A stretch of DNA of 51,255 nt, from the NCBI GenBank assembly GCA_039680175.1, contig JBDKTO010000086.1, positions 1 through 51,255 on the forward strand, written 5' to 3'. This DNA comes from Veillonellales bacterium (GTDB taxonomy: Bacteria > Bacillota > Negativicutes > JAAYSF01). Below the pieces are notes generated by a model that was given only the letters and a program-made list of their open reading frames with translations, was not told the DNA's origin and searched no databases. Below are positions 1-51,255 of the stretch, one piece after another; the stretch's first letter is position 1, and the number at the start of each line of letters is the position of its first letter. The translations under genes and the position numbers were made by a program.

Positions 1-200
1 ATTTCAGCGGCGGGAAGGTGAATCCGCTGATCGGCTCGGCAGGCGTGTCGGCAGTGCCGATGGCCGCCAGGGTCAGTCAGATCGTCGGGCAGAAAGCCAA
101 TCCCGGCAATTTCCTGCTGATGCATGCCATGGGACCGAACGTGGCCGGTGTTATCGGTACTGCTGTAGCCGCCGGCACGATGCTGGCAATGCTGAAATAA
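1..200 (+). CDS. Na+-translocating decarboxylase beta subunit, C-terminal fragment
   Basis: The reading frame is open from the window edge (codons from base 3) and ends at 200, so only about 65 C-terminal residues are visible. They match the end of the OadB/GcdB/MmdB family, with [18 protein letters not shown] followed by the family-typical [12 protein letters not shown] segment. This integral membrane subunit couples decarboxylation of a biotin-bound carboxyl group to export of Na+. In a citrate fermenter an oxaloacetate decarboxylase would fit, because citrate lyase produces oxaloacetate and cit genes are nearby, but methylmalonyl-CoA or glutaconyl-CoA decarboxylase subunits look the same in this region. 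The substrate therefore stays open. No clear terminator follows. Confidence 0.9.
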
Positions 201-287
201 CTGAGCATTATATTTTTAATAACGAGGCTATTCCGGGGGGCAGGTATGTTGCCCCTTTGGTTTAGTTACAGGCCGAACGGAGGAGAA

Positions 288-785
288 ATGGAAATATATC
301 GCGAATGCTCACGCTATACTAACAGCAAATTACTGTGGTTATGGCTGGCGGTTGCTGTGCTCGCGGTGTGGCTGGGCGAAGAGGTCCATTCCGCGCTGGC
401 CGGCCGGCCGAGCTTTATCGGGCTGGGGTATATTGTTTGCTTTATTGGCCTGTTAGTCTGGCGTTATGGGGTTCGTTACACCTACAGCGTGACAAAACGG
501 CAATTGGTGATTATCAGTCATTTTCTCTGGATTTCCCGTACGTTTACGGTAGACTTGGATTCGGTGGAAAGTTACTCCGGTAAATATGTAAAAAAACTGT
601 TTAAACGCAACGGGATAAAACGCTATGTGTATCGTTATTCCTCCGGCGACGGCAATCCCACCCGGATTATTGTTTTTCATTACCAGGGAGAGCGGCGAGC
701 TGTCTTGGTTAAGGTGCAGGAGCGCTTCATGGATGAACTGAGCAGACTGCTGCCGGGGAAATACAGGGAAATAACAAATCAGTGA
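288..785 (+). CDS. small membrane protein with PH-like cytoplasmic domain
   Basis: This 165-residue protein is read from the ATG at 288, chosen because AGGAG stands just upstream; the in-frame ATG at 246 has no ribosome binding site. Two hydrophobic segments (about residues 15-32 and 44-62) are followed by a soluble part that begins YTYSVTKRQLVI and contains a basic stretch with a KKLFKR motif. Two membrane helices followed by a 'Y.vT..rl.i' strand resemble the bacterial PH (DUF304/YdbS-like) membrane proteins, but similarity is only at pattern level. It is followed 12 bases later by another small membrane protein gene, so the two probably form an operon. Function unknown. Confidence 0.6.
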   Translation: MEIYRECSRYTNSKLLWLWLAVAVLAVWLGEEVHSALAGRPSFIGLGYIVCFIGLLVWRYGVRYTYSVTKRQLVIISHFLWISRTFTVDLDSVESYSGKYVKKLFKRNGIKRYVYRYSSGDGNPTRIIVFHYQGERRAVLVKVQERFMDELSRLLPGKYREITNQ

Positions 786-797
786 GGTGACGTGCTG

Positions 798-1064
798 ATG
801 AGCGAAGCGGAACAGGTAACGCGAATTGTTTTGTCCTTTTTCATTGCTTTAGCTATTGTCTTTTTCACTTCTAAACTCATTGGGAAAGAGCGGAAAGCCC
901 GGTGGTTTAAAAAACGGCGGCACAATTCGTTTTTTACCAGACGGGGATTTTTAGGCGATTCCTGTTATTTTGGTGTTCCCTGCAAATGGCAGGGTATAGT
1001 CATAGCTTTGCTTATGGTTGGCGGTATCGGTATAATAAGTTATTTGTTATTGTTTGTACTGTGA
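798..1064 (+). CDS. hypothetical small membrane protein
   Basis: The product has 88 residues from the ATG at 798. GAGGTG at 783-788 is spaced better for this ATG than for the in-frame GTG at 792. There is one hydrophobic helix near the N-terminus (about residues 9-25), a very basic middle with KERKARWFKKRR, and a second helix at the C-terminus. The gene starts 12 bases after the preceding membrane protein gene and is probably co-transcribed with it. I do not recognise a family. Confidence 0.5.
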   Translation: MSEAEQVTRIVLSFFIALAIVFFTSKLIGKERKARWFKKRRHNSFFTRRGFLGDSCYFGVPCKWQGIVIALLMVGGIGIISYLLLFVL

Positions 1065-1118
1065 ATTAACTTTATTTGATTTAAATTGCATATCATCGCG
1101 CAATAGCGCCTTTCTATG

Positions 1119-1148
1119 TTGACCCGCGTAGGGAAGAGAGTCTATAAT
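1119..1148 (+). promoter_or_regulatory. sigma-70-type promoter of first ArsB/NhaD-type transporter
   Basis: TTGACC (1119-1124) and a perfect TATAAT (1143-1148) are separated by 18 bases. The expected start of transcription, near 1155, leaves a leader of about 80 bases before the TTG start at 1238. The downstream paralogue has the same arrangement (TTGACT, 18 bases, TACAAT). Confidence 0.6.
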
Positions 1149-1237
1149 TTAAGAGAAGCAGTGTATTCTATTAAATTAAGGTGGCGGGGAGTCTGGCGGG
1201 CAGGCTTCCTTTTAGCTGGTTAAGGGGAGACGTAGCT

Positions 1238-2515
1238 TTGAATGATTTTGCGTTTTGGGGGTCTGTTATTGTTTTTCTTATCACCTATGCCATAATCATT
1301 TCGGAAAAAATTCCCCGAATGGTCATCGCTATGGCCGGCGGATTGGTTATGGTGCTGTTAGGCTTTTTAAGCCAGGAAACGGCGATTAAAGATAATATCG
1401 ATTTTAATACCCTTGGCCTTTTAATCGGGATGATGATCCTGGTTGCTATCACCCGCCGGACAGGAATTTTTGAGGCCGTTGCCCTATGGTCCGCATCGCT
1501 CACCAGAGGCGATCCGCGGCGCCTGCTGGCATTACTGTCGCTGATAACGGCTGCTGCGTCGGCGTTTCTTGATAATGTGACGACCGTTTTGCTGATTGTG
1601 CCGGTAACGCTTACGCTGACGGATAAGCTGCAAGTCACGCCGGTTCCTTATTTGATTTCTGAAATTATCGCTTCCAATATTGGCGGTACGGCGACTTTGA
1701 TTGGCGATCCGCCGAATATTATGATTGGCAGTGCGGCCAGACTTACTTTTAACGATTTTTTCATTCAGCTGGCGCCTGTCTGCTTACTTATCTTGTTTGT
1801 AACTATCGGGCTGCTGCTCCTGGTATACCGCAAAGATATGGGAGTTGATGAAAATCATCGCCAAGCTGTTCTGGAGCTGGATTTTAAAGATGAAATAAGG
1901 GACTGGTCCTTGCTGCGTAAATCGCTGTTGGTTCTTGGGTTGACAATTATGGGATTTGCACTGCATGGTGTTTTGCAGCTTGAATCCGCCACCATTGCTT
2001 TAGCGGGGGCTGTTTTGCTGCTGCTTCTCAGCGGTGAGGAACCGGAGGATATCCTGCTCCATATTGAATGGCCTACCATTTTTTTCTTTGTGGGATTATT
2101 TGTTCTTGTCGGCGGCTTGAAGGCAACGGGCGTGATTGGAATGCTGGCAGGCTGGATTTTAACGATAACCCAGGGAAATATAATGGCGACTTCATTGCTT
2201 ATTTTATGGGTATCGGCCATTGCCTCTGCCTTTATTGATAATATTCCTTTTGTCGCCACGATGATTCCCATGCTGCAGGAAATGGGGCGAATATCCGGGT
2301 TGAATTTAGCGCCGGTTTGGTGGTCGCTGTCGCTGGGCGCGTGTCTCGGCGGCAACGGGACGCTAATAGGAGCTTCCGCTAACGTTGTTGTTGCCGGAAT
2401 TGCCGATAAGCACGGGATCCCACTGACTTTTCGGCAATACACGAAGATTGCCTTTCCTTTAATGATCGTCTCCATCGTTATTTCCCATATTTATATTTAT
2501 TGGCGTTATTTCTGA
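1238..2515 (+). CDS. ArsB/NhaD-type (IT superfamily) ion transporter, copy 1
   Basis: This 425-residue polytopic membrane protein has about 11 hydrophobic segments. It carries two family hallmarks: DNVTTVLLIVPV followed by NIGGTATLIGDPPN in the first half, and FIDNIPFVATMIP followed by GGNGTLIGASANV in the second. These pseudo-symmetrical repeats are typical of the ArsB/NhaD/P-protein transporters, which move anions or exchange Na+ for H+. The substrate cannot be read from sequence. I chose the TTG start at 1238 because AGGGGAG lies 8 bases upstream, and because its first residues (LNDFAFWGS) line up with the TTG-initiated start of the paralogue that follows. An in-frame GTG at 1181 has no ribosome binding site. 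It has its own strong promoter. Confidence 0.85.
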   Translation: MNDFAFWGSVIVFLITYAIIISEKIPRMVIAMAGGLVMVLLGFLSQETAIKDNIDFNTLGLLIGMMILVAITRRTGIFEAVALWSASLTRGDPRRLLALLSLITAAASAFLDNVTTVLLIVPVTLTLTDKLQVTPVPYLISEIIASNIGGTATLIGDPPNIMIGSAARLTFNDFFIQLAPVCLLILFVTIGLLLLVYRKDMGVDENHRQAVLELDFKDEIRDWSLLRKSLLVLGLTIMGFALHGVLQLESATIALAGAVLLLLLSGEEPEDILLHIEWPTIFFFVGLFVLVGGLKATGVIGMLAGWILTITQGNIMATSLLILWVSAIASAFIDNIPFVATMIPMLQEMGRISGLNLAPVWWSLSLGACLGGNGTLIGASANVVVAGIADKHGIPLTFRQYTKIAFPLMIVSIVISHIYIYWRYF

Positions 2516-2556
2516 TAGTAAACGATAAAAGTAAGGCTGTTGCAAAGAAAATGAAT

Positions 2557-2586
2557 TTGACTAAACCATGGCAGAAAGGGTACAAT
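2557..2586 (+). promoter_or_regulatory. sigma-70-type promoter of second transporter
   Basis: TTGACT (2557-2562) and TACAAT (2581-2586) are 18 bases apart, upstream of the TTG start at 2679. Same geometry as the promoter of the first copy. Confidence 0.5.
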
Positions 2587-2678
2587 ATTAGACAATCAAA
2601 CAAGTTTTGTTTTTAGGAGGAGCCTGTCACCAAGGGTTCCTTTTGCTTATTTTCCAACATTGGAAGGAGATGATTTTT

Positions 2679-3959
2679 TTGTACGATGCTGCTTTTTACG
2701 GTTCGATTATCATTTTTACTGCCACTTATATCATGATCATTTGGGAGAAAATCCACCGCATGGTCGCCGCCATGACCGGGGGAATCATTATGCTGCTGCT
2801 GGGATTCTTGAGTCAGGCAACAGCGATTAGGGATGATATTGATTTTAATACCCTGGGATTATTAATCGGTATGATGATTCTTGTGACGATTACCCGGCGT
2901 ACCGGTGTTTTTGAGGCGGCGGCCATTTGGGCGGCTGCTGTGGCAAAAGGGTATCCTCTCCGGTTATTGGCGCTGCTGTCGGTGATTACGGCTTTTGCGT
3001 CAGCCTTATTGGATAATGTGACGACGGTTTTATTGATTGTACCGGTCACAATTACGTTGACAGACAAACTGCAGATCAATCCGGTGCCATTTTTGCTGGC
3101 TGAAATTATTGCCTCTAATATCGGCGGCACGGCCACGCTGATTGGCGATCCTCCCAATATTATGATTGGCAGTGCCGCCGGTCTGAGCTTCAATGCTTTT
3201 GCCGATAACCTGGCGCCGGTGAGTATTTTAATCTTATTGGTAACGATTGGTATTCTAGTTTTGCTCTACAGAAAGGACTTGCAGGTTGAGGAAATAAACC
3301 GCCAGAACATATTAAAACTGCGCTATCAGGACGAAATCAGCGACCGGCAGCTGCTGAAGAAGTCGTTGACCGTACTGGGGCTTACGGTCGCCGGGTTTGG
3401 ACTGCACGGCGTATTCCATATTGAATCGGCGACAGTTGCGCTGGCCGGCGCCATGCTGCTGATGCTGATCAGCAGGGTAGAGCCGGAAGAAATATTGCTG
3501 CATATTGAATGGCCGACTATTTTCTTTTTTGCCGGTCTGTTTGTTCTGGTTGGCGGATTGAAAGCTACCGGAGTCATCAAGGCTCTGGCGCAATGGAGCC
3601 TGGCTATAACACAGGGGCAGGTAATGGAAACATCGCTGCTGGTTCTTTGGCTGTCCGCCATTGCCTCGGCTTTTATTGACAACATTCCCTTTGTAGCCAC
3701 GATGATTCCCCTGCTGCAGGAAATGGGACAAATGTCCGGACTTAATCTGGAACCGGTATGGTGGTCTTTAGCATTAGGCGCTTGTCTTGGCGGGAATGGC
3801 ACACTAATCGGCGCGTCAGCCAATGTTATTGTGGCCGGACTTGCAGAAAAAAATGGGATTTCCCTTACCTTTCGTCAGTTTTTTAAAGTGGCGTTTCCAC
3901 TTATGCTGTTGTCAATTTTAATTTGCCACGGCTACGTGTATTTACGATATTTCCAATAG
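2679..3959 (+). CDS. ArsB/NhaD-type (IT superfamily) ion transporter, copy 2
   Basis: A 426-residue paralogue of the preceding gene, colinear over its whole length and with the same two hallmark motif pairs (DNVTTVLLIVPV / GGTATLIGDPPN and FIDNIPFVATMIP / GGNGTLIGASANV). AAGGAG 9 bases upstream supports initiation at TTG 2679; the in-frame ATG at 2670 overlaps that ribosome binding site. The two copies differ mainly in the loop after residue 200. A promoter of its own precedes it, and citXG begins 24 bases after its stop, so it is probably co-transcribed with citXG. The context allows a role in carboxylate or Na+ exchange during citrate use, but this is inference. Confidence 0.85.
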   Translation: MYDAAFYGSIIIFTATYIMIIWEKIHRMVAAMTGGIIMLLLGFLSQATAIRDDIDFNTLGLLIGMMILVTITRRTGVFEAAAIWAAAVAKGYPLRLLALLSVITAFASALLDNVTTVLLIVPVTITLTDKLQINPVPFLLAEIIASNIGGTATLIGDPPNIMIGSAAGLSFNAFADNLAPVSILILLVTIGILVLLYRKDLQVEEINRQNILKLRYQDEISDRQLLKKSLTVLGLTVAGFGLHGVFHIESATVALAGAMLLMLISRVEPEEILLHIEWPTIFFFAGLFVLVGGLKATGVIKALAQWSLAITQGQVMETSLLVLWLSAIASAFIDNIPFVATMIPLLQEMGQMSGLNLEPVWWSLALGACLGGNGTLIGASANVIVAGLAEKNGISLTFRQFFKVAFPLMLLSILICHGYVYLRYFQ

Positions 3960-3983
3960 TTTAAGCCAGAAGGAGGAATATAA

Positions 3984-5366
3984 TTGTCTGAACAAGGAAT
4001 TACCCTGCAGGATATATTGGCGGCTAACGATCGGCGACAGCTGCGGCAGCAGACTATGCGGGAAAAATACGGCACTGCATTGGCCAGCATTACCCTTAAT
4101 ATACCGGGTCCGGTAAAAGACGGGCCCCGGCTTCGCCAACTGCTGAATTATGCAATCGGTCGGCTGCGGGCCGGTTTAAAAATACTGGCAGAAGACCGGA
4201 TTTACCCGGCTACCGGGCCGGAAGCGCTGTTAGCAGTGGAAGACGACGCCGAAGCTGTTAAGCAAATAGCGCTGGCAACAGAGGAAAACCATTCTTTTGG
4301 CCGGCTATTGGATATTGATGTGTTTACGGCAGCAGGAGAATTATTGTCCCGCCGGCGGACGGGACAGGGACGAACCTGTCTGCTATGCGGTGAACCGGCA
4401 GTAAACTGTATGCGTGGCAGGCGTCATAGTTCCGTTGAACTGCAGCAGGCGGTTGGAAAGCTTTTGGCTGAATTTCAGGCGTATCAGTCACGGGAAGTTA
4501 GCCTGACTGCGGAAAAAATCGGCGGACTGGCGGTGGAAGCCATGTTGTATGAGGCAGCTTCCACACCGGCTCCGGGATTAGTCGACCGGGTGAACAGCGG
4601 TGCTCACCGGGATATGGATTTTTACAGCTTTATGGCCAGTTCGGCGGCTCTCAGTTTCACTATGGCCCGTACGGCTCAGGCCGGGTTCAGTCATAACGGG
4701 CTGCCGCTGCCGGCGCTGCTGCCGGTATTGCGGCTCATCGGCCGGGAGGGTGAAGCTGCCATGCTGGCTGCTACCGGTGGGGTAAATACCCAAAAAGGAT
4801 TGCTGTTTTCTTTAGGAATTATCACGGCTGCAGCCGGCTGGCTGCGTGGCGGCGGTTTGCAGTGTACCGCAGCCTCAGTATTGGCTGCTGCGGCGGAAAT
4901 TGTGAGCGGAATTGTTGAGCGGGAACTGGGTTCCGTTGCGGCAAAGGAAGAATCCCAGCTTACGGCGGGAGAGCGGCTGTACCGGGACTATGGCGTTACC
5001 GGTATCCGGGGGGAGCTGGCCGCCGGGCTGCCGGCTGTGGGCGATCAGGCACTGCCGGCACTGCGGAAAGCGTTAACGGCCGGATTTACGATTAATGACG
5101 CCTTAATTCATACATTGTTGGTTTTAATGACTTGTGTGGAAGATACGACGGTAATGAACCGGCATGATCCCGCTACAATGCGTCAGTGGGTTAGGGAAAA
5201 AGCGCAGGCGGTGCTTGACGCCGGAGGAATGGGAACAGTTAAAGGCAGGGAAAAGGCTGCCGCGCTGGATGATGAATTTATCGCCCGGAATGTGAGTCCG
5301 GGAGGAACGGCGGATCTGCTGGCGGTGACCTGGTTTCTGCACCGTCTGGAAGAGGTAAAAGAATAA
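3984..5366 (+). CDS. citXG: bifunctional CitX-CitG fusion, citrate lyase prosthetic-group maturation
   Basis: The protein has 460 residues and starts at TTG 3984 behind a perfect AGGAGGA. Residues about 1-165 are a CitX domain (apo-citrate lyase phosphoribosyl-dephospho-CoA transferase) with LLDIDV and the Cys/Arg/His motif GRTCLLCGEPA...CMRGRRH. Residues about 175-455 are a CitG domain (triphosphoribosyl-dephospho-CoA synthase) with STPAPGLVDRVNSGAH, DMDFYSF and GGVNTQKGLLFSLG. Together they make the 2'-(5''-phosphoribosyl)-3'-dephospho-CoA cofactor and attach it to the acyl carrier CitD. Fused CitXG proteins are known. Here the gene lies about 44 kb from citDE instead of in the same operon, behind a transporter gene. 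Confidence 0.93.
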   Translation: MSEQGITLQDILAANDRRQLRQQTMREKYGTALASITLNIPGPVKDGPRLRQLLNYAIGRLRAGLKILAEDRIYPATGPEALLAVEDDAEAVKQIALATEENHSFGRLLDIDVFTAAGELLSRRRTGQGRTCLLCGEPAVNCMRGRRHSSVELQQAVGKLLAEFQAYQSREVSLTAEKIGGLAVEAMLYEAASTPAPGLVDRVNSGAHRDMDFYSFMASSAALSFTMARTAQAGFSHNGLPLPALLPVLRLIGREGEAAMLAATGGVNTQKGLLFSLGIITAAAGWLRGGGLQCTAASVLAAAAEIVSGIVERELGSVAAKEESQLTAGERLYRDYGVTGIRGELAAGLPAVGDQALPALRKALTAGFTINDALIHTLLVLMTCVEDTTVMNRHDPATMRQWVREKAQAVLDAGGMGTVKGREKAAALDDEFIARNVSPGGTADLLAVTWFLHRLEEVKE

Positions 5367-5406
5367 ATGATGCTGCGGGATGGAGCAATAGAGGGGCGAT
5401 AAAACA

Positions 5407-5442
5407 GAAAGGCCGGCCTAAGTTGGGTTAGGCTGGCCTTTC
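5407..5442 (-). terminator. hairpin terminator between convergent citXG and the outer-membrane protein gene
   Basis: A 15-bp stem (5407-5421 with 5428-5442, one G-U pair) closes a 6-base loop. Read on the minus strand it is followed by a short T-rich stretch, so it best serves the minus-strand gene; it may stop transcription from both sides. Confidence 0.7.
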
Positions 5443-5465
5443 CGCTGATTCGGCTGCCGGAAATT

Positions 5466-5957
5466 TTAGAATTTGAAGCTTGCACCGACGCCGACTCCGG
5501 TATTGTTGCGGCCCTGGTCAGGCATGAAGGAGTGATAGCCGAGGTTGAGGTCGACATTCCGGGCAAGATTGATATTGGTGCCCACTTCCACTTCTTTGAA
5601 TTCGCTGCCGGTGATCAGGGAAGCATAGCCTGTGGCAGAGGACGACAGAGGAGTGTTTACGGCGATTCCTAAGTAAGTTTTTGCCGTGGAATCAAAATTT
5701 CTGCTGCCGATGATGCCTCGGAGATTATCGGTAAATTGGTATTGACCATAGATATCGTCCATTTTACCGTATTCATCTCGGTCGACATTCTGGTAGCCGA
5801 GCGTAAAATTGTCGGCAAGTTTATGTTCCACATAGAAGGTGCTGTTTCCGGCACCAATGGCAGTTTGGCCTGTTGCCAGGTCGTTGACAGGGGCCGCCAG
5901 GAGGGTGGCCGTATTGAGGGTGAGCAAGGCGGTGAGTGCAACTATAATTTTTTTCAA
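5466..5957 (-). CDS. exported outer-membrane beta-barrel protein
   Basis: A 163-residue protein starting at TTG 5957, with AAGGAG 9 bases upstream. It has a clear signal peptide (MKKIIVALTALLTL, cleavage likely after LLAAP at about residue 22). The mature part alternates polar and hydrophobic residues, has strands such as STFYVEHKLADNFTLGYQNV, and ends GVGVGASFKF with the C-terminal Phe recognised by the BAM machinery. This fits a small barrel of about eight strands. Such proteins are expected in diderm Firmicutes, and this gene is the best evidence here for an outer membrane. It is monocistronic, divergent from the glycosyltransferase gene and closed by a terminator. The ligand is unknown. 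Confidence 0.75.
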   Translation of the reverse strand: MKKIIVALTALLTLNTATLLAAPVNDLATGQTAIGAGNSTFYVEHKLADNFTLGYQNVDRDEYGKMDDIYGQYQFTDNLRGIIGSRNFDSTAKTYLGIAVNTPLSSSATGYASLITGSEFKEVEVGTNINLARNVDLNLGYHSFMPDQGRNNTGVGVGASFKF

Positions 5958-6252
5958 TGGTAAAATCTCCTTTTCGAATGAATGTTGTCAGTAGCTGGAA
6001 TCTATTGCGAAGCCGGCTGTGTACCGGGTTATTGTCAGGCAGTTTATAAATTATCGATAATTGCCAAAGCACCGGTACTGTGCCGACTTTATTTAAAGTA
6101 AAGATAACATAAGAATGTGACAAAAATATGACAATTTTTTTACTGTCAATAGTAGGATAGAAGTGCTGCCGGCGAGAATAACAGATACAGCGGCAGGAAC
6201 AGCTATGAACCGGAAAGACGCGCTGCGGCTTTTCGGGAAAAGTGGGGGGACC
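5958..6252. other. divergent intergenic region
   Basis: About 295 bases between two divergent genes. It is AT-rich in the middle (6105-6150), where promoters would be expected, but I could not assign a convincing -35/-10 pair to either gene. Confidence 0.4.
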
Positions 6253-7599
6253 ATGGAGCAAATGACGGCGGCAAAGTATATCGGTGCCGGAGTGGCGCTG
6301 GCGGAAAAAGGCGAACTGCGGGAAGCCGCCTTATCCTTCTGCCAGGCGGTTAAGGTCGAGCCGGATCTGCCGGAGGCTTATCAGCGGCTGGGCGAGGCAT
6401 TGATTTCCCTGGAGTATTGGGATAACGCCCAAAAGTGCTTCTGCCGGGTGATTGAATTAGATCCTAGCTATGCGGCAGCTTATAATTATTTAGGAGTGGT
6501 TTTAAAGCAAAAAAATCGTCTGGATGAAGCGGAAGAATGCTATCGCCAGGCGATCCGGCAGAAGCCCGATTATGCGGAGGCTTTTCATAATCTGGGGAAT
6601 TGTCTGAAAGCGGAAGACCGCTTTGCCGAAGCGGAAACCGCTTATCGCCGGGCACTGGAACTGAAGCCGGATCTTTTTGACTCCCGCTTTTCGCTGGGAA
6701 CGTTATATTTGCTGTTGGGGCAGTATGAGAAAGGTTGGAAATTATACGATTCGCGAATGGTCTGGCAAGACAAATTTCGCTTGGACATTCCGATTTGGCA
6801 GGGAGAAACGTTGACGGGGCGTAAGATACTGCTGTTTTATGAACAGGGGTTTGGCGATATGATTCAATTTGTCCGGTATGCCTATCCGGTCGCGGCGCTG
6901 GCGGAAACAACCGTATGGATTCAGCGGCCCTTGGAACGGCTGCTTTCCGGTACGCAAAATGTTTTTGCCGTTTGTCAGAGCCGCGGCGAAATCAAGCCGG
7001 AACAATTCGATTTTGCCTGCTCGCTGATGAGTCTGCCGGCTAAGCTGAATTCAGCGGCTGCAACGGTGCCGAATCATGTTCCGTATCTACGTGGGGCAAA
7101 TGACATTGCGGCGAAATGGCGGGAAAGGATTGGCCGGGAGGCTGGCAATTGCAGGAAAGTGGGAGTGGTCTGGGCGGGAAATCCCGGTCATTCCGACGAC
7201 AAGAACCGTTCGATCCCATTTGAATTATTTCGCCGGTTGTTTACTGTTGACGGCGTATTTTGGGTCAGTCTTCAGGTGGGGAAAAAGCAAGCGGCACTAA
7301 CCGGTTCAGCCGGGAACCTGTTTGATTGCTCGGCAGAATTGGTGGATTTCGCGGAAACGGCAGGAGTCATCGCGAATCTGGATCTGGTCATTGCTGTTGA
7401 TACCGCCGTGGCTCATTTGGCGGGAGCCATGGGAAAAGAAACCTGGGTGCTGCTGCCTTTCCGGCCGGATTGGCGCTGGGGGCTGGGAAGAGAAGACAGT
7501 ACCTGGTATCCAACGATGCGCCTTTTTCGACAGTATGCGCCCGGTGATTGGCAAACGGTACTGGAAAGGGTAAAAGCCGCTTTGCGGAAGATTGTATGA
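6253..7599 (+). CDS. TPR-repeat glycosyltransferase (GT9/GT41-like), copy 1
   Basis: Read from ATG 6253 (GGGGG just upstream), the product has 448 residues. The start matches the N-terminus of the paralogue at 21524; in-frame GTG 6163 and ATG 6205 are alternatives. Residues about 5-165 hold roughly five TPR units (AYNYLGVVLKQKNRLDEAEECYRQA type). Residues about 165-448 form a GT-B-like catalytic domain with FYEQGFGDMIQFVRYA, VGVVWAGNPGH, RSIPF, DFAETAGVI and VAVDTAVAHLAGAMGKETW. The last motif resembles the nucleotide-sugar site of heptosyltransferase-like enzymes. Two paralogues (20124, 21524) adjoin flagellin, so glycosylation of flagellin or another surface protein is a reasonable inference. 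Confidence 0.8.
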   Translation: MEQMTAAKYIGAGVALAEKGELREAALSFCQAVKVEPDLPEAYQRLGEALISLEYWDNAQKCFCRVIELDPSYAAAYNYLGVVLKQKNRLDEAEECYRQAIRQKPDYAEAFHNLGNCLKAEDRFAEAETAYRRALELKPDLFDSRFSLGTLYLLLGQYEKGWKLYDSRMVWQDKFRLDIPIWQGETLTGRKILLFYEQGFGDMIQFVRYAYPVAALAETTVWIQRPLERLLSGTQNVFAVCQSRGEIKPEQFDFACSLMSLPAKLNSAAATVPNHVPYLRGANDIAAKWRERIGREAGNCRKVGVVWAGNPGHSDDKNRSIPFELFRRLFTVDGVFWVSLQVGKKQAALTGSAGNLFDCSAELVDFAETAGVIANLDLVIAVDTAVAHLAGAMGKETWVLLPFRPDWRWGLGREDSTWYPTMRLFRQYAPGDWQTVLERVKAALRKIV

Positions 7600-7644
7600 T
7601 AATAAATCGGCCTTTACTTGCCTGAATGCGGGGCTATTCCTAAA

Positions 7645-7703
7645 AATCCGATTCCCCGGTAAAAGCAGCGATACTTACGCTGTTTTTACCGGGGAATCGG
7701 ATT
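7645..7703. terminator. long perfect hairpin between convergent genes
   Basis: Bases 7645-7664 pair perfectly with 7684-7703, and after one G-T pair five more base pairs (7666-7670 with 7678-7682) close a 7-base loop. The stem of about 26 bp lies between the convergent glycosyltransferase and Cys-motif genes and probably ends both transcripts, although no long T-tract follows on either side. Confidence 0.65.
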
Positions 7704-7713
7704 CTAGGCACTG

Positions 7714-8073
7714 CTAGATTTTTTCATAGGCGGCTATGGCGTTCAGTGTCTGGTAGTTCGTATTGACCTGGCTGCTAGTGCCGGTTTGTGCTGCCGTATT
7801 GCCGACGGCAGTTGTCTTGCCGCATTGACCGCAATTCGTACAGGCGGTCTTACCCTGCGGACAGGAACTGGCGCCTGACGCACCCCCGCTTTGAGAAGCT
7901 GAATCGGCTGATGAGGCGCTGTCAGCAGAGGCAGTACTACCAGTGGTGGCACTGCTCAAATCTAAAGTGGCAGCTGCACCTATACTTGAAGTTGAAGTAC
8001 TGCTTTGGAGTTGCTGAGCTTGCTGATTTTGAGAAAAAATACTAGAATTGTTGCTGATGGCTGTAATATTCAT
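7714..8073 (-). CDS. hypothetical Ser/Thr/Gln-rich protein with a four-cysteine motif
   Basis: A 119-residue protein starting at ATG 8073 behind AAAGGAG. The N-terminal third is rich in Gln, Asn and Ser and begins MNITAISNNSSIFSQN without a signal peptide. A low-complexity Ser/Ala segment leads to a compact cysteine cluster, CPQGKTACTNCGQCG (C-x6-C-x2-C-x2-C), which could bind a metal. The composition resembles exported flagellar or surface-associated substrates, but I recognise no family. A strong hairpin follows it. Confidence 0.55.
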   Translation of the reverse strand: MNITAISNNSSIFSQNQQAQQLQSSTSTSSIGAAATLDLSSATTGSTASADSASSADSASQSGGASGASSCPQGKTACTNCGQCGKTTAVGNTAAQTGTSSQVNTNYQTLNAIAAYEKI

Positions 8074-8426
8074 ATGAAGCTCCTTTCATTGCTTTTGGGG
8101 AATAAACTATTTTATGTATTTATCGAAATTCAATCTTTGAATTTTCTTTTGATTTTTTTACTTTGTTATGAGAATGCGGGGATTTTTTAGCCGCAGAGGG
8201 GGTTGGTACGGGGTTTTTGAACCGCGAAGGCGCGAAGAGGGCAGAGAGAGGTTACGGATTTTTTATAATGCTCTGCGCTCCCTGCGGTTAGTGCCTTTTA
8301 CGTTATGTAGCGCAATAGCGGCATGTGGGGTTATGGAATAAACTATGGCATTTTAAGGTTAACAGCGGTATGCTTAGTAGAGAAGTGAATTTGAATTTTA
8401 AAGTTGACAGAATAAGCAGGTGCATT
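8074..8426. other. intergenic region with dispersed repeat
   Basis: This 353-base gap carries upstream sequence of the divergent Cys-motif gene, an AT-rich stretch (8100-8175) and the dispersed repeat described separately (8175-8290). I see no coding signal in it. Confidence 0.5.
8175..8290. repeat. dispersed GC-rich palindromic repeat, family A copy 1
   Basis: Contains TTTTGAACCGCGAAGGCGCG and, about 60 bases later, CTCTGCGCTCCCTGCGGTT, which is partly complementary to the first half. The same element occurs at 18168-18246 with about three quarters of its bases conserved. It lies between genes and has no reading frame, like REP/MITE-type intergenic repeats. Confidence 0.6.
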
Positions 8427-9614
8427 ATGGAATTTTGGCAAAAAAATTTAGTTGTTTGCTGGTTTGCTGTATTTATTGTATCATCGGGAATGAGCCAGAT
8501 GGCTCCTATACTACCCTTGTATATCGAACATCTCGGTATTCATGATCCGGCGTCGATTGCAAAGTGGTCGGGTATTGTATTCGGCAGTAATTTTATCAGT
8601 CTGGCCATTTTTTCGCCGATCTGGGGTAAATTTGCCGACAAATATGGCCGAAAACCGATGGTGCTGCGGGCGAGCCTTTGGCTGTCGCTTATTGTGATCA
8701 GCATGGGGTTTGTTCACAATGTGTATCAATTAACCGGACTGCGGATTATGCAGGGGGCGCTCTCCGGTTTTCAAGCCGCGGTGGTTACGTTAATTGCGAC
8801 CCAAACCCCCAAAGAGCGATCCGGCTGGGCATTGGGGGTTATCTTCAGCGGACAAGTGGGAGGCACATTGCTGGGGCCTTTGTTTGGCGGATACTTGGTA
8901 GAAATCATCGGATTTCGGGAAAATTTTATCGCTATGGGATCATTGTGCTTCGTAGCGTTTATTGCCTGCTGTTTATTTATTAAGGAACAGCCGGTGACCA
9001 CCAGCCGGGAGAACCTCAATTTTCATGACGTGTGGCAGCGCCTCTCCCGGCCTGAGGTGACGGTATGCTTGTTTATTACCACCCTTGTCATGCAGCTGGC
9101 GCTTATGTCGATACAGCCGATTGTTACTGTCTATATTGCTCAGCTGTCGGCGGAAACGACTCATATTGCGCTTATTTCCGGCGCGGTTTTTGCTGCTTCC
9201 GGCCTTGCCAGCATACTTGCCGCCCCGCAGCTGGGAAGAATTTCGGATCGAATCGGACCGCAGAAGGTACTGCTGGCATCGCTGATAACAGCGGGATTTC
9301 TTTTTATTCCCCAGGCTTTTGTCCGGTATTCCTGGCAGCTGGGGGTGCTGCGGTTTTTGCTGGGAGGGGCGATAGCAGGATTGCTGCCTTCCATTAACAG
9401 CTTGATCAGGCAGAATACATCGGAGGAAATTACCGGCCGGATTTTTGGCTATAATCAGTCGGCTCAGTTTCTCGGCATGTTTTTAGGCTCGGTGCTTGGC
9501 GGACAAATGGCGGCTGCGTATAGTATTCAATCTGTATTTTTCTTTACCGGGGCATTATTAATGCTGAATGCATTTTGGGCTTACCATACGATATACAAAA
9601 AGACGGCTGAATGA
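8427..9614 (+). CDS. MFS drug/metabolite exporter (DHA1-like)
   Basis: From ATG 8427 (GCAGG 6 bases upstream) the product has 395 residues and about 12 transmembrane helices. An in-frame start at 8325 would add an uncharacteristic hydrophilic head. The MFS signature GKFADKYGRKPMV lies between helices 2 and 3 (about residue 70), and the helix 5 region has the antiporter-like GVIFSGQVGGTLLGPLFGG. Both fit proton-coupled multidrug exporters of the DHA1 group, of which Bacillus YttB and Staphylococcus NorA-like proteins are examples. The substrate is unknown. It appears to stand alone. Confidence 0.85.
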   Translation: MEFWQKNLVVCWFAVFIVSSGMSQMAPILPLYIEHLGIHDPASIAKWSGIVFGSNFISLAIFSPIWGKFADKYGRKPMVLRASLWLSLIVISMGFVHNVYQLTGLRIMQGALSGFQAAVVTLIATQTPKERSGWALGVIFSGQVGGTLLGPLFGGYLVEIIGFRENFIAMGSLCFVAFIACCLFIKEQPVTTSRENLNFHDVWQRLSRPEVTVCLFITTLVMQLALMSIQPIVTVYIAQLSAETTHIALISGAVFAASGLASILAAPQLGRISDRIGPQKVLLASLITAGFLFIPQAFVRYSWQLGVLRFLLGGAIAGLLPSINSLIRQNTSEEITGRIFGYNQSAQFLGMFLGSVLGGQMAAAYSIQSVFFFTGALLMLNAFWAYHTIYKKTAE

Positions 9615-9756
9615 TGGATTTAGAAAAAATGAGTCGTAAGCCAATAGGACTTCTTTCCTATAAAGTTAGCCGCTTAGCTCCAAGGAAACTATTTCAAGTT
9701 TGTGATATAGTATAAATAGGTAGGGAAAAGGGTTTCAGGGTAAGGGGGATAGTAGT

Positions 9757-10824
9757 ATGGCGGCAAAAATGATGGCAGTCAAAGATGTAACCCCGGGAAG
9801 CGTTCTTGCCGATTCGGTGCTTTCGATTAAAGGAAAAGTGCTGCTGGGGAAAAATATTATATTGACACCCAGACATATTTCTTTGTTGGAGGCCTGGGAT
9901 GTTCAAAGCGTATTTATCCAGGGCGATGAAGAAGAATCACCGGCTGAACCGGCAGAAACAGCCGTTCCTGCCGAAGAATCCGGCGAATATGTTCAGTTCA
10001 GTCAGAAATATGATTCTATTGTCGCCAATACGGATCAGACCTTTACTATTATCCGCAAACGGAGGATTATTCCGGTCGTTCATCTGAAAAAAACGGCCGG
10101 AGACATTCGTTCTTCTATTGTCGCCAATAGTTTTAAAATCATGAATTATTTATTGGCTAATGATTGCCGATTAGCCGATTTTATTTCCCGTCATTCGGTA
10201 AGTGTGGCTTATTTTGCCGGAATCATTGCCCGTCAAATGAAATGGAAGGAAGAGGATGTGGAGGGAGTGGCTCTTGCCGGATTGCTCCACGATGTAGGAA
10301 ATTTGACGGCGGCCGACGTTCATGATTTTCGGGCACAGGCCAATATTGCCGAAGCGGCCCGGCTGCTTCGCACGACGACGGGACTTTCCAGCGAAGTGAT
10401 TTTAGGGATTATCCAACACCGTGAAAGTGTGAACAGCACCGGACGGGTTGCGGGAGAACATGGTTCTAAGATCCATCCCTATGCCAAAGTGATTGCAGTG
10501 GCCGATTATTTCCATAACATGGCGTACAAAGATACATGCGCCAATCCTTTTCCGGTTCTGGATTTGCTTGCCGCGAAAATGTTCAGCTCCCTGGATCCGG
10601 ATGTTTGTCAGCTGTTTATCAGCCGGGTGCGGGACAGCTTGTTAAATAATAAAGTACTGCTTTCCGACGGACAGGAAGCGGAACTTATCTTTTTTAATCC
10701 CAATAAATATAGCCTGCCGGTAGTAAAAACTGCCGATAATCGGATTGTTGATTTGTCCCGGTGCAATGATTTGAAAATTCAGCAGCTTGCTTCCCCAAAA
10801 ATAGAACGGGGAGCCGATAAATAA
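9757..10824 (+). CDS. HD-GYP-like protein with degenerate GYP motif
   Basis: A 355-residue protein from ATG 9757 (AAGGGGG upstream). The N-terminal about 60 residues, with PGSVLADSVLSIKGKVLL, match the small domain that often precedes HD-GYP domains. The HD domain follows: HSVSVAYFAG, then LLHDVGNL (an Asn where HD-GYP enzymes have HDxGK), QHRES in place of HHE, no GYP triplet (STGRVAGEH instead), and IHPYAKVIAVADYFHNM. HD-GYP enzymes hydrolyse cyclic di-GMP. With the Lys and GYP changed, this copy may be inactive or have become a binding protein. Flagellar regulation is a common theme of this family. A terminator follows immediately. Confidence 0.75.
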   Translation: MAAKMMAVKDVTPGSVLADSVLSIKGKVLLGKNIILTPRHISLLEAWDVQSVFIQGDEEESPAEPAETAVPAEESGEYVQFSQKYDSIVANTDQTFTIIRKRRIIPVVHLKKTAGDIRSSIVANSFKIMNYLLANDCRLADFISRHSVSVAYFAGIIARQMKWKEEDVEGVALAGLLHDVGNLTAADVHDFRAQANIAEAARLLRTTTGLSSEVILGIIQHRESVNSTGRVAGEHGSKIHPYAKVIAVADYFHNMAYKDTCANPFPVLDLLAAKMFSSLDPDVCQLFISRVRDSLLNNKVLLSDGQEAELIFFNPNKYSLPVVKTADNRIVDLSRCNDLKIQQLASPKIERGADK

Positions 10825-10866
10825 AAAACTCCGGCAATTTCTTTGCGAATTGAGTAGGAGTTTTTT
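10823..10866 (+). terminator. intrinsic terminator of the HD-GYP-like gene
   Basis: AAAAAACTCC (10823-10832) pairs with GGAGTTTTTT (10857-10866); the loop can form a small second stem. The T-tract supports intrinsic termination. Confidence 0.7.
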
Positions 10867-10902
10867 GCTTTTATGGCAAATATATAAAAGAACCTATCTT
10901 TC

Positions 10903-10937
10903 GCCCTGCGGCGTAAGTCACGCTGTCAGGGCTTTTT
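10903..10937 (+). terminator. terminator-like hairpin in leader of the exported-protein gene
   Basis: GCCCTG (10903-10908) pairs with CAGGGC (10927-10932), extended by six more pairs around the loop AAGTC and followed by TTTTT. It lies 9 bases before the ribosome binding site of the gene at 10960 and after a TATATAAA box near 10880. It may be an attenuator or simply a second terminator. Confidence 0.55.
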
Positions 10938-10959
10938 GTTGCGTGGGAGGAGTTATACA

Positions 10960-12024
10960 ATGAAATATCTAAAGAAGCTGGTATTGGCCGCGGTCATGAT
11001 TTTGGCTCTGGCAGGTCAAGAATCGCCTGCCGGAGCTGCCGGCCTGCAAGGACTGGATGTAGAGAATCTTCCCGAGTGGGAGATGAATAATGTTTCTCAA
11101 GGGGGCACTCTTTTATTTTCCGACAGTCCTGAAATGGTGTCTGAGAATGGTATTTTATATCAGGATCAGGTGACGGGAAGTGCCCGTCTCTTTTTTTACC
11201 ATGTTAATGCAGCAGCAAGAGCGAAGAAAGTGGATGTTATGCTGGAAAACAAAAATAAGGAAGCCGTCCGCGTATCTGTCAGTCAATATGGTCTGGGGGG
11301 GCCGGGGTATGACTGGATGGCGGTAGGTAAAAAGGCGATGACGTCCTATCTTGCCGGAAGCAAGGAATATTCGGTGAATGTTCCTCCCGGGGGAATGGTG
11401 CCGTTGGCGGCAGAGATCAGTGAAACGGCGGTGCTGCCTAATATGCTGATCAATGGTATTTTCGATTTTTCGGCCGATCATCCGATCAACGTTAAGGTGA
11501 TGATGCTGCCGATACTGGAAAATAGTGATGCGTTTGCCAAGACAGCGAAGACTCTGCCGGCGGATCAGCCCCATCTGCGGGGTACTTTTAGCGGCGCGAA
11601 CCGGCGGCTTTCACCGATTTTTGCTTACGATCCGGCCCAGGATGGAGCCGTAGCATTGACTTTGGCCGATAACGGAGTGGACCATTATTTAGAAGGAATT
11701 GACGCCACAGATGGCAGCAGAGTTGTTGATTACGGGAATTACGGGGTTGTCTATCATATTCTGTTTTCTTCGAAGAAAGGCGGTAAAGTTGCTTACTATT
11801 TTGTTCCTCTGGGAGGAGATTATGCAGGGGCCATTGGGATTCAGCATCCTGATGTATATTGGAGCCCTCAGGCTACGCCTATGGGCAGGACCAGCTTCGG
11901 CACAGATAAAGCAAAAGAGTTTACTTTTATGGGAACTTACGACAGCGGCGATCCAATTACTTTTATCTTTAGTCCGCCGGGAGCATCCAATTTGCCGGTG
12001 GAAATTGTGGTTTTGCCTCAGTGA
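10960..12024 (+). CDS. exported protein of unknown function
   Basis: From ATG 10960 (GGAGGAG 7 bases upstream) the product has 354 residues. It has a typical Sec signal peptide: KYLKK, then a hydrophobic core LVLAAVMILALAG, with cleavage likely near AGAAG at residue 26. The mature protein has no transmembrane helix, looks beta-rich and repeats motifs of the type 'GxxxYDWMAVG' and 'GDYAGAIG'. I recognise no catalytic motif or family. A leader hairpin with a T-tract precedes it and a strong hairpin follows, so it is a single-gene unit, possibly with its own control. Confidence 0.65.
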   Translation: MKYLKKLVLAAVMILALAGQESPAGAAGLQGLDVENLPEWEMNNVSQGGTLLFSDSPEMVSENGILYQDQVTGSARLFFYHVNAAARAKKVDVMLENKNKEAVRVSVSQYGLGGPGYDWMAVGKKAMTSYLAGSKEYSVNVPPGGMVPLAAEISETAVLPNMLINGIFDFSADHPINVKVMMLPILENSDAFAKTAKTLPADQPHLRGTFSGANRRLSPIFAYDPAQDGAVALTLADNGVDHYLEGIDATDGSRVVDYGNYGVVYHILFSSKKGGKVAYYFVPLGGDYAGAIGIQHPDVYWSPQATPMGRTSFGTDKAKEFTFMGTYDSGDPITFIFSPPGASNLPVEIVVLPQ

Positions 12025-12029
12025 GCAGG

Positions 12030-12077
12030 AATCAAATGCTCCTAACTTGTTTTATGGCAGGTTAGGAGCATTTGATT
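12030..12077 (+). terminator. long hairpin terminator after the exported-protein gene
   Basis: A perfect 17-bp stem, 12030-12046 with 12061-12077, lies just after the stop at 12024. The tail is TGG rather than a T-tract. Confidence 0.65.
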
Positions 12078-12177
12078 TGGTGCGCCCGGCAAGGAGAAAG
12101 CAGGAGCTTGTCGAAAAAATAGAATAAGAATAATCAGACAGCAACAAATGGTAAAATCTTCGATTGGTGGTGGTTCG

Positions 12178-13479
12178 GTGAAGATACTGATTGTCGATGA
12201 TGAAAAGTTCAATCTTGTGATGGCCAGGGACATTATCGAAGCCCATGTGGAAAATCAGGAAATTTTATTATGCCAGTCACCGGAACAGGTGATGGAACTA
12301 TTGGCGCAGCAGGATATCGGCATTGTGCTTTTGGACATTATGATGCCGAAAGTGAACGGAATTGAGATTCTTAAAGATATCAGGCGTAAGGATGAGTATA
12401 ATGACATCCAGATTATTATGTTTACCGGAGTTGCAGACAAGGAAAGTTTCCGGCTCTGTTTTGAAAATGGGGCCAATGACTTTATCAGTAAACCAATTAA
12501 TGTCATAGAATTTACGGCCAGGATGCGGGCAGCCGTAAAAGCAAGAAAGAATGTGCTGATGCTTAGGAACATGTTTAACAAGACGGCGGAACAATATAAT
12601 GAACTGCAGCAGGCAAACCGGAGCATGAAAAGTATGCAGGAACAGCTGATTCAGCAGGAAAAACTGGCTTCGCTGGGGGAAATGGCAGCCGGAGTCGCCC
12701 ATGAAATCAATAACCCGATTGGGTTTGTCAGCAGTAATCTGGAAACAATGGGGAAATACTTGGCTAAAATCAAAGAAATATTGGCTCTTTACAGAAATTT
12801 TTCCCTTATGGCCGGAGCGGAAACGGTCGGCCGCCAGGAACTGCTTCAGGCAAAACAACGGTTGGAGGAAACAGAGGAAAAGCAAAAAATGGATATGATT
12901 CTTGCGGACATCGGCCCAATCATTGAGGAATCGAAGGACGGAGTCAACCGGGTTACCAAGATTGTGCGCAGCTTGCGGAATTTCGCCCGGACCGGGCTGG
13001 AAGATGAGATGGCGATGAGTGATTTGAACCAGATCATTGAAGAAGCGCTGCTGATTGTGCGCAATGAAGTAAAGTATGCTGCCAATGTCGAAAAGAAGCT
13101 AGGCACAATACCAAATATCTTATGCGATAAAGGCCAGATCGGGCAGGTGCTGGTGAATATTTTCGTTAATGCGGCTCAGGCCATAAAAAGCCAGAAACGC
13201 AATGAATTAGGAACGATTTTCGTTGAAACCTGCACCGATGATATTTATGTCGTAGGCAAAATAACGGATGACGGACCCGGGATTCCGCCGGAATACTTAG
13301 GCCGGATTTTTGATCCCTTTTTTACGACAAAAGAGGTAGGCGGCGGAACGGGATTGGGTCTCAGTATTGCTTACGGCATTATAAAAAAACATGGCGGCGA
13401 ACTTCTGGCGGAAAGTGAAGCCGGCAAAGGCGCCTCTTTTACGATAAAAATTCCATACAGGGATAAGGCATTGCAGTGA
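12178..13479 (+). CDS. response regulator-histidine kinase hybrid (REC-HisKA-HATPase)
   Basis: A 433-residue cytoplasmic protein. The N-terminal receiver domain (about residues 1-125) starts VKILIVDDEKF and has the phospho-acceptor Asp near residue 52 in IVLLDIMMPK and the Lys in FISKPIN. A coiled-coil linker leads to a HisKA domain with the His near residue 174 in VAHEINNPIGFV, then an ATPase domain with GQVLVNIFVNAAQA, DDGPGIPPE and GGGTGLGLSIAYGI. I chose GTG 12178 because receiver domains usually begin at this residue; ATG 12148 is an in-frame alternative without a ribosome binding site. The receiver-first order suggests it receives phosphate from another kinase and in turn signals, perhaps to the next gene. 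Confidence 0.88.
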   Translation: MKILIVDDEKFNLVMARDIIEAHVENQEILLCQSPEQVMELLAQQDIGIVLLDIMMPKVNGIEILKDIRRKDEYNDIQIIMFTGVADKESFRLCFENGANDFISKPINVIEFTARMRAAVKARKNVLMLRNMFNKTAEQYNELQQANRSMKSMQEQLIQQEKLASLGEMAAGVAHEINNPIGFVSSNLETMGKYLAKIKEILALYRNFSLMAGAETVGRQELLQAKQRLEETEEKQKMDMILADIGPIIEESKDGVNRVTKIVRSLRNFARTGLEDEMAMSDLNQIIEEALLIVRNEVKYAANVEKKLGTIPNILCDKGQIGQVLVNIFVNAAQAIKSQKRNELGTIFVETCTDDIYVVGKITDDGPGIPPEYLGRIFDPFFTTKEVGGGTGLGLSIAYGIIKKHGGELLAESEAGKGASFTIKIPYRDKALQ

Positions 13480-13504
13480 AAAAATGCAAACGGGGGTGGT
13501 AAAA

Positions 13505-14569
13505 GTGACGGAAAAGAAAAATGCGGTCTTATTTGTCGATGATGAACCACATATTCTCAGTTCGATTCGCCGGGCAGCGATGGATGAATCTTTTGAAGCT
13601 ATGTTTGCCGGCAGCGGCCAGGAAGCACTGGAAATTTTTGAAAAGCGGGAGATCAGCGTTATTGTAACCGATATGCGGATGCCGGGAATGGACGGACTGA
13701 CTCTTCTCAAAATAATAAAGGAAAAATATCCGCAAACGGTACGGATTGTCTTGTCCGGGTATACCCAGCTGTCTCAGGTATTGGCCACGGTGAACCAGGC
13801 GGATATATTTCAATTTATCCCGAAGCCCTGGAGTATGGAAGAAGAACTTTTGGCCGGGGTGCGCCGGGGGATTAAGCAGTTTAATCTTGCGGCAGAGCGG
13901 GACAGCCTGCGGGACCGGCTGGTGCAAAAAAATCAGGCTTACCGGAATATTTTTCGCGAGCTGGAACAGAGGTTTGCCGAGGAAAAGCAAGACCTGGCGA
14001 ATTTAAAAAAAATTTATCACTGGATATTTGCGTTTTGGAAGAAAAATTTAGAACTGGGTTCAAAGTATCTTGAGGAAAATAAAACTGCTGTTTCCGGGTA
14101 TACCGATGTTATTGAAGCAATTATGGACAACTATCTGGAGGTTCTGCCCACAGCCGTTGAAGCGAAAACGGTGGCAAAGGTTATTGAAGAGATTGTAACT
14201 GCTTCTGCGGGACAGATTAGTGTTCAACCGGGTTACAACGGCGACGAAAAAATTTCCGGCTACGCATCACTTCTGGTGATGGTATGTAAGAGCATCCTGA
14301 CACTAATTGCTCCCAGTCCGGAAGGAAAAGTGGTCTGCGATGTAAAAATTGCCGCGGCGTCCGGTGAGTCCGGTTCACCGGTTATTATTGTCAGAACGCC
14401 GTTGCCGCCGGAATTGTCCCCTTTGCAGCAAAACAGACTTAAAATTGGCTGTTCGCTGTTAAACGAAATGGGAAAAGCTTATCGTATGGGGGTGAAGCTG
14501 GAGATTGCAGAGGAAGTCAAATCGATTCAAATTATTTGGCAGACAGAAGCCAGCAGGAGAGAAGCATAA
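13505..14569 (+). CDS. response regulator with uncharacterised C-terminal output domain
   Basis: The product has 354 residues from GTG 13505, chosen because GGGGGTGG lies just upstream; ATG 13484 is an alternative. The receiver domain (about residues 5-125) has FVDDEPHIL, the phospho-acceptor Asp near residue 55 in VIVTDMRMPGMDG, the Thr/Ser in IVLSGYT and the Lys in FIPKPW. This version is typical of RpfG-like regulators, but no HD-GYP domain follows. Instead there is a coiled coil (about 145-175) and an unassigned alpha/beta region. It starts 25 bases after the kinase gene, so the two very probably form one signalling unit. Confidence 0.8.
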   Translation: MTEKKNAVLFVDDEPHILSSIRRAAMDESFEAMFAGSGQEALEIFEKREISVIVTDMRMPGMDGLTLLKIIKEKYPQTVRIVLSGYTQLSQVLATVNQADIFQFIPKPWSMEEELLAGVRRGIKQFNLAAERDSLRDRLVQKNQAYRNIFRELEQRFAEEKQDLANLKKIYHWIFAFWKKNLELGSKYLEENKTAVSGYTDVIEAIMDNYLEVLPTAVEAKTVAKVIEEIVTASAGQISVQPGYNGDEKISGYASLLVMVCKSILTLIAPSPEGKVVCDVKIAAASGESGSPVIIVRTPLPPELSPLQQNRLKIGCSLLNEMGKAYRMGVKLEIAEEVKSIQIIWQTEASRREA

Positions 14570-14734
14570 CCTCAGTGATTTTTCAACAGAAAAATTTATA
14601 ATATCATTGAATCTTGAAGCAGTTTTCAGGAGCACGCCCTGAAGCGGGGCATGACATTATTGCTATTTTTTTACAAGGGTAGTAAAATAAAGCAATCAAT
14701 ATCAGTAAAGAATAGAGAATGAGGAGGGGAGCCC

Positions 14735-15550
14735 ATGAGTTTACTGACAGTCAGCCAGGAGCTTTGTGTCAAATGCGGGATTTGTGTTGAGGTTTGCCCT
14801 AACGGTATCATCGGTATGACGGCAGAAGGTCCGCAGATTAAGTACGCACCGGCTTGCATTGCCTGCGGACATTGTACCGCGGTCTGTCCCCAAGGGGCAT
14901 TGGATCATGTAAAAGCGCCTTTGGACAAACAGACAAAGCTGGTCCGCTACCCGGTGATTGATCCGGAAACGGCTGCCGCTTTTTTGCGGTCACGCCGTTC
15001 CATACGCGTTTATAAAAAGGAAAAAATTGCGAAAGAAAAAATCCTGCAGCTTCTTGATATTGCAAGATTTGCTCCTTCCGGCTGTAATTCACAGGGATTA
15101 TCGTATATAGTAATTGAAAATTCCAACCGGCTTAAGGACATAACTGAAGCAACGATAAAATGGCTGGAAAAACAGTTGCAGGACGGTGCCGAATGGGCAA
15201 AAGCTTTTGCCGGTGTAGCCGATGTCTACCGAAAACAGAACGTTGATGTAATACTGCGGGGAGCACCTTCTTTAATCGTAGCCACCGCACCCCGGAATTT
15301 TCCCCTTGGTCATGACAATGCACGGTTTTCTCTTGAATATGTGGAACTGTATGCCACTGCCCTGGGGCTGGGAAGTTGCTGGGCAGGATTTGTGGAAATG
15401 GCGGCCGGAAATTTTTATCAACCGCTTTTGGCGGCTATGGGGATCAGGGAGGACTTTACGGTTGCCGGAGCTATGATGCTGGGGTATCCGAAGTATACGT
15501 ATCCTCGTTTGGCAGATAGAAATCCTTTGCAGGTATCATGGCTTGAGTAG
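14735..15550 (+). CDS. ferredoxin-nitroreductase fusion protein
   Basis: A 271-residue protein with GAGGAGGGG before ATG 14735. Residues about 1-55 hold two 4Fe-4S motifs (CVKCGICVEVCPN and CIACGHCTAVCPQ). Residues about 75-270 form an FMN-dependent nitroreductase domain that starts RSRRSIRVYKKEKI and has ARFAPSGCNSQ and the C-terminal GLGSCWAGF segment. Such fusions are common in anaerobes, where ferredoxin-type clusters deliver electrons to FMN. The physiological substrate is unknown. It is a single gene, bounded by a very strong hairpin downstream. Confidence 0.88.
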   Translation: MSLLTVSQELCVKCGICVEVCPNGIIGMTAEGPQIKYAPACIACGHCTAVCPQGALDHVKAPLDKQTKLVRYPVIDPETAAAFLRSRRSIRVYKKEKIAKEKILQLLDIARFAPSGCNSQGLSYIVIENSNRLKDITEATIKWLEKQLQDGAEWAKAFAGVADVYRKQNVDVILRGAPSLIVATAPRNFPLGHDNARFSLEYVELYATALGLGSCWAGFVEMAAGNFYQPLLAAMGIREDFTVAGAMMLGYPKYTYPRLADRNPLQVSWLE

Positions 15551-15600
15551 CCGATTCGGCATATTGGCCCGCACTAGCGCGGGCCAATATGCCGAATCGG
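15551..15600. terminator. bidirectional terminator between nitroreductase and pdxK
   Basis: A perfect 22-bp stem (15551-15572 with 15579-15600) with a 6-base loop, placed 20 bases from the ends of two convergent genes. No T-tract flanks it. Confidence 0.7.
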
Positions 15601-15620
15601 GTTAATTATCATTGCTCTGC

Positions 15621-16421
15621 TTAAAGACGATGGGCTGCATGGCAAGTAGTGCCTACATAGGAATTCAGCGGAAAGCCGTGGCGGATGGCAGCGGTAATAA
15701 ATTCTTTGGCCTGCTGCACCGCTTCCCGTACAGGTAGGCCCTTGGCGAGTCCGGCGGTAATCGCGGCCGAAGAAGTGCAGCCGGCGCCATGGGTATAAGA
15801 AGTATTGATTTTCGGGGACTCGAACGTTACAAAGTCTTTGCCGTCATAGAGGATGTCAATGGCGCTTGCCGTACCCAGTTTTGCCCCGCCCTTGATCCAT
15901 ACATTTTTGGCGCCGAGGGCATAAATTTTGCTCGCGGCTGCTTTCATATCCGCAACCGATTTGATGGGGATACCGCTTAACTGACTGGCTTCGAAGACAT
16001 TGGGCGTAATGACGGCCGCCCGGGGCGCAAGTTGTTCGCGGATGCCGACGGCAGTCTCCGGATGCAGTACCTCAGAGGTGCCTTTACAAACCATTACAGG
16101 GTCGATCACTACATTTTTAATATTGTATTGATCAATTTTTTTTGCCACTAAGGAAATGATTTCGACGGTGCCCAGCATGCCTGTTTTTAAAGCGTTCACA
16201 CCGATTCCGGCCAGGACGGTCTCCAATTGAGCTTCCAGCGCTTCTAGCGGCAGGGGATAAATATCATGGGACCAATTGTTATGGGGATTTTCTGCTACGA
16301 TGACGGTGAGTGCCGTCATGCCGTATACGCCCAGTTCCTGGAAGGTTTTCAGGTCTGCCTGCATACCGGCGCCGCCGCTCGTATCCGAGCCGGCGATTGT
16401 AAGGGCTTTACAGATTGTCAT
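15621..16421 (-). CDS. pdxK: pyridoxine/pyridoxal/pyridoxamine kinase (PdxK, ThiD-like fold)
   Basis: The protein has 266 residues and starts at ATG 16421 behind AGGAGGAAT. It belongs to the ribokinase fold: ALTIAGSDTSGGAGMQADLK at the N-terminus binds substrate, VVIDPVMVCKG lies in the middle, and the anion-hole/catalytic motif is THGAGCTSSAAI near the C-terminus. The overall sequence, including VYGMTALTVIVA and the closing VGTT.HAAHR, matches the Bacillus-type PdxK better than classical ThiD. It phosphorylates B6 vitamers in the salvage pathway. The divergent neighbour is a MocR regulator that uses PLP, which supports the B6 assignment. Confidence 0.85.
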   Translation of the reverse strand: MTICKALTIAGSDTSGGAGMQADLKTFQELGVYGMTALTVIVAENPHNNWSHDIYPLPLEALEAQLETVLAGIGVNALKTGMLGTVEIISLVAKKIDQYNIKNVVIDPVMVCKGTSEVLHPETAVGIREQLAPRAAVITPNVFEASQLSGIPIKSVADMKAAASKIYALGAKNVWIKGGAKLGTASAIDILYDGKDFVTFESPKINTSYTHGAGCTSSAAITAGLAKGLPVREAVQQAKEFITAAIRHGFPLNSYVGTTCHAAHRL

Positions 16422-16482
16422 TTTCGATTCCTCCTACAAATTGATAAGCTCAAAGGCTTTAAGAGCTAACAGAAAAGAATAA

Positions 16483-16506
16483 AATTGTGGTAAAAAACAT
16501 AATTGT
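16483..16506. promoter_or_regulatory. possible MocR/PdxR operator, direct AATTGT repeats
   Basis: AATTGT occurs at 16483-16488 and again at 16501-16506, 18 bases apart, in the AT-rich gap between the divergent pdxK and MocR-type genes. MocR regulators often bind direct repeats, but two hexamers in AT-rich DNA are weak evidence. Confidence 0.3.
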
Positions 16507-16583
16507 ATTATAAAATAAATCTGATACTTTTAAAATACACAGAATAGATATTTTCAATAGGGACAGTTTGAAGGAGAGGGGAT

Positions 16584-17978
16584 ATGGTGACGGGATTGAT
16601 TCTGCTTGATTCTTTCAGTAAGGAGCCCTTATATATGCAGCTTTACCGGCACTTTAAGTCTGAGATAGAGCAAAATAAATGTAACGCTGGCGACAAATTG
16701 CCATCAATTCGCTGGCTTGCCAATAATCTTTCCGTCAGTAAGATCACAGTTGAGAAAGCCTACCAGCAGCTTGTAAGTGAAGGGTATGTCAGCAGTCGCA
16801 GCCGGTCCCGCTATGTAGTTAATAAACTGGAGGAAGCGGCGATTAGACCGTACACGGCGCTCGTTTCCAAAGAGTATGAACCTTTTGGTCAACGGAACGT
16901 ACGCTACGATTTTGCCAGCGGTGAGATGGATTCTGACGGTTTTGATTTTTCCTTATGGAAACGCTATATTAACAAGGCTTTTTTAGACAAAAATCGCCTT
17001 ATGGGATATGGAAACAGTAAAGGCGAGGAGGAGCTGCGGCGGGAAATAGTGAACTATATCCGGTCAAGAGGCGTGTATTGTCACCGGGAACAAATCGTCG
17101 TTGGTCCGGGAGTACAAAATCTGCTGAATATACTGTGCAGTATCCTGCAGGTTGAGCATAACAGCATTGCTTTTGAAGAGCCGGGTTTCACGAACGGCCG
17201 TCGTGTTTGGGCGGACTGGGGGTTTACCATTGTCCCGGTACGAATGAGGCAGGATGGCATTGATACCGATGAACTCATCCGCAGTGGCGTAAAGCTAGTT
17301 TATTTAACTCCTTCCCACCAATTCCCCACCGGCTACGTTATGCCAATCGGCAAACGGACCCGGCTGCTGAAATGGGCACAGCAAACAGGCGCCGTTATCA
17401 TTGAGGACGATTACGACAGTGAATTCCGCTATTTCGGCCGTCCGATCCCTGCGCTGAAGGGGCTCGATAATGAAGGCAGCGTAGTTTATTTAGGCTCATT
17501 TTCCAAGGTGATACCGCCTTCGATACGGTTGAGCTACATGGTGCTTCCCGATCAGCTGAGGGAACGCTATGAACAGAATTCCCCATTGTACAACCAGGCC
17601 GTTTCAACGATTGAGCAGCTTGCTCTTGCCCAGTATATGGCGGACGGACAGCTGGAACGGCAAATTCGGCGGCTCCGTAAACTATATTGTGAAAAGCAGC
17701 TGTTGTTTATGGAGACCATTAAACGTATTTTTGGCAGCCGTGCGGACGTCAAGGGAACAGGATCGGGGCTTCATATCGTTTTAACCGTAAAATCGGCGTT
17801 GTCGCCCCGGGAAATGTTTTTAAAGGCAATGGAACAGGGGTGCCGGATCGCTCCCATTCAAAATTATTATTTAGCAGCGGTTCCGGAAAATTTGCCCCAG
17901 GTAATCTTGTATTTTTCTAAAATACCTTCCGGCGAAATGGAGACAGCAATTAAGCTATTAAAGGATGCCTGGTTCTAA
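16584..17978 (+). CDS. MocR-family (GntR-aminotransferase) regulator, PdxR-like
   Basis: A 464-residue protein starting at ATG 16584 behind AAGGAGAGGGG. Residues about 10-75 are a GntR winged-helix domain (PLYMQLYRHFKSEIEQ, LPSIRWLANNLSVSKITVEKAY). From about residue 100 a class I aminotransferase-like domain follows, with YGNSKGEEELR, the Asp in IIEDDYDSEFRY and the PLP Lys in GSFSKVIPPSIRLSYM. Regulators of this type sense PLP or related compounds. Divergence from pdxK, 162 bases away, indicates control of B6 salvage and probably of itself. Confidence 0.85.
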   Translation: MVTGLILLDSFSKEPLYMQLYRHFKSEIEQNKCNAGDKLPSIRWLANNLSVSKITVEKAYQQLVSEGYVSSRSRSRYVVNKLEEAAIRPYTALVSKEYEPFGQRNVRYDFASGEMDSDGFDFSLWKRYINKAFLDKNRLMGYGNSKGEEELRREIVNYIRSRGVYCHREQIVVGPGVQNLLNILCSILQVEHNSIAFEEPGFTNGRRVWADWGFTIVPVRMRQDGIDTDELIRSGVKLVYLTPSHQFPTGYVMPIGKRTRLLKWAQQTGAVIIEDDYDSEFRYFGRPIPALKGLDNEGSVVYLGSFSKVIPPSIRLSYMVLPDQLRERYEQNSPLYNQAVSTIEQLALAQYMADGQLERQIRRLRKLYCEKQLLFMETIKRIFGSRADVKGTGSGLHIVLTVKSALSPREMFLKAMEQGCRIAPIQNYYLAAVPENLPQVILYFSKIPSGEMETAIKLLKDAWF

Positions 17979-17995
17979 GAAGCGAACGGTTTTAG

Positions 17996-18046
17996 AGAGA
18001 TTGCTTCGCGGGCGCCCGCAATGACAAATTTGCGGACGCCCGCGGT
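17996..18046. repeat. dispersed palindromic repeat, family B copy 1
   Basis: Contains GAGAGATTGCTTCGCGGGCG followed by CGCAATGACA. The core is a short inverted repeat, and a further GC-rich stretch forms a second hairpin. A close copy lies at 26769-26808. Similar 'TTGCTTCG..CGCAATGAC' elements are scattered between genes in many bacterial genomes. Confidence 0.6.
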
Positions 18047-18167
18047 TTAGTGGTTTTGAAGGAGTAAGGCGGATAGGCTGAAGAGGGTGTAGTCAGGAGG
18101 AAAAAAATCGCTGCCGGCGAAAATTATTATAACCGGATATTTTTAAGGCAGGTTACTGCTGGAAAAA

Positions 18168-18246
18168 TGCGGGGATTTTGAACCGCGAAGACGCGAAGTA
18201 CGCAGAAGGGGTTACGGGTTTTATATTTTTATTCTGCGTTGTGCCG
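18168..18246. repeat. dispersed GC-rich palindromic repeat, family A copy 2
   Basis: TTTTGAACCGCGAAGACGCG, then ATTCTGCGTTGTGCCGCGGT about 50 bases later. It is homologous to 8175-8290 and lies just upstream of the ABC exporter gene. Confidence 0.6.
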
Positions 18247-18271
18247 CGGTATATGATAAACGGAGGTTTGT

Positions 18272-20023
18272 ATGTCCATTTTTACAAGGTTTATTCAATA
18301 CTATAGACCCTACCGGTGGTTATTTTTTTCCGATTTGTTTTGTGCAGTCGTCGTTTCTCTGGTGGATCTGGCGTTTCCTCAGATCCTTTATTTTCTCACT
18401 CACGGCGTTTTTACCCATAGTGCGGCGGAAATTATTCGGACACTGGGGATCGTCGCTGCCGGGATGATCGCCATGTACGGTATTCGCTATGGATGCCAGT
18501 ATTATATCACCACCTGGGGGCACATTATGGGGGCGCGGATGGAAAGCGACATGCGCCAGGATTTGTTTGATCACTACCAGCGGCTTTCCTTTTCCTATTA
18601 TGATCGGAACAATACCGGGGAGATGATGTCGAAGCTGGTATCCGATTTATTTGATATTTCGGAGCTGGCGCATCACGGGCCGGAAAATATTTTTATCTGT
18701 ACGCTGAAGATCATCGGCTCGTTTGCTTTGCTATTGTTTCTCAATGTGAAAATGACTTTGATTCTGTTTCTGGTCACCCTGGTCATGATTCTGTTCAGCA
18801 TCCATCAGAACCGGAAAATGAAAGCCGTTTTTATGGACAACCGAAAAAAAATTGCCGGGGTGAATTCCCAGGTGCAGGACAGCCTTTCCGGCATTCGCGT
18901 GGTGAAGTCTTTTGCCAACGAAGATTTGGAACGGGAAAAATTCGGCAGCAGCAATCTGGAGTTTTTGGATTCGAAGGTGGGCAGTTACCGGATTATGGGG
19001 AGTTTCCAGGCGGGGAACGGTCTCTTTCAGGGACTGCTGTATGCGGCGGTCCTGGTCAGCGGCGGATATTTCATTGCCAACGGCAGTCTTGAAGTCTCCG
19101 ATTTGGCCGTGTATGCTTTGTATATCGGGATTTTTATGAATCCCATTGATGTGCTGATCAATTTCACAGAGCAGTTTCAGAAAGGGTATTCCGGTTTTAA
19201 GCGTTTTCTGGAAGTCGTCAATACGACGCCGGAAATTTTGGAAAAAGCGGATGCCGTGCCGTTGACAAGAGTGAAAGGTCATATTGTTTATCAGGATGTT
19301 TCCTTCCGGTATGATCAACATTCGGGGGTGCTGGATGGGGTTAATATCTCAATTGATGCCGGGAAGACCGTGGCCTTGGTGGGCCCTTCCGGCGGCGGCA
19401 AGACCACCATATGCTCCCTGCTGCCCCGGTTTTATGATGTGACCGGGGGAACTGTCATGATTGACGGCAAAGATGTGCGCAGTCTTACCCTAAAATCCCT
19501 GCGCAGTGCCATCGGCATTGTGCAGCAGGACGTATATATGTTTGCCGGTACGGTGCGGGACAATATCGCCTACGGCAAGCCGGAAGCCACGGACGAAGAA
19601 ATTATCGGGGCGGCGAAAAACGCGAATATCCATGATTTTATTATGAGCCTTGACGACGGCTATGACAGTTATGTGGGAGAACGGGGCACCCGCCTTTCCG
19701 GGGGACAAAAACAGCGGCTGGCTATTGCCCGCGTATTCCTGAAGAATCCTCAAATCCTGATTTTAGATGAAGCTACTTCCGCCTTGGATAATGAAAGCGA
19801 ACGGTATATTCAGGTATCGCTGGAACGCCTTTCCCAAAACCGGACCACCATTGTGGTGGCTCACCGGCTCAGCACCATTCGCAATGCCGATGAAATTATC
19901 GTGATTAACCACAAGGGAATTCAGGAACAGGGGACTCACGAAGAACTCCTGTCCCGGAACGGACTTTACGCCAAATATTATAATATGCAGTTTGAAGGAT
20001 TGGATGAACTGCAGAACGAATAA
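18272..20023 (+). CDS. ABC exporter, fused permease and ATPase (MsbA/MdlB type)
   Basis: A 583-residue half-transporter; CGGAGG precedes ATG 18272. Residues about 1-310 contain six transmembrane helices and the intracellular coupling segment NTGEMMSKLVSDLFDI. Residues about 335-575 are the ATPase: Walker A GPSGGGKTT, Q-loop IGIVQQDVYMFAG, signature LSGGQKQR, Walker B ILILDEATSALD and the switch His in VVAHRLST. It should work as a homodimer exporting lipids, drugs or another hydrophobic cargo. It stands upstream of the glycosyltransferase pair on the same strand with a 100-base gap, so a functional link to surface modification is possible but unproven. Confidence 0.88.
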   Translation: MSIFTRFIQYYRPYRWLFFSDLFCAVVVSLVDLAFPQILYFLTHGVFTHSAAEIIRTLGIVAAGMIAMYGIRYGCQYYITTWGHIMGARMESDMRQDLFDHYQRLSFSYYDRNNTGEMMSKLVSDLFDISELAHHGPENIFICTLKIIGSFALLLFLNVKMTLILFLVTLVMILFSIHQNRKMKAVFMDNRKKIAGVNSQVQDSLSGIRVVKSFANEDLEREKFGSSNLEFLDSKVGSYRIMGSFQAGNGLFQGLLYAAVLVSGGYFIANGSLEVSDLAVYALYIGIFMNPIDVLINFTEQFQKGYSGFKRFLEVVNTTPEILEKADAVPLTRVKGHIVYQDVSFRYDQHSGVLDGVNISIDAGKTVALVGPSGGGKTTICSLLPRFYDVTGGTVMIDGKDVRSLTLKSLRSAIGIVQQDVYMFAGTVRDNIAYGKPEATDEEIIGAAKNANIHDFIMSLDDGYDSYVGERGTRLSGGQKQRLAIARVFLKNPQILILDEATSALDNESERYIQVSLERLSQNRTTIVVAHRLSTIRNADEIIVINHKGIQEQGTHEELLSRNGLYAKYYNMQFEGLDELQNE

Positions 20024-20033
20024 ATAAGAAAAA

Positions 20034-20058
20034 GTCAAAGCAGGATGCAGCTTGAAAT
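20034..20058 (+). promoter_or_regulatory. candidate CsrA-binding hairpin upstream of glycosyltransferase operon
   Basis: TCAAAGCAGGATGCAGCTTG can fold with GCAGGATGC at its tip, placing AGGAT in the loop closed by C-G. This equals the apical part of the flagellin leader elements (the CAGGATG heptamer). It lies about 80 bases before ATG 20124 and has no terminator. Confidence 0.4.
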
Positions 20059-20077
20059 ACATGGAGGTGATTTGAGC

Positions 20078-20106
20078 AGACTCACAGGCGCTGGCTATGT
20101 GAGTCT
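20078..20106 (+). promoter_or_regulatory. leader hairpin just upstream of glycosyltransferase start
   Basis: AGACTCACA pairs with TGTGAGTCT (9 bp) immediately before the ribosome binding site GGGAGACAGG of the gene at 20124. It might tune translation or mRNA stability. Confidence 0.4.
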
Positions 20107-20123
20107 CAAAGGGAGACAGGAAT

Positions 20124-21527
20124 ATGGATGCGCATTTATTAAATAAGCAGGCGCTGGCCTCGGCGTCAGGAGAAGCTTTACAGCAGGCGGCACAGGTGCT
20201 GCTCCAGGTGGTTCAAGCCCGGCCGGATAATGCCAACGCCTGCAATAATCTGGGTCTGCTGCTGTTGAAAATGAAACAGCCGGCAAAGGCCGAGACTTAT
20301 TTTTTTCAGGCGATTAAACATAAGCCGGATTCGCCTGAATTTCATAATAACCTGGGATCGTTATATGCCGCCGGCGGTAAATCCGGGGAAGCACGGGTCT
20401 GCTTTTGCCGGGCGATTACCCTGAATCCGGCTTACGCTGAAGCTTACCGGAATCTGGGCCTTTTACTGATGCGGCAAAATCTTATGCCGGAGGCTCAAGC
20501 CTGCTTTTGCCGGGCGGTGGAACTAAAGCCCGACTATTGGCAGGCGCATAGTGTTCTGGGAAGAATTTATTTAGCCCAGGGGCAATATGCCATGGGCTGG
20601 GAAAAGTATGAATGGCGGCTGAAGTCGCCTAAATGGCATTCCTTGCCTTTTCCCCAGTGGCAGGGAGAGGATTTGACGGGGAAAAGGATACTTCTGTATT
20701 ACGAGCAGGGGTTTGGCGATACGCTGCAATTTGTCCGCTACGCCAAAGTGGTGGCGGAAATGGCCGCGGAAACTGTTTTATGGGTGCAGCCGGTATTGCA
20801 GCGGTTAATGAGCAGTTCTCCCGGCAGGTTTAGCTTACAGCGGGGGAAACGGCCCCCGGCGGGACAATTTGATTTTGCCTGTCCGCTCATGAGTCTGCCC
20901 CGGACTTTTAAAGCCATGATTCCGCAAAATGTGCCCTATCTTCGAGCTGATCCGGAGACTGCGGAAAAGTGGTCAGGTATTCTCGCCCAAACCGGCAGCG
21001 GCAGGAAGCTTCGCGTCGGAGTTGTCTGGGCCGGGAATCCCAGGCATCATAACGACAGGAACCGTTCCATTCCTTTTTCTGTTTTTCGCCAGTTATTTGT
21101 TGTGACCCAAATTCATTGGGTCAGTCTGCAGGCCGGACAGCGGGCGGGGGATGTGACAGGGGTCGGTCAGGTGAAGGATTATTCCCGGGAACTGATTGAT
21201 TTTGCCGAAACAGCCGGGCTGATCGATAACCTTGATCTGGTTATCACCGTGGATTCGGCAGTGGCTCATTTAGCAGGGGGACTAGGCAAGGAGACGTGGC
21301 TCCTCCTGCCTTTTGCCGCCGACTGGCGCTGGCAGATGCAGCGGGAGGACAGTCCCTGGTATCCCACAGTGCGAATTTTTCGTCAGCAGACAGCGGGAGA
21401 CTGGCGGGAAGTCCTGGAGCGGGTTGCTGCTGCTCTGGGTAATATTGTGAACCGTGATGCGCCGAAAAGTACCGCTTTGCCGCAGCAGGAAACCGGGAAG
21501 AATGAAATCGGGGAAGTGGAAGCGTGA
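20124..21527 (+). CDS. TPR-repeat glycosyltransferase (GT9/GT41-like), copy 2
   Basis: A 467-residue paralogue of the gene at 6253. About five TPR units (residues 10-165, with ACNNLGLLLLKMKQPAKAE) precede the catalytic domain, which has YYEQGFGDTLQFVRYA, VGVVWAGNPRHHNDRNRSIPF, DFAETAGLIDNLDLVITVD and SAVAHLAGGLGKETW. The last 25 residues are a hydrophilic tail not shared by the others. The stop overlaps the GTG start of the next gene by 4 bases, so the two are translationally coupled. The pair lies directly upstream of flagellin; attaching sugar to flagellin Ser/Thr is my inference. Confidence 0.82.
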   Translation: MDAHLLNKQALASASGEALQQAAQVLLQVVQARPDNANACNNLGLLLLKMKQPAKAETYFFQAIKHKPDSPEFHNNLGSLYAAGGKSGEARVCFCRAITLNPAYAEAYRNLGLLLMRQNLMPEAQACFCRAVELKPDYWQAHSVLGRIYLAQGQYAMGWEKYEWRLKSPKWHSLPFPQWQGEDLTGKRILLYYEQGFGDTLQFVRYAKVVAEMAAETVLWVQPVLQRLMSSSPGRFSLQRGKRPPAGQFDFACPLMSLPRTFKAMIPQNVPYLRADPETAEKWSGILAQTGSGRKLRVGVVWAGNPRHHNDRNRSIPFSVFRQLFVVTQIHWVSLQAGQRAGDVTGVGQVKDYSRELIDFAETAGLIDNLDLVITVDSAVAHLAGGLGKETWLLLPFAADWRWQMQREDSPWYPTVRIFRQQTAGDWREVLERVAAALGNIVNRDAPKSTALPQQETGKNEIGEVEA

Positions 21528-23581
21528 CGGTAGAACTTTTTGTAAAACAGGGAATATCCCAGGCGAACCAGGGAAACTTCAAGCGGGCCATCGCTTTGTT
21601 TCACCAGGCTGTCGAACTGCGGCCCGATCCCGATGTCTACTATAATCTTGGAGTGCTTCAAATGCTGGAAAAGCAGCCGGCGGAAGCGGAAACGGCCTTT
21701 CGCCGGGCTATTGAGCTGCGTTCCGGTTTTTCTGATGCCTATAATAATCTGGGGGCGGTTTTAAAAGGGGAAGACCGGCGGCAAGAAGCGGCGGACTGCT
21801 TTCGCCGGGCCATCGAATTCCAGCCTGATTTTCCCGAGGCTTATAACAATTTAGGGCTTATGCAGGCGCAGTCAAGCCGTCTGCTTGAGGCGGAAGCCTG
21901 TTTTAACCGAGCCATTGCTCTTAGAACGGACTATCCGGAGGCGTATAACAATCTGGGGCTGGTACAGCTGAAGCTGAAACAGCCGGAACTAGCGGAAGCA
22001 TCTTTTCGTCAGGCGATTGAATTGCGACCGGACTATCCGGAAGCCTATAACAACCTGGGAACGGTCCTCAGAGAAAAAAATTGTCTGGCAGAGGCGGAAA
22101 CCTGCCTTTGCCGGGCCGCTGCCCTGCGGCCGGACTACCCGGAAGCCTATTACAATCTGGGGTTTACACAGGCGAAGTCGGGTCGGATTGCAGCGGCGGA
22201 ACAATCCTATGGCCGGGCGATTGCGCTGCGGCCCCGTTATTCGGAGGCTTATAACAACCTGGGCGTTCTATTTAGGATTACCGGCCGGGCAGAGAAGGCG
22301 GAGGAGTGTTTCCGCAAAACCATTCAAATTAATCCTGACATTGCTGAAGGGTATAATAATCTGGGAGCGGCTTTGAAAGATCAAAACCGCTTGACGGAAG
22401 CGGAACTGCAGCTTCGCCGGGCAATTGAGCTGTGTCCCTGTTATCCGGAAGCTTACAATAACCTGGGCAACGTGTTAAAGAAGAAAAATGATTACGCAGA
22501 AGCGGAAGACTGTTTTCGCCAAGCAATTCAATTTAAGGCGGATTTCCCGGAAGCGTACAACAACCTGGGGATGATTTTAACCGATGAAGGGCAGTTTGAC
22601 GAGGCGGAAGAGTGCCTTAGCCGGGCCGTTGAATTGCGTCCGGACTTTCCCGAGGCCGAATATGCTTTTTCCACATTGTATCTGCTTCAGGGAAGGTTTG
22701 ACAAAGGTTGGGGAAAATATGAATCCCGGTTTGCGGTGTTTGACAATTATCAGCCTGCTATTCGCCGCTGGCGGGGGGAAGACCTGACGGACCGGAAAAT
22801 TCTGCTGTTCTGTGAGCAGGGACTGGGAGATACAATTCAATTTATCCGTTACGCTCCTCAGGTGGCGGCAATGGCCGGCGAAACCAACGTTTTGGTACAG
22901 AAATCACTGGTACGGCTGCTGGCCGACCAGAATCAGGCTTTTACCGTTCTTGACAGGGACAGGCTGGAACCGGAAGAATACGATTTTGCCTGTCCGCTGT
23001 TGAGTTTGCCGCTGGTCTTCGGCACCACCGGTGAGACCATTTCCGGTGAAACCCCTTATATAAAGCCTGCCGGGGAGATTAGCCGGAAATGGCGGGATAT
23101 GCTGCAGCAAAAGGACGGCGGCGAAAAATTTCGGGTTGGCGTTGTCTGGGCCGGGAATCCGGAGCATCAAAACGACGGCAACCGTTCTATTCCCTTCGAT
23201 AGTTTCGCCGGGTTATTTGATAATAGGAGTGTGAGCTGGTACAGTCTGCAGGCAGGCGAGAAGGCTGCCGACTTGGCGGGAGCATCCTGCCAGGCGGTTG
23301 ATCTTTCACCGGAGTTGACTGATTTTGCCGAAACAGCAGGAGTTATCGAAAATCTGGATCTGGTCGTCACAGTCGATACAGCTGCAGCCCATCTGGCGGG
23401 AGCTATGGGGAAAGAGACTTGGCTGCTGCTGCCGTTTGCCCCGGAATGGCGCTGGCAGCTGGATCGGGAGGACAGCCCCTGGTATCCGGCAATGCGCTTG
23501 TTTCGCCAGCAGACCAGGGGCGATTGGCAGCAGGTTATCGGGAGAGTGAAAGAGGCATTAGAAAAAAAGATAAAAATTTAG
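21524..23581 (+). CDS. TPR-repeat glycosyltransferase (GT9/GT41-like), copy 3, long TPR array
   Basis: A 685-residue protein starting at GTG 21524 inside the end of the previous gene. About 12 TPR units of 34 residues fill residues 1-385; most share the consensus PEAYNNLG and are close enough to suggest recent internal duplication. The catalytic domain (about 390-685) has FCEQGLGDTIQFIRYA, VGVVWAGNPEHQNDGNRSIPF, DFAETAGVIENLDLVVTVD and AAAHLAGAMGKETW. As in O-GlcNAc-transferase-like enzymes, the long array probably forms a superhelix that holds the protein substrate. The flagellin transcript starts shortly after its stop. Array length differs strongly among the three paralogues (5, 5 and 12). 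Confidence 0.85.
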   Translation: MTVELFVKQGISQANQGNFKRAIALFHQAVELRPDPDVYYNLGVLQMLEKQPAEAETAFRRAIELRSGFSDAYNNLGAVLKGEDRRQEAADCFRRAIEFQPDFPEAYNNLGLMQAQSSRLLEAEACFNRAIALRTDYPEAYNNLGLVQLKLKQPELAEASFRQAIELRPDYPEAYNNLGTVLREKNCLAEAETCLCRAAALRPDYPEAYYNLGFTQAKSGRIAAAEQSYGRAIALRPRYSEAYNNLGVLFRITGRAEKAEECFRKTIQINPDIAEGYNNLGAALKDQNRLTEAELQLRRAIELCPCYPEAYNNLGNVLKKKNDYAEAEDCFRQAIQFKADFPEAYNNLGMILTDEGQFDEAEECLSRAVELRPDFPEAEYAFSTLYLLQGRFDKGWGKYESRFAVFDNYQPAIRRWRGEDLTDRKILLFCEQGLGDTIQFIRYAPQVAAMAGETNVLVQKSLVRLLADQNQAFTVLDRDRLEPEEYDFACPLLSLPLVFGTTGETISGETPYIKPAGEISRKWRDMLQQKDGGEKFRVGVVWAGNPEHQNDGNRSIPFDSFAGLFDNRSVSWYSLQAGEKAADLAGASCQAVDLSPELTDFAETAGVIENLDLVVTVDTAAAHLAGAMGKETWLLLPFAPEWRWQLDREDSPWYPAMRLFRQQTRGDWQQVIGRVKEALEKKIKI

Positions 23582-23592
23582 CGAAAAAGACT

Positions 23593-23619
23593 TAAGTGTT
23601 TTGTTTTCTGTTACGATAT
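23593..23619 (+). promoter_or_regulatory. SigD/sigma-28-like promoter of flagellin
   Basis: TAAG (23593-23596), 15 bases, then TACGATAT (23612-23619). The sigma-28 consensus is TAAA-N15-GCCGATAW, so 3 of 4 and 6 of 8 bases fit with exact spacing. It lies 29 bases upstream of the first leader element. Confidence 0.55.
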
Positions 23620-23647
23620 ATAAAGTGAAAAACCGAATGGACTATAC

Positions 23648-23725
23648 AAGGACGATTCAACGGGAGCCAACGGTACCTTGCAGGATGCAGGGAAAAGTTG
23701 GGCTGTTGAGCCGTCCTTTTCGTTT
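23648..23725 (+). ncRNA. structured leader element 1 (CsrA-type loop plus terminator-like stem), flagellin leader
   Basis: Outer stem P1 pairs AAGGACG (23648-23654) with CGTCCTT (23712-23718), followed by a T-rich run. P2 pairs TCAAC (23657-23661) with GTTGA (23705-23709) and AGCCAAC (23665-23671) with GTTGGGCT (23697-23704, one bulge). P3 pairs CCTTGC (23676-23681) with GCAGGG (23687-23692) around the loop AGGAT. The 5' arm with its flank, ATACAAGGACGA, matches 10 of 12 positions of the CsrA SELEX consensus RUACARGGAUGU. The tip CAGGATG equals the repeated CsrA site of CsrB. No protein is encoded. It is homologous to the elements at 23769, 28360 and 28678. Confidence 0.7.
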
Positions 23726-23768
23726 TTTTACAGGGACGGAAAGTAGAATCGAATCATGCAGAAAGTTC

Positions 23769-23834
23769 AAGGACGATATTCTTTGTTGCCATCGGCAGGA
23801 CGCCGGACAGGCAGCAAAGGGTGTCGTCCTTTTT
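23769..23834 (+). ncRNA. structured leader element 2 (CsrA-type loop plus terminator-like stem), flagellin leader
   Basis: P1 pairs AAGGACGA (23769-23776) with TCGTCCTT (23824-23831), followed by TTTTT. P2 pairs CTTTGTTGCC (23781-23790) with GGCAGCAAAG (23810-23819), 10 bp with one G-U pair. P3 pairs CGGC (23793-23796) with GCCG (23802-23805) around the loop AGGAC. It lies about 45 bases after element 1 in the same leader. Closest in sequence to the element before flgD (28678). Confidence 0.7.
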
Positions 23835-23847
23835 GCTTCCATTCTTG

Positions 23848-23879
23848 ATAATAAGCCGAGTGGCCATGAGGCTTGTTAT
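23848..23879 (+). promoter_or_regulatory. conserved accessory hairpin after element 2
   Basis: ATAATAAGCC (23848-23857) pairs with GGCTTGTTAT (23870-23879), 10 bp with one G-U pair. An equivalent hairpin, with the G-U pair at the same place, follows the element before flgD (28767-28795). Confidence 0.5.
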
Positions 23880-23891
23880 AGATATGCAATC

Positions 23892-23913
23892 CTGTGAACA
23901 CGGCAGTTCACAG
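23892..23913 (+). promoter_or_regulatory. hairpin before flagellin ribosome binding site
   Basis: CTGTGAAC (23892-23899) pairs with GTTCACAG (23906-23913). The ribosome binding site ACAGGGAGG follows 10 bases later and itself contains a GGA motif. Confidence 0.45.
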
Positions 23914-23939
23914 TAACAAAAACAGGGAGGTTTTTTATT

Positions 23940-25910
23940 ATGATTATCAATCACAATCTTGCATCACTGAACACCTTGAATGCTTTGAGCAAAAACGAAA
24001 CTGCCACCCAGTCCTCGCTGGCGAAGCTGTCTTCCGGTCTCAGGATCAACAGTGCGTCCGACGATGCGGCCGGTCTGGCAATTTCGGAAAAAATGCGGGG
24101 CCAGATTCGCGGCCTCGATCAGGCCAAGAGTAATTCCCAGGACGGTATTTCCCTGGTACAGACGGCAGAAGGCGCCTTAAATGAAACCACCAGCATCCTC
24201 CAGCGGATGCGGGAACTGGCTGTCCAGGCTTCCAATGACACCGCCACCGACAGCGACCGTACCGCCTGCCAGAAGGAAGTCGCTCAGTTAAAAAGTGAAA
24301 TCAACCGAATTTCCAGCACTACCCAGTTTAATACCAAGAATCTGCTGGACGGCAGTCTGGCGGCAGGCAGCAGTGTGGCTCTTGCCACGAAGCTGAATTC
24401 GTCCGCTTTAGAAACTTCCGCTACTCAGGGGACTGCGGTTGGTAGTGCTCTGACAGCTACTACTGCTTCACCGATTACCATTACGAGCGGCACAAATGAT
24501 CAGATTAAATTAAATGTTGACGGCGCCGGCGATCAATCCATTACAATTGCGGCGGGAAGCTATACCAGCACATCCGATCTGGCAGCAGCAGTAAATACTG
24601 CTATCGGCAACAACACGGCTTTAGCCGGTAAAGTAACGGCGGAAGTGACCTCCAGCGGAGCATTATCTTTTGTATCCGCCAGTACCGGCACCAGCAGTTC
24701 GGTAGTTGTATCGGCAGGTACAAATGATGCAAGTGCAACACTGGGAATGTCATCTCCGACCTATGCAACCGGCAAAGCGGCTTCTGCAACTATTTCGGGA
24801 GATACTCATGGTACGGCTGCTGGGTCTGTTGCGCTTTCGAGTGCACTTACCGTTGCTAGTACCGCGAATACCCTTAACCTTACTTTGGATGGTGCCTCAT
24901 CGGGGGTTGACATTTCAGTAGCAGCGGCTACTTATACTAGTTCAAGCAATCTAGTAAGTGCGATAAATACGGCAATAAATGGTTCTTCATTAAACGGAAA
25001 AGTTACAGCATCAGTCGACGGTAGTGATCATCTTGTATTTACCTCGACTTTAACGGGGACTTCTAGTTCTGTTAGTGTCACGGCTGGTACATCCAATAGC
25101 GGGTTGACAGCACTTGTGGGAACGGCCACAGCAGTTGCCGGTACCGGTGCCGGAGAAACTTTAGTTTCTTTGGCGGATTCCGACGGCAACAACTATGGCT
25201 TGAAATCAGGCAATCAGATCAACATCAGTGTACTGGTAGGCGGAGAACAAAAAACAGCTAAATTGGCCGTTACTTCGACGACTACATTGCAAAATCTGGC
25301 CGACTCGATCCAGGACGCCATCGGCGGTTCTTCCAGCGTTACCATTGAAGATAATAAGATCAAGATTACCGGACAGGCCGGTACGGCGAATACCGTTTCC
25401 GATCTTACCTTAACGGCGCAAACTTCAGCGACCGATACGACGGCAACGGCTGCTAATTTCGGCAGTGATCTGAGCGCTTACACGGAAACTCAGGCTGCTA
25501 CCGATATTCGGGATGACGGGTCCCTCACCTTCCAAATCGGTGCCAACCAGAACCAGACCATGTCGGTAGATATTAATAAAATGAATGTTGAGTCTCTGGC
25601 TCTGTCTTCCGTCGATGTCAGCACTCAGGCCGGTGCGGAATCGGCTATCACAGTCATTGACAATGCAACCAGTGCAGTGTCTACCGAACGGGCAAAACTG
25701 GGCGCCTATGAAAACCGTCTGGATCATACCATTAATAACCTGACTACAACTTCTCAAAACATGACGACAGCCGAATCCCGGATTCGCGACGTGGATATGG
25801 CTTCCGAAATGGCCAACTATCAGAAGAACAGCGTTCTGCAGCAAGCGGCGCAGGCGATGCTGGCTCAGGCCAACCAACAGCCGCAGCAGGTTCTCTCGCT
25901 GCTGAAGTAA
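23940..25910 (+). CDS. hag: flagellin with tandem Flagellin-IN-type repeats in the surface domain
   Basis: A 656-residue filament protein with GGGAGG before ATG 23940. Residues 1-140 are the conserved D0/D1 N-terminus ([36 protein letters not shown]). The last about 110 residues are the matching C-terminus, with [18 protein letters not shown] and [14 protein letters not shown]. The variable middle (about 140-540) has two copies of a domain of about 95 residues, near 177-270 and 298-395, of the type 'aSTYsSssdLvaAiNtAI...GKVTAsvd...LvFtS'. The second copy has a more AT-rich codon use (24835-25110) than its flanks, which suggests later acquisition. The gene is monocistronic, with a long structured leader and its own terminator. 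The Ser/Thr-rich surface is a likely target of the adjacent glycosyltransferases. Confidence 0.95.
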
Positions 25911-25946
25911 TCCGGCTGACGGGATATAGAACGGTAGGGATAGAAT

Positions 25947-25976
25947 AAACGCCGGAGACGTGTGTCTCCGGCGTTT
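25947..25976 (+). terminator. flagellin terminator
   Basis: A perfect 13-bp stem (25947-25959 with 25964-25976) around GTGT, 36 bases after the flagellin stop. Confidence 0.75.
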
Positions 25977-26073
25977 GCTGTCGAATAAACGAGTAAAGGA
26001 ATGTCCTGTGCACCAAGCAATGGTATATTATAGTTTTCCTTGGGGCGGCGCAAAGGCGCCCCGTAATAAAAAA

Positions 26074-26093
26074 ATCCGGCGCAATGGCCGGAT
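26074..26093 (-). terminator. intrinsic terminator of the coiled-coil gene
   Basis: ATCCGGC (26087-26093 on the minus strand) pairs with its complement (26074-26080). On the minus strand it is followed by a run of seven T, a textbook intrinsic terminator. Confidence 0.8.
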
Positions 26094-26097
26094 AAGT

Positions 26098-26625
26098 TTA
26101 CTTTGCTACTTTTATATGTCGATTTAATTCCGCTTCATGGTTAAATAGCCGGGCATTGAGCAGATCAAACTTTGAATCCAGCAGAGCAATATCTTCTTTT
26201 GCAGCAGCTTTGCCGGTCAATACATCGAGGTTATGGCCTACGCTGTGGAGCTGGGCGTTGACTTCTTCCAGGTTGTGGCGCATAGCCTGAATCAATCGGC
26301 TGTTTTCATCCTGCTGGATTTTGCTGGCCATGTCCTGTTCGATTATAGCTAAGCGTTTGGTCATGTCTTGTTCGAATGCAGCTAAGCGTTTGGTCATGTC
26401 CTGCTCGAATGTAGCCAAGCGGGTGGTCATGTCTTGTTCGAATGTAGCTAAGCGGGTGGTGATGTCCTGTTCAAAAGCAGTTAAGCGGGTGGTCATGCCC
26501 TGTTCAAATGCAGCTAAGCGGGTGGTCATGTCTTGTTCAATTGTATCCAGGCGCTTGCTCATGTGCTGCTGGCCCTTCTCCATGCTGTCGAGCCGGGAAA
26601 GTATCTGTTGTAAAAGTTCTTCCAT
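26098..26625 (-). CDS. coiled-coil protein with 11-residue (hendecad) tandem repeats
   Basis: From ATG 26625 (AGGACG about 9 bases upstream) the product has 175 residues without signal or membrane segments. Residues about 20-105 consist of about seven repeats of the type MTTRLATFEQD, exactly 11 residues long. Hendecads form right-handed or nearly straight coiled coils. The C-terminal third (ENSRLIQAMRHNLEEVNAQLH...LLDSKFDLLNARLFNHEAEL) is heptad-like. The frame stays open upstream of the ATG, but that part has poor composition and includes a dispersed repeat. I do not recognise a family; structural or scaffold roles are possible. It lies between flagellin and a kinase gene. Confidence 0.7.
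   Translation of the reverse strand: MEELLQQILSRLDSMEKGQQHMSKRLDTIEQDMTTRLAAFEQGMTTRLTAFEQDITTRLATFEQDMTTRLATFEQDMTKRLAAFEQDMTKRLAIIEQDMASKIQQDENSRLIQAMRHNLEEVNAQLHSVGHNLDVLTGKAAAKEDIALLDSKFDLLNARLFNHEAELNRHIKVAK
26325..26560. repeat. tandem 33-bp repeats inside the coiled-coil gene
   Basis: Roughly seven imperfect 33-bp units with the core CATGTCTTGTTCGAATGTAG, each coding for one 11-residue unit. Unit number could vary between strains by slippage. Confidence 0.8.
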
Positions 26626-26735
26626 AGCCTTCACCGTCCTTTCCGTTAGGTCTATTTTATCATTGGAGGTGGTAGACGTGCAATATGAAAGTGCGGAGCC
26701 TTGCGCTGTTTTAGGATTGACTTCTTGGCGGATTT

Positions 26736-26760
26736 GTCCGGCAGCGCGATAGTGAAGGTG
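26736..26760 (-). pseudogene. possible remnant of a histidine kinase C-terminus
   Basis: On the minus strand this reads ATFTIALPDK, almost the same as the last residues of the intact kinase (TNFTIALPDK) about 75 bases away, with a family B repeat between them. Its codons differ at several third positions, so it is not a fresh duplication. Too short to be certain. Confidence 0.35.
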
Positions 26761-26768
26761 GCAGCAGC

Positions 26769-26808
26769 AGAGAGATTGCTTCGCTGGCGCTCGCAATGGC
26801 AAAATGCG
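26769..26808. repeat. dispersed palindromic repeat, family B copy 2
   Basis: AGAGATTGCTTCGCTGGCGC followed by TCGCAATGGCAAAATGCGG, homologous to 17996-18046. It abuts the stop codon of the kinase gene. Confidence 0.6.
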
Positions 26809-26809
26809 G

Positions 26810-28105
26810 CTATTTGTCTGGCAGCGCTATAGTAAAATTGGTGCCTTTGCCGAGGGTACTGGCGACGGTGATGGTTCCGCCGTGGCTTTCGATGATCCAT
26901 TTGGCGATGGACAGACCAAGGCCGGAGCCGCCCTTGGCACGGGACTGATCCACCTGGTAGAAGCGGTCGAAGATTTTGTCCAAACATTCTGCCGGGATCC
27001 CTTCGCCCGAGTCGGCTATAGTTATTATGTTTTGACTGCCTTTTTGCCGCAGAGAAATTTGGATGTGACCGCCGGAGGGGGTATGGCGGATGGCGTTGTC
27101 CAGTAATATGTTGATTACCTGCTTAATCCGGGCTGCATCACCGAAACTTTCCAAGGGAGAAGCGGCAAGCAGTTTCAGGGACACAGCTTTTGCCGCAGCC
27201 ATTGCTTCAAAGGGAGCGGCGGCCTCGGCAATAGCCAGGTTCACTGATAATGGTTCCAGTATCAGCTTCTGCTGATGAGAATCGGCACGGGACAGGAAAA
27301 GCAGGGAATTAACCAGATTGCTCATACAGACGGTTTCTTCCTGAATGTTGTCAAGCCATTTGCGCTGATCGGCCACGGTTTCATCCGGACTTCCCCGGAC
27401 GATGTCCAGGTTGGTTTGAATGACCGCCAGGGGGGTACGCAGTTCATGGGAAGCATCGGATAAGAAATCTTTTTGCTGCTGCCAGGCTTTTTGAATAGGA
27501 ATCATGGCTCGGTTGGCCAGAAAGAAGCTGGCGCCAAAGGACAGCAGGGAACAGATTAGGCCGACGAGCAGCAAGGCGGCTGCCTGAAATTGCAGAATCG
27601 TTTTTTCCTGTGAATTATCATGAAACAGCAGCAGTGTACCCGGCTGATTTTTAAGGGGCGATTGATAAAAAGAATAGTTGATTTGATTGGATACAATCGA
27701 GCCTTTCGGGCTGTTCGTTTGTAAAGTTTCCCGGGTCAGCAATGATAGCTGCTCCGCCGGGAGGGAATGACCGGAGGAATGAAAAGTAATGGAACCGTCG
27801 GGGGAAGTTTCAACGAAAAAGAAGTTGGGTCCAGGGGGACGCTCGGGACGGGGAAGCGGCAGGGGCCCAGGCGGAGCAGGGGGAGGAGGAACGGGAGAGA
27901 GTCCGTCAGGGGGATTCTCTCGCTGGGGCAGGTCGGTGATCCGACCATCCTGAATGTCTTCCATAATTTTTTGCGCTAAAGAATCAGCATGATTTGCCAT
28001 ATTGATTTGCGAAAAGTAGTAGGTTCCCAGAATTAAAAGAAAAAAGAGAGCCAGCATGATAGACATATTGATGACTGTCAGTTTCAGTCGCAGTTTTTTG
28101 AACAT
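26810..28105 (-). CDS. membrane sensor histidine kinase (orphan)
   Basis: A 431-residue protein from ATG 28105 (AAAGGTG 7 bases upstream). Transmembrane helix 1 covers about residues 9-30 and helix 2 about 168-190. The extracytoplasmic part between them contains a very proline-rich stretch (SPVPPPPAPPGPLPLPRP, about residues 70-90). The HisKA domain has the phospho-acceptor in DASHELRTPLAVIQTN, and the ATPase domain has IKQVINILLDNAIRHT, DSGEGIP and GGSGLGLSIAKWI. There is no clear HAMP domain. No response regulator adjoins it; an orphan OmpR-type regulator lies on the same strand at 38011, beyond the flagellar block, and may be its partner. Confidence 0.88.
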   Translation of the reverse strand: MFKKLRLKLTVINMSIMLALFFLLILGTYYFSQINMANHADSLAQKIMEDIQDGRITDLPQRENPPDGLSPVPPPPAPPGPLPLPRPERPPGPNFFFVETSPDGSITFHSSGHSLPAEQLSLLTRETLQTNSPKGSIVSNQINYSFYQSPLKNQPGTLLLFHDNSQEKTILQFQAAALLLVGLICSLLSFGASFFLANRAMIPIQKAWQQQKDFLSDASHELRTPLAVIQTNLDIVRGSPDETVADQRKWLDNIQEETVCMSNLVNSLLFLSRADSHQQKLILEPLSVNLAIAEAAAPFEAMAAAKAVSLKLLAASPLESFGDAARIKQVINILLDNAIRHTPSGGHIQISLRQKGSQNIITIADSGEGIPAECLDKIFDRFYQVDQSRAKGGSGLGLSIAKWIIESHGGTITVASTLGKGTNFTIALPDK

Positions 28106-28308
28106 TGCCAAACACCTTTCTGTTATTACTCCAAGAGAAATACCATTCCGTGAATTGCCCTATTTATTTATTGTAGCCGGTTATTCTTGGAAATTCCTTT
28201 GCTTTTTAAATAACCCCCTGGAAATGGCAAGCAAGAGCAAAGCGTCAAAATTTTTCATGATATTCTTTATTTTAATAAAAGTTTAATTAAAATTAAATAA
28301 ATTTCAAA

Positions 28309-28335
28309 GAAATTCCCAAGAAATCAATGCGATAA
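28309..28335 (+). promoter_or_regulatory. SigD/sigma-28-like promoter of csrA
   Basis: GAAA (28309-28312), 15 bases, then TGCGATAA (28328-28335): 3 of 4 and 6 of 8 bases of the consensus with exact spacing. As at flagellin, it lies about 25 bases upstream of a leader element. Confidence 0.5.
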
Positions 28336-28359
28336 TAATATTGAAAGCAGCATAATGAC

Positions 28360-28432
28360 AAGGATGATTCGATTGGTCGAACTAAACCTGCAGGACGCAA
28401 GGAAAGTTGGACAATAGAGTTGTCCTTTTTTA
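28360..28432 (+). ncRNA. structured leader element 3 (CsrA-type loop plus terminator-like stem), csrA leader
   Basis: P1 pairs AAGGATGA (28360-28367) with TTGTCCTT (28420-28427), where U-G and G-U pairs replace pairs seen in the other copies; a T-rich tail follows. P2 pairs ATTGGTCGAACT (28372-28383) with AGTTGGACAAT (28405-28415), with one bulge and one mismatch. P3 pairs CCTGC (28387-28391) with GCAAGG (28397-28402) around AGGAC. The 5' arm ACAAGGATG matches ACARGGAUG of the CsrA consensus perfectly. It ends 9 bases before the CAGGGAGGAG ribosome binding site of csrA, so feedback by CsrA on its own mRNA is likely. Confidence 0.7.
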
Positions 28433-28457
28433 TTTTTTATCAGGGAGGAGAGGTATT

Positions 28458-28631
28458 ATGTTGGTATTAGGGAGAAAACCGGGAGAGTACATTATGATTG
28501 GAAAAGATATTATGGTGAAGGTTATTCGCAGTGATGCGGGAGATTTACGGCTGGCGATTGACGCGCCGAAAAACATCAATATTACCAGAGGAGAGATTTA
28601 TGAGGATAAAGACAAGTATATCTCAATGTAA
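28458..28631 (+). CDS. csrA: CsrA, RNA-binding translational regulator
   Basis: From ATG 28458 behind GGGAGGAG the product has 57 residues. It begins MLVLGRKPGEYIMIGKDIMV and has IDAPKNINITRGEIYED, including the conserved Arg that contacts GGA in RNA. Homologues usually have 60-75 residues, so the C-terminal tail is short. CsrA dimers bind GGA in hairpin loops and block translation or change RNA fate; in Bacillus the main target is the flagellin leader and FliW antagonises CsrA. Here csrA heads the hook-filament cluster, is preceded by a structured element with two strong CsrA motifs, and has no fliW beside it or elsewhere in the window. Confidence 0.93.
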   Translation: MLVLGRKPGEYIMIGKDIMVKVIRSDAGDLRLAIDAPKNINITRGEIYEDKDKYISM

Positions 28632-28677
28632 GAGTAACGAAGAGCAAATTGCAGTGAAGCAGCGATACCAAAGCTTC

Positions 28678-28746
28678 AAGGACGAATCCTTTTGCTGAAC
28701 CAGGCAGGACGCCGGGACAGGCAGCAAAAGGGTTCGTCCTTTTTTT
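28678..28746 (+). ncRNA. structured leader element 4 (CsrA-type loop plus terminator-like stem), flgD leader
   Basis: P1 pairs AAGGACGAA (28678-28686) with TTCGTCCTT (28733-28741), followed by a T-run. P2 pairs CCTTTTGCTG (28688-28697) with CAGCAAAAGG (28722-28731), a perfect 10 bp. P3 pairs CCAGGC (28700-28705) with GCCGGG (28711-28716, one A-G mismatch) around AGGAC. It lies between csrA and flgD. I see no good promoter of its own, so it may act on read-through from csrA. Confidence 0.7.
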
Positions 28747-28766
28747 CGGCAGGAAGGAAAAGCGGT

Positions 28767-28795
28767 TAATAAGCCGCTGTTTAGGCGGTTTGTTA
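28767..28795 (+). promoter_or_regulatory. conserved accessory hairpin after element 4
   Basis: TAATAAGCCG (28767-28776) pairs with CGGTTTGTTA (28786-28795). It is homologous to the hairpin at 23848-23879 and stands 15 bases before the flgD ribosome binding site. Confidence 0.5.
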
Positions 28796-28825
28796 TAAAT
28801 AAAATGATTTAAGGGAGGAATATTT

Positions 28826-29281
28826 ATGTCTACGAGTGCAGTGAGCAGCAGTTCCGATTATTGGATTACTCCGACGAGTACCGATACGGATACCAGCAGT
28901 ACAAAAGGGAAAAGCGATTTGAGCGATTTTGCCAGTTTTATGAAAATTTTGTCCAGTGAACTGCAGAATCAGGACCCGACGGATCCGGTGAGCAATACGG
29001 AGTATGTAGCGCAGCTGGCTCAAGTGGAGTCCTTATCTCAGCTCCAATCTATGAACAACAGCATTGCGGCCAACAGCGCCTATAGTCTGCTTGGTAAAAC
29101 GGTGACTTATGAGACCACCGATTCCAGTACCGGCGTTACCACAACAGCCAGCGGCACGGTATCGGCAGTAGTGCTAAAAGACAGTGTTCCTTATATAACG
29201 GTAAATGGTGAAACGGTAAAGGCCAGCACCGTTCAGCAGGTGGCTTCCGCCAGTTCCGGGACAAGCTCTGCTACGGCTTAA
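28826..29281 (+). CDS. flgD: FlgD, flagellar hook assembly (capping) protein
   Basis: A 151-residue protein with AAGGGAGG before ATG 28826. The FlgD signature lies at about residues 35-75: FMKILSSELQNQDPTDPVSN and YVAQLAQVESLSQL. The C-terminal part (about 88-135) fits a shortened beta domain; the protein is shorter than the about 220 residues of enteric FlgD. FlgD caps the growing hook while FlgE subunits are added. flgE follows in the same direction. Confidence 0.93.
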   Translation: MSTSAVSSSSDYWITPTSTDTDTSSTKGKSDLSDFASFMKILSSELQNQDPTDPVSNTEYVAQLAQVESLSQLQSMNNSIAANSAYSLLGKTVTYETTDSSTGVTTTASGTVSAVVLKDSVPYITVNGETVKASTVQQVASASSGTSSATA

Positions 29282-29310
29282 GAAACAATACTGCTGTAAT
29301 TGAATTTAAT

Positions 29311-29335
29311 CAGCCGGACCCCTTTGGGGAGGCTG
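29311..29335 (+). terminator. hairpin between flgD and flgE, possible partial terminator
   Basis: CAGCC pairs with GGCTG, with an inner CCCC/GGGG stem and loop TTT, followed by the weak T-rich tail TTCCTATTTCT. It may attenuate or protect the flgD mRNA end. Confidence 0.5.
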
Positions 29336-29382
29336 TTCCTATTTCTGACCGAACGATGAAATAGAATCAGGGGGAAATGCAT

Positions 29383-31095
29383 ATGTCAACAGCAATGTAT
29401 TCCGGTGTGTCCGGTCTAAAATCCCAACAGACGAAACTGGACGTAATCGGCAATAATATTTCCAATATCAGTACGGCCGGCTATAAAAGCCAACGGGTGA
29501 CTTTCAGTGATATTCTCAGCCAAACGATTAATGCGGCTACCGGTCCCAGTACATCTTCCAACCGGGGCGGGACAAACCCCGAACAGATTGGTCTCGGCGT
29601 CAGCGTAAGCTCGGTTGATACCAATATGACGACCGGCAGTACCCAGTCGACAGGCGACACGATGGACGTATCCATCGGCGGCGACGGCTTTTTTATTGTC
29701 CAGAGCGGCACCGGCAGCGATTATGAATTTACCCGGGCGGGTAATTTCGGTGTGGACAAGAACGGCAATCTGACGGTTAACGGACGGAAAGTCTGCGGCT
29801 GGGAAAAATACAGCACGGATTCCAGCGGCTCGACTACCTATGACACGCAAACAACCGTTGAACCGCTTAATCTGTTTTCCGACAGCGTGAACGGCAATAA
29901 AAAGGTGATTGCGCCGGAAGCAACTACTACGGAAACTTTTTCCGGCAATTTGGACCCGACAAAAACCGCCGCCGGAACGGGTCTGAGTACAATCGGCACG
30001 GTTCCCACTACGGCGGATTCAACGACGACGATGACGGTATATGATTCCGAGGGCAACAGCCATGATATTCAGGTAAAAATGTATAAATGCTATACCGATG
30101 CCAGTACCGGCGGTACGGAAACCGGCAATGTGGCTCTTACGGGTACAGCCCTGACGGTTAGCAGTTCTGCCAATACGATTAAGCTTAAAGTGGATGGCGA
30201 TACTACCGGTGTTGATATTTCCGTCGCGGCGAGCACGTACAGCAGCGCAAGCGATCTGGTGAAGGCGGTAAACAGTGCTATTAATGCCACAGCGTTAAGC
30301 GGAAAAGTAACGGCTGCCCTTGACAGCAACAACCATCTTGTCTTTACTTCAACATCAACCGGTACATCCAGTACGGTGACAGTTGAGTCAGGTGGAAGCA
30401 ATGACGGTTTGGCGGCTTTGGTTGGCACTACCGGGACAAGTAACACCACCGGCACAACCGGAACCGGTAATACTTCCTGGTTCTGGCAGGCAGTACCTTC
30501 CTCTTCTGATTTGACGGTAGGCGTTCCTGCCTCTGGGTATATTGAATTTGACAGTAACGGCAAGCTGATTACTACTGATACGACGAACTATAATACAACT
30601 CCCAGTATCACTCTAAATCCGGCTGCTTCCGTTGGTTCCGGCTCGTTTTCTGTAAAACTGGATATGTCTTCACTTTCCACCTATACTACCAGCACCACCA
30701 GTTCGGTAACTGCCAGTGGCGACGGTTATGCCGCCGGTGAGTTGAGCGATGTGAGTATCGGCAGTGACGGCATTATTACCGGATCTTACAGCAATGGGAA
30801 AAAGCAGTCGCTGGCGATGATTGCACTGGCCGCTTTTACCAATCCAGCCGGTTTGGAAAAAGTAGGGAATAATTTATATAAAACGACGACCAACTCCGGT
30901 AATTTCACCGGCGGCGTAGAGGCCGGGTCCGGCGGCACCGGCACGTTAAGTTCGGGCACATTGGAAGGATCCAATGTGGACCTGGCGGAGCAGTTCAGCG
31001 ACATGATGGTTACGGAGCGGGCCTATCAGGCCAACAGCAAGGTAATTACCACTTCGGATACTATGATGGAAACTCTAATTAACATGATACGGTAA
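29383..31095 (+). CDS. flgE: FlgE, flagellar hook protein
   Basis: The product has 570 residues from ATG 29383, 8 bases from CAGGGGGA; the ATG at 29377 is too close to it. The N-terminus (MSTAMYSGVSGLKSQQTKLD, NNISNISTAGYKSQRVTF) and C-terminus (LEGSNVDLAEQFSDMM, ERAYQANSKVI) are the rod/hook D0 domains. In the middle, at about residues 249-354, there is one copy of the Flagellin-IN-like repeat also found twice in flagellin; the match to the second flagellin copy is very close ([18 protein letters not shown]). The hook joins basal body and filament. Confidence 0.93.
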   Translation: MSTAMYSGVSGLKSQQTKLDVIGNNISNISTAGYKSQRVTFSDILSQTINAATGPSTSSNRGGTNPEQIGLGVSVSSVDTNMTTGSTQSTGDTMDVSIGGDGFFIVQSGTGSDYEFTRAGNFGVDKNGNLTVNGRKVCGWEKYSTDSSGSTTYDTQTTVEPLNLFSDSVNGNKKVIAPEATTTETFSGNLDPTKTAAGTGLSTIGTVPTTADSTTTMTVYDSEGNSHDIQVKMYKCYTDASTGGTETGNVALTGTALTVSSSANTIKLKVDGDTTGVDISVAASTYSSASDLVKAVNSAINATALSGKVTAALDSNNHLVFTSTSTGTSSTVTVESGGSNDGLAALVGTTGTSNTTGTTGTGNTSWFWQAVPSSSDLTVGVPASGYIEFDSNGKLITTDTTNYNTTPSITLNPAASVGSGSFSVKLDMSSLSTYTTSTTSSVTASGDGYAAGELSDVSIGSDGIITGSYSNGKKQSLAMIALAAFTNPAGLEKVGNNLYKTTTNSGNFTGGVEAGSGGTGTLSSGTLEGSNVDLAEQFSDMMVTERAYQANSKVITTSDTMMETLINMIR

Positions 31096-31118
31096 TAACA
31101 GATAAAGGAGTACCGGCT

Positions 31119-32594
31119 ATGAGTTCGACGTTTAATACGTATAATATTGCAACCACCGGTATGTATGTCAGTCAGGCCAGTCTGTCGGTGGTCAGCAATA
31201 ATCTTGCCAATATCAGTACGACCGGCTATTCCCGGCAGAAGGCCGTCAGCGAGGAGAAAACCGTTTCGACAGGGGTGGATACTTCTTATGGCACCGGTGT
31301 CGGTCTGGAAGAGATTTCCCGGGCAAGGGATGTTTTTCTCGATCAGACGTACCGGCAGGAAAAGGCACAAACGGAGTATTACAATACGAAAAACAATCTG
31401 CTGGAAGACGCGCAAAAACTGTTGAATGAATACGGCAGCAGTTCCAGCAGCACCAATTCGGAAAATGGATTGCAGCAGACGGTCACGGATTTTTTTGACG
31501 GCTGGGAGCAGTTAACGAAGGATCCCGGCAGTCAAAGTACCCGCAAATCGGTACTGGAATACGCCGACGCTTTGGTAACCACCTTCAATGAAGTGAATAC
31601 GCAGCTGACAGAAATGCAGCAGGATGCCGGCAGCCGGGTCAAGGACGGTGTCGACAGTCTGAATAAGCTGGCGAAGCAGGTGGTTGCGCTGAATCAGAAA
31701 ATCAGCCGAGCAGAAGCCAACGGCAACGAAGACTGCAACTTGCGGGATCAACGGGATGAACTGCTGGATCAGATGTCATCTCTGGCCAATATTACCGTCA
31801 ACGAGCAGTCCGACGGCAGTCTGAATGTCAGTATCGGCGGGGTGTCTTTGGTTCAGGGAAACAGCACCCACACCCTGGGAACGGTGGAAGACGGATCGAC
31901 AATACAGGTAGTATGGTCGGATTTAGGCAGCACTGCCGCTATTTCCAGCGGCAGCATCAAGGCCAACATGGAGGAAGCGGACCAAAGCGCTTTTACGGCA
32001 ATTTCCGGTTCTGCGTCCTATGACTTTACTGCCGATGGAAACAGCTCCCTGGCTTCATTACGCCAGGGACTGAATGATTTGGTTACTACCATTGCTAATA
32101 AGGTGAATACCCTATTGGCATCCGGTAAGGATCTGGATGGCAATACCGGCGCGGCTTTGTTTGTTGCGGCGGATGATAATAAACCTTTGGAATTAGGAAA
32201 TATTGAGGTCAATTCCGTCATAACCGCCGATGTGGACAAACTGGCGGCAGGGACAACCGGTGAAACGGATGATGCTACGATCGCCACCGAAATCAACGCC
32301 TTGAAGACCAATAAAATTTTTAGCAGCGATGGTCTGTCAATGAACGTGACGAGTTTTTATCAGGCGGTTGTTTCCTGGATTTCAACGGCGGGGAATACGG
32401 CCAGCAGCAATTATGATACCCAGAATACATTGTTGCAGCAGGCGGAAAGCCAGAGACAGTCGATCTCGTCTGTTTCGCAGGATGAAGAGATGTCGAACAT
32501 GATTGTCTATCAAAATGCTTATAACGCCAGCGCGCGGCTGTTAAGCACGATTGATTATTTATTAGGTGATCTCATTGACAAACTGGGCAGTTAA
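31119..32594 (+). CDS. flgK: FlgK, hook-filament junction protein, copy 1
   Basis: A 491-residue protein with AAAGGAG before ATG 31119. The N-terminus (YNIATTGMYVSQASLSVVSNNLANISTTGYSRQ) and the C-terminus (DEEMSNMIVYQNAYNASARLLSTIDYLLGDLI) are typical of FlgK (HAP1). The middle carries LRDQRDELLDQMSSLANI, also a FlgK feature. FlgK forms the first junction layer between hook and filament. It lies 23 bases after flgE and 27 before a second flgK. Confidence 0.92.
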   Translation: MSSTFNTYNIATTGMYVSQASLSVVSNNLANISTTGYSRQKAVSEEKTVSTGVDTSYGTGVGLEEISRARDVFLDQTYRQEKAQTEYYNTKNNLLEDAQKLLNEYGSSSSSTNSENGLQQTVTDFFDGWEQLTKDPGSQSTRKSVLEYADALVTTFNEVNTQLTEMQQDAGSRVKDGVDSLNKLAKQVVALNQKISRAEANGNEDCNLRDQRDELLDQMSSLANITVNEQSDGSLNVSIGGVSLVQGNSTHTLGTVEDGSTIQVVWSDLGSTAAISSGSIKANMEEADQSAFTAISGSASYDFTADGNSSLASLRQGLNDLVTTIANKVNTLLASGKDLDGNTGAALFVAADDNKPLELGNIEVNSVITADVDKLAAGTTGETDDATIATEINALKTNKIFSSDGLSMNVTSFYQAVVSWISTAGNTASSNYDTQNTLLQQAESQRQSISSVSQDEEMSNMIVYQNAYNASARLLSTIDYLLGDLIDKLGS

Positions 32595-32621
32595 GCCAGT
32601 TTTTGGCTTGGAGGGAGAGAA

Positions 32622-34127
32622 ATGAATTCAACGTTTACCGGCATTAATATCGCCAGCCGGGGATTATACGCCAGTCAGGTGGCGATGTCGGTTACTACGA
32701 ATAACATGAGCAATGCGAATACGACCGGCTATTCCCGGCAGGAGGTCAATCAGACTCCCCTGGGAGTAGCGGCAGTTTACGCCGGCCAGTCCATTCTCGG
32801 CAACGGCACGGAAGTTACTTCCGTAGACCAGCTGCGGGATACCCGGCTGGATCAGCGGTATTGGCAGGAAAATACTCGGCTGGGGAACTGGGAGACAAAA
32901 TCTTCTGCCTTAACGGAAATTGAATCGGTGCTGAATCCCACTTCAACAAGCAGCGGGTTCAGTACAGTTTTTAACAATTTTTATTCCGCTCTGGAAAGTT
33001 TGGACAAAACGCCGGGCGACAGTTCCACCCGTAATACTGTGCAGGAAGACGGCAAGGCGGTGTGCCAGTATTTGAACGAGGCATCTCAGGAATTGACGGC
33101 AATCAGAGAAGACGAGAATTGTGCAGTCAAGACGACAGTGGATCAGATTAATTCCTATGCCGGGCAGATCGCTGATTTAAACAGCCGGATCAGTCAGGCG
33201 GTTGCTGCCAATGCCAGCACCAATGAACTGAAAGATCAGCGGAATCTGCTGCTGGACAAGCTGTCTAATCTGACGGATATAACGGTAACGGAAGACGCAA
33301 GCGATAATAACCAGATGACGATTCGCGTTGACGGCACCACCTTAGTGAATGGCGGTGAGGCGAATGAGCTGGAAATTACGGAGGATAGTACCAATGACGG
33401 GATGTACAGCGTGAAATGGGGAAAAACGGGGGACAGTTTTACAACAACCGGCGGCCAGCTGAAAGCCGAACTGGATTTGCGCGATGGGGACGGAACCGAT
33501 TCCTCCTATCAAGGAATTCCCTATTATATCAATCAGTTGAACAAGTTTGCCCAGACCTTTGCTCAAGCTTTCAATGAGGGCACAGCTTCTTATTCCGGTC
33601 ATGCCGACGGTTATCTGTCGGATGGCACTACAACCGGCATTCGCTTTTTTTCCTATGATGATACCTCATCGGCTGATTTCACTGCGGAGATTACCAGCGA
33701 AGGAGCGGCTGCGGCTTATCAAAAGATTACCGCCGCCAATATTTCTTTATCCAAGGACATTGAGGATAATGTATCCAATATTGCGGCAGCCGACAGTAGC
33801 GGTGGGACGGATAACGCGAATAATGTAGATCAGCTGATTAAGCTGGTTAAAGACAGCAGTATGTTCAATAAAGGCACGCCGGAGGATTTTTACAATTCCA
33901 TTGTTTCCACGTTAGCCACCGACAGTTCAACGGCTCAGCGTTCTTCCACCAATGCCACCAGCTTGGTCAAAACCATTAACGACCGCCGGACTTCGGTATC
34001 CGGCGTGGATACCAATGAGGAAACAGCCACGATGACAAAGTATCAGCAGGCCTATGAAGCATCTTCTAAGATGGTAAGCGTATGGGATGAACTGTACGCT
34101 AAAACCATTGCCATGGTGAATGATTAA
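32622..34127 (+). CDS. flgK: FlgK-family hook-filament junction protein, copy 2
   Basis: A 501-residue protein starting at ATG 32622. The N-terminus (INIASRGLYASQVAMSVTTNNMSNANTTGYSRQ) and C-terminus (TNEETATMTKYQQAYEASSKMVSVWDELYAKTI) match copy 1, and ELKDQRNLLLDKLSNLTDITV is shared in the middle, but overall the two are strongly divergent. A tandem pair of flgK genes is unusual; one copy may have a different partner, such as the unusual hook or filament domains coded here. Both look intact. Confidence 0.9.
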   Translation: MNSTFTGINIASRGLYASQVAMSVTTNNMSNANTTGYSRQEVNQTPLGVAAVYAGQSILGNGTEVTSVDQLRDTRLDQRYWQENTRLGNWETKSSALTEIESVLNPTSTSSGFSTVFNNFYSALESLDKTPGDSSTRNTVQEDGKAVCQYLNEASQELTAIREDENCAVKTTVDQINSYAGQIADLNSRISQAVAANASTNELKDQRNLLLDKLSNLTDITVTEDASDNNQMTIRVDGTTLVNGGEANELEITEDSTNDGMYSVKWGKTGDSFTTTGGQLKAELDLRDGDGTDSSYQGIPYYINQLNKFAQTFAQAFNEGTASYSGHADGYLSDGTTTGIRFFSYDDTSSADFTAEITSEGAAAAYQKITAANISLSKDIEDNVSNIAAADSSGGTDNANNVDQLIKLVKDSSMFNKGTPEDFYNSIVSTLATDSSTAQRSSTNATSLVKTINDRRTSVSGVDTNEETATMTKYQQAYEASSKMVSVWDELYAKTIAMVND

Positions 34128-34154
34128 TTTCGACAAGAGGAGAGGCGGCTTTTC

Positions 34155-35549
34155 ATGCGGGTAACGAACAGCATGCTGATTTCAAACAGCATTTATAATA
34201 TCGGCAATAATACGAAACGGCTGGAAAAGGCACAGCAACAGCAGTCGACCCAGTCGAAGATCGAGCTGCCGTCGGATGATCCGGAGGTGGCGACACAGGC
34301 GGTCAAATACCGCAATTATGTGTCGACAGTGGAGCAGTACAAGAAAAATGTCAATGACGCAACTTCCTGGATGAAGGTGACGGAAGGGGCGCTCAGTGAT
34401 CTGCATGATGTGGTACAGCAGGTCCGCGACTTGACGGTACAGGCTTCCAACACAGGGATTCTGAGCGAATCCAATCTTACGGATATTAAGCAGGAGGTAG
34501 CGCAGTTACAGAAAACGGTAATTCAGACGCTGAATACTTCTTATGCCGGCCGGTATGTTTTTGCCGGCTACGATACCGATACGGAGCCTTATGAAACAAC
34601 GACCGTCACAGCCGGAACTTCTACGGTGGATAAAGTCACTTTTAAAGGCAAAATAGTGGACTTGAACGGAGCGGTAGCCAGCGATGTGGATTCTACGGCT
34701 TATGCTGCCGCTTACGCCGGTGAAACTGCTTCCGGCAGCGCCTACCAGGATAGCGGCGTAGATCAGTCGATGAAATATAATATCGGCTTCGGCAATCAGA
34801 TCACAGTCAATGTGGAAGGCCAGGACGTTGTCGGCACCGACTCGGGCAGCAATTTATTTGCCACTTTTGATAAATTACTGATTGGTTTGAGCGGCGGAAC
34901 AAGCTATCAGAGTATTTCCGGGGGCACGGCAACGGGCAGTGCGGCCCTTTCGTCCGGTGGTTATACGGTTACTGCGGGTACTAATGATACGCTGAATCTA
35001 GCTGTGGATGGGGGCGCGGCAGCGACGATCACGATTCCCGCCGGTACCTATTCTTCTGCCAGCGCCTTTGTGGCGGCTGTCAACAAAGGCATTAGCGCCA
35101 GTTCCTTAACCGGCAAAGTAACTGCCTCTCTCAACAGCAGCAGCAACCTGGTTTTTACAACCACTGCTACAACGACTTCCAGTACGGTAGCCGTTACCGA
35201 AGGAAACGGCGCCATGGGGACGTATGTCGGGACGGCGGCGACAGCGGCCGGCGGTACTTCCCAAACGACTTCTTTTACCCTCAGTGATGTTTTAGGCGAT
35301 TTGGATACGGATCTTGACCGGATATCCGCCGTTACTTCGAATTTGGGCGCGAGAGAAAAAACAGCCACGATTGCTGCTAATCGCTTGAGTGATGAAAATA
35401 CGGTTTATACGAAGTTAATGTCCACCAATGAGGATGTGGATACGGCCGAATCGACAACGAATGTGGCGACTGCCGAAACAGTGTATGAGGCATCTTTGTC
35501 CGCTGCCGCCAAGGCTATTTCCAAGACATTGCTGGATTATATCAGTTAA
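34155..35549 (+). CDS. flgL: FlgL, hook-filament junction protein with inserted Flagellin-IN-like domain
   Basis: A 464-residue protein, ATG 34155. The N-terminus (MRVTNSMLISNSIYNI, LPSDDPEVATQAVKYRNY) and C-terminus (LSDENTVYTKLMSTNEDVD, VYEASLSAAAKAISKTLLDYI) identify FlgL (HAP3). It is much longer than the usual about 300 residues because of an insert in the middle. Residues about 258-363 are the same Flagellin-IN-like repeat found in flagellin and FlgE (TYSSASAFVAAVNKGISASSLTGKVTA). FlgL forms the second junction layer below the filament. Confidence 0.9.
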   Translation: MRVTNSMLISNSIYNIGNNTKRLEKAQQQQSTQSKIELPSDDPEVATQAVKYRNYVSTVEQYKKNVNDATSWMKVTEGALSDLHDVVQQVRDLTVQASNTGILSESNLTDIKQEVAQLQKTVIQTLNTSYAGRYVFAGYDTDTEPYETTTVTAGTSTVDKVTFKGKIVDLNGAVASDVDSTAYAAAYAGETASGSAYQDSGVDQSMKYNIGFGNQITVNVEGQDVVGTDSGSNLFATFDKLLIGLSGGTSYQSISGGTATGSAALSSGGYTVTAGTNDTLNLAVDGGAAATITIPAGTYSSASAFVAAVNKGISASSLTGKVTASLNSSSNLVFTTTATTTSSTVAVTEGNGAMGTYVGTAATAAGGTSQTTSFTLSDVLGDLDTDLDRISAVTSNLGAREKTATIAANRLSDENTVYTKLMSTNEDVDTAESTTNVATAETVYEASLSAAAKAISKTLLDYIS

Positions 35550-35590
35550 ATTGAAAATGGCAAATTAAATGACCAAAGGAGGGAGAGTCT

Positions 35591-37564
35591 ATGTCCAGTT
35601 CTTCAAGCAGTTCGATCAGTGCGACAACGGTTAACGGTGTTACCCGGTTCAGCGGTTTGTCTTCCGGCATTGATGTGGATTCCCTGGTGCAGAAACTCAT
35701 CAGCGCTGATTCCGGCACCCTGAATAAACTGAAACAGGAAAAGCAGATTGACGAATGGAAACAGGAGCAGTACCGGACGATCGTCAGCGATGTTCAGACA
35801 TTTACCAATAAGTATTTGAATTTGACTTCGTCCGACAGTATCCTGAATCAAAGCAATTTTCAGCAATTTTCGGTTAGCAGCGATAACAGCGCGGTTTCGG
35901 CCACAGCCACCAGCTCGGCAGTGAAAGGAAGCCATACGATTACTGTCAGCCAGTTGGCTACCGCCGCCACTCAGTCCAGTGTCAGCGGCATGACGAAAGA
36001 TGTGGAAGGCTCTGCTGCAGCTACTTATGCTACTCTCAAGGGAACCAGCTTTACGATTACCGTAGACGGGACTGCCCGGACGGTAAATTTTGATTCTGCC
36101 TACGATTCTTCTTCCCAAACCGGGATGGAATATGTGCAGGCGGCGATTAATAAAGCCATCGGCACGACGACCACAAGCGACGGCACCACTACTACCACGA
36201 CGATTAATAAGGTAACGGTCGGTACCGACAGCAGCGGGTATCTGACATTTACCCCTACTGCTGACAGCGGTGTGGGCAGTATTACTATCAGTGACGCTTC
36301 TTCCAAAGGGTCATTTTCGGCCTTAGGGTTTAGCAGCAGTTCCAATCTGACCAACCGGCTGAGCACATCGGATACCCTGGCAACCATTGCCGGCAAGCTG
36401 AAGTCGGATTATGCTTTTGCCTTTGATTCATCGTCGGGAGAAATAGCATTTACAATCAATGGTGAGAAGTTTTCTTTTGATAAGACCGATACCCTGAGTG
36501 ATATGATCAGTACAGTCAATAAAGACACGACTGCCGGTGTAACCATGAAATACGATACGAATACGGATCAGCTGGTGGTTACCGCCAACAATACCGGCGC
36601 CGGCAACACCATTGCGCTGGAAGATACGACGGGAACGTTTGTGTCCAAGCTGTTAACTACCTCTACCGAAGGCAAGGATTCCCAGACGGTGCTGGACGGA
36701 CAGAAGCTGACCCGCAGTTCTAATTCCATTACTCAGGACGGCGTGACGTATACTTTGAATGCAGTTACCACCAGTACGGATAACGTCAGCGTAACTCAGG
36801 ATGTGGACGGGATTTATGATAAAATCAATAATTTCGTTACGGCGTATAATAGCCTGCTTGACGAAATAAACGGCAAGCTGTCGGAGAGTTATGACAGTGA
36901 TTATGCGCCGCTGACCGACGCCCAGGAAAGTTCCATGTCGGATACGGAAATTACCAATTGGAACAAAAAAGCCGAAACCGGCTTGCTGGAGAATGATTCG
37001 GTATTGCAAAATATGGTGTATAATATGCGCAACGCGCTGATGAGCTCTGTTTCCGGGCAGTCGGAGTCGCTGACGAAAATTGGAATTACCACCAGTACCT
37101 ATACGGAAAAGGGGAAACTGCATGTGGCTGAGGATACGCTGAAAGCGGCGATTTCTACTGACCCGGAAGGGGTAATGAACCTTTTTACGCAGCAGTCCGC
37201 ATCCTATGGGGGAACGACTACCGTCCGTACGCTGAACAGCAGTGAGCGAAAAACCCGGACTAAGGAAGAGGGACTGGCGTACAAGCTATATGATGTTCTT
37301 CAGGACAATGTCGGGACAGTGCGGGATTCCAGCGGCAATAAGGGTCTGTTGATTCAAAAAGCCGGGGTTACAGACGATGCCTCGGAAACAGACAATGTTT
37401 TATCAAAAGACCTGGACAGCCTGGCGGATAAAATCAGTGATGAGGAAGACCGGCTCAGCAATGAGGAAGACCGCTATTATACCCAGTTTACCAATATGGA
37501 AACGGCTATAGAACAATTATCCACCCAGTCGTCGATTATTTCTTCCTTCAGTTCCAGTTCTTGA
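35591..37564 (+). CDS. fliD: FliD, flagellar filament cap
   Basis: A 657-residue protein with AAAGGAGGGAG before ATG 35591. The N-terminus (GVTRFSGLSSGIDVDSLVQKLI) and C-terminus (DLDSLADKISDEEDRLSNEEDRYYTQFTNMETAIEQLSTQSS) are typical of FliD (HAP2). Residues about 150-243 resemble a divergent Flagellin-IN motif. FliD caps the filament and inserts flagellin subunits. A small chaperone-like gene follows 16 bases later. Confidence 0.93.
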   Translation: MSSSSSSSISATTVNGVTRFSGLSSGIDVDSLVQKLISADSGTLNKLKQEKQIDEWKQEQYRTIVSDVQTFTNKYLNLTSSDSILNQSNFQQFSVSSDNSAVSATATSSAVKGSHTITVSQLATAATQSSVSGMTKDVEGSAAATYATLKGTSFTITVDGTARTVNFDSAYDSSSQTGMEYVQAAINKAIGTTTTSDGTTTTTTINKVTVGTDSSGYLTFTPTADSGVGSITISDASSKGSFSALGFSSSSNLTNRLSTSDTLATIAGKLKSDYAFAFDSSSGEIAFTINGEKFSFDKTDTLSDMISTVNKDTTAGVTMKYDTNTDQLVVTANNTGAGNTIALEDTTGTFVSKLLTTSTEGKDSQTVLDGQKLTRSSNSITQDGVTYTLNAVTTSTDNVSVTQDVDGIYDKINNFVTAYNSLLDEINGKLSESYDSDYAPLTDAQESSMSDTEITNWNKKAETGLLENDSVLQNMVYNMRNALMSSVSGQSESLTKIGITTSTYTEKGKLHVAEDTLKAAISTDPEGVMNLFTQQSASYGGTTTVRTLNSSERKTRTKEEGLAYKLYDVLQDNVGTVRDSSGNKGLLIQKAGVTDDASETDNVLSKDLDSLADKISDEEDRLSNEEDRYYTQFTNMETAIEQLSTQSSIISSFSSSS

Positions 37565-37580
37565 TGAGGTGAAACAGCCA

Positions 37581-38003
37581 ATGGAAGAAGCAGGAACAGC
37601 CTTATATGAGCAAATGATGGAAAAATTGGCTATCCTTGATAAAATAAGTATCAATACTAAGATTCAAATCCGGTTTATCCATCAGCGTAAAATGAAGGGG
37701 TTATTGCGCTTATTACGGGAGCGGGCTCAATATCTCCGGGAACTGCAAGAAATAGAGGAAAAGAAGTTACCGGAGAATCATTTTATAACCGAAAATGGAG
37801 CAGTAAAAAAAATGCTCCTGCTGATTCGCGGGAAACAGCAGGAGATTATCCGGGACAACAAGGAGGCGCTGGCAGCCGCTGTTAGCGAGAAAACCAGGAT
37901 CATGGCTGATTTGCAGCGGCTGCGGTCACGGGAAAAAATGAATAATTCCTACAATATCCGCTGGCGGCATGTTGCCGGCAGGCGGATTAACCAAAAAGGA
38001 TAG
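37581..38003 (+). CDS. putative flagellar export chaperone (FlgN/FliT-like)
   Basis: A 140-residue, all-helical, charged protein from ATG 37581 (GAGGTG 9 bases upstream). It has no signal or membrane segment. Position directly after fliD, small size and predicted long amphipathic helices (LLRLLRERAQYLRELQEI and GKQQEIIRDNKEALAAAV) fit the FlgN/FliT chaperones, which protect FlgK/FlgL or FliD before export. Sequence similarity is too weak to choose between them. It is not FliS by pattern. It is the last gene of the flagellar block. Confidence 0.6.
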   Translation: MEEAGTALYEQMMEKLAILDKISINTKIQIRFIHQRKMKGLLRLLRERAQYLRELQEIEEKKLPENHFITENGAVKKMLLLIRGKQQEIIRDNKEALAAAVSEKTRIMADLQRLRSREKMNNSYNIRWRHVAGRRINQKG

Positions 38004-38027
38004 AGCCCTGTTAAAGGGCTTTTTCTT
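38004..38027 (+). terminator. terminator of flagellar operon
   Basis: AGCCCT (38004-38009) pairs with AGGGCT (38015-38020), followed by TTTTTCTTCTT. It overlaps the end of the convergent regulator gene. Confidence 0.8.
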
Positions 38028-38682
38028 CTTGGAAAAAATAGCCCACGCCCCGCACTGTTTTGATACTGGAAATATTCAGCTTTTTGCGCAGGTAATAGAT
38101 GTAAAGATCCACATTGGCCATGGCGCTTTCAGAATTATAGCCCCAAACGTGTTCCAGGATATATTCCTTGGTCATTACCTGCCCCATATTGCGCATTAAC
38201 AATTCTAACAATAAGGATTCTTTCAGGGTTAAGTGGATGACCGTATCGCCCTTTCTTACTTCACTGCGTAAGGGATCAAGCGTCAGCCCGGCAGCCGATA
38301 AGGTATTGTTTACTAAATTCTTGTTTTTCCGGCGGGTTAAGGCTCTTATTCTGGCCAGAAGTTCCTCCGTAAAAAACGGTTTGACCAGATAATCGTCGGC
38401 GCCGGCATCCAAACCTGCCACCCGGTCTTTAGGCGCATCTTTCGCGGTTAAAAAAATCACCGGAGTATCAAATTTCAGGCTGCGGAATTCTTTTAATAAG
38501 TCGATGCCGCTTTTTTGGGGCAGCATATAATCCAAAATGAGTAGATCGTATGTGCCGGTAGCCGCCATTTCAATTCCTGTTTCCCCATCCAGCGCAGTGT
38601 CGATCGCGTAGCCGTTTTTTTTCAGCAGATAGGCCAGCGCCTCGACTAATTTGCGTTCGTCTTCCACTAATAGTAGCTTCAT
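38011..38682 (-). CDS. OmpR-family response regulator (orphan)
   Basis: A 223-residue protein starting at ATG 38682. The receiver domain has VEDERKL, the phospho-acceptor Asp near residue 51 in LLILDYMLPQKSG, IFLTAKD and the Lys in YLVKPF. The winged-helix DNA-binding domain (about 130-220) has LTLKESLLLELLMRN, YILEHVWGYNSE and VDLYIYYLRKKL. It has no kinase beside it. The orphan kinase at 26810-28105 is on the same strand beyond the flagellar genes, and the MacB-type efflux operon ends 124 bases upstream. A TATAAT box on the minus strand (38749-38754) suggests its own promoter. Confidence 0.9.
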   Translation of the reverse strand: MKLLLVEDERKLVEALAYLLKKNGYAIDTALDGETGIEMAATGTYDLLILDYMLPQKSGIDLLKEFRSLKFDTPVIFLTAKDAPKDRVAGLDAGADDYLVKPFFTEELLARIRALTRRKNKNLVNNTLSAAGLTLDPLRSEVRKGDTVIHLTLKESLLLELLMRNMGQVMTKEYILEHVWGYNSESAMANVDLYIYYLRKKLNISSIKTVRGVGYFFQEEKAL

Positions 38683-38806
38683 TTATAAAAAACCCCTACA
38701 TGGTAAACAGCCGTGTTCAAATTTTCCATCCGTGGATTATCTTTCTATATTATAGATATAAATTCTTTGAATCTCATTGGAATTTTAAAAATTTTCTTAT
38801 TCCACG

Positions 38807-40024
38807 CTACTCATATCTTAGGGCTTCGATCGGATCAAGGAGCGCCGCCTTCCGGGCAGGATAGATACCGAAAAATAAGCCGATCATGACGGTGACACTG
38901 AAAGATCCCACAATTGCCGCCGGAGAGATGACTGTATTCCAGCCGGCGAATTGGGTAATGGCATAGGCGCCGGCTACTCCCAGACAAATACCGATGAGTC
39001 CGCCGGTGACGCTGATCACAATGGCTTCGATTAGAAATTGCAGCAGGATATTGCCGTAAGTAGCGCCAATGGCTTTGCGGATGCCGATTTCCCGGGTTCG
39101 CTCCGTGACGGAAACCAGCATAATATTCATAATGCCGATACCGCCGACCAGCAGGGAGATAGCGGCAATGGCGCCCAGAAACAGAGTAATGGTCTGAGTG
39201 GTTTCTTTTACCGTACTCATCAGAGCCGTCAGGTTGCGAACGGTAAAGTCGTCGTCAGCATTAGCCGCGATATGATGGCGGCTTCGCAGCAGGCTGGTTA
39301 CGTCTTCCTGGACCTGATCGATTACTTTATCATTTTCCACCTGTATGCTGATATTGTGCAGATAGGTAATGCCCAGGACACGGTCTTGAGCGGTGGCGAG
39401 AGGAATAATAACCGTGTCGTCCTGATCCTGCCCCATAGAGGACTGACCCTTGCTTTCCAGGACGCCGATAACCCGGAAAGGCGCATTATTAATGCGGATG
39501 GTCTTGCCTACCGGAGTGGTATTGGGAAATAGATTATCGGCAACTGTCTGCCCCAGTACGGCTACCCGGGAGCGGGAATTTTCCTCGCTGGTACTGAAAA
39601 ACGTACCGGAGGACACCTGAAAATTTCGGACTGCCAGGAAGTCCGGCGTCGTCCCCTGAACATTGGTTTTCCAATTCTGATTGCCGTAGATGATCTGAAA
39701 CTGGCTGCTGACAGCCGGCGCTACGTATTTTACACCGGCGATTTCTTTCCCGATGGCCGTGGCATCCTGCCTGGTCAGAGTGATATTGGAGCCTGCTGCC
39801 AGACGCACCCCGCCGGAAGGGGAATTAGACCCCGGCATGACGATCAGCAGGTTGCTTCCCAGGCCGGCGATAGAGCTTTGCACTTTCTGCTGCACTCCCA
39901 ACCCCAGGGATACCATGGCAATGACGGCGCCGACGCCGATGATGATTCCCAGCATAGTCAGAAAGGAGCGGAGTTTATTTGCTTTTAATCCTTCAAAGGC
40001 AATCAGGATACTTTCCCAGAACAA
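38807..40024 (-). CDS. MacB/FtsX-type ABC transporter permease
   Basis: A 405-residue protein starting at TTG 40024 behind AGGAGGT, overlapping the end of the ATPase gene by 22 bases. It has one N-terminal membrane helix (SFLTMLGIIIGVGAVIAMVSLG), a large extracytoplasmic domain (about 45-280) and three C-terminal helices (IGIMNIMLVSVTERTREIGI motif before helix 3). This is the MacB_PCD-FtsX layout, but without a fused ATPase. It forms a mechanotransmission-type exporter with the two genes upstream, pushing substrates such as peptides, lipids or drugs out of the cell. Confidence 0.9.
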   Translation of the reverse strand: MFWESILIAFEGLKANKLRSFLTMLGIIIGVGAVIAMVSLGLGVQQKVQSSIAGLGSNLLIVMPGSNSPSGGVRLAAGSNITLTRQDATAIGKEIAGVKYVAPAVSSQFQIIYGNQNWKTNVQGTTPDFLAVRNFQVSSGTFFSTSEENSRSRVAVLGQTVADNLFPNTTPVGKTIRINNAPFRVIGVLESKGQSSMGQDQDDTVIIPLATAQDRVLGITYLHNISIQVENDKVIDQVQEDVTSLLRSRHHIAANADDDFTVRNLTALMSTVKETTQTITLFLGAIAAISLLVGGIGIMNIMLVSVTERTREIGIRKAIGATYGNILLQFLIEAIVISVTGGLIGICLGVAGAYAITQFAGWNTVISPAAIVGSFSVTVMIGLFFGIYPARKAALLDPIEALRYE

Positions 40025-40716
40025 TCCGCCACCTCCTGCCTGATTTCATCGTGAATGATTTCTCCGTCCCGGACTTGGATGACCCGTTTGGCGTAAGCGG
40101 CAATATCTGGTTCATGGGTGACCATGATTACAGTCCGGCCCTGCTCATTCAGCCGGCAAAAAATGTCCATAATCTCGTTGCTGGACTTGGTATCCAGATT
40201 TCCGGTAGGCTCGTCGGCAATCAATATGGGCGGGTCGTTGATAAGCGCCCGGGCGATGGCCACCCGCTGCCGCTGACCGCCGGAAAGTTCATTGGAACGG
40301 TGATGCTGTCGGTCTGCCAGCCCTACTTTCGCCAAATTTTCCCCGGCTTTCGCCAACCGAGTCTGCTTATTTATCCCGGCATAGACCAGGGGCAGAGCGA
40401 CATTCTGCAAGGCTGACATCCGCGGCAGCAGATTGAAGTTTTGAAAGACAAACCCGATTCGCTGATTGCGTACCACAGCCAGCTGGGATTCGGCCAAAGC
40501 GGCCACTTCGCTGCCGTCTAAGCGATAGGAACCGGCGGTGGGCCGGTCCAGACAGCCCAGAATATTCATCAGAGTGGACTTCCCGGATCCGGACGGACCG
40601 GTGATGGCGGCAAATTCACCCTGTTGGATAGAGAGGGTGACACCGGCCAGGGCGTGGACCAGAGTATCGCCCATGGAATAAGTTTTTGTTATATCGGTAA
40701 GCTCAATGATAGCCAT
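40003..40716 (-). CDS. MacB/LolD-type ABC transporter ATPase
   Basis: A 237-residue protein, ATG 40716 behind GGAGGAA. All motifs are present: Walker A GPSGSGKST, Q-loop FVFQNFNLLPRM, signature LSGGQRQR, Walker B ILIADEPTGNLD and the switch His in VMVTHEPDI. Sequence type is that of the MacB/LolD/FtsE group. Middle gene of the macA-type / ATPase / permease operon. Confidence 0.93.
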   Translation of the reverse strand: MAIIELTDITKTYSMGDTLVHALAGVTLSIQQGEFAAITGPSGSGKSTLMNILGCLDRPTAGSYRLDGSEVAALAESQLAVVRNQRIGFVFQNFNLLPRMSALQNVALPLVYAGINKQTRLAKAGENLAKVGLADRQHHRSNELSGGQRQRVAIARALINDPPILIADEPTGNLDTKSSNEIMDIFCRLNEQGRTVIMVTHEPDIAAYAKRVIQVRDGEIIHDEIRQEVADCSGKVS

Positions 40717-40734
40717 TCTTAGTTCCTCCTTGCG

Positions 40735-41823
40735 CTAAATCGGAGGGTGCGACGGTCCCTGATTGCTGCTGTTCTTTTTTGTCGCTGTCCCGGTCCCTGC
40801 TTTTGCTGTGGACAGGACAATCTCGTCGCCTTCCTGCAGGCCGCTGAGAATTTCAACCTTTTCCTGATCGTATAAGCCGGTTTGGACTGGCATGCTTTGT
40901 GCAATGCCATTTACCATCACAGTTACATATTTTTGTCCCTGTTCTTCTTTGACGGCGGTTAAAGGTACTGTCAGCACATTATTCCTCTGTGCCACGTACA
41001 AGGTCACTCTGGCCGTCATTGTCGGGTACAGAAGGCCTTCCGGTGAATCCACATCCACGTAAACGGGATAGTAAACAACGTTGGAAGAAGTGGTGGCGCT
41101 GCGGGAGATGCTGCTGACTCTGCCGGTAAAGGTTTTATCCGGATACGCGTCTACGGTAAAGGAAACCTGCTGACCGGCGTTGACTTTGCCGATATCCGAT
41201 TCATCCACCTGGACTTTAATCTGCATTTTGGACATATCGGCAATATTCATAACGACCTGGGGAGTGGAAATACCCTGGGAGATCGTCTGCCCGGCCGGAG
41301 TAGGCTTGCCGACGACCGTGCCGGAGATCGGTGCCCGGATTACATAATAGTCCAGCTGGGAAGCAATATTGTCATAGTTCGATTTTGCCACCAAATAATT
41401 GGTCCGGTCGGTATCCAGCTGCTGAACCGCTTCCGCGCCCACGGCGGCCAGCCTTTTGCTGCGCTCATAGTTGGCGGCGCAATTGTCGACCTGAGCCTGA
41501 TATTGGGCTAATTGGGCTCTGAGGGTGGAGTCGTCCAGGACGAACAGAATCTGGCCGGCGGCTACCTGATCGTTTTCTTTTACCCGGACTTCGGTAATCA
41601 GGCCGGTTACCCGGGAGCCGACTTCTACCGTGTTGACGGCGGAAATCGTTCCGGTAGCGGAAACGGTGGACTGAATGCTGCTTCGTATTACGGTGGTTGT
41701 GTTTTGCGCTGTGGCAGGAGTACTGCCTTTTTTAGCATAATAGGCAGCTGCGCCGGCGGCAGCTGCCGCCATAAGCAATATAAAAACAATCCATCCTTTG
41801 TATTTCTTCCAAAATTTTTGCAT
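40735..41823 (-). CDS. MacA-type periplasmic adaptor (membrane fusion protein)
   Basis: A 362-residue protein, ATG 41823. The N-terminus is a membrane anchor (WIVFILLMAAAAAGAAAYYA). Then follow the lipoyl half-motifs (VEVGSRVTGLITEVRVKENDQV and PISGTVVGKPTPAGQTIS), a short coiled coil between them (about residues 100-140), and the beta-barrel and membrane-proximal domains. Adaptors of this type link an inner-membrane ABC pump to the outer membrane or an outer-membrane channel, consistent with a diderm cell. First gene of the operon, divergent from the two-component system at 41997. Confidence 0.9.
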   Translation of the reverse strand: MQKFWKKYKGWIVFILLMAAAAAGAAAYYAKKGSTPATAQNTTTVIRSSIQSTVSATGTISAVNTVEVGSRVTGLITEVRVKENDQVAAGQILFVLDDSTLRAQLAQYQAQVDNCAANYERSKRLAAVGAEAVQQLDTDRTNYLVAKSNYDNIASQLDYYVIRAPISGTVVGKPTPAGQTISQGISTPQVVMNIADMSKMQIKVQVDESDIGKVNAGQQVSFTVDAYPDKTFTGRVSSISRSATTSSNVVYYPVYVDVDSPEGLLYPTMTARVTLYVAQRNNVLTVPLTAVKEEQGQKYVTVMVNGIAQSMPVQTGLYDQEKVEILSGLQEGDEIVLSTAKAGTGTATKKNSSNQGPSHPPI

Positions 41824-41927
41824 AAATCAGCCTCGCTTGTTATTTAAGATAGTAACATTCTTTATTATGCAGGATAATTGTTACAGTTTTGTTACAAGGA
41901 TTGGAACTTGATTGGATTTTTTCAGGA

Positions 41928-41956
41928 TTGACGGACCAACCGTCCCGGGCTATTCT
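41928..41956 (+). promoter_or_regulatory. sigma-70-type promoter of the two-component operon
   Basis: TTGACG (41928-41933), 17 bases, TATTCT (41951-41956), upstream of GTG 41997. Confidence 0.5.
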
Positions 41957-41996
41957 ATAAGTAGAGTAAAATTATGGTTGTAAGGAGCACTGTTCC

Positions 41997-42662
41997 GTGA
42001 ATAAAACAGTTTTGATCGTGGATGATGAATTGCGGATGCGAAAGCTGATTGCCGATTTTCTCCTGCGGGAAGGCTATTCCATTATCGAGGCCGATAACGG
42101 GCAGGCGGCACTGGAGAAGATATTTCAGGCAAAGGTTGATCTTGTGATCTTAGATGTGATGATGCCCAGGTACGACGGCTGGACAGTATGCCGGGAAATT
42201 CGCAAGACTTCCACTATCCCGGTGATTCTGCTGACTGCCAAAGGGGAAGAAGTGGATCAGCTTTTCGGCTTTGAAATCGGGGCGGACGACTATATTACCA
42301 AGCCCTTCAGTCCCAGAGTACTGATTGCCCGGGTCAATGCCTTGTTTCGCCGCTTGGAAAGCCAGCAGAGCCTGTCCTGCGATGGTCTCAATATTGACGC
42401 GGCGGCTCATTTTGTCTCTATCGACGGCCACCGGCTGGATCTCAGCCCCAAAGAATATGACCTGCTGATCTATTTGGCGGAAAATAAAGGCCGGGCGTTA
42501 AGCCGGGAGCAAATTCTGAACCATGTCTGGAATTATGATTATCTGGGGGATCTGCGAACCGTTGATACCCATATTACCCGGCTTCGAACCAAACTGGGGG
42601 CCAAGAACAGCCTGATTCAAACAATACGGGGATTTGGCTACCGGTTTGAGGTGGAAAAATGA
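41997..42662 (+). CDS. OmpR-family response regulator
   Basis: A 221-residue protein starting at GTG 41997 (AAGGAG about 11 bases upstream). The receiver domain has IVDDELRMRK, the Asp near residue 52 in LVILDVMMPRYDG, ILLTAKG and the Lys in YITKPF. The winged helix has LSPKEYDLLIYLAENKG, ILNHVWNYDY and VDTHITRLRTKLG. It overlaps the kinase gene by 4 bases. Divergence from the MacA-MacB-type operon suggests this system controls the efflux genes, a common arrangement. Confidence 0.93.
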   Translation: MNKTVLIVDDELRMRKLIADFLLREGYSIIEADNGQAALEKIFQAKVDLVILDVMMPRYDGWTVCREIRKTSTIPVILLTAKGEEVDQLFGFEIGADDYITKPFSPRVLIARVNALFRRLESQQSLSCDGLNIDAAAHFVSIDGHRLDLSPKEYDLLIYLAENKGRALSREQILNHVWNYDYLGDLRTVDTHITRLRTKLGAKNSLIQTIRGFGYRFEVEK

Positions 42663-44185
42663 ATTCCATCCGGACCAAGCTCTTTTTGAATATCAGTCTG
42701 CTGGTCATTCTTTTTGTGCTGATTTCCTGGGGCTTGAGCGCCTTATTTTTAGAAGATTTTTATATGACCAATAAAAAACACAGTGTGATCGAGAGCAGTC
42801 AAATCATTGACGAGCGCTATCGTTCCGGCGCTCAGGACATTTCCCTCGAATTGGAACGAATGGCCAATAATCTGGGAGCCGGGATTGTGATTATGAGCCG
42901 GGATGGCAATATTGAGTACAGTTCGTTTGAACGGATTCATCCCCAGAAGGCATTTAACCGTCACTCTGTGATTTCCGACAATGGCGACGCTGCTCCGGAG
43001 GCAGCCGAAGGTCCGCCCCGGCTGCCTCCGGCCTTTGTCATCAAGTCACGGGAAGAGGTTGACGGCAATTCCACCATTGAGATTGAGCAGGATCAGGCAC
43101 TGAATATTCAATTCATGGTGTTAAGACGCCGTTTAGTGAACGAAGACATGTTAGAGATTAAAATACCCCTGGCCGCCGTTGCCGAAAGCGCCGCCTACGC
43201 CAGCAGGTTTATCGCCATTGTCGGACTGCTTACCATTGCAGCCGGCGGTATCTGGGCATTTTTCTTTGCCAAACGGTTTACGGTTCCGTTATTGGAAGTC
43301 AGCCATGTGGCCCAGGGCATCTCCCGGTTTGATTTTTCTCGCAAATGCACTATTCACAGCGAGGATGAAGTGGGCCGGCTGGGGAAAAGCATTAACAATC
43401 TGTCCTATCAGCTGAATAAAGCAATCAGCGAACTGAATCAGAAGAATCAGCAGCTGACCGCCGATGTGGAAAAAGAACGGCGGCTGGATAAATTGCGCAA
43501 AAATTTTATTTCCAGTGTTTCCCATGAATTAAAAACACCCATCTCCCTCATTCTTGGCTACGCCGAAGGGCTGAAAGAGAATGTCGCCGCCGACGAGGAC
43601 AGCAAAAACTACTACTGTTCCGTCGTTATGGATGAAGCAGAGAAAATGGACAAACTGATCCAGGATTTACTGAATCTATCCCAGATGGAATCCGGCTATT
43701 TCCATCTGGAAAGGACCAATTTTGATTTATCTTTACTGCTGGATGCGGTTCTGTTAAAATATCAAGGGATTTTCAGCGAAAAACGCATTACCGTGGAAAT
43801 GGAAAAAGAGCCGGGGTTATGGGTGAACGGGGATATACTGCGGATTGAGCAGGTTCTCGTCAATTTTTTCAATAATGCCATTGATTATGTGGAAGACAAG
43901 CGGGTCATACGGGTCAGTGCGGCAGAGCGGGAGGATACATACCGGGTCTGCGTCTATAACAGCGGCAAGCAGGTTCCCGCGGACAGCCTGAAGGAATTAT
44001 GGCTCAGCTTTTATAAAGTGGATCAGGCACGGACCAGAAGCTTAGGAGGATACGGCCTGGGGTTGTCCGTCGTCCGGGCGATCCAGGAGCTTCACGGCAA
44101 TGCTTACGGGGTGGAGAATACGGCGGATGGGGTTATGTTCTGGTTTGAGATCAGTAAGATAAAGCGGGGGGAAAAGTATGTTTAG
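42659..44185 (+). CDS. membrane sensor histidine kinase with HAMP domain
   Basis: A 508-residue protein; ATG 42659 lies inside the stop of the regulator gene. It has a membrane helix at about residues 8-30, an extracytoplasmic sensor domain (about 31-180), a second helix (about 182-205) and HAMP (about 205-260). HisKA follows with the phospho-acceptor near residue 289 in SVSHELKTPISLILGYAEGL, then the ATPase with IEQVLVNFFNNAIDYV and GGYGLGLSVVRAI. The N-box is canonical. It forms a pair with the preceding regulator. The stop overlaps the next gene by 8 bases. Confidence 0.92.
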   Translation: MNSIRTKLFLNISLLVILFVLISWGLSALFLEDFYMTNKKHSVIESSQIIDERYRSGAQDISLELERMANNLGAGIVIMSRDGNIEYSSFERIHPQKAFNRHSVISDNGDAAPEAAEGPPRLPPAFVIKSREEVDGNSTIEIEQDQALNIQFMVLRRRLVNEDMLEIKIPLAAVAESAAYASRFIAIVGLLTIAAGGIWAFFFAKRFTVPLLEVSHVAQGISRFDFSRKCTIHSEDEVGRLGKSINNLSYQLNKAISELNQKNQQLTADVEKERRLDKLRKNFISSVSHELKTPISLILGYAEGLKENVAADEDSKNYYCSVVMDEAEKMDKLIQDLLNLSQMESGYFHLERTNFDLSLLLDAVLLKYQGIFSEKRITVEMEKEPGLWVNGDILRIEQVLVNFFNNAIDYVEDKRVIRVSAAEREDTYRVCVYNSGKQVPADSLKELWLSFYKVDQARTRSLGGYGLGLSVVRAIQELHGNAYGVENTADGVMFWFEISKIKRGEKYV

Positions 44186-45458
44186 TATGCTGCGGGAAAG
44201 AACGGCTGCTTCTATTTGTTTTCTGGTTGCTGCACTGGTTTGTTTATTGGCGGGGTATTTTCCAGCCGTGCTTTTGGCCGAACCATTGGGTACAGCTGCG
44301 CCGGATCATATTACTTTGACCTGGGAAGGAGATCCCCGGACGACCGAGACGATCAGCTGGCGAACCGATGCTGACACAGTGGCGGGACAGGTGGAATTTG
44401 TGCCGTTGACAGCCGCCGGCTTTCATTCTGCCGCTGTCAGGAGGATAGAGGCAGGCGTTGAATCATTCTCAACCAATCTGGGGGATATGGAGCTTCATTC
44501 TGTTACTTTAACCGGCCTCAAACCCGCTGCGGGCTATTTGTACCGGGTGGGCAGCGGCGAAATATGGAGTGAACCCCATAGCTTTACGACGGCCGCTGTT
44601 GCTGCTTCCCAATTTAAGTTTCTTATTTTCGGTGATTCCCAAAGCGGCGATTATGGTATCTGGCAGACTACGATTCATCAGGCTTATCAGGCAAATCAGG
44701 CTGCGGCTTTTTTTATCAACATGGGGGACTTGGTGGACGTGGGTCAGGATTACAGTCAGTGGAACGGCTGGTTTGACGCCGCTCAGGGTGTGATTGACAC
44801 CATTCCCGCCATGCCTCTGACGGGAAATCATGAAATGTATACGCCGGAACATCAATTTTCTCTGCCCCTTTATTTTACGGCTCAGTTCAAACTCCCTTTA
44901 AACGGTCCGGCGGAGCTGAAGCGGCAGGTATATTCTTTTGATTACGGCAATGTTCATTTTGTGATGCTCGACAGTCAGGCGGGGGAAGAAAGAGAGTTCT
45001 TGCCGGATATGCTGGATAGTCAAAAAGCCTGGCTGGAACAGGACCTGGCGGCGACGGACAAGCCGTGGAAATTGGTTTTCCTGCACCGTCCTCCCTACAG
45101 CAATAAGGAAACCGGCGACAATGCCGACATTCGTGAAGCTTTTGTACCCGTTCTGGATCAATATCATGCAGATATAGTCTTTAGCGGGCACGATCATGTC
45201 TATGCCCGAACCTTTCCTCTCCGCGGCGGCGAGGTGGTGGACAGCACAGCCCAGGGAACTATATACGCAGCCACCGGCCGCAGCGGTACCAAGACGTACA
45301 AAAAGCGATTTGCCCAGGATCGGAACGAGTTTTTTTACAACCCTCTGGAAGAGCCAAACTATCTGACGGTGGAAGTACAGGGCGACACCCTGAACGTACA
45401 AGCCTTCAGCCAAAGCGGGGAGTTGATTGACTCCTGGACGGTCCGTCATGGACAATAG
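44178..45458 (+). CDS. secreted purple-acid-phosphatase-like metallophosphoesterase
   Basis: A 426-residue protein starting at ATG 44178 inside the kinase gene. It has an N-terminal signal or anchor (ICFLVAALVCLLAGYFPAVLLAE). A fibronectin-III-like domain follows (about residues 35-130, HITLTWEGDPRTTETISWRT), the layout of purple acid phosphatases. The metal sites are visible in order: FGDSQSGD, NMGDLVDVG, GNHEMY, FLHRPPY and SGHDHVYAR. It should hydrolyse phosphate esters outside the cytoplasm. Translational overlap with the sensor kinase suggests it is made with, or sensed by, the two-component system. Confidence 0.88.
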   Translation: MFSMLRERTAASICFLVAALVCLLAGYFPAVLLAEPLGTAAPDHITLTWEGDPRTTETISWRTDADTVAGQVEFVPLTAAGFHSAAVRRIEAGVESFSTNLGDMELHSVTLTGLKPAAGYLYRVGSGEIWSEPHSFTTAAVAASQFKFLIFGDSQSGDYGIWQTTIHQAYQANQAAAFFINMGDLVDVGQDYSQWNGWFDAAQGVIDTIPAMPLTGNHEMYTPEHQFSLPLYFTAQFKLPLNGPAELKRQVYSFDYGNVHFVMLDSQAGEEREFLPDMLDSQKAWLEQDLAATDKPWKLVFLHRPPYSNKETGDNADIREAFVPVLDQYHADIVFSGHDHVYARTFPLRGGEVVDSTAQGTIYAATGRSGTKTYKKRFAQDRNEFFYNPLEEPNYLTVEVQGDTLNVQAFSQSGELIDSWTVRHGQ

Positions 45459-45533
45459 AACCGTAGCGCAGTCCCCATCCCAGTTCCAAATTCCAAGTGC
45501 CATGCGCCATGAGCCAAATTCAAATCCATCCGC

Positions 45534-46394
45534 CTAAAGCGTCAGATTTTTAACAAAATCCACAAAGATTCTGACTAAATTGATCGCTGCGGATTCCTGG
45601 TTATAAATCATCCAGGTTTTTCGTGTCAGCTCGTTTCCGGTTTTATCGGTGAGGTTGATTTTTTGAATCCCCTGTACGTCATCGCAAATCCGGGAAGGCA
45701 TGATGGCGTAGCCTAAGCCAAAGCGAACCATTTCTTTGCAGGTAGCTACTTTGTCGACCTGCATGCTGACGGAAGGGGGATGGGAAAAGTTTTCCCGCCA
45801 CCATTTGTCAATTTGAGCTTTTAACAAATGATCGGTTTGATAATCAATTCGGGGTAAGAAGGGGAGTTCTTCCAGATTCACCTGGTTGACGGAGGCAATA
45901 CAAATCGGCTCCTCATATAATAAATGTTTTTCGTTGAATCCGCCGTAGTCAATGCTGACGAAGCCGACATGGACGTTTTGGTTGTAGGCAAGACTGAATA
46001 CATCTTTACTCCAGGTGGTGGTCACTTTAAACTCCACATTGGGATGCTGCTGTTTAAAAAGCCGCAGCAGGTAAGGCAAAGTATAGGTGGTCAGGTAGTT
46101 TGACGCGCCGATGGTTAACGTACCGGCAACAGCACTGGACAAATTCATCACTTCATTTTTGATATCGCGCATTTCAGCCAATATTTTGGCTGCCGATTTT
46201 GCTAGAAAATCCCCTTCCGGGGTAAACTGGACGCCTTTCGTCGTTCGCTGTACGATTTTAACGCCGAATTCGGTTTCAATATGCCGTAAACGGGCGGTCA
46301 TAGCCGGCTGGGAAATAAACAAAGCCTGGGCCGTCTTTGTAATGTTTTTTTGCTGATGGAGAGTGCGCACAATAAGCCAGTCACGGTCTTCCAA
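45534..46394 (-). CDS. LysR-family transcriptional regulator
   Basis: A 286-residue protein from TTG 46394 (GGGGGGGAT upstream). The winged helix-turn-helix has NITKTAQALFISQPAMTARLRHIETEFGV, and the effector-binding domain covers about residues 88-286. It lies downstream of the DASS transporter on the same strand, with a terminator between them. Control of the transporter and the citrate genes is possible, because regulators of this type often sit beside citrate/tartrate transporters, but the target is not shown. Confidence 0.88.
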   Translation of the reverse strand: MEDRDWLIVRTLHQQKNITKTAQALFISQPAMTARLRHIETEFGVKIVQRTTKGVQFTPEGDFLAKSAAKILAEMRDIKNEVMNLSSAVAGTLTIGASNYLTTYTLPYLLRLFKQQHPNVEFKVTTTWSKDVFSLAYNQNVHVGFVSIDYGGFNEKHLLYEEPICIASVNQVNLEELPFLPRIDYQTDHLLKAQIDKWWRENFSHPPSVSMQVDKVATCKEMVRFGLGYAIMPSRICDDVQGIQKINLTDKTGNELTRKTWMIYNQESAAINLVRIFVDFVKNLTL

Positions 46395-46496
46395 ATAGTA
46401 TCCCCCCCAAAAATGTCTGGCGATAGAATTTTACTTACTGAATGAATAAATTCTCCATAGATATCCATTATCCTGTTAATCCATTGTATGATCAAT

Positions 46497-46537
46497 AAAA
46501 AGGCAGCTCACCCAAAAAAATTGTGAACTGCCTTTTT
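46497..46537 (-). terminator. intrinsic terminator after the DASS transporter gene
   Basis: AAAAAGGCAG (46497-46506) pairs with CTGCCTTTTT (46528-46537), with TCAC/GTGA extending the stem. It has T-tracts on both strands and can be bidirectional. Confidence 0.75.
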
Positions 46538-46570
46538 ATTATGATCCTTTTGCTTTGCTAGCAGCGGTGC

Positions 46571-47989
46571 TTACCAATAGCCGAGAACTTTCCACCAGGC
46601 ACCGCCGATACCGACCCAGATTACAATATGCATAAGCGATACGATAAAGCCCAGTTTCCACCAGGTTTTTTGGTCAACATAACCGGCGCCAAAATAAACA
46701 GGTGCCGGACCTGTGCCAAAATGAGTTAAACAGCCGCAGACATTAGCGGCAATAGCAACGACAAAGGCCGAAATAAAGCCCGGTGCGCCGGCGGCAACAC
46801 CCAGAGTAATCAAAGCAGCGTACATGGCTGTTACGTGAGCCGACATGCTGGCAAAGAAGTAATGGCTGTATAAGTAAATCACGAAGGACAGGACAACTGC
46901 GGCTATCATGCTTACGCCAACCATTTGATTCTCCAGTATTTTGGCAAACCAGCCGATGAAGCCAAGTTTATTGAGGTAATCCGACAAGAGAATCACACTG
47001 CCGACCCAAATCAGAGTATCCCAGGCCTTGGTTTCTTTAATCACGTTATCCCAGGTGAGAACTTTTGTCGCCAGCAGGATGCACAATCCCATAAAAGCAA
47101 TCAATGTACCATCTAGTTTGGTGAACTGGGTTGTTGCCCATAATCCCAGCAGCATAATGAATACGACCAATAAAACTTTTTCGCCTTTGGACATGGGACC
47201 CATTTTCTTTAATACATCATCGGCCATTTTTTTGGCTTCGGGCGTATTTTTAATTTCCGGCGGATAAATTTTATATAAAACATAAGGAATGGTAATGAGG
47301 GCGATGACACCGGGGACGACTGCCGCTACAAACCAGCTGATCCAGGTGATATCGACATCCAAAACTTTTTTGGCTATTGCGGCAGCCATCGGATTGCCTA
47401 CCATGGCAGTCATAAACATGGCGGAAACAACTAAGTCAAGGTGAAATACCGAGGTGATAAGATACGCGCCAATCCGCCGGGCTGATGCTCCCGGATGAGA
47501 GTCAAAGGCCTCGCTCAGGCTGGCGACAATCGGGTAAACGAGTCCGCCGGCCCGGGCCGAATTAGAGGGAATGGCCGGACCGATAATTACATCGCTGATA
47601 GCCAGGGAATAAACTAATTTCAGACTGCTGTCGCCGAATGCACGCATGACCAGATAGGATATGCGCTTGCCCAGCCCGGTAATAATAAATGCCCGGGCTA
47701 AAATAAACGCGGAAACGATCAGCCACACTGTACCGCCGCTGAACGCCGTCAATACTTGACTGAATTTTAGAGTACCGGTCAGCGCCGTCAATACAATAGC
47801 GATCAAAGCGACCGAACCGGCAGCTAAAGGCTGCAAAATAAAACCGACCACAGTACCCATAAAAATAGCAAACAGATGCCAGGCCTGGGGTGTAAGCCCC
47901 TGGGGCACCGGTACGAACCATAGCACCACAACGATGCCGACTGTTAGTAAGGCGGCAAATGATTTGCCGGAGAAGAATTTTTTTCCCAT
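46571..47989 (-). CDS. DASS-family di/tricarboxylate transporter (CitT-like)
   Basis: The product has 472 residues from ATG 47989 (AAAGGAG upstream); an in-frame start at 48046 lacks this. It is polytopic with about 12 helices. The first SNT-type motif is in AIPSNSARAGGLVYPI (Ser-Asn-Ser rather than Ser-Asn-Thr). The second half has LTHFGTGPAPVYFGAGYV. The family exchanges citrate, succinate, malate or tartrate, or imports them with Na+. Proximity to citDE points to citrate uptake coupled to succinate or acetate release. It is transcribed away from the chemoreceptor gene. Confidence 0.88.
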   Translation of the reverse strand: MGKKFFSGKSFAALLTVGIVVVLWFVPVPQGLTPQAWHLFAIFMGTVVGFILQPLAAGSVALIAIVLTALTGTLKFSQVLTAFSGGTVWLIVSAFILARAFIITGLGKRISYLVMRAFGDSSLKLVYSLAISDVIIGPAIPSNSARAGGLVYPIVASLSEAFDSHPGASARRIGAYLITSVFHLDLVVSAMFMTAMVGNPMAAAIAKKVLDVDITWISWFVAAVVPGVIALITIPYVLYKIYPPEIKNTPEAKKMADDVLKKMGPMSKGEKVLLVVFIMLLGLWATTQFTKLDGTLIAFMGLCILLATKVLTWDNVIKETKAWDTLIWVGSVILLSDYLNKLGFIGWFAKILENQMVGVSMIAAVVLSFVIYLYSHYFFASMSAHVTAMYAALITLGVAAGAPGFISAFVVAIAANVCGCLTHFGTGPAPVYFGAGYVDQKTWWKLGFIVSLMHIVIWVGIGGAWWKVLGYW

Positions 47990-48224
47990 AAAAAAATACT
48001 CCTTTCTAATTATAGTGTTGTTAGGTGAAATATATTGAGAAAGCAATATTACCCTATAAATTAATTATCTATTTTGAATAGTGTGATAAATACCGCTGTA
48101 AGAATCAGGCTAACCCGCAGCATTGACTGACGGTAACGTTAATCCATCGACATCTTGAGTATAAATATTTTTATGGGAAATGTGAAATCTGAATTGCTGA
48201 TATCTGGGTATCAAATATATCTAT

Positions 48225-48314
48225 TAATAACGCTGTCTCTGCCGTTATTCAAATATGTTATCGCTGACCATCATAGATAGCTATTTTTGCAATTTTTTGC
48301 TAACGATTATAATG
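48225..48314 (+). repeat. duplicated promoter/operator element, copy 1 (chemoreceptor gene)
   Basis: The same 90 bases occur at 49792-49881. The core, from GTTATTCAAATATG to the T-run before the -10 box, is identical over about 55 bases. It includes the inverted repeat AATAACG/CGTTATT with a 10-base spacer and a TATAAT box (48308-48313). Confidence 0.8.
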
Positions 48315-48375
48315 ATTATATAGCAAGCTAATTTTTATATATTTTATATCGCAGGCACTCAAACAGGAGCATTTA

Positions 48376-48470
48376 TATCCCCCAAAACCTGGCCTGAATG
48401 ATACAGCGTTTGACCAGCCAACTGAAGACGGGGATAAAGAAGCCAGCAGCGGTATGATGTTGGCTTCTTT
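48376..48470 (+). promoter_or_regulatory. structured leader of the chemoreceptor gene
   Basis: TATCCCC (48376-48382) pairs with GGGGATA (48430-48436) and encloses a CTGG/CCAG hairpin (48389-48392 with 48414-48417). Next to it AAAGAAGCCA (48436-48445) pairs with TGGCTTCTTT (48461-48470), which looks like a terminator. The leader is unusually long (about 260 bases from the TATAAT box). Confidence 0.4.
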
Positions 48471-48576
48471 CAATGTTCCAATAAGGCGCCGCTTACCAGT
48501 TGGTAAAGTGAATTGTACCGGGGAACCGCTGTAGAGAAGGCCGGAAAAGCAAAATGGTAAATTGGGAGGATGAAAA

Positions 48577-49764
48577 ATGGATTCGGATATTACCCTATGT
48601 GCTGTTGGCGGCACGAAAGATATTGCCAGGGAGTTTCTGCAGGCGGCACAACACGTATTAGGAAAGGCAGTTAATGGGATTGCTCTTACTCCCCAAGAAG
48701 TAAATGAACAGAAAGCCGACTTATTTTTTACAATGCCCACTCGGGTCGAAGAGTTAAGCAGCATTATTCCTAAGGATAAAATTATTGGCTTTGAGGTGAT
48801 GCCATCCTGTAATTTTTTTGTCCGGATTGCAAAAATTCCCGAAGGCTCCACTGTGTATGTCTTTCATAATAATAAACGGGGTGGGGAAACTTTTATAAAA
48901 AACTGCCTGAAATATGGGATTGATCATCTGAATTTTAAGTATATTCCGTTTAAGGAAATACAGGAACAGGAAATAATCCAACGACTACAAGACGCTAGAT
49001 ATATTATAGGGACTGGTACTTTAGTTGGTAGAGAAGGCATTTTATATAATAAATATGGAAAGTACTTACATGCCGAGGTACAAGTCATCGGCGCTGAACG
49101 CATTCCAACAATTGAATCAGCATCCTACATAATGCAGCGGATAACTTCGTATAAGCATAAAAAACTATCAAGGCAGGTTGTGATCATTGTTCAGAACTTG
49201 TCCCAGAAGTTACAGCAGATAACCGCCTCTACTGGAATTGCATCAAGTTCAATTGAAACTGGATCAGCTGCTTTGCAGAAACTACAGAAAGAAGTAGACA
49301 TGGAAGTGGTTCGCATTCAGGAGGTGCTCACTATTTCTCAATCTTTGTCGGAGGCGGCTAAGAACATTGGCTCTATTGCTGAGACCATAAAAATGATATC
49401 GAATCAAACAAACTTGCTTGCACTGAATGCTACGATTGAAGCTGCTAGAGTAGGAGAACAGGGACGAGGTTTTGCCGTTGTAGCGAAAGAGGTGGGGAAG
49501 CTGGCTAACGAGAGCAAGCAATCAATAGAAATAATTCGTAAGGCTGTACTCGAGGTGCAAGTAGCCGTCAACCAAATTGTTCCGGCTCAGCAAAAGATCG
49601 CTTCTGCTATGTCGAAATACCAAGCTGAGTTCGACAAATTCGTAGAGGCGTCAGTCGGTGAGCGGGATGCTCTCAAAGAAATATGCAGCGCTCAAGAAAA
49701 TATTAGCAGCATTAGCAACGAACTATTAAATGCGGCTGAAATATTAGCTGATTCCCAGCAATGA
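48577..49764 (+). CDS. soluble methyl-accepting chemotaxis protein with unrecognised N-terminal sensor domain
   Basis: A 395-residue protein starting at ATG 48577 behind GGGAGGATG. It has no membrane helix. Residues about 1-185 form an alpha/beta domain beginning [20 protein letters not shown], with a repeated 'DARYIIGTG' pattern. It vaguely resembles PrpR_N-type sensory domains of regulators, but I cannot assign it. Residues about 200-395 are the MCP signalling coiled coil with the conserved tip [40 protein letters not shown]. Codon use is more AT-rich than in neighbours. It shares its promoter element with citDE, so sensing of citrate or a product in the cytoplasm is a reasonable guess. Confidence 0.85.
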
Positions 49765-49791
49765 ACTGCTGGGGATAATAAATATAACTAG

Positions 49792-49881
49792 TAATAACGC
49801 TGCCGCTGCCGTTATTCAAATATGTTATCGCTGACCATCATAGATAGCTATTTTTGCAATTTTTTGATAGTGGTTATAATG
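49792..49881 (+). repeat. duplicated promoter/operator element, copy 2 (citD operon)
   Basis: Nearly identical to 48225-48314. TATAAT at 49875-49880 lies 84 bases before citD. The inverted repeat AATAACG/CGTTATT is a good candidate for a regulator site. Confidence 0.8.
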
Positions 49882-49964
49882 AGTGCAGAGCGAGCTTGGC
49901 TTTTTTATGGGGAAATTTTTGTTAGACTAACGAAAAGCAATATAAGCTATGGGGGGATTTAGGG

Positions 49965-50237
49965 ATGAGTAAGCTGTGCAAACAGGCGCAAGCGGGGACG
50001 TTGGAATCATCGGATATTTTAATCATGCTGGCTCCGGCCGAACCGGGCACGGGAATCGCGATTGAACTGATAAGCCCGGCTATTAATCAATATGGTGAGC
50101 ATATTGAAAAATTAATTGCTGCCATCATAAAAGACCATGGTATTCAGGATGTTATCATTCAAGCCAATGACAAAGGCGCTTTGGATTGTACTATTGATGC
50201 TCGCGTTAAAACGGCTATTGCCAGAGCTTTAGCCTAA
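49965..50237 (+). CDS. citD: CitD, citrate lyase acyl carrier protein (gamma subunit)
   Basis: A 90-residue protein, ATG 49965 behind GGGGGGA. It has AGTLESSDILIMLAP near the N-terminus; the first Ser of this motif (residue 15) carries the phosphoribosyl-dephospho-CoA prosthetic group. Citrate lyase splits citrate into acetate and oxaloacetate. The cofactor would be attached by the CitXG fusion at 3984. citE follows 12 bases later. Confidence 0.95.
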   Translation: MSKLCKQAQAGTLESSDILIMLAPAEPGTGIAIELISPAINQYGEHIEKLIAAIIKDHGIQDVIIQANDKGALDCTIDARVKTAIARALA

Positions 50238-50249
50238 GGGGGAGAGAAA

Positions 50250-51164
50250 ATGGAAAAAGAAAAACTGCGCCGGGCCATGCTGTTTGCGCCGGGCAACAAT
50301 CCGGCCGTATTGCAGAGCGCGGGAATTTACGGTGCTGACAGCTTAATATTTGATCTGGAAGATGCGGTTGCCGTTACCGAAAAAGACAGCGCCCGGCAGC
50401 TGGTTCATAATGCTATCAAATATTTGAAATATCCCTGTGAAGTAGGTGTTCGCATCAACCATATCAGTACGCCCTGGGGATATGACGATTTAGCATGCAT
50501 TTTGGCGGCCAAACCGGATTTTATCCGTTTGCCGAAAGCGGAAACTGCCGAAGAAATCAAGGAAATTGACGAAATTATTACTAAGGCGGAAGAAAAGTAC
50601 GGCTTTCCCTCCGGTTCTATTCAAATGATGGGCGCGGTTGAAAGCCCGAAAGGCCTTCGCAATACCTATGATATGGCGGTGGCAAGTCCGAGAATGATGG
50701 CGGTGGCTATTGGCGGAGAGGATTTTGTTACTTCCCTTAAAACCAGTAAGACCAAAGGCGGCAAAGAACTTTTCGTTGCCAGAAGTATGCTGGTGCTGGC
50801 CGCCCGGGAAGCAGGCATACAGGTTATTGACTCGGTATTTTCCGATATCAAGGATGACGCAGGGTTTATGGAAGAGTGCCGGATGATCAAAGAGTTGGGA
50901 TTTGACGGTAAATCCTGTATTTATCCGAAACAAATCGATATGGTTTACAAAGTATTTACTCCTTCGGCCAAGGAAATCGAAAAGGCGCAGCGGGTTCTGC
51001 AAGCTTATCAGGAGGCATTGGCAAAAAAAGCGGGCGTCATTTCTTTAAACGGAAAAATGATTGACGCACCGATGATTACCCGGGCTGAACGGGTACTGGC
51101 CAATGCAATGGCTGCAGGGGTGTATGAGAAGCAATCTGGTAATATGTCAAGCCCGAAAAAATAA
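50250..51164 (+). CDS. citE: CitE, citrate lyase beta subunit (citryl-ACP lyase)
   Basis: A 304-residue protein of usual length, with GGGGGAG before ATG 50250. It has RRAMLFAPGNNPAVLQSAG, the acid pair in DSLIFDLEDAV, the Arg in VRINH, FIRLPKAET, the metal-binding Glu in GAVESPKG, and IGGEDF. It cleaves citryl-ACP into oxaloacetate and acetyl-ACP. The alpha subunit citF would be expected next, but 75 bases follow before any start codon. Confidence 0.95.
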   Translation: MEKEKLRRAMLFAPGNNPAVLQSAGIYGADSLIFDLEDAVAVTEKDSARQLVHNAIKYLKYPCEVGVRINHISTPWGYDDLACILAAKPDFIRLPKAETAEEIKEIDEIITKAEEKYGFPSGSIQMMGAVESPKGLRNTYDMAVASPRMMAVAIGGEDFVTSLKTSKTKGGKELFVARSMLVLAAREAGIQVIDSVFSDIKDDAGFMEECRMIKELGFDGKSCIYPKQIDMVYKVFTPSAKEIEKAQRVLQAYQEALAKKAGVISLNGKMIDAPMITRAERVLANAMAAGVYEKQSGNMSSPKK

Positions 51165-51238
51165 AGAATTGTAAACGAATTCTGAAAAGAGCGTACACTT
51201 AATAAGCCTTTTCCATAGCCGAAAAGAAAAGGTAATAT

Positions 51239-51255
51239 ATGGGAATGTTAAGCTT
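51239..51255 (+). CDS. possible start of next gene (partial)
   Basis: ATG 51239, 6 bases after AAAAGG, opens a frame (MGMLS) to the window edge. By position it could be citF, but five residues allow no identification. Confidence 0.25.

Follow-up and report, generated by a model that had tools for sequence, protein, structure and literature searches.

CcpC is the citrate-responsive LysR-type regulator of citB and citZ. In Bacillus, two dyads carrying ATAA/TTAT boxes are centred at -66 and -27 of citB, which is repressed by CcpC (PMC8514465). More generally, LysR-type regulators follow a scheme of paired recognition and activation sites (PMC11739112). Chemoreceptors can be linked to catabolic genes, as in the case of NahY and similar proteins, and receptors for TCA intermediates, MCP2201 and MCP2901, have also been described (PMC6600141). 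In the open-access literature, we found no paper that deals with the regulon described below or links a chemoreceptor to citrate lyase.

The locus analyzed here lies in a window of 51,255 nt that corresponds to one entire contig (C86 of G000) of a Veillonellales genome (4.08 Mb in 121 contigs). Its LysR-type protein has CcpC as closest named relative, and shares with it the conserved residues S129 and R260 as well as an upstream site near -66, but the second box is found near -43 rather than at the -27 of the CcpC dyad, citDE and the genes of a transporter and a chemoreceptor take the place of citB as predicted targets, the score stays below the equivalog cutoff, and R147 is replaced by a serine. 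As in the general LysR scheme, two T-N11-A boxes precede a -10 box and the regulator gene is part of the cluster; unlike that scheme, the cluster carries three predicted promoters, one of which is a duplicate that would serve the chemoreceptor gene. Like NahY-type receptors, the chemoreceptor is linked to the breakdown of a compound or its metabolites, but in contrast to NahY, MCP2201 and MCP2901 it is soluble, harbors an unannotated N-terminal domain, and appears to be tied in by a copied promoter.

The repeat and its promoter elements

The first-pass annotation of the window had described a direct repeat of approximately 90 bp upstream of two genes; the repeat is real and somewhat longer, with 124 nt at 87% identity and a spacing of 1567, values that far exceed chance expectation. 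Copy 1 (48206-48329, plus strand), identified by direct-repeat detection and whole-genome DNA search, is the candidate promoter of a soluble chemoreceptor gene (48577-49764, plus strand), and copy 2 (49773-49896, plus strand), identified by repeat detection, copy alignment and profile score, is that of citDE. The gene identities given previously were confirmed for all three genes. Citrate lyase acyl carrier protein is encoded by citD (49965-50237, plus strand; TIGR01608, 86 bits, cutoff 63.5) and the beta subunit by citE (50250-51164, plus strand; TIGR01588, 371 bits, under the cutoff of 443), and this citD-citE pair is the basis for calling a putative citrate lyase operon; citE is 77% identical to its counterpart in genome G041, where the citDEF operon is complete. 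There is no citF directly after citE within the contig, which ends 91 nt later, and the orthologous operons differ in this respect. In the genome, citF was found solely in a separate citDEF cluster on contig C89, 52% identical to the query. A search for further copies, which had been suggested, showed by DNA comparison that the 4.08-Mb genome holds only these two.

The 16 mismatches between copies are all located in 63 positions (flanks 25% diverged), while the longest mismatch-free run covers the other 61 bp (48239-48299, equivalent to 49806-49866), a distribution expected with a probability of approximately 2e-4 if mismatches were placed at random. Similarity extends through the -10 box and then soon fades. 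Copies located 1.6 kb apart can undergo gene conversion, and their identity could stem from a recent event of this type, or from a recent duplication, rather than from selection on regulation. We judge this to be unlikely, since the identical stretch stops where the boxes stop, within diverged flanks, and since its conservation extends from one family to another.

A DNA search of 300 genomes of the class with the raw repeat generated only 21-bp chance matches, and a profile was thus required. We excluded the window itself and derived a weight matrix from the stretches between lysR and citD in 11 other genomes; these stretches contain a sequence that aligns gap-free to the core of the window, with TATAAT at equal spacing. 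The citD copy scored 53.5 bits and the chemoreceptor copy 44.8 bits, as compared to 13.6 for the best of 2000 shuffles and -0.4 for the next site in the window. In the genome-wide search the two copies were the only strong sites (2.9e-14 and 1.4e-12), followed by a site at 0.026. Three further citD genes are present in the genome (C21:3639, C50:293 and C89:4825); the profile was found before none of the three, and they are seemingly controlled differently.

Over 13 sites, the invariant columns are A2 T3, A15 T16, A25 T26, A38 T39 T40 and TATAAT, a skeleton composed of two T-N11-A boxes, 23 bp apart from centre to centre, and the -10 box. In the chemoreceptor copy, box 1, the putative recognition site, maps to 48247-48261 (plus strand; centre 48254, approximately -66; A2 T3 / A15 T16), box 2, the putative activation site, to 48270-48284 (plus strand; centre 48277, approximately -43; A25 T26 / A38 T39 T40), and TATAAT to 48308-48313 (plus strand), where positions relative to the start assume that transcription begins 7 nt past TATAAT, at the predicted nucleotide 48320. 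In the citD copy the corresponding elements, all on the plus strand, are found at 49814-49828 and 49837-49851, as identified by the invariant columns and the skeleton search, and at 49875-49880; both -10 boxes were located by copy alignment and promoter scan. In terms of sequence, such an arrangement is that expected for a LysR-type promoter, with a T-N11-A box near -65, a second box near -40, and a -10 box. The repeat is, by its sequence, an old, conserved LysR-type promoter.

When the window was searched for the skeleton with up to one mismatch, three sites were obtained, all of them exact, as compared to 0.02 expected. The 4.08-Mb genome contains three exact copies of the skeleton, all in this cluster (before citDE, before the chemoreceptor gene and, on the opposite strand, before a DASS gene), and the reversed control pattern does not occur. 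The third, divergent site, absent from the earlier annotation, spans 48158-48224 on the minus strand, with boxes at 48224-48210 and 48201-48187 and a TATACT at 48163-48158. It precedes the gene for a DASS-family anion transporter of the di/tricarboxylate type (46571-47989, minus strand; PF00939, E 3.6e-149; TIGR00785, 405 bits, over cutoff). This site matches the pattern without mismatches even though it was not included in the set from which the pattern was derived; its weight-matrix score is weak (-0.4), and the skeleton is thus what argues for it.

A different element had been put forward previously as the operator, namely the inverted repeat AATAACG-N10-CGTTATT (48226-48249 in copy 1 and 49793-49816 in copy 2), which could be recognized by another regulator, of the CitB/DpiA type, CitI/CitO or other. 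Both of its arms are unchanged in both copies. Upstream of the genes at orthologous loci, however, every match has at least three mismatches, and shuffling the 124 nt produces an equally good 7-bp inverted repeat in 21% of cases, so that by itself it is not far beyond chance; only one other exact RTAACG-N10-CGTTAY site exists in the genome. In addition, the conserved element lies downstream of the left arm and spacer: it begins within the right arm and continues as the two T-N11-A boxes. We thus rejected the inverted repeat as operator and consider it very unlikely to be the shared element.

The LysR-type promoter was also found in other genomes. In the 300 genomes of the class, the profile search yielded 20 hits, the majority of which precede a citDE(F) that adjoins an ortholog of the lysR gene. 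One site, in G073 (L195), precedes an OadA-like gene, and G007 has a second citD-type site (L138:3403-3470) before small OadG-like/OadB-like genes, all of these gene names being read from sequence and not by HMM. Oxaloacetate decarboxylase carries out the step that follows citrate lyase in citrate fermentation, and the sites in these two genomes fit a predicted citrate-fermentation regulon. G007 is also another case of one promoter type for two citrate-fermentation units. Propionispira has a DASS-then-lysR pair in the same order, with the skeleton before DASS, and in a Negativicutes MAG (L151/L217) citD and DASS are divergent, with one site per strand. In Bacilli, a relaxed skeleton gave 102 hits near the lysR ortholog in 80 loci, versus 8 after block shuffling, and the sites precede AbrB-like, PrpF-, aconitase- or TctC-like genes (names from sequence, not HMM). 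LysR orthologs are widespread in Bacilli (L201-L280), mostly in Bacillaceae and Paenibacillaceae. As a separate observation, TCCTGTTT (AAACAGGA on the lysR strand) recurs in the lysR/citD intergenic regions of L134, L136, L137, L139 and L157, where, read in the citD direction, it precedes box 1 by approximately 20-35 nt; it may be part of the lysR leader or another site.

The candidate regulator and its probable inducer

The LysR-type protein is encoded at 45534-46394 on the minus strand and carries an N-terminal HTH_1 domain (PF00126, E 1.2e-14) and a C-terminal LysR substrate-binding domain (PF03466, E 2.2e-28), as in members of the LysR family. Its best NCBIfam model is CcpC, at 208 bits, which is under the cutoff of 400 and thus identifies it as CcpC-related, but not as CcpC; the match to the CcpC structure (PDB 5z72) has an E value of 3.7e-41. 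Orthologs 50-64% identical to it are found in many Negativicutes, usually beside citDE(F) and often divergent, while in its own genome the protein is alone in its close clade, the next paralog being 38% identical. The earlier suggestion that this protein could bind the repeat is now the best-supported one, because the orthologs adjoin citDE(F) genes that carry the same promoter. It is the likely regulator, and the best candidate binder for all three sites.

Of the six citrate contacts of CcpC, S129 and R260 (R258 here) are kept, S189 is replaced by T, and I100, R147 and S191 differ, with R147 replaced by S147 and S191 by H189. The pair of arginines looked for in a CcpC equivalog (R147, R260) is thus incomplete, and arginine is kept at the R147 position in 17 of 41 relatives. 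It is possible that control is shared but that the signal is another tri- or dicarboxylate, such as aconitate, tricarballylate or malate, and we regard this as a serious minority reading: two CcpC contacts are replaced by S147 and H189, and the related sites in Bacilli precede PrpF-, aconitase-, AbrB- and TctC-like genes. Retention of R258 and S129, as well as the presence of citDE here and of oxaloacetate decarboxylase elsewhere, point instead to citrate. Our best guess is that the inducer is citrate or a near relative.

We thus propose, with considerable but not full confidence, that a LysR-type promoter was duplicated and that one regulator acts on DASS-lysR, the chemoreceptor gene and citDE as a single regulon. 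The CcpC-related LysR tetramer would bind the T-N11-A boxes near -66 and -43 and, upon binding its inducer, presumably citrate or a similar tricarboxylate, would activate transcription from TATAAT; activation, as opposed to the repression of citB by CcpC, is predicted from the layout of the boxes. One regulator would then act at three promoters within 1.8 kb, one divergent for DASS-lysR and two in tandem for the chemoreceptor gene and citDE, and uptake, cleavage and taxis would thus form one unit of control. The near-identical promoters also predict that the search for a citrate-like acid and its fermentation are probably co-induced. Homology to promoters of citD in other genomes, a skeleton that the sites share and that is unique to this cluster, and adjacency of the regulator gene can be read from the sequence; LysR binding, activation, the identity of the inducer, the ligand of the receptor, and taxis are what we infer. 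The previous proposal, according to which the repeat comprises a promoter and its control sequences and places chemoreceptor and citDE under one regulator, is supported by the profile and skeleton searches. Counted against this model are the R147 to S147 replacement, the matrix score of the DASS-side site, the lack of a citF after citE within the contig, the long hairpin-bearing leader of the chemoreceptor gene, and the lack of this promoter before 19 chemoreceptor homologs, the last two of which are described below.

The chemoreceptor and the probable origin of its promoter

The chemoreceptor is composed of an alpha/beta N-terminal domain (residues 1-200) and an MCP signalling domain (residues 239-392; PF00015, E 5.2e-26) that places it among the MCP proteins. 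It has no stretch resembling a membrane span, with a maximal 19-residue Kyte-Doolittle value of 1.2 versus 2.4 for the DASS control, in agreement with its previous description as soluble. The structure of the N-domain was predicted confidently (pLDDT 93), but neither the domain nor any of 19 relatives has a Pfam match above chance. No solved chain related to it by sequence was found, and Foldseek gave no match at E <= 0.001. In VIA-align, the best Z score was 7.7 and all matches were tied. The sensor domain of PrpR (PrpR_N, PDB 2pju) aligned to the model over 176 residues with a Z score of 7.4 and an rmsd of 5.4, a likeness tied with LacI, periplasmic-binding and other unrelated folds and not accompanied by a Pfam or solved-chain sequence match. 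The modelled fold resembles two-lobed Rossmann-like binding domains, and the tied scores preclude a fold assignment. A structure search with the whole chemoreceptor was swamped by helical-bundle matches.

Among the loci fetched, the N-domain (window positions 48577-49176) is carried by MCP proteins of approximately 356-432 residues. It is also found in proteins of approximately 268-329 residues that lack the MCP part (L072, L073, L077-L079, L082, L098 and L099), nearly all of which adjoin a LysR gene; several of these short proteins overlap the LysR gene at start/stop codons. The cit promoter was found before none of the 19 chemoreceptor homologs tested, and the wiring of this chemoreceptor thus looks lineage-specific. 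Neighbourhoods of the homologs consist mostly of unrelated genes, with the exception of G041, where a homolog lies between a lysR ortholog and citE/citF, an arrangement that represents an independent link between the receptor family and citrate genes. A search of contigs with the chemoreceptor as query gave no match. Proteins that resemble chemoreceptors and are encoded next to other cit loci (L145, L151, L162 and L164) were set aside, being alike only in the MCP domain.

The predicted leader of the chemoreceptor gene is long (257 nt) and contains a strong hairpin, at 48436-48470, with a near-perfect stem of 13 bp and a 9-nt loop (leader fold z -2.4); no Rfam match to an RNA element was obtained for it. 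No other promoter-like site was detected by the scan close before the gene, nor was a plus-strand terminator detected between the gene and copy 2, and transcripts from copy 1 may thus continue into citDE.

The repeat also holds information as to how it arose. The start of the duplicated block falls within the DASS-side box, which is intact in copy 1 (ATAGATATATTTGAT, minus strand) and decayed in copy 2 (CTAGTTATATTTATT), where no divergent gene is left. Within 68 bp, the citD copy is closer to consensus at all four mismatches, and copy 2 starts 9 nt past the stop codon of the chemoreceptor gene. The simplest reading is that in the ancestral layout DASS and citD were divergent from one shared control region, and that the chemoreceptor gene probably entered between them, with duplication of the citD promoter, which would have allowed the chemoreceptor gene and citD to each keep a promoter. 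The repeat could also be a mere by-product of this entry, through recombination or unequal crossing-over, with an upstream copy that never was, or no longer is, a working promoter. The repeat does flank the inserted unit exactly, with copy 2 placed immediately after the stop codon, the spacer of the upstream copy matches less well, and the leader is long and carries a hairpin; nevertheless, the upstream copy retains every invariant position as well as its -10 box, the operator stretch is free of mismatches in contrast to its flanks, and the chemoreceptor gene has no alternative promoter nearby. It is therefore quite unlikely that the upstream copy is a non-functional remnant.

A more tentative reading, which we regard as doubtful at present, concerns the N-domain itself: it could be an undescribed sensor family that reads the cytoplasmic tri- or dicarboxylate of the LysR circuit and is employed both on chemoreceptors and as a LysR partner, the receptor having been wired in by promoter copying. 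If this is the case, it would be a metabolic-taxis receptor made only while cells ferment the substrate.

With duplication of a shared LysR-type promoter as the favored explanation, the locus offers a compact and testable case in which chemotaxis would be wired to a fermentation pathway by the copying of a whole promoter, and the sequence itself reveals the regulator, its sites and the order in which the events probably took place. Across Negativicutes, the profile delineates a citrate-type regulon (citDEF, DASS and oxaloacetate decarboxylase) together with its candidate regulator. In addition, the locus draws attention to an unannotated sensor domain that is common to soluble chemoreceptors and LysR-adjacent proteins, and for which tricarboxylates are possible ligands.
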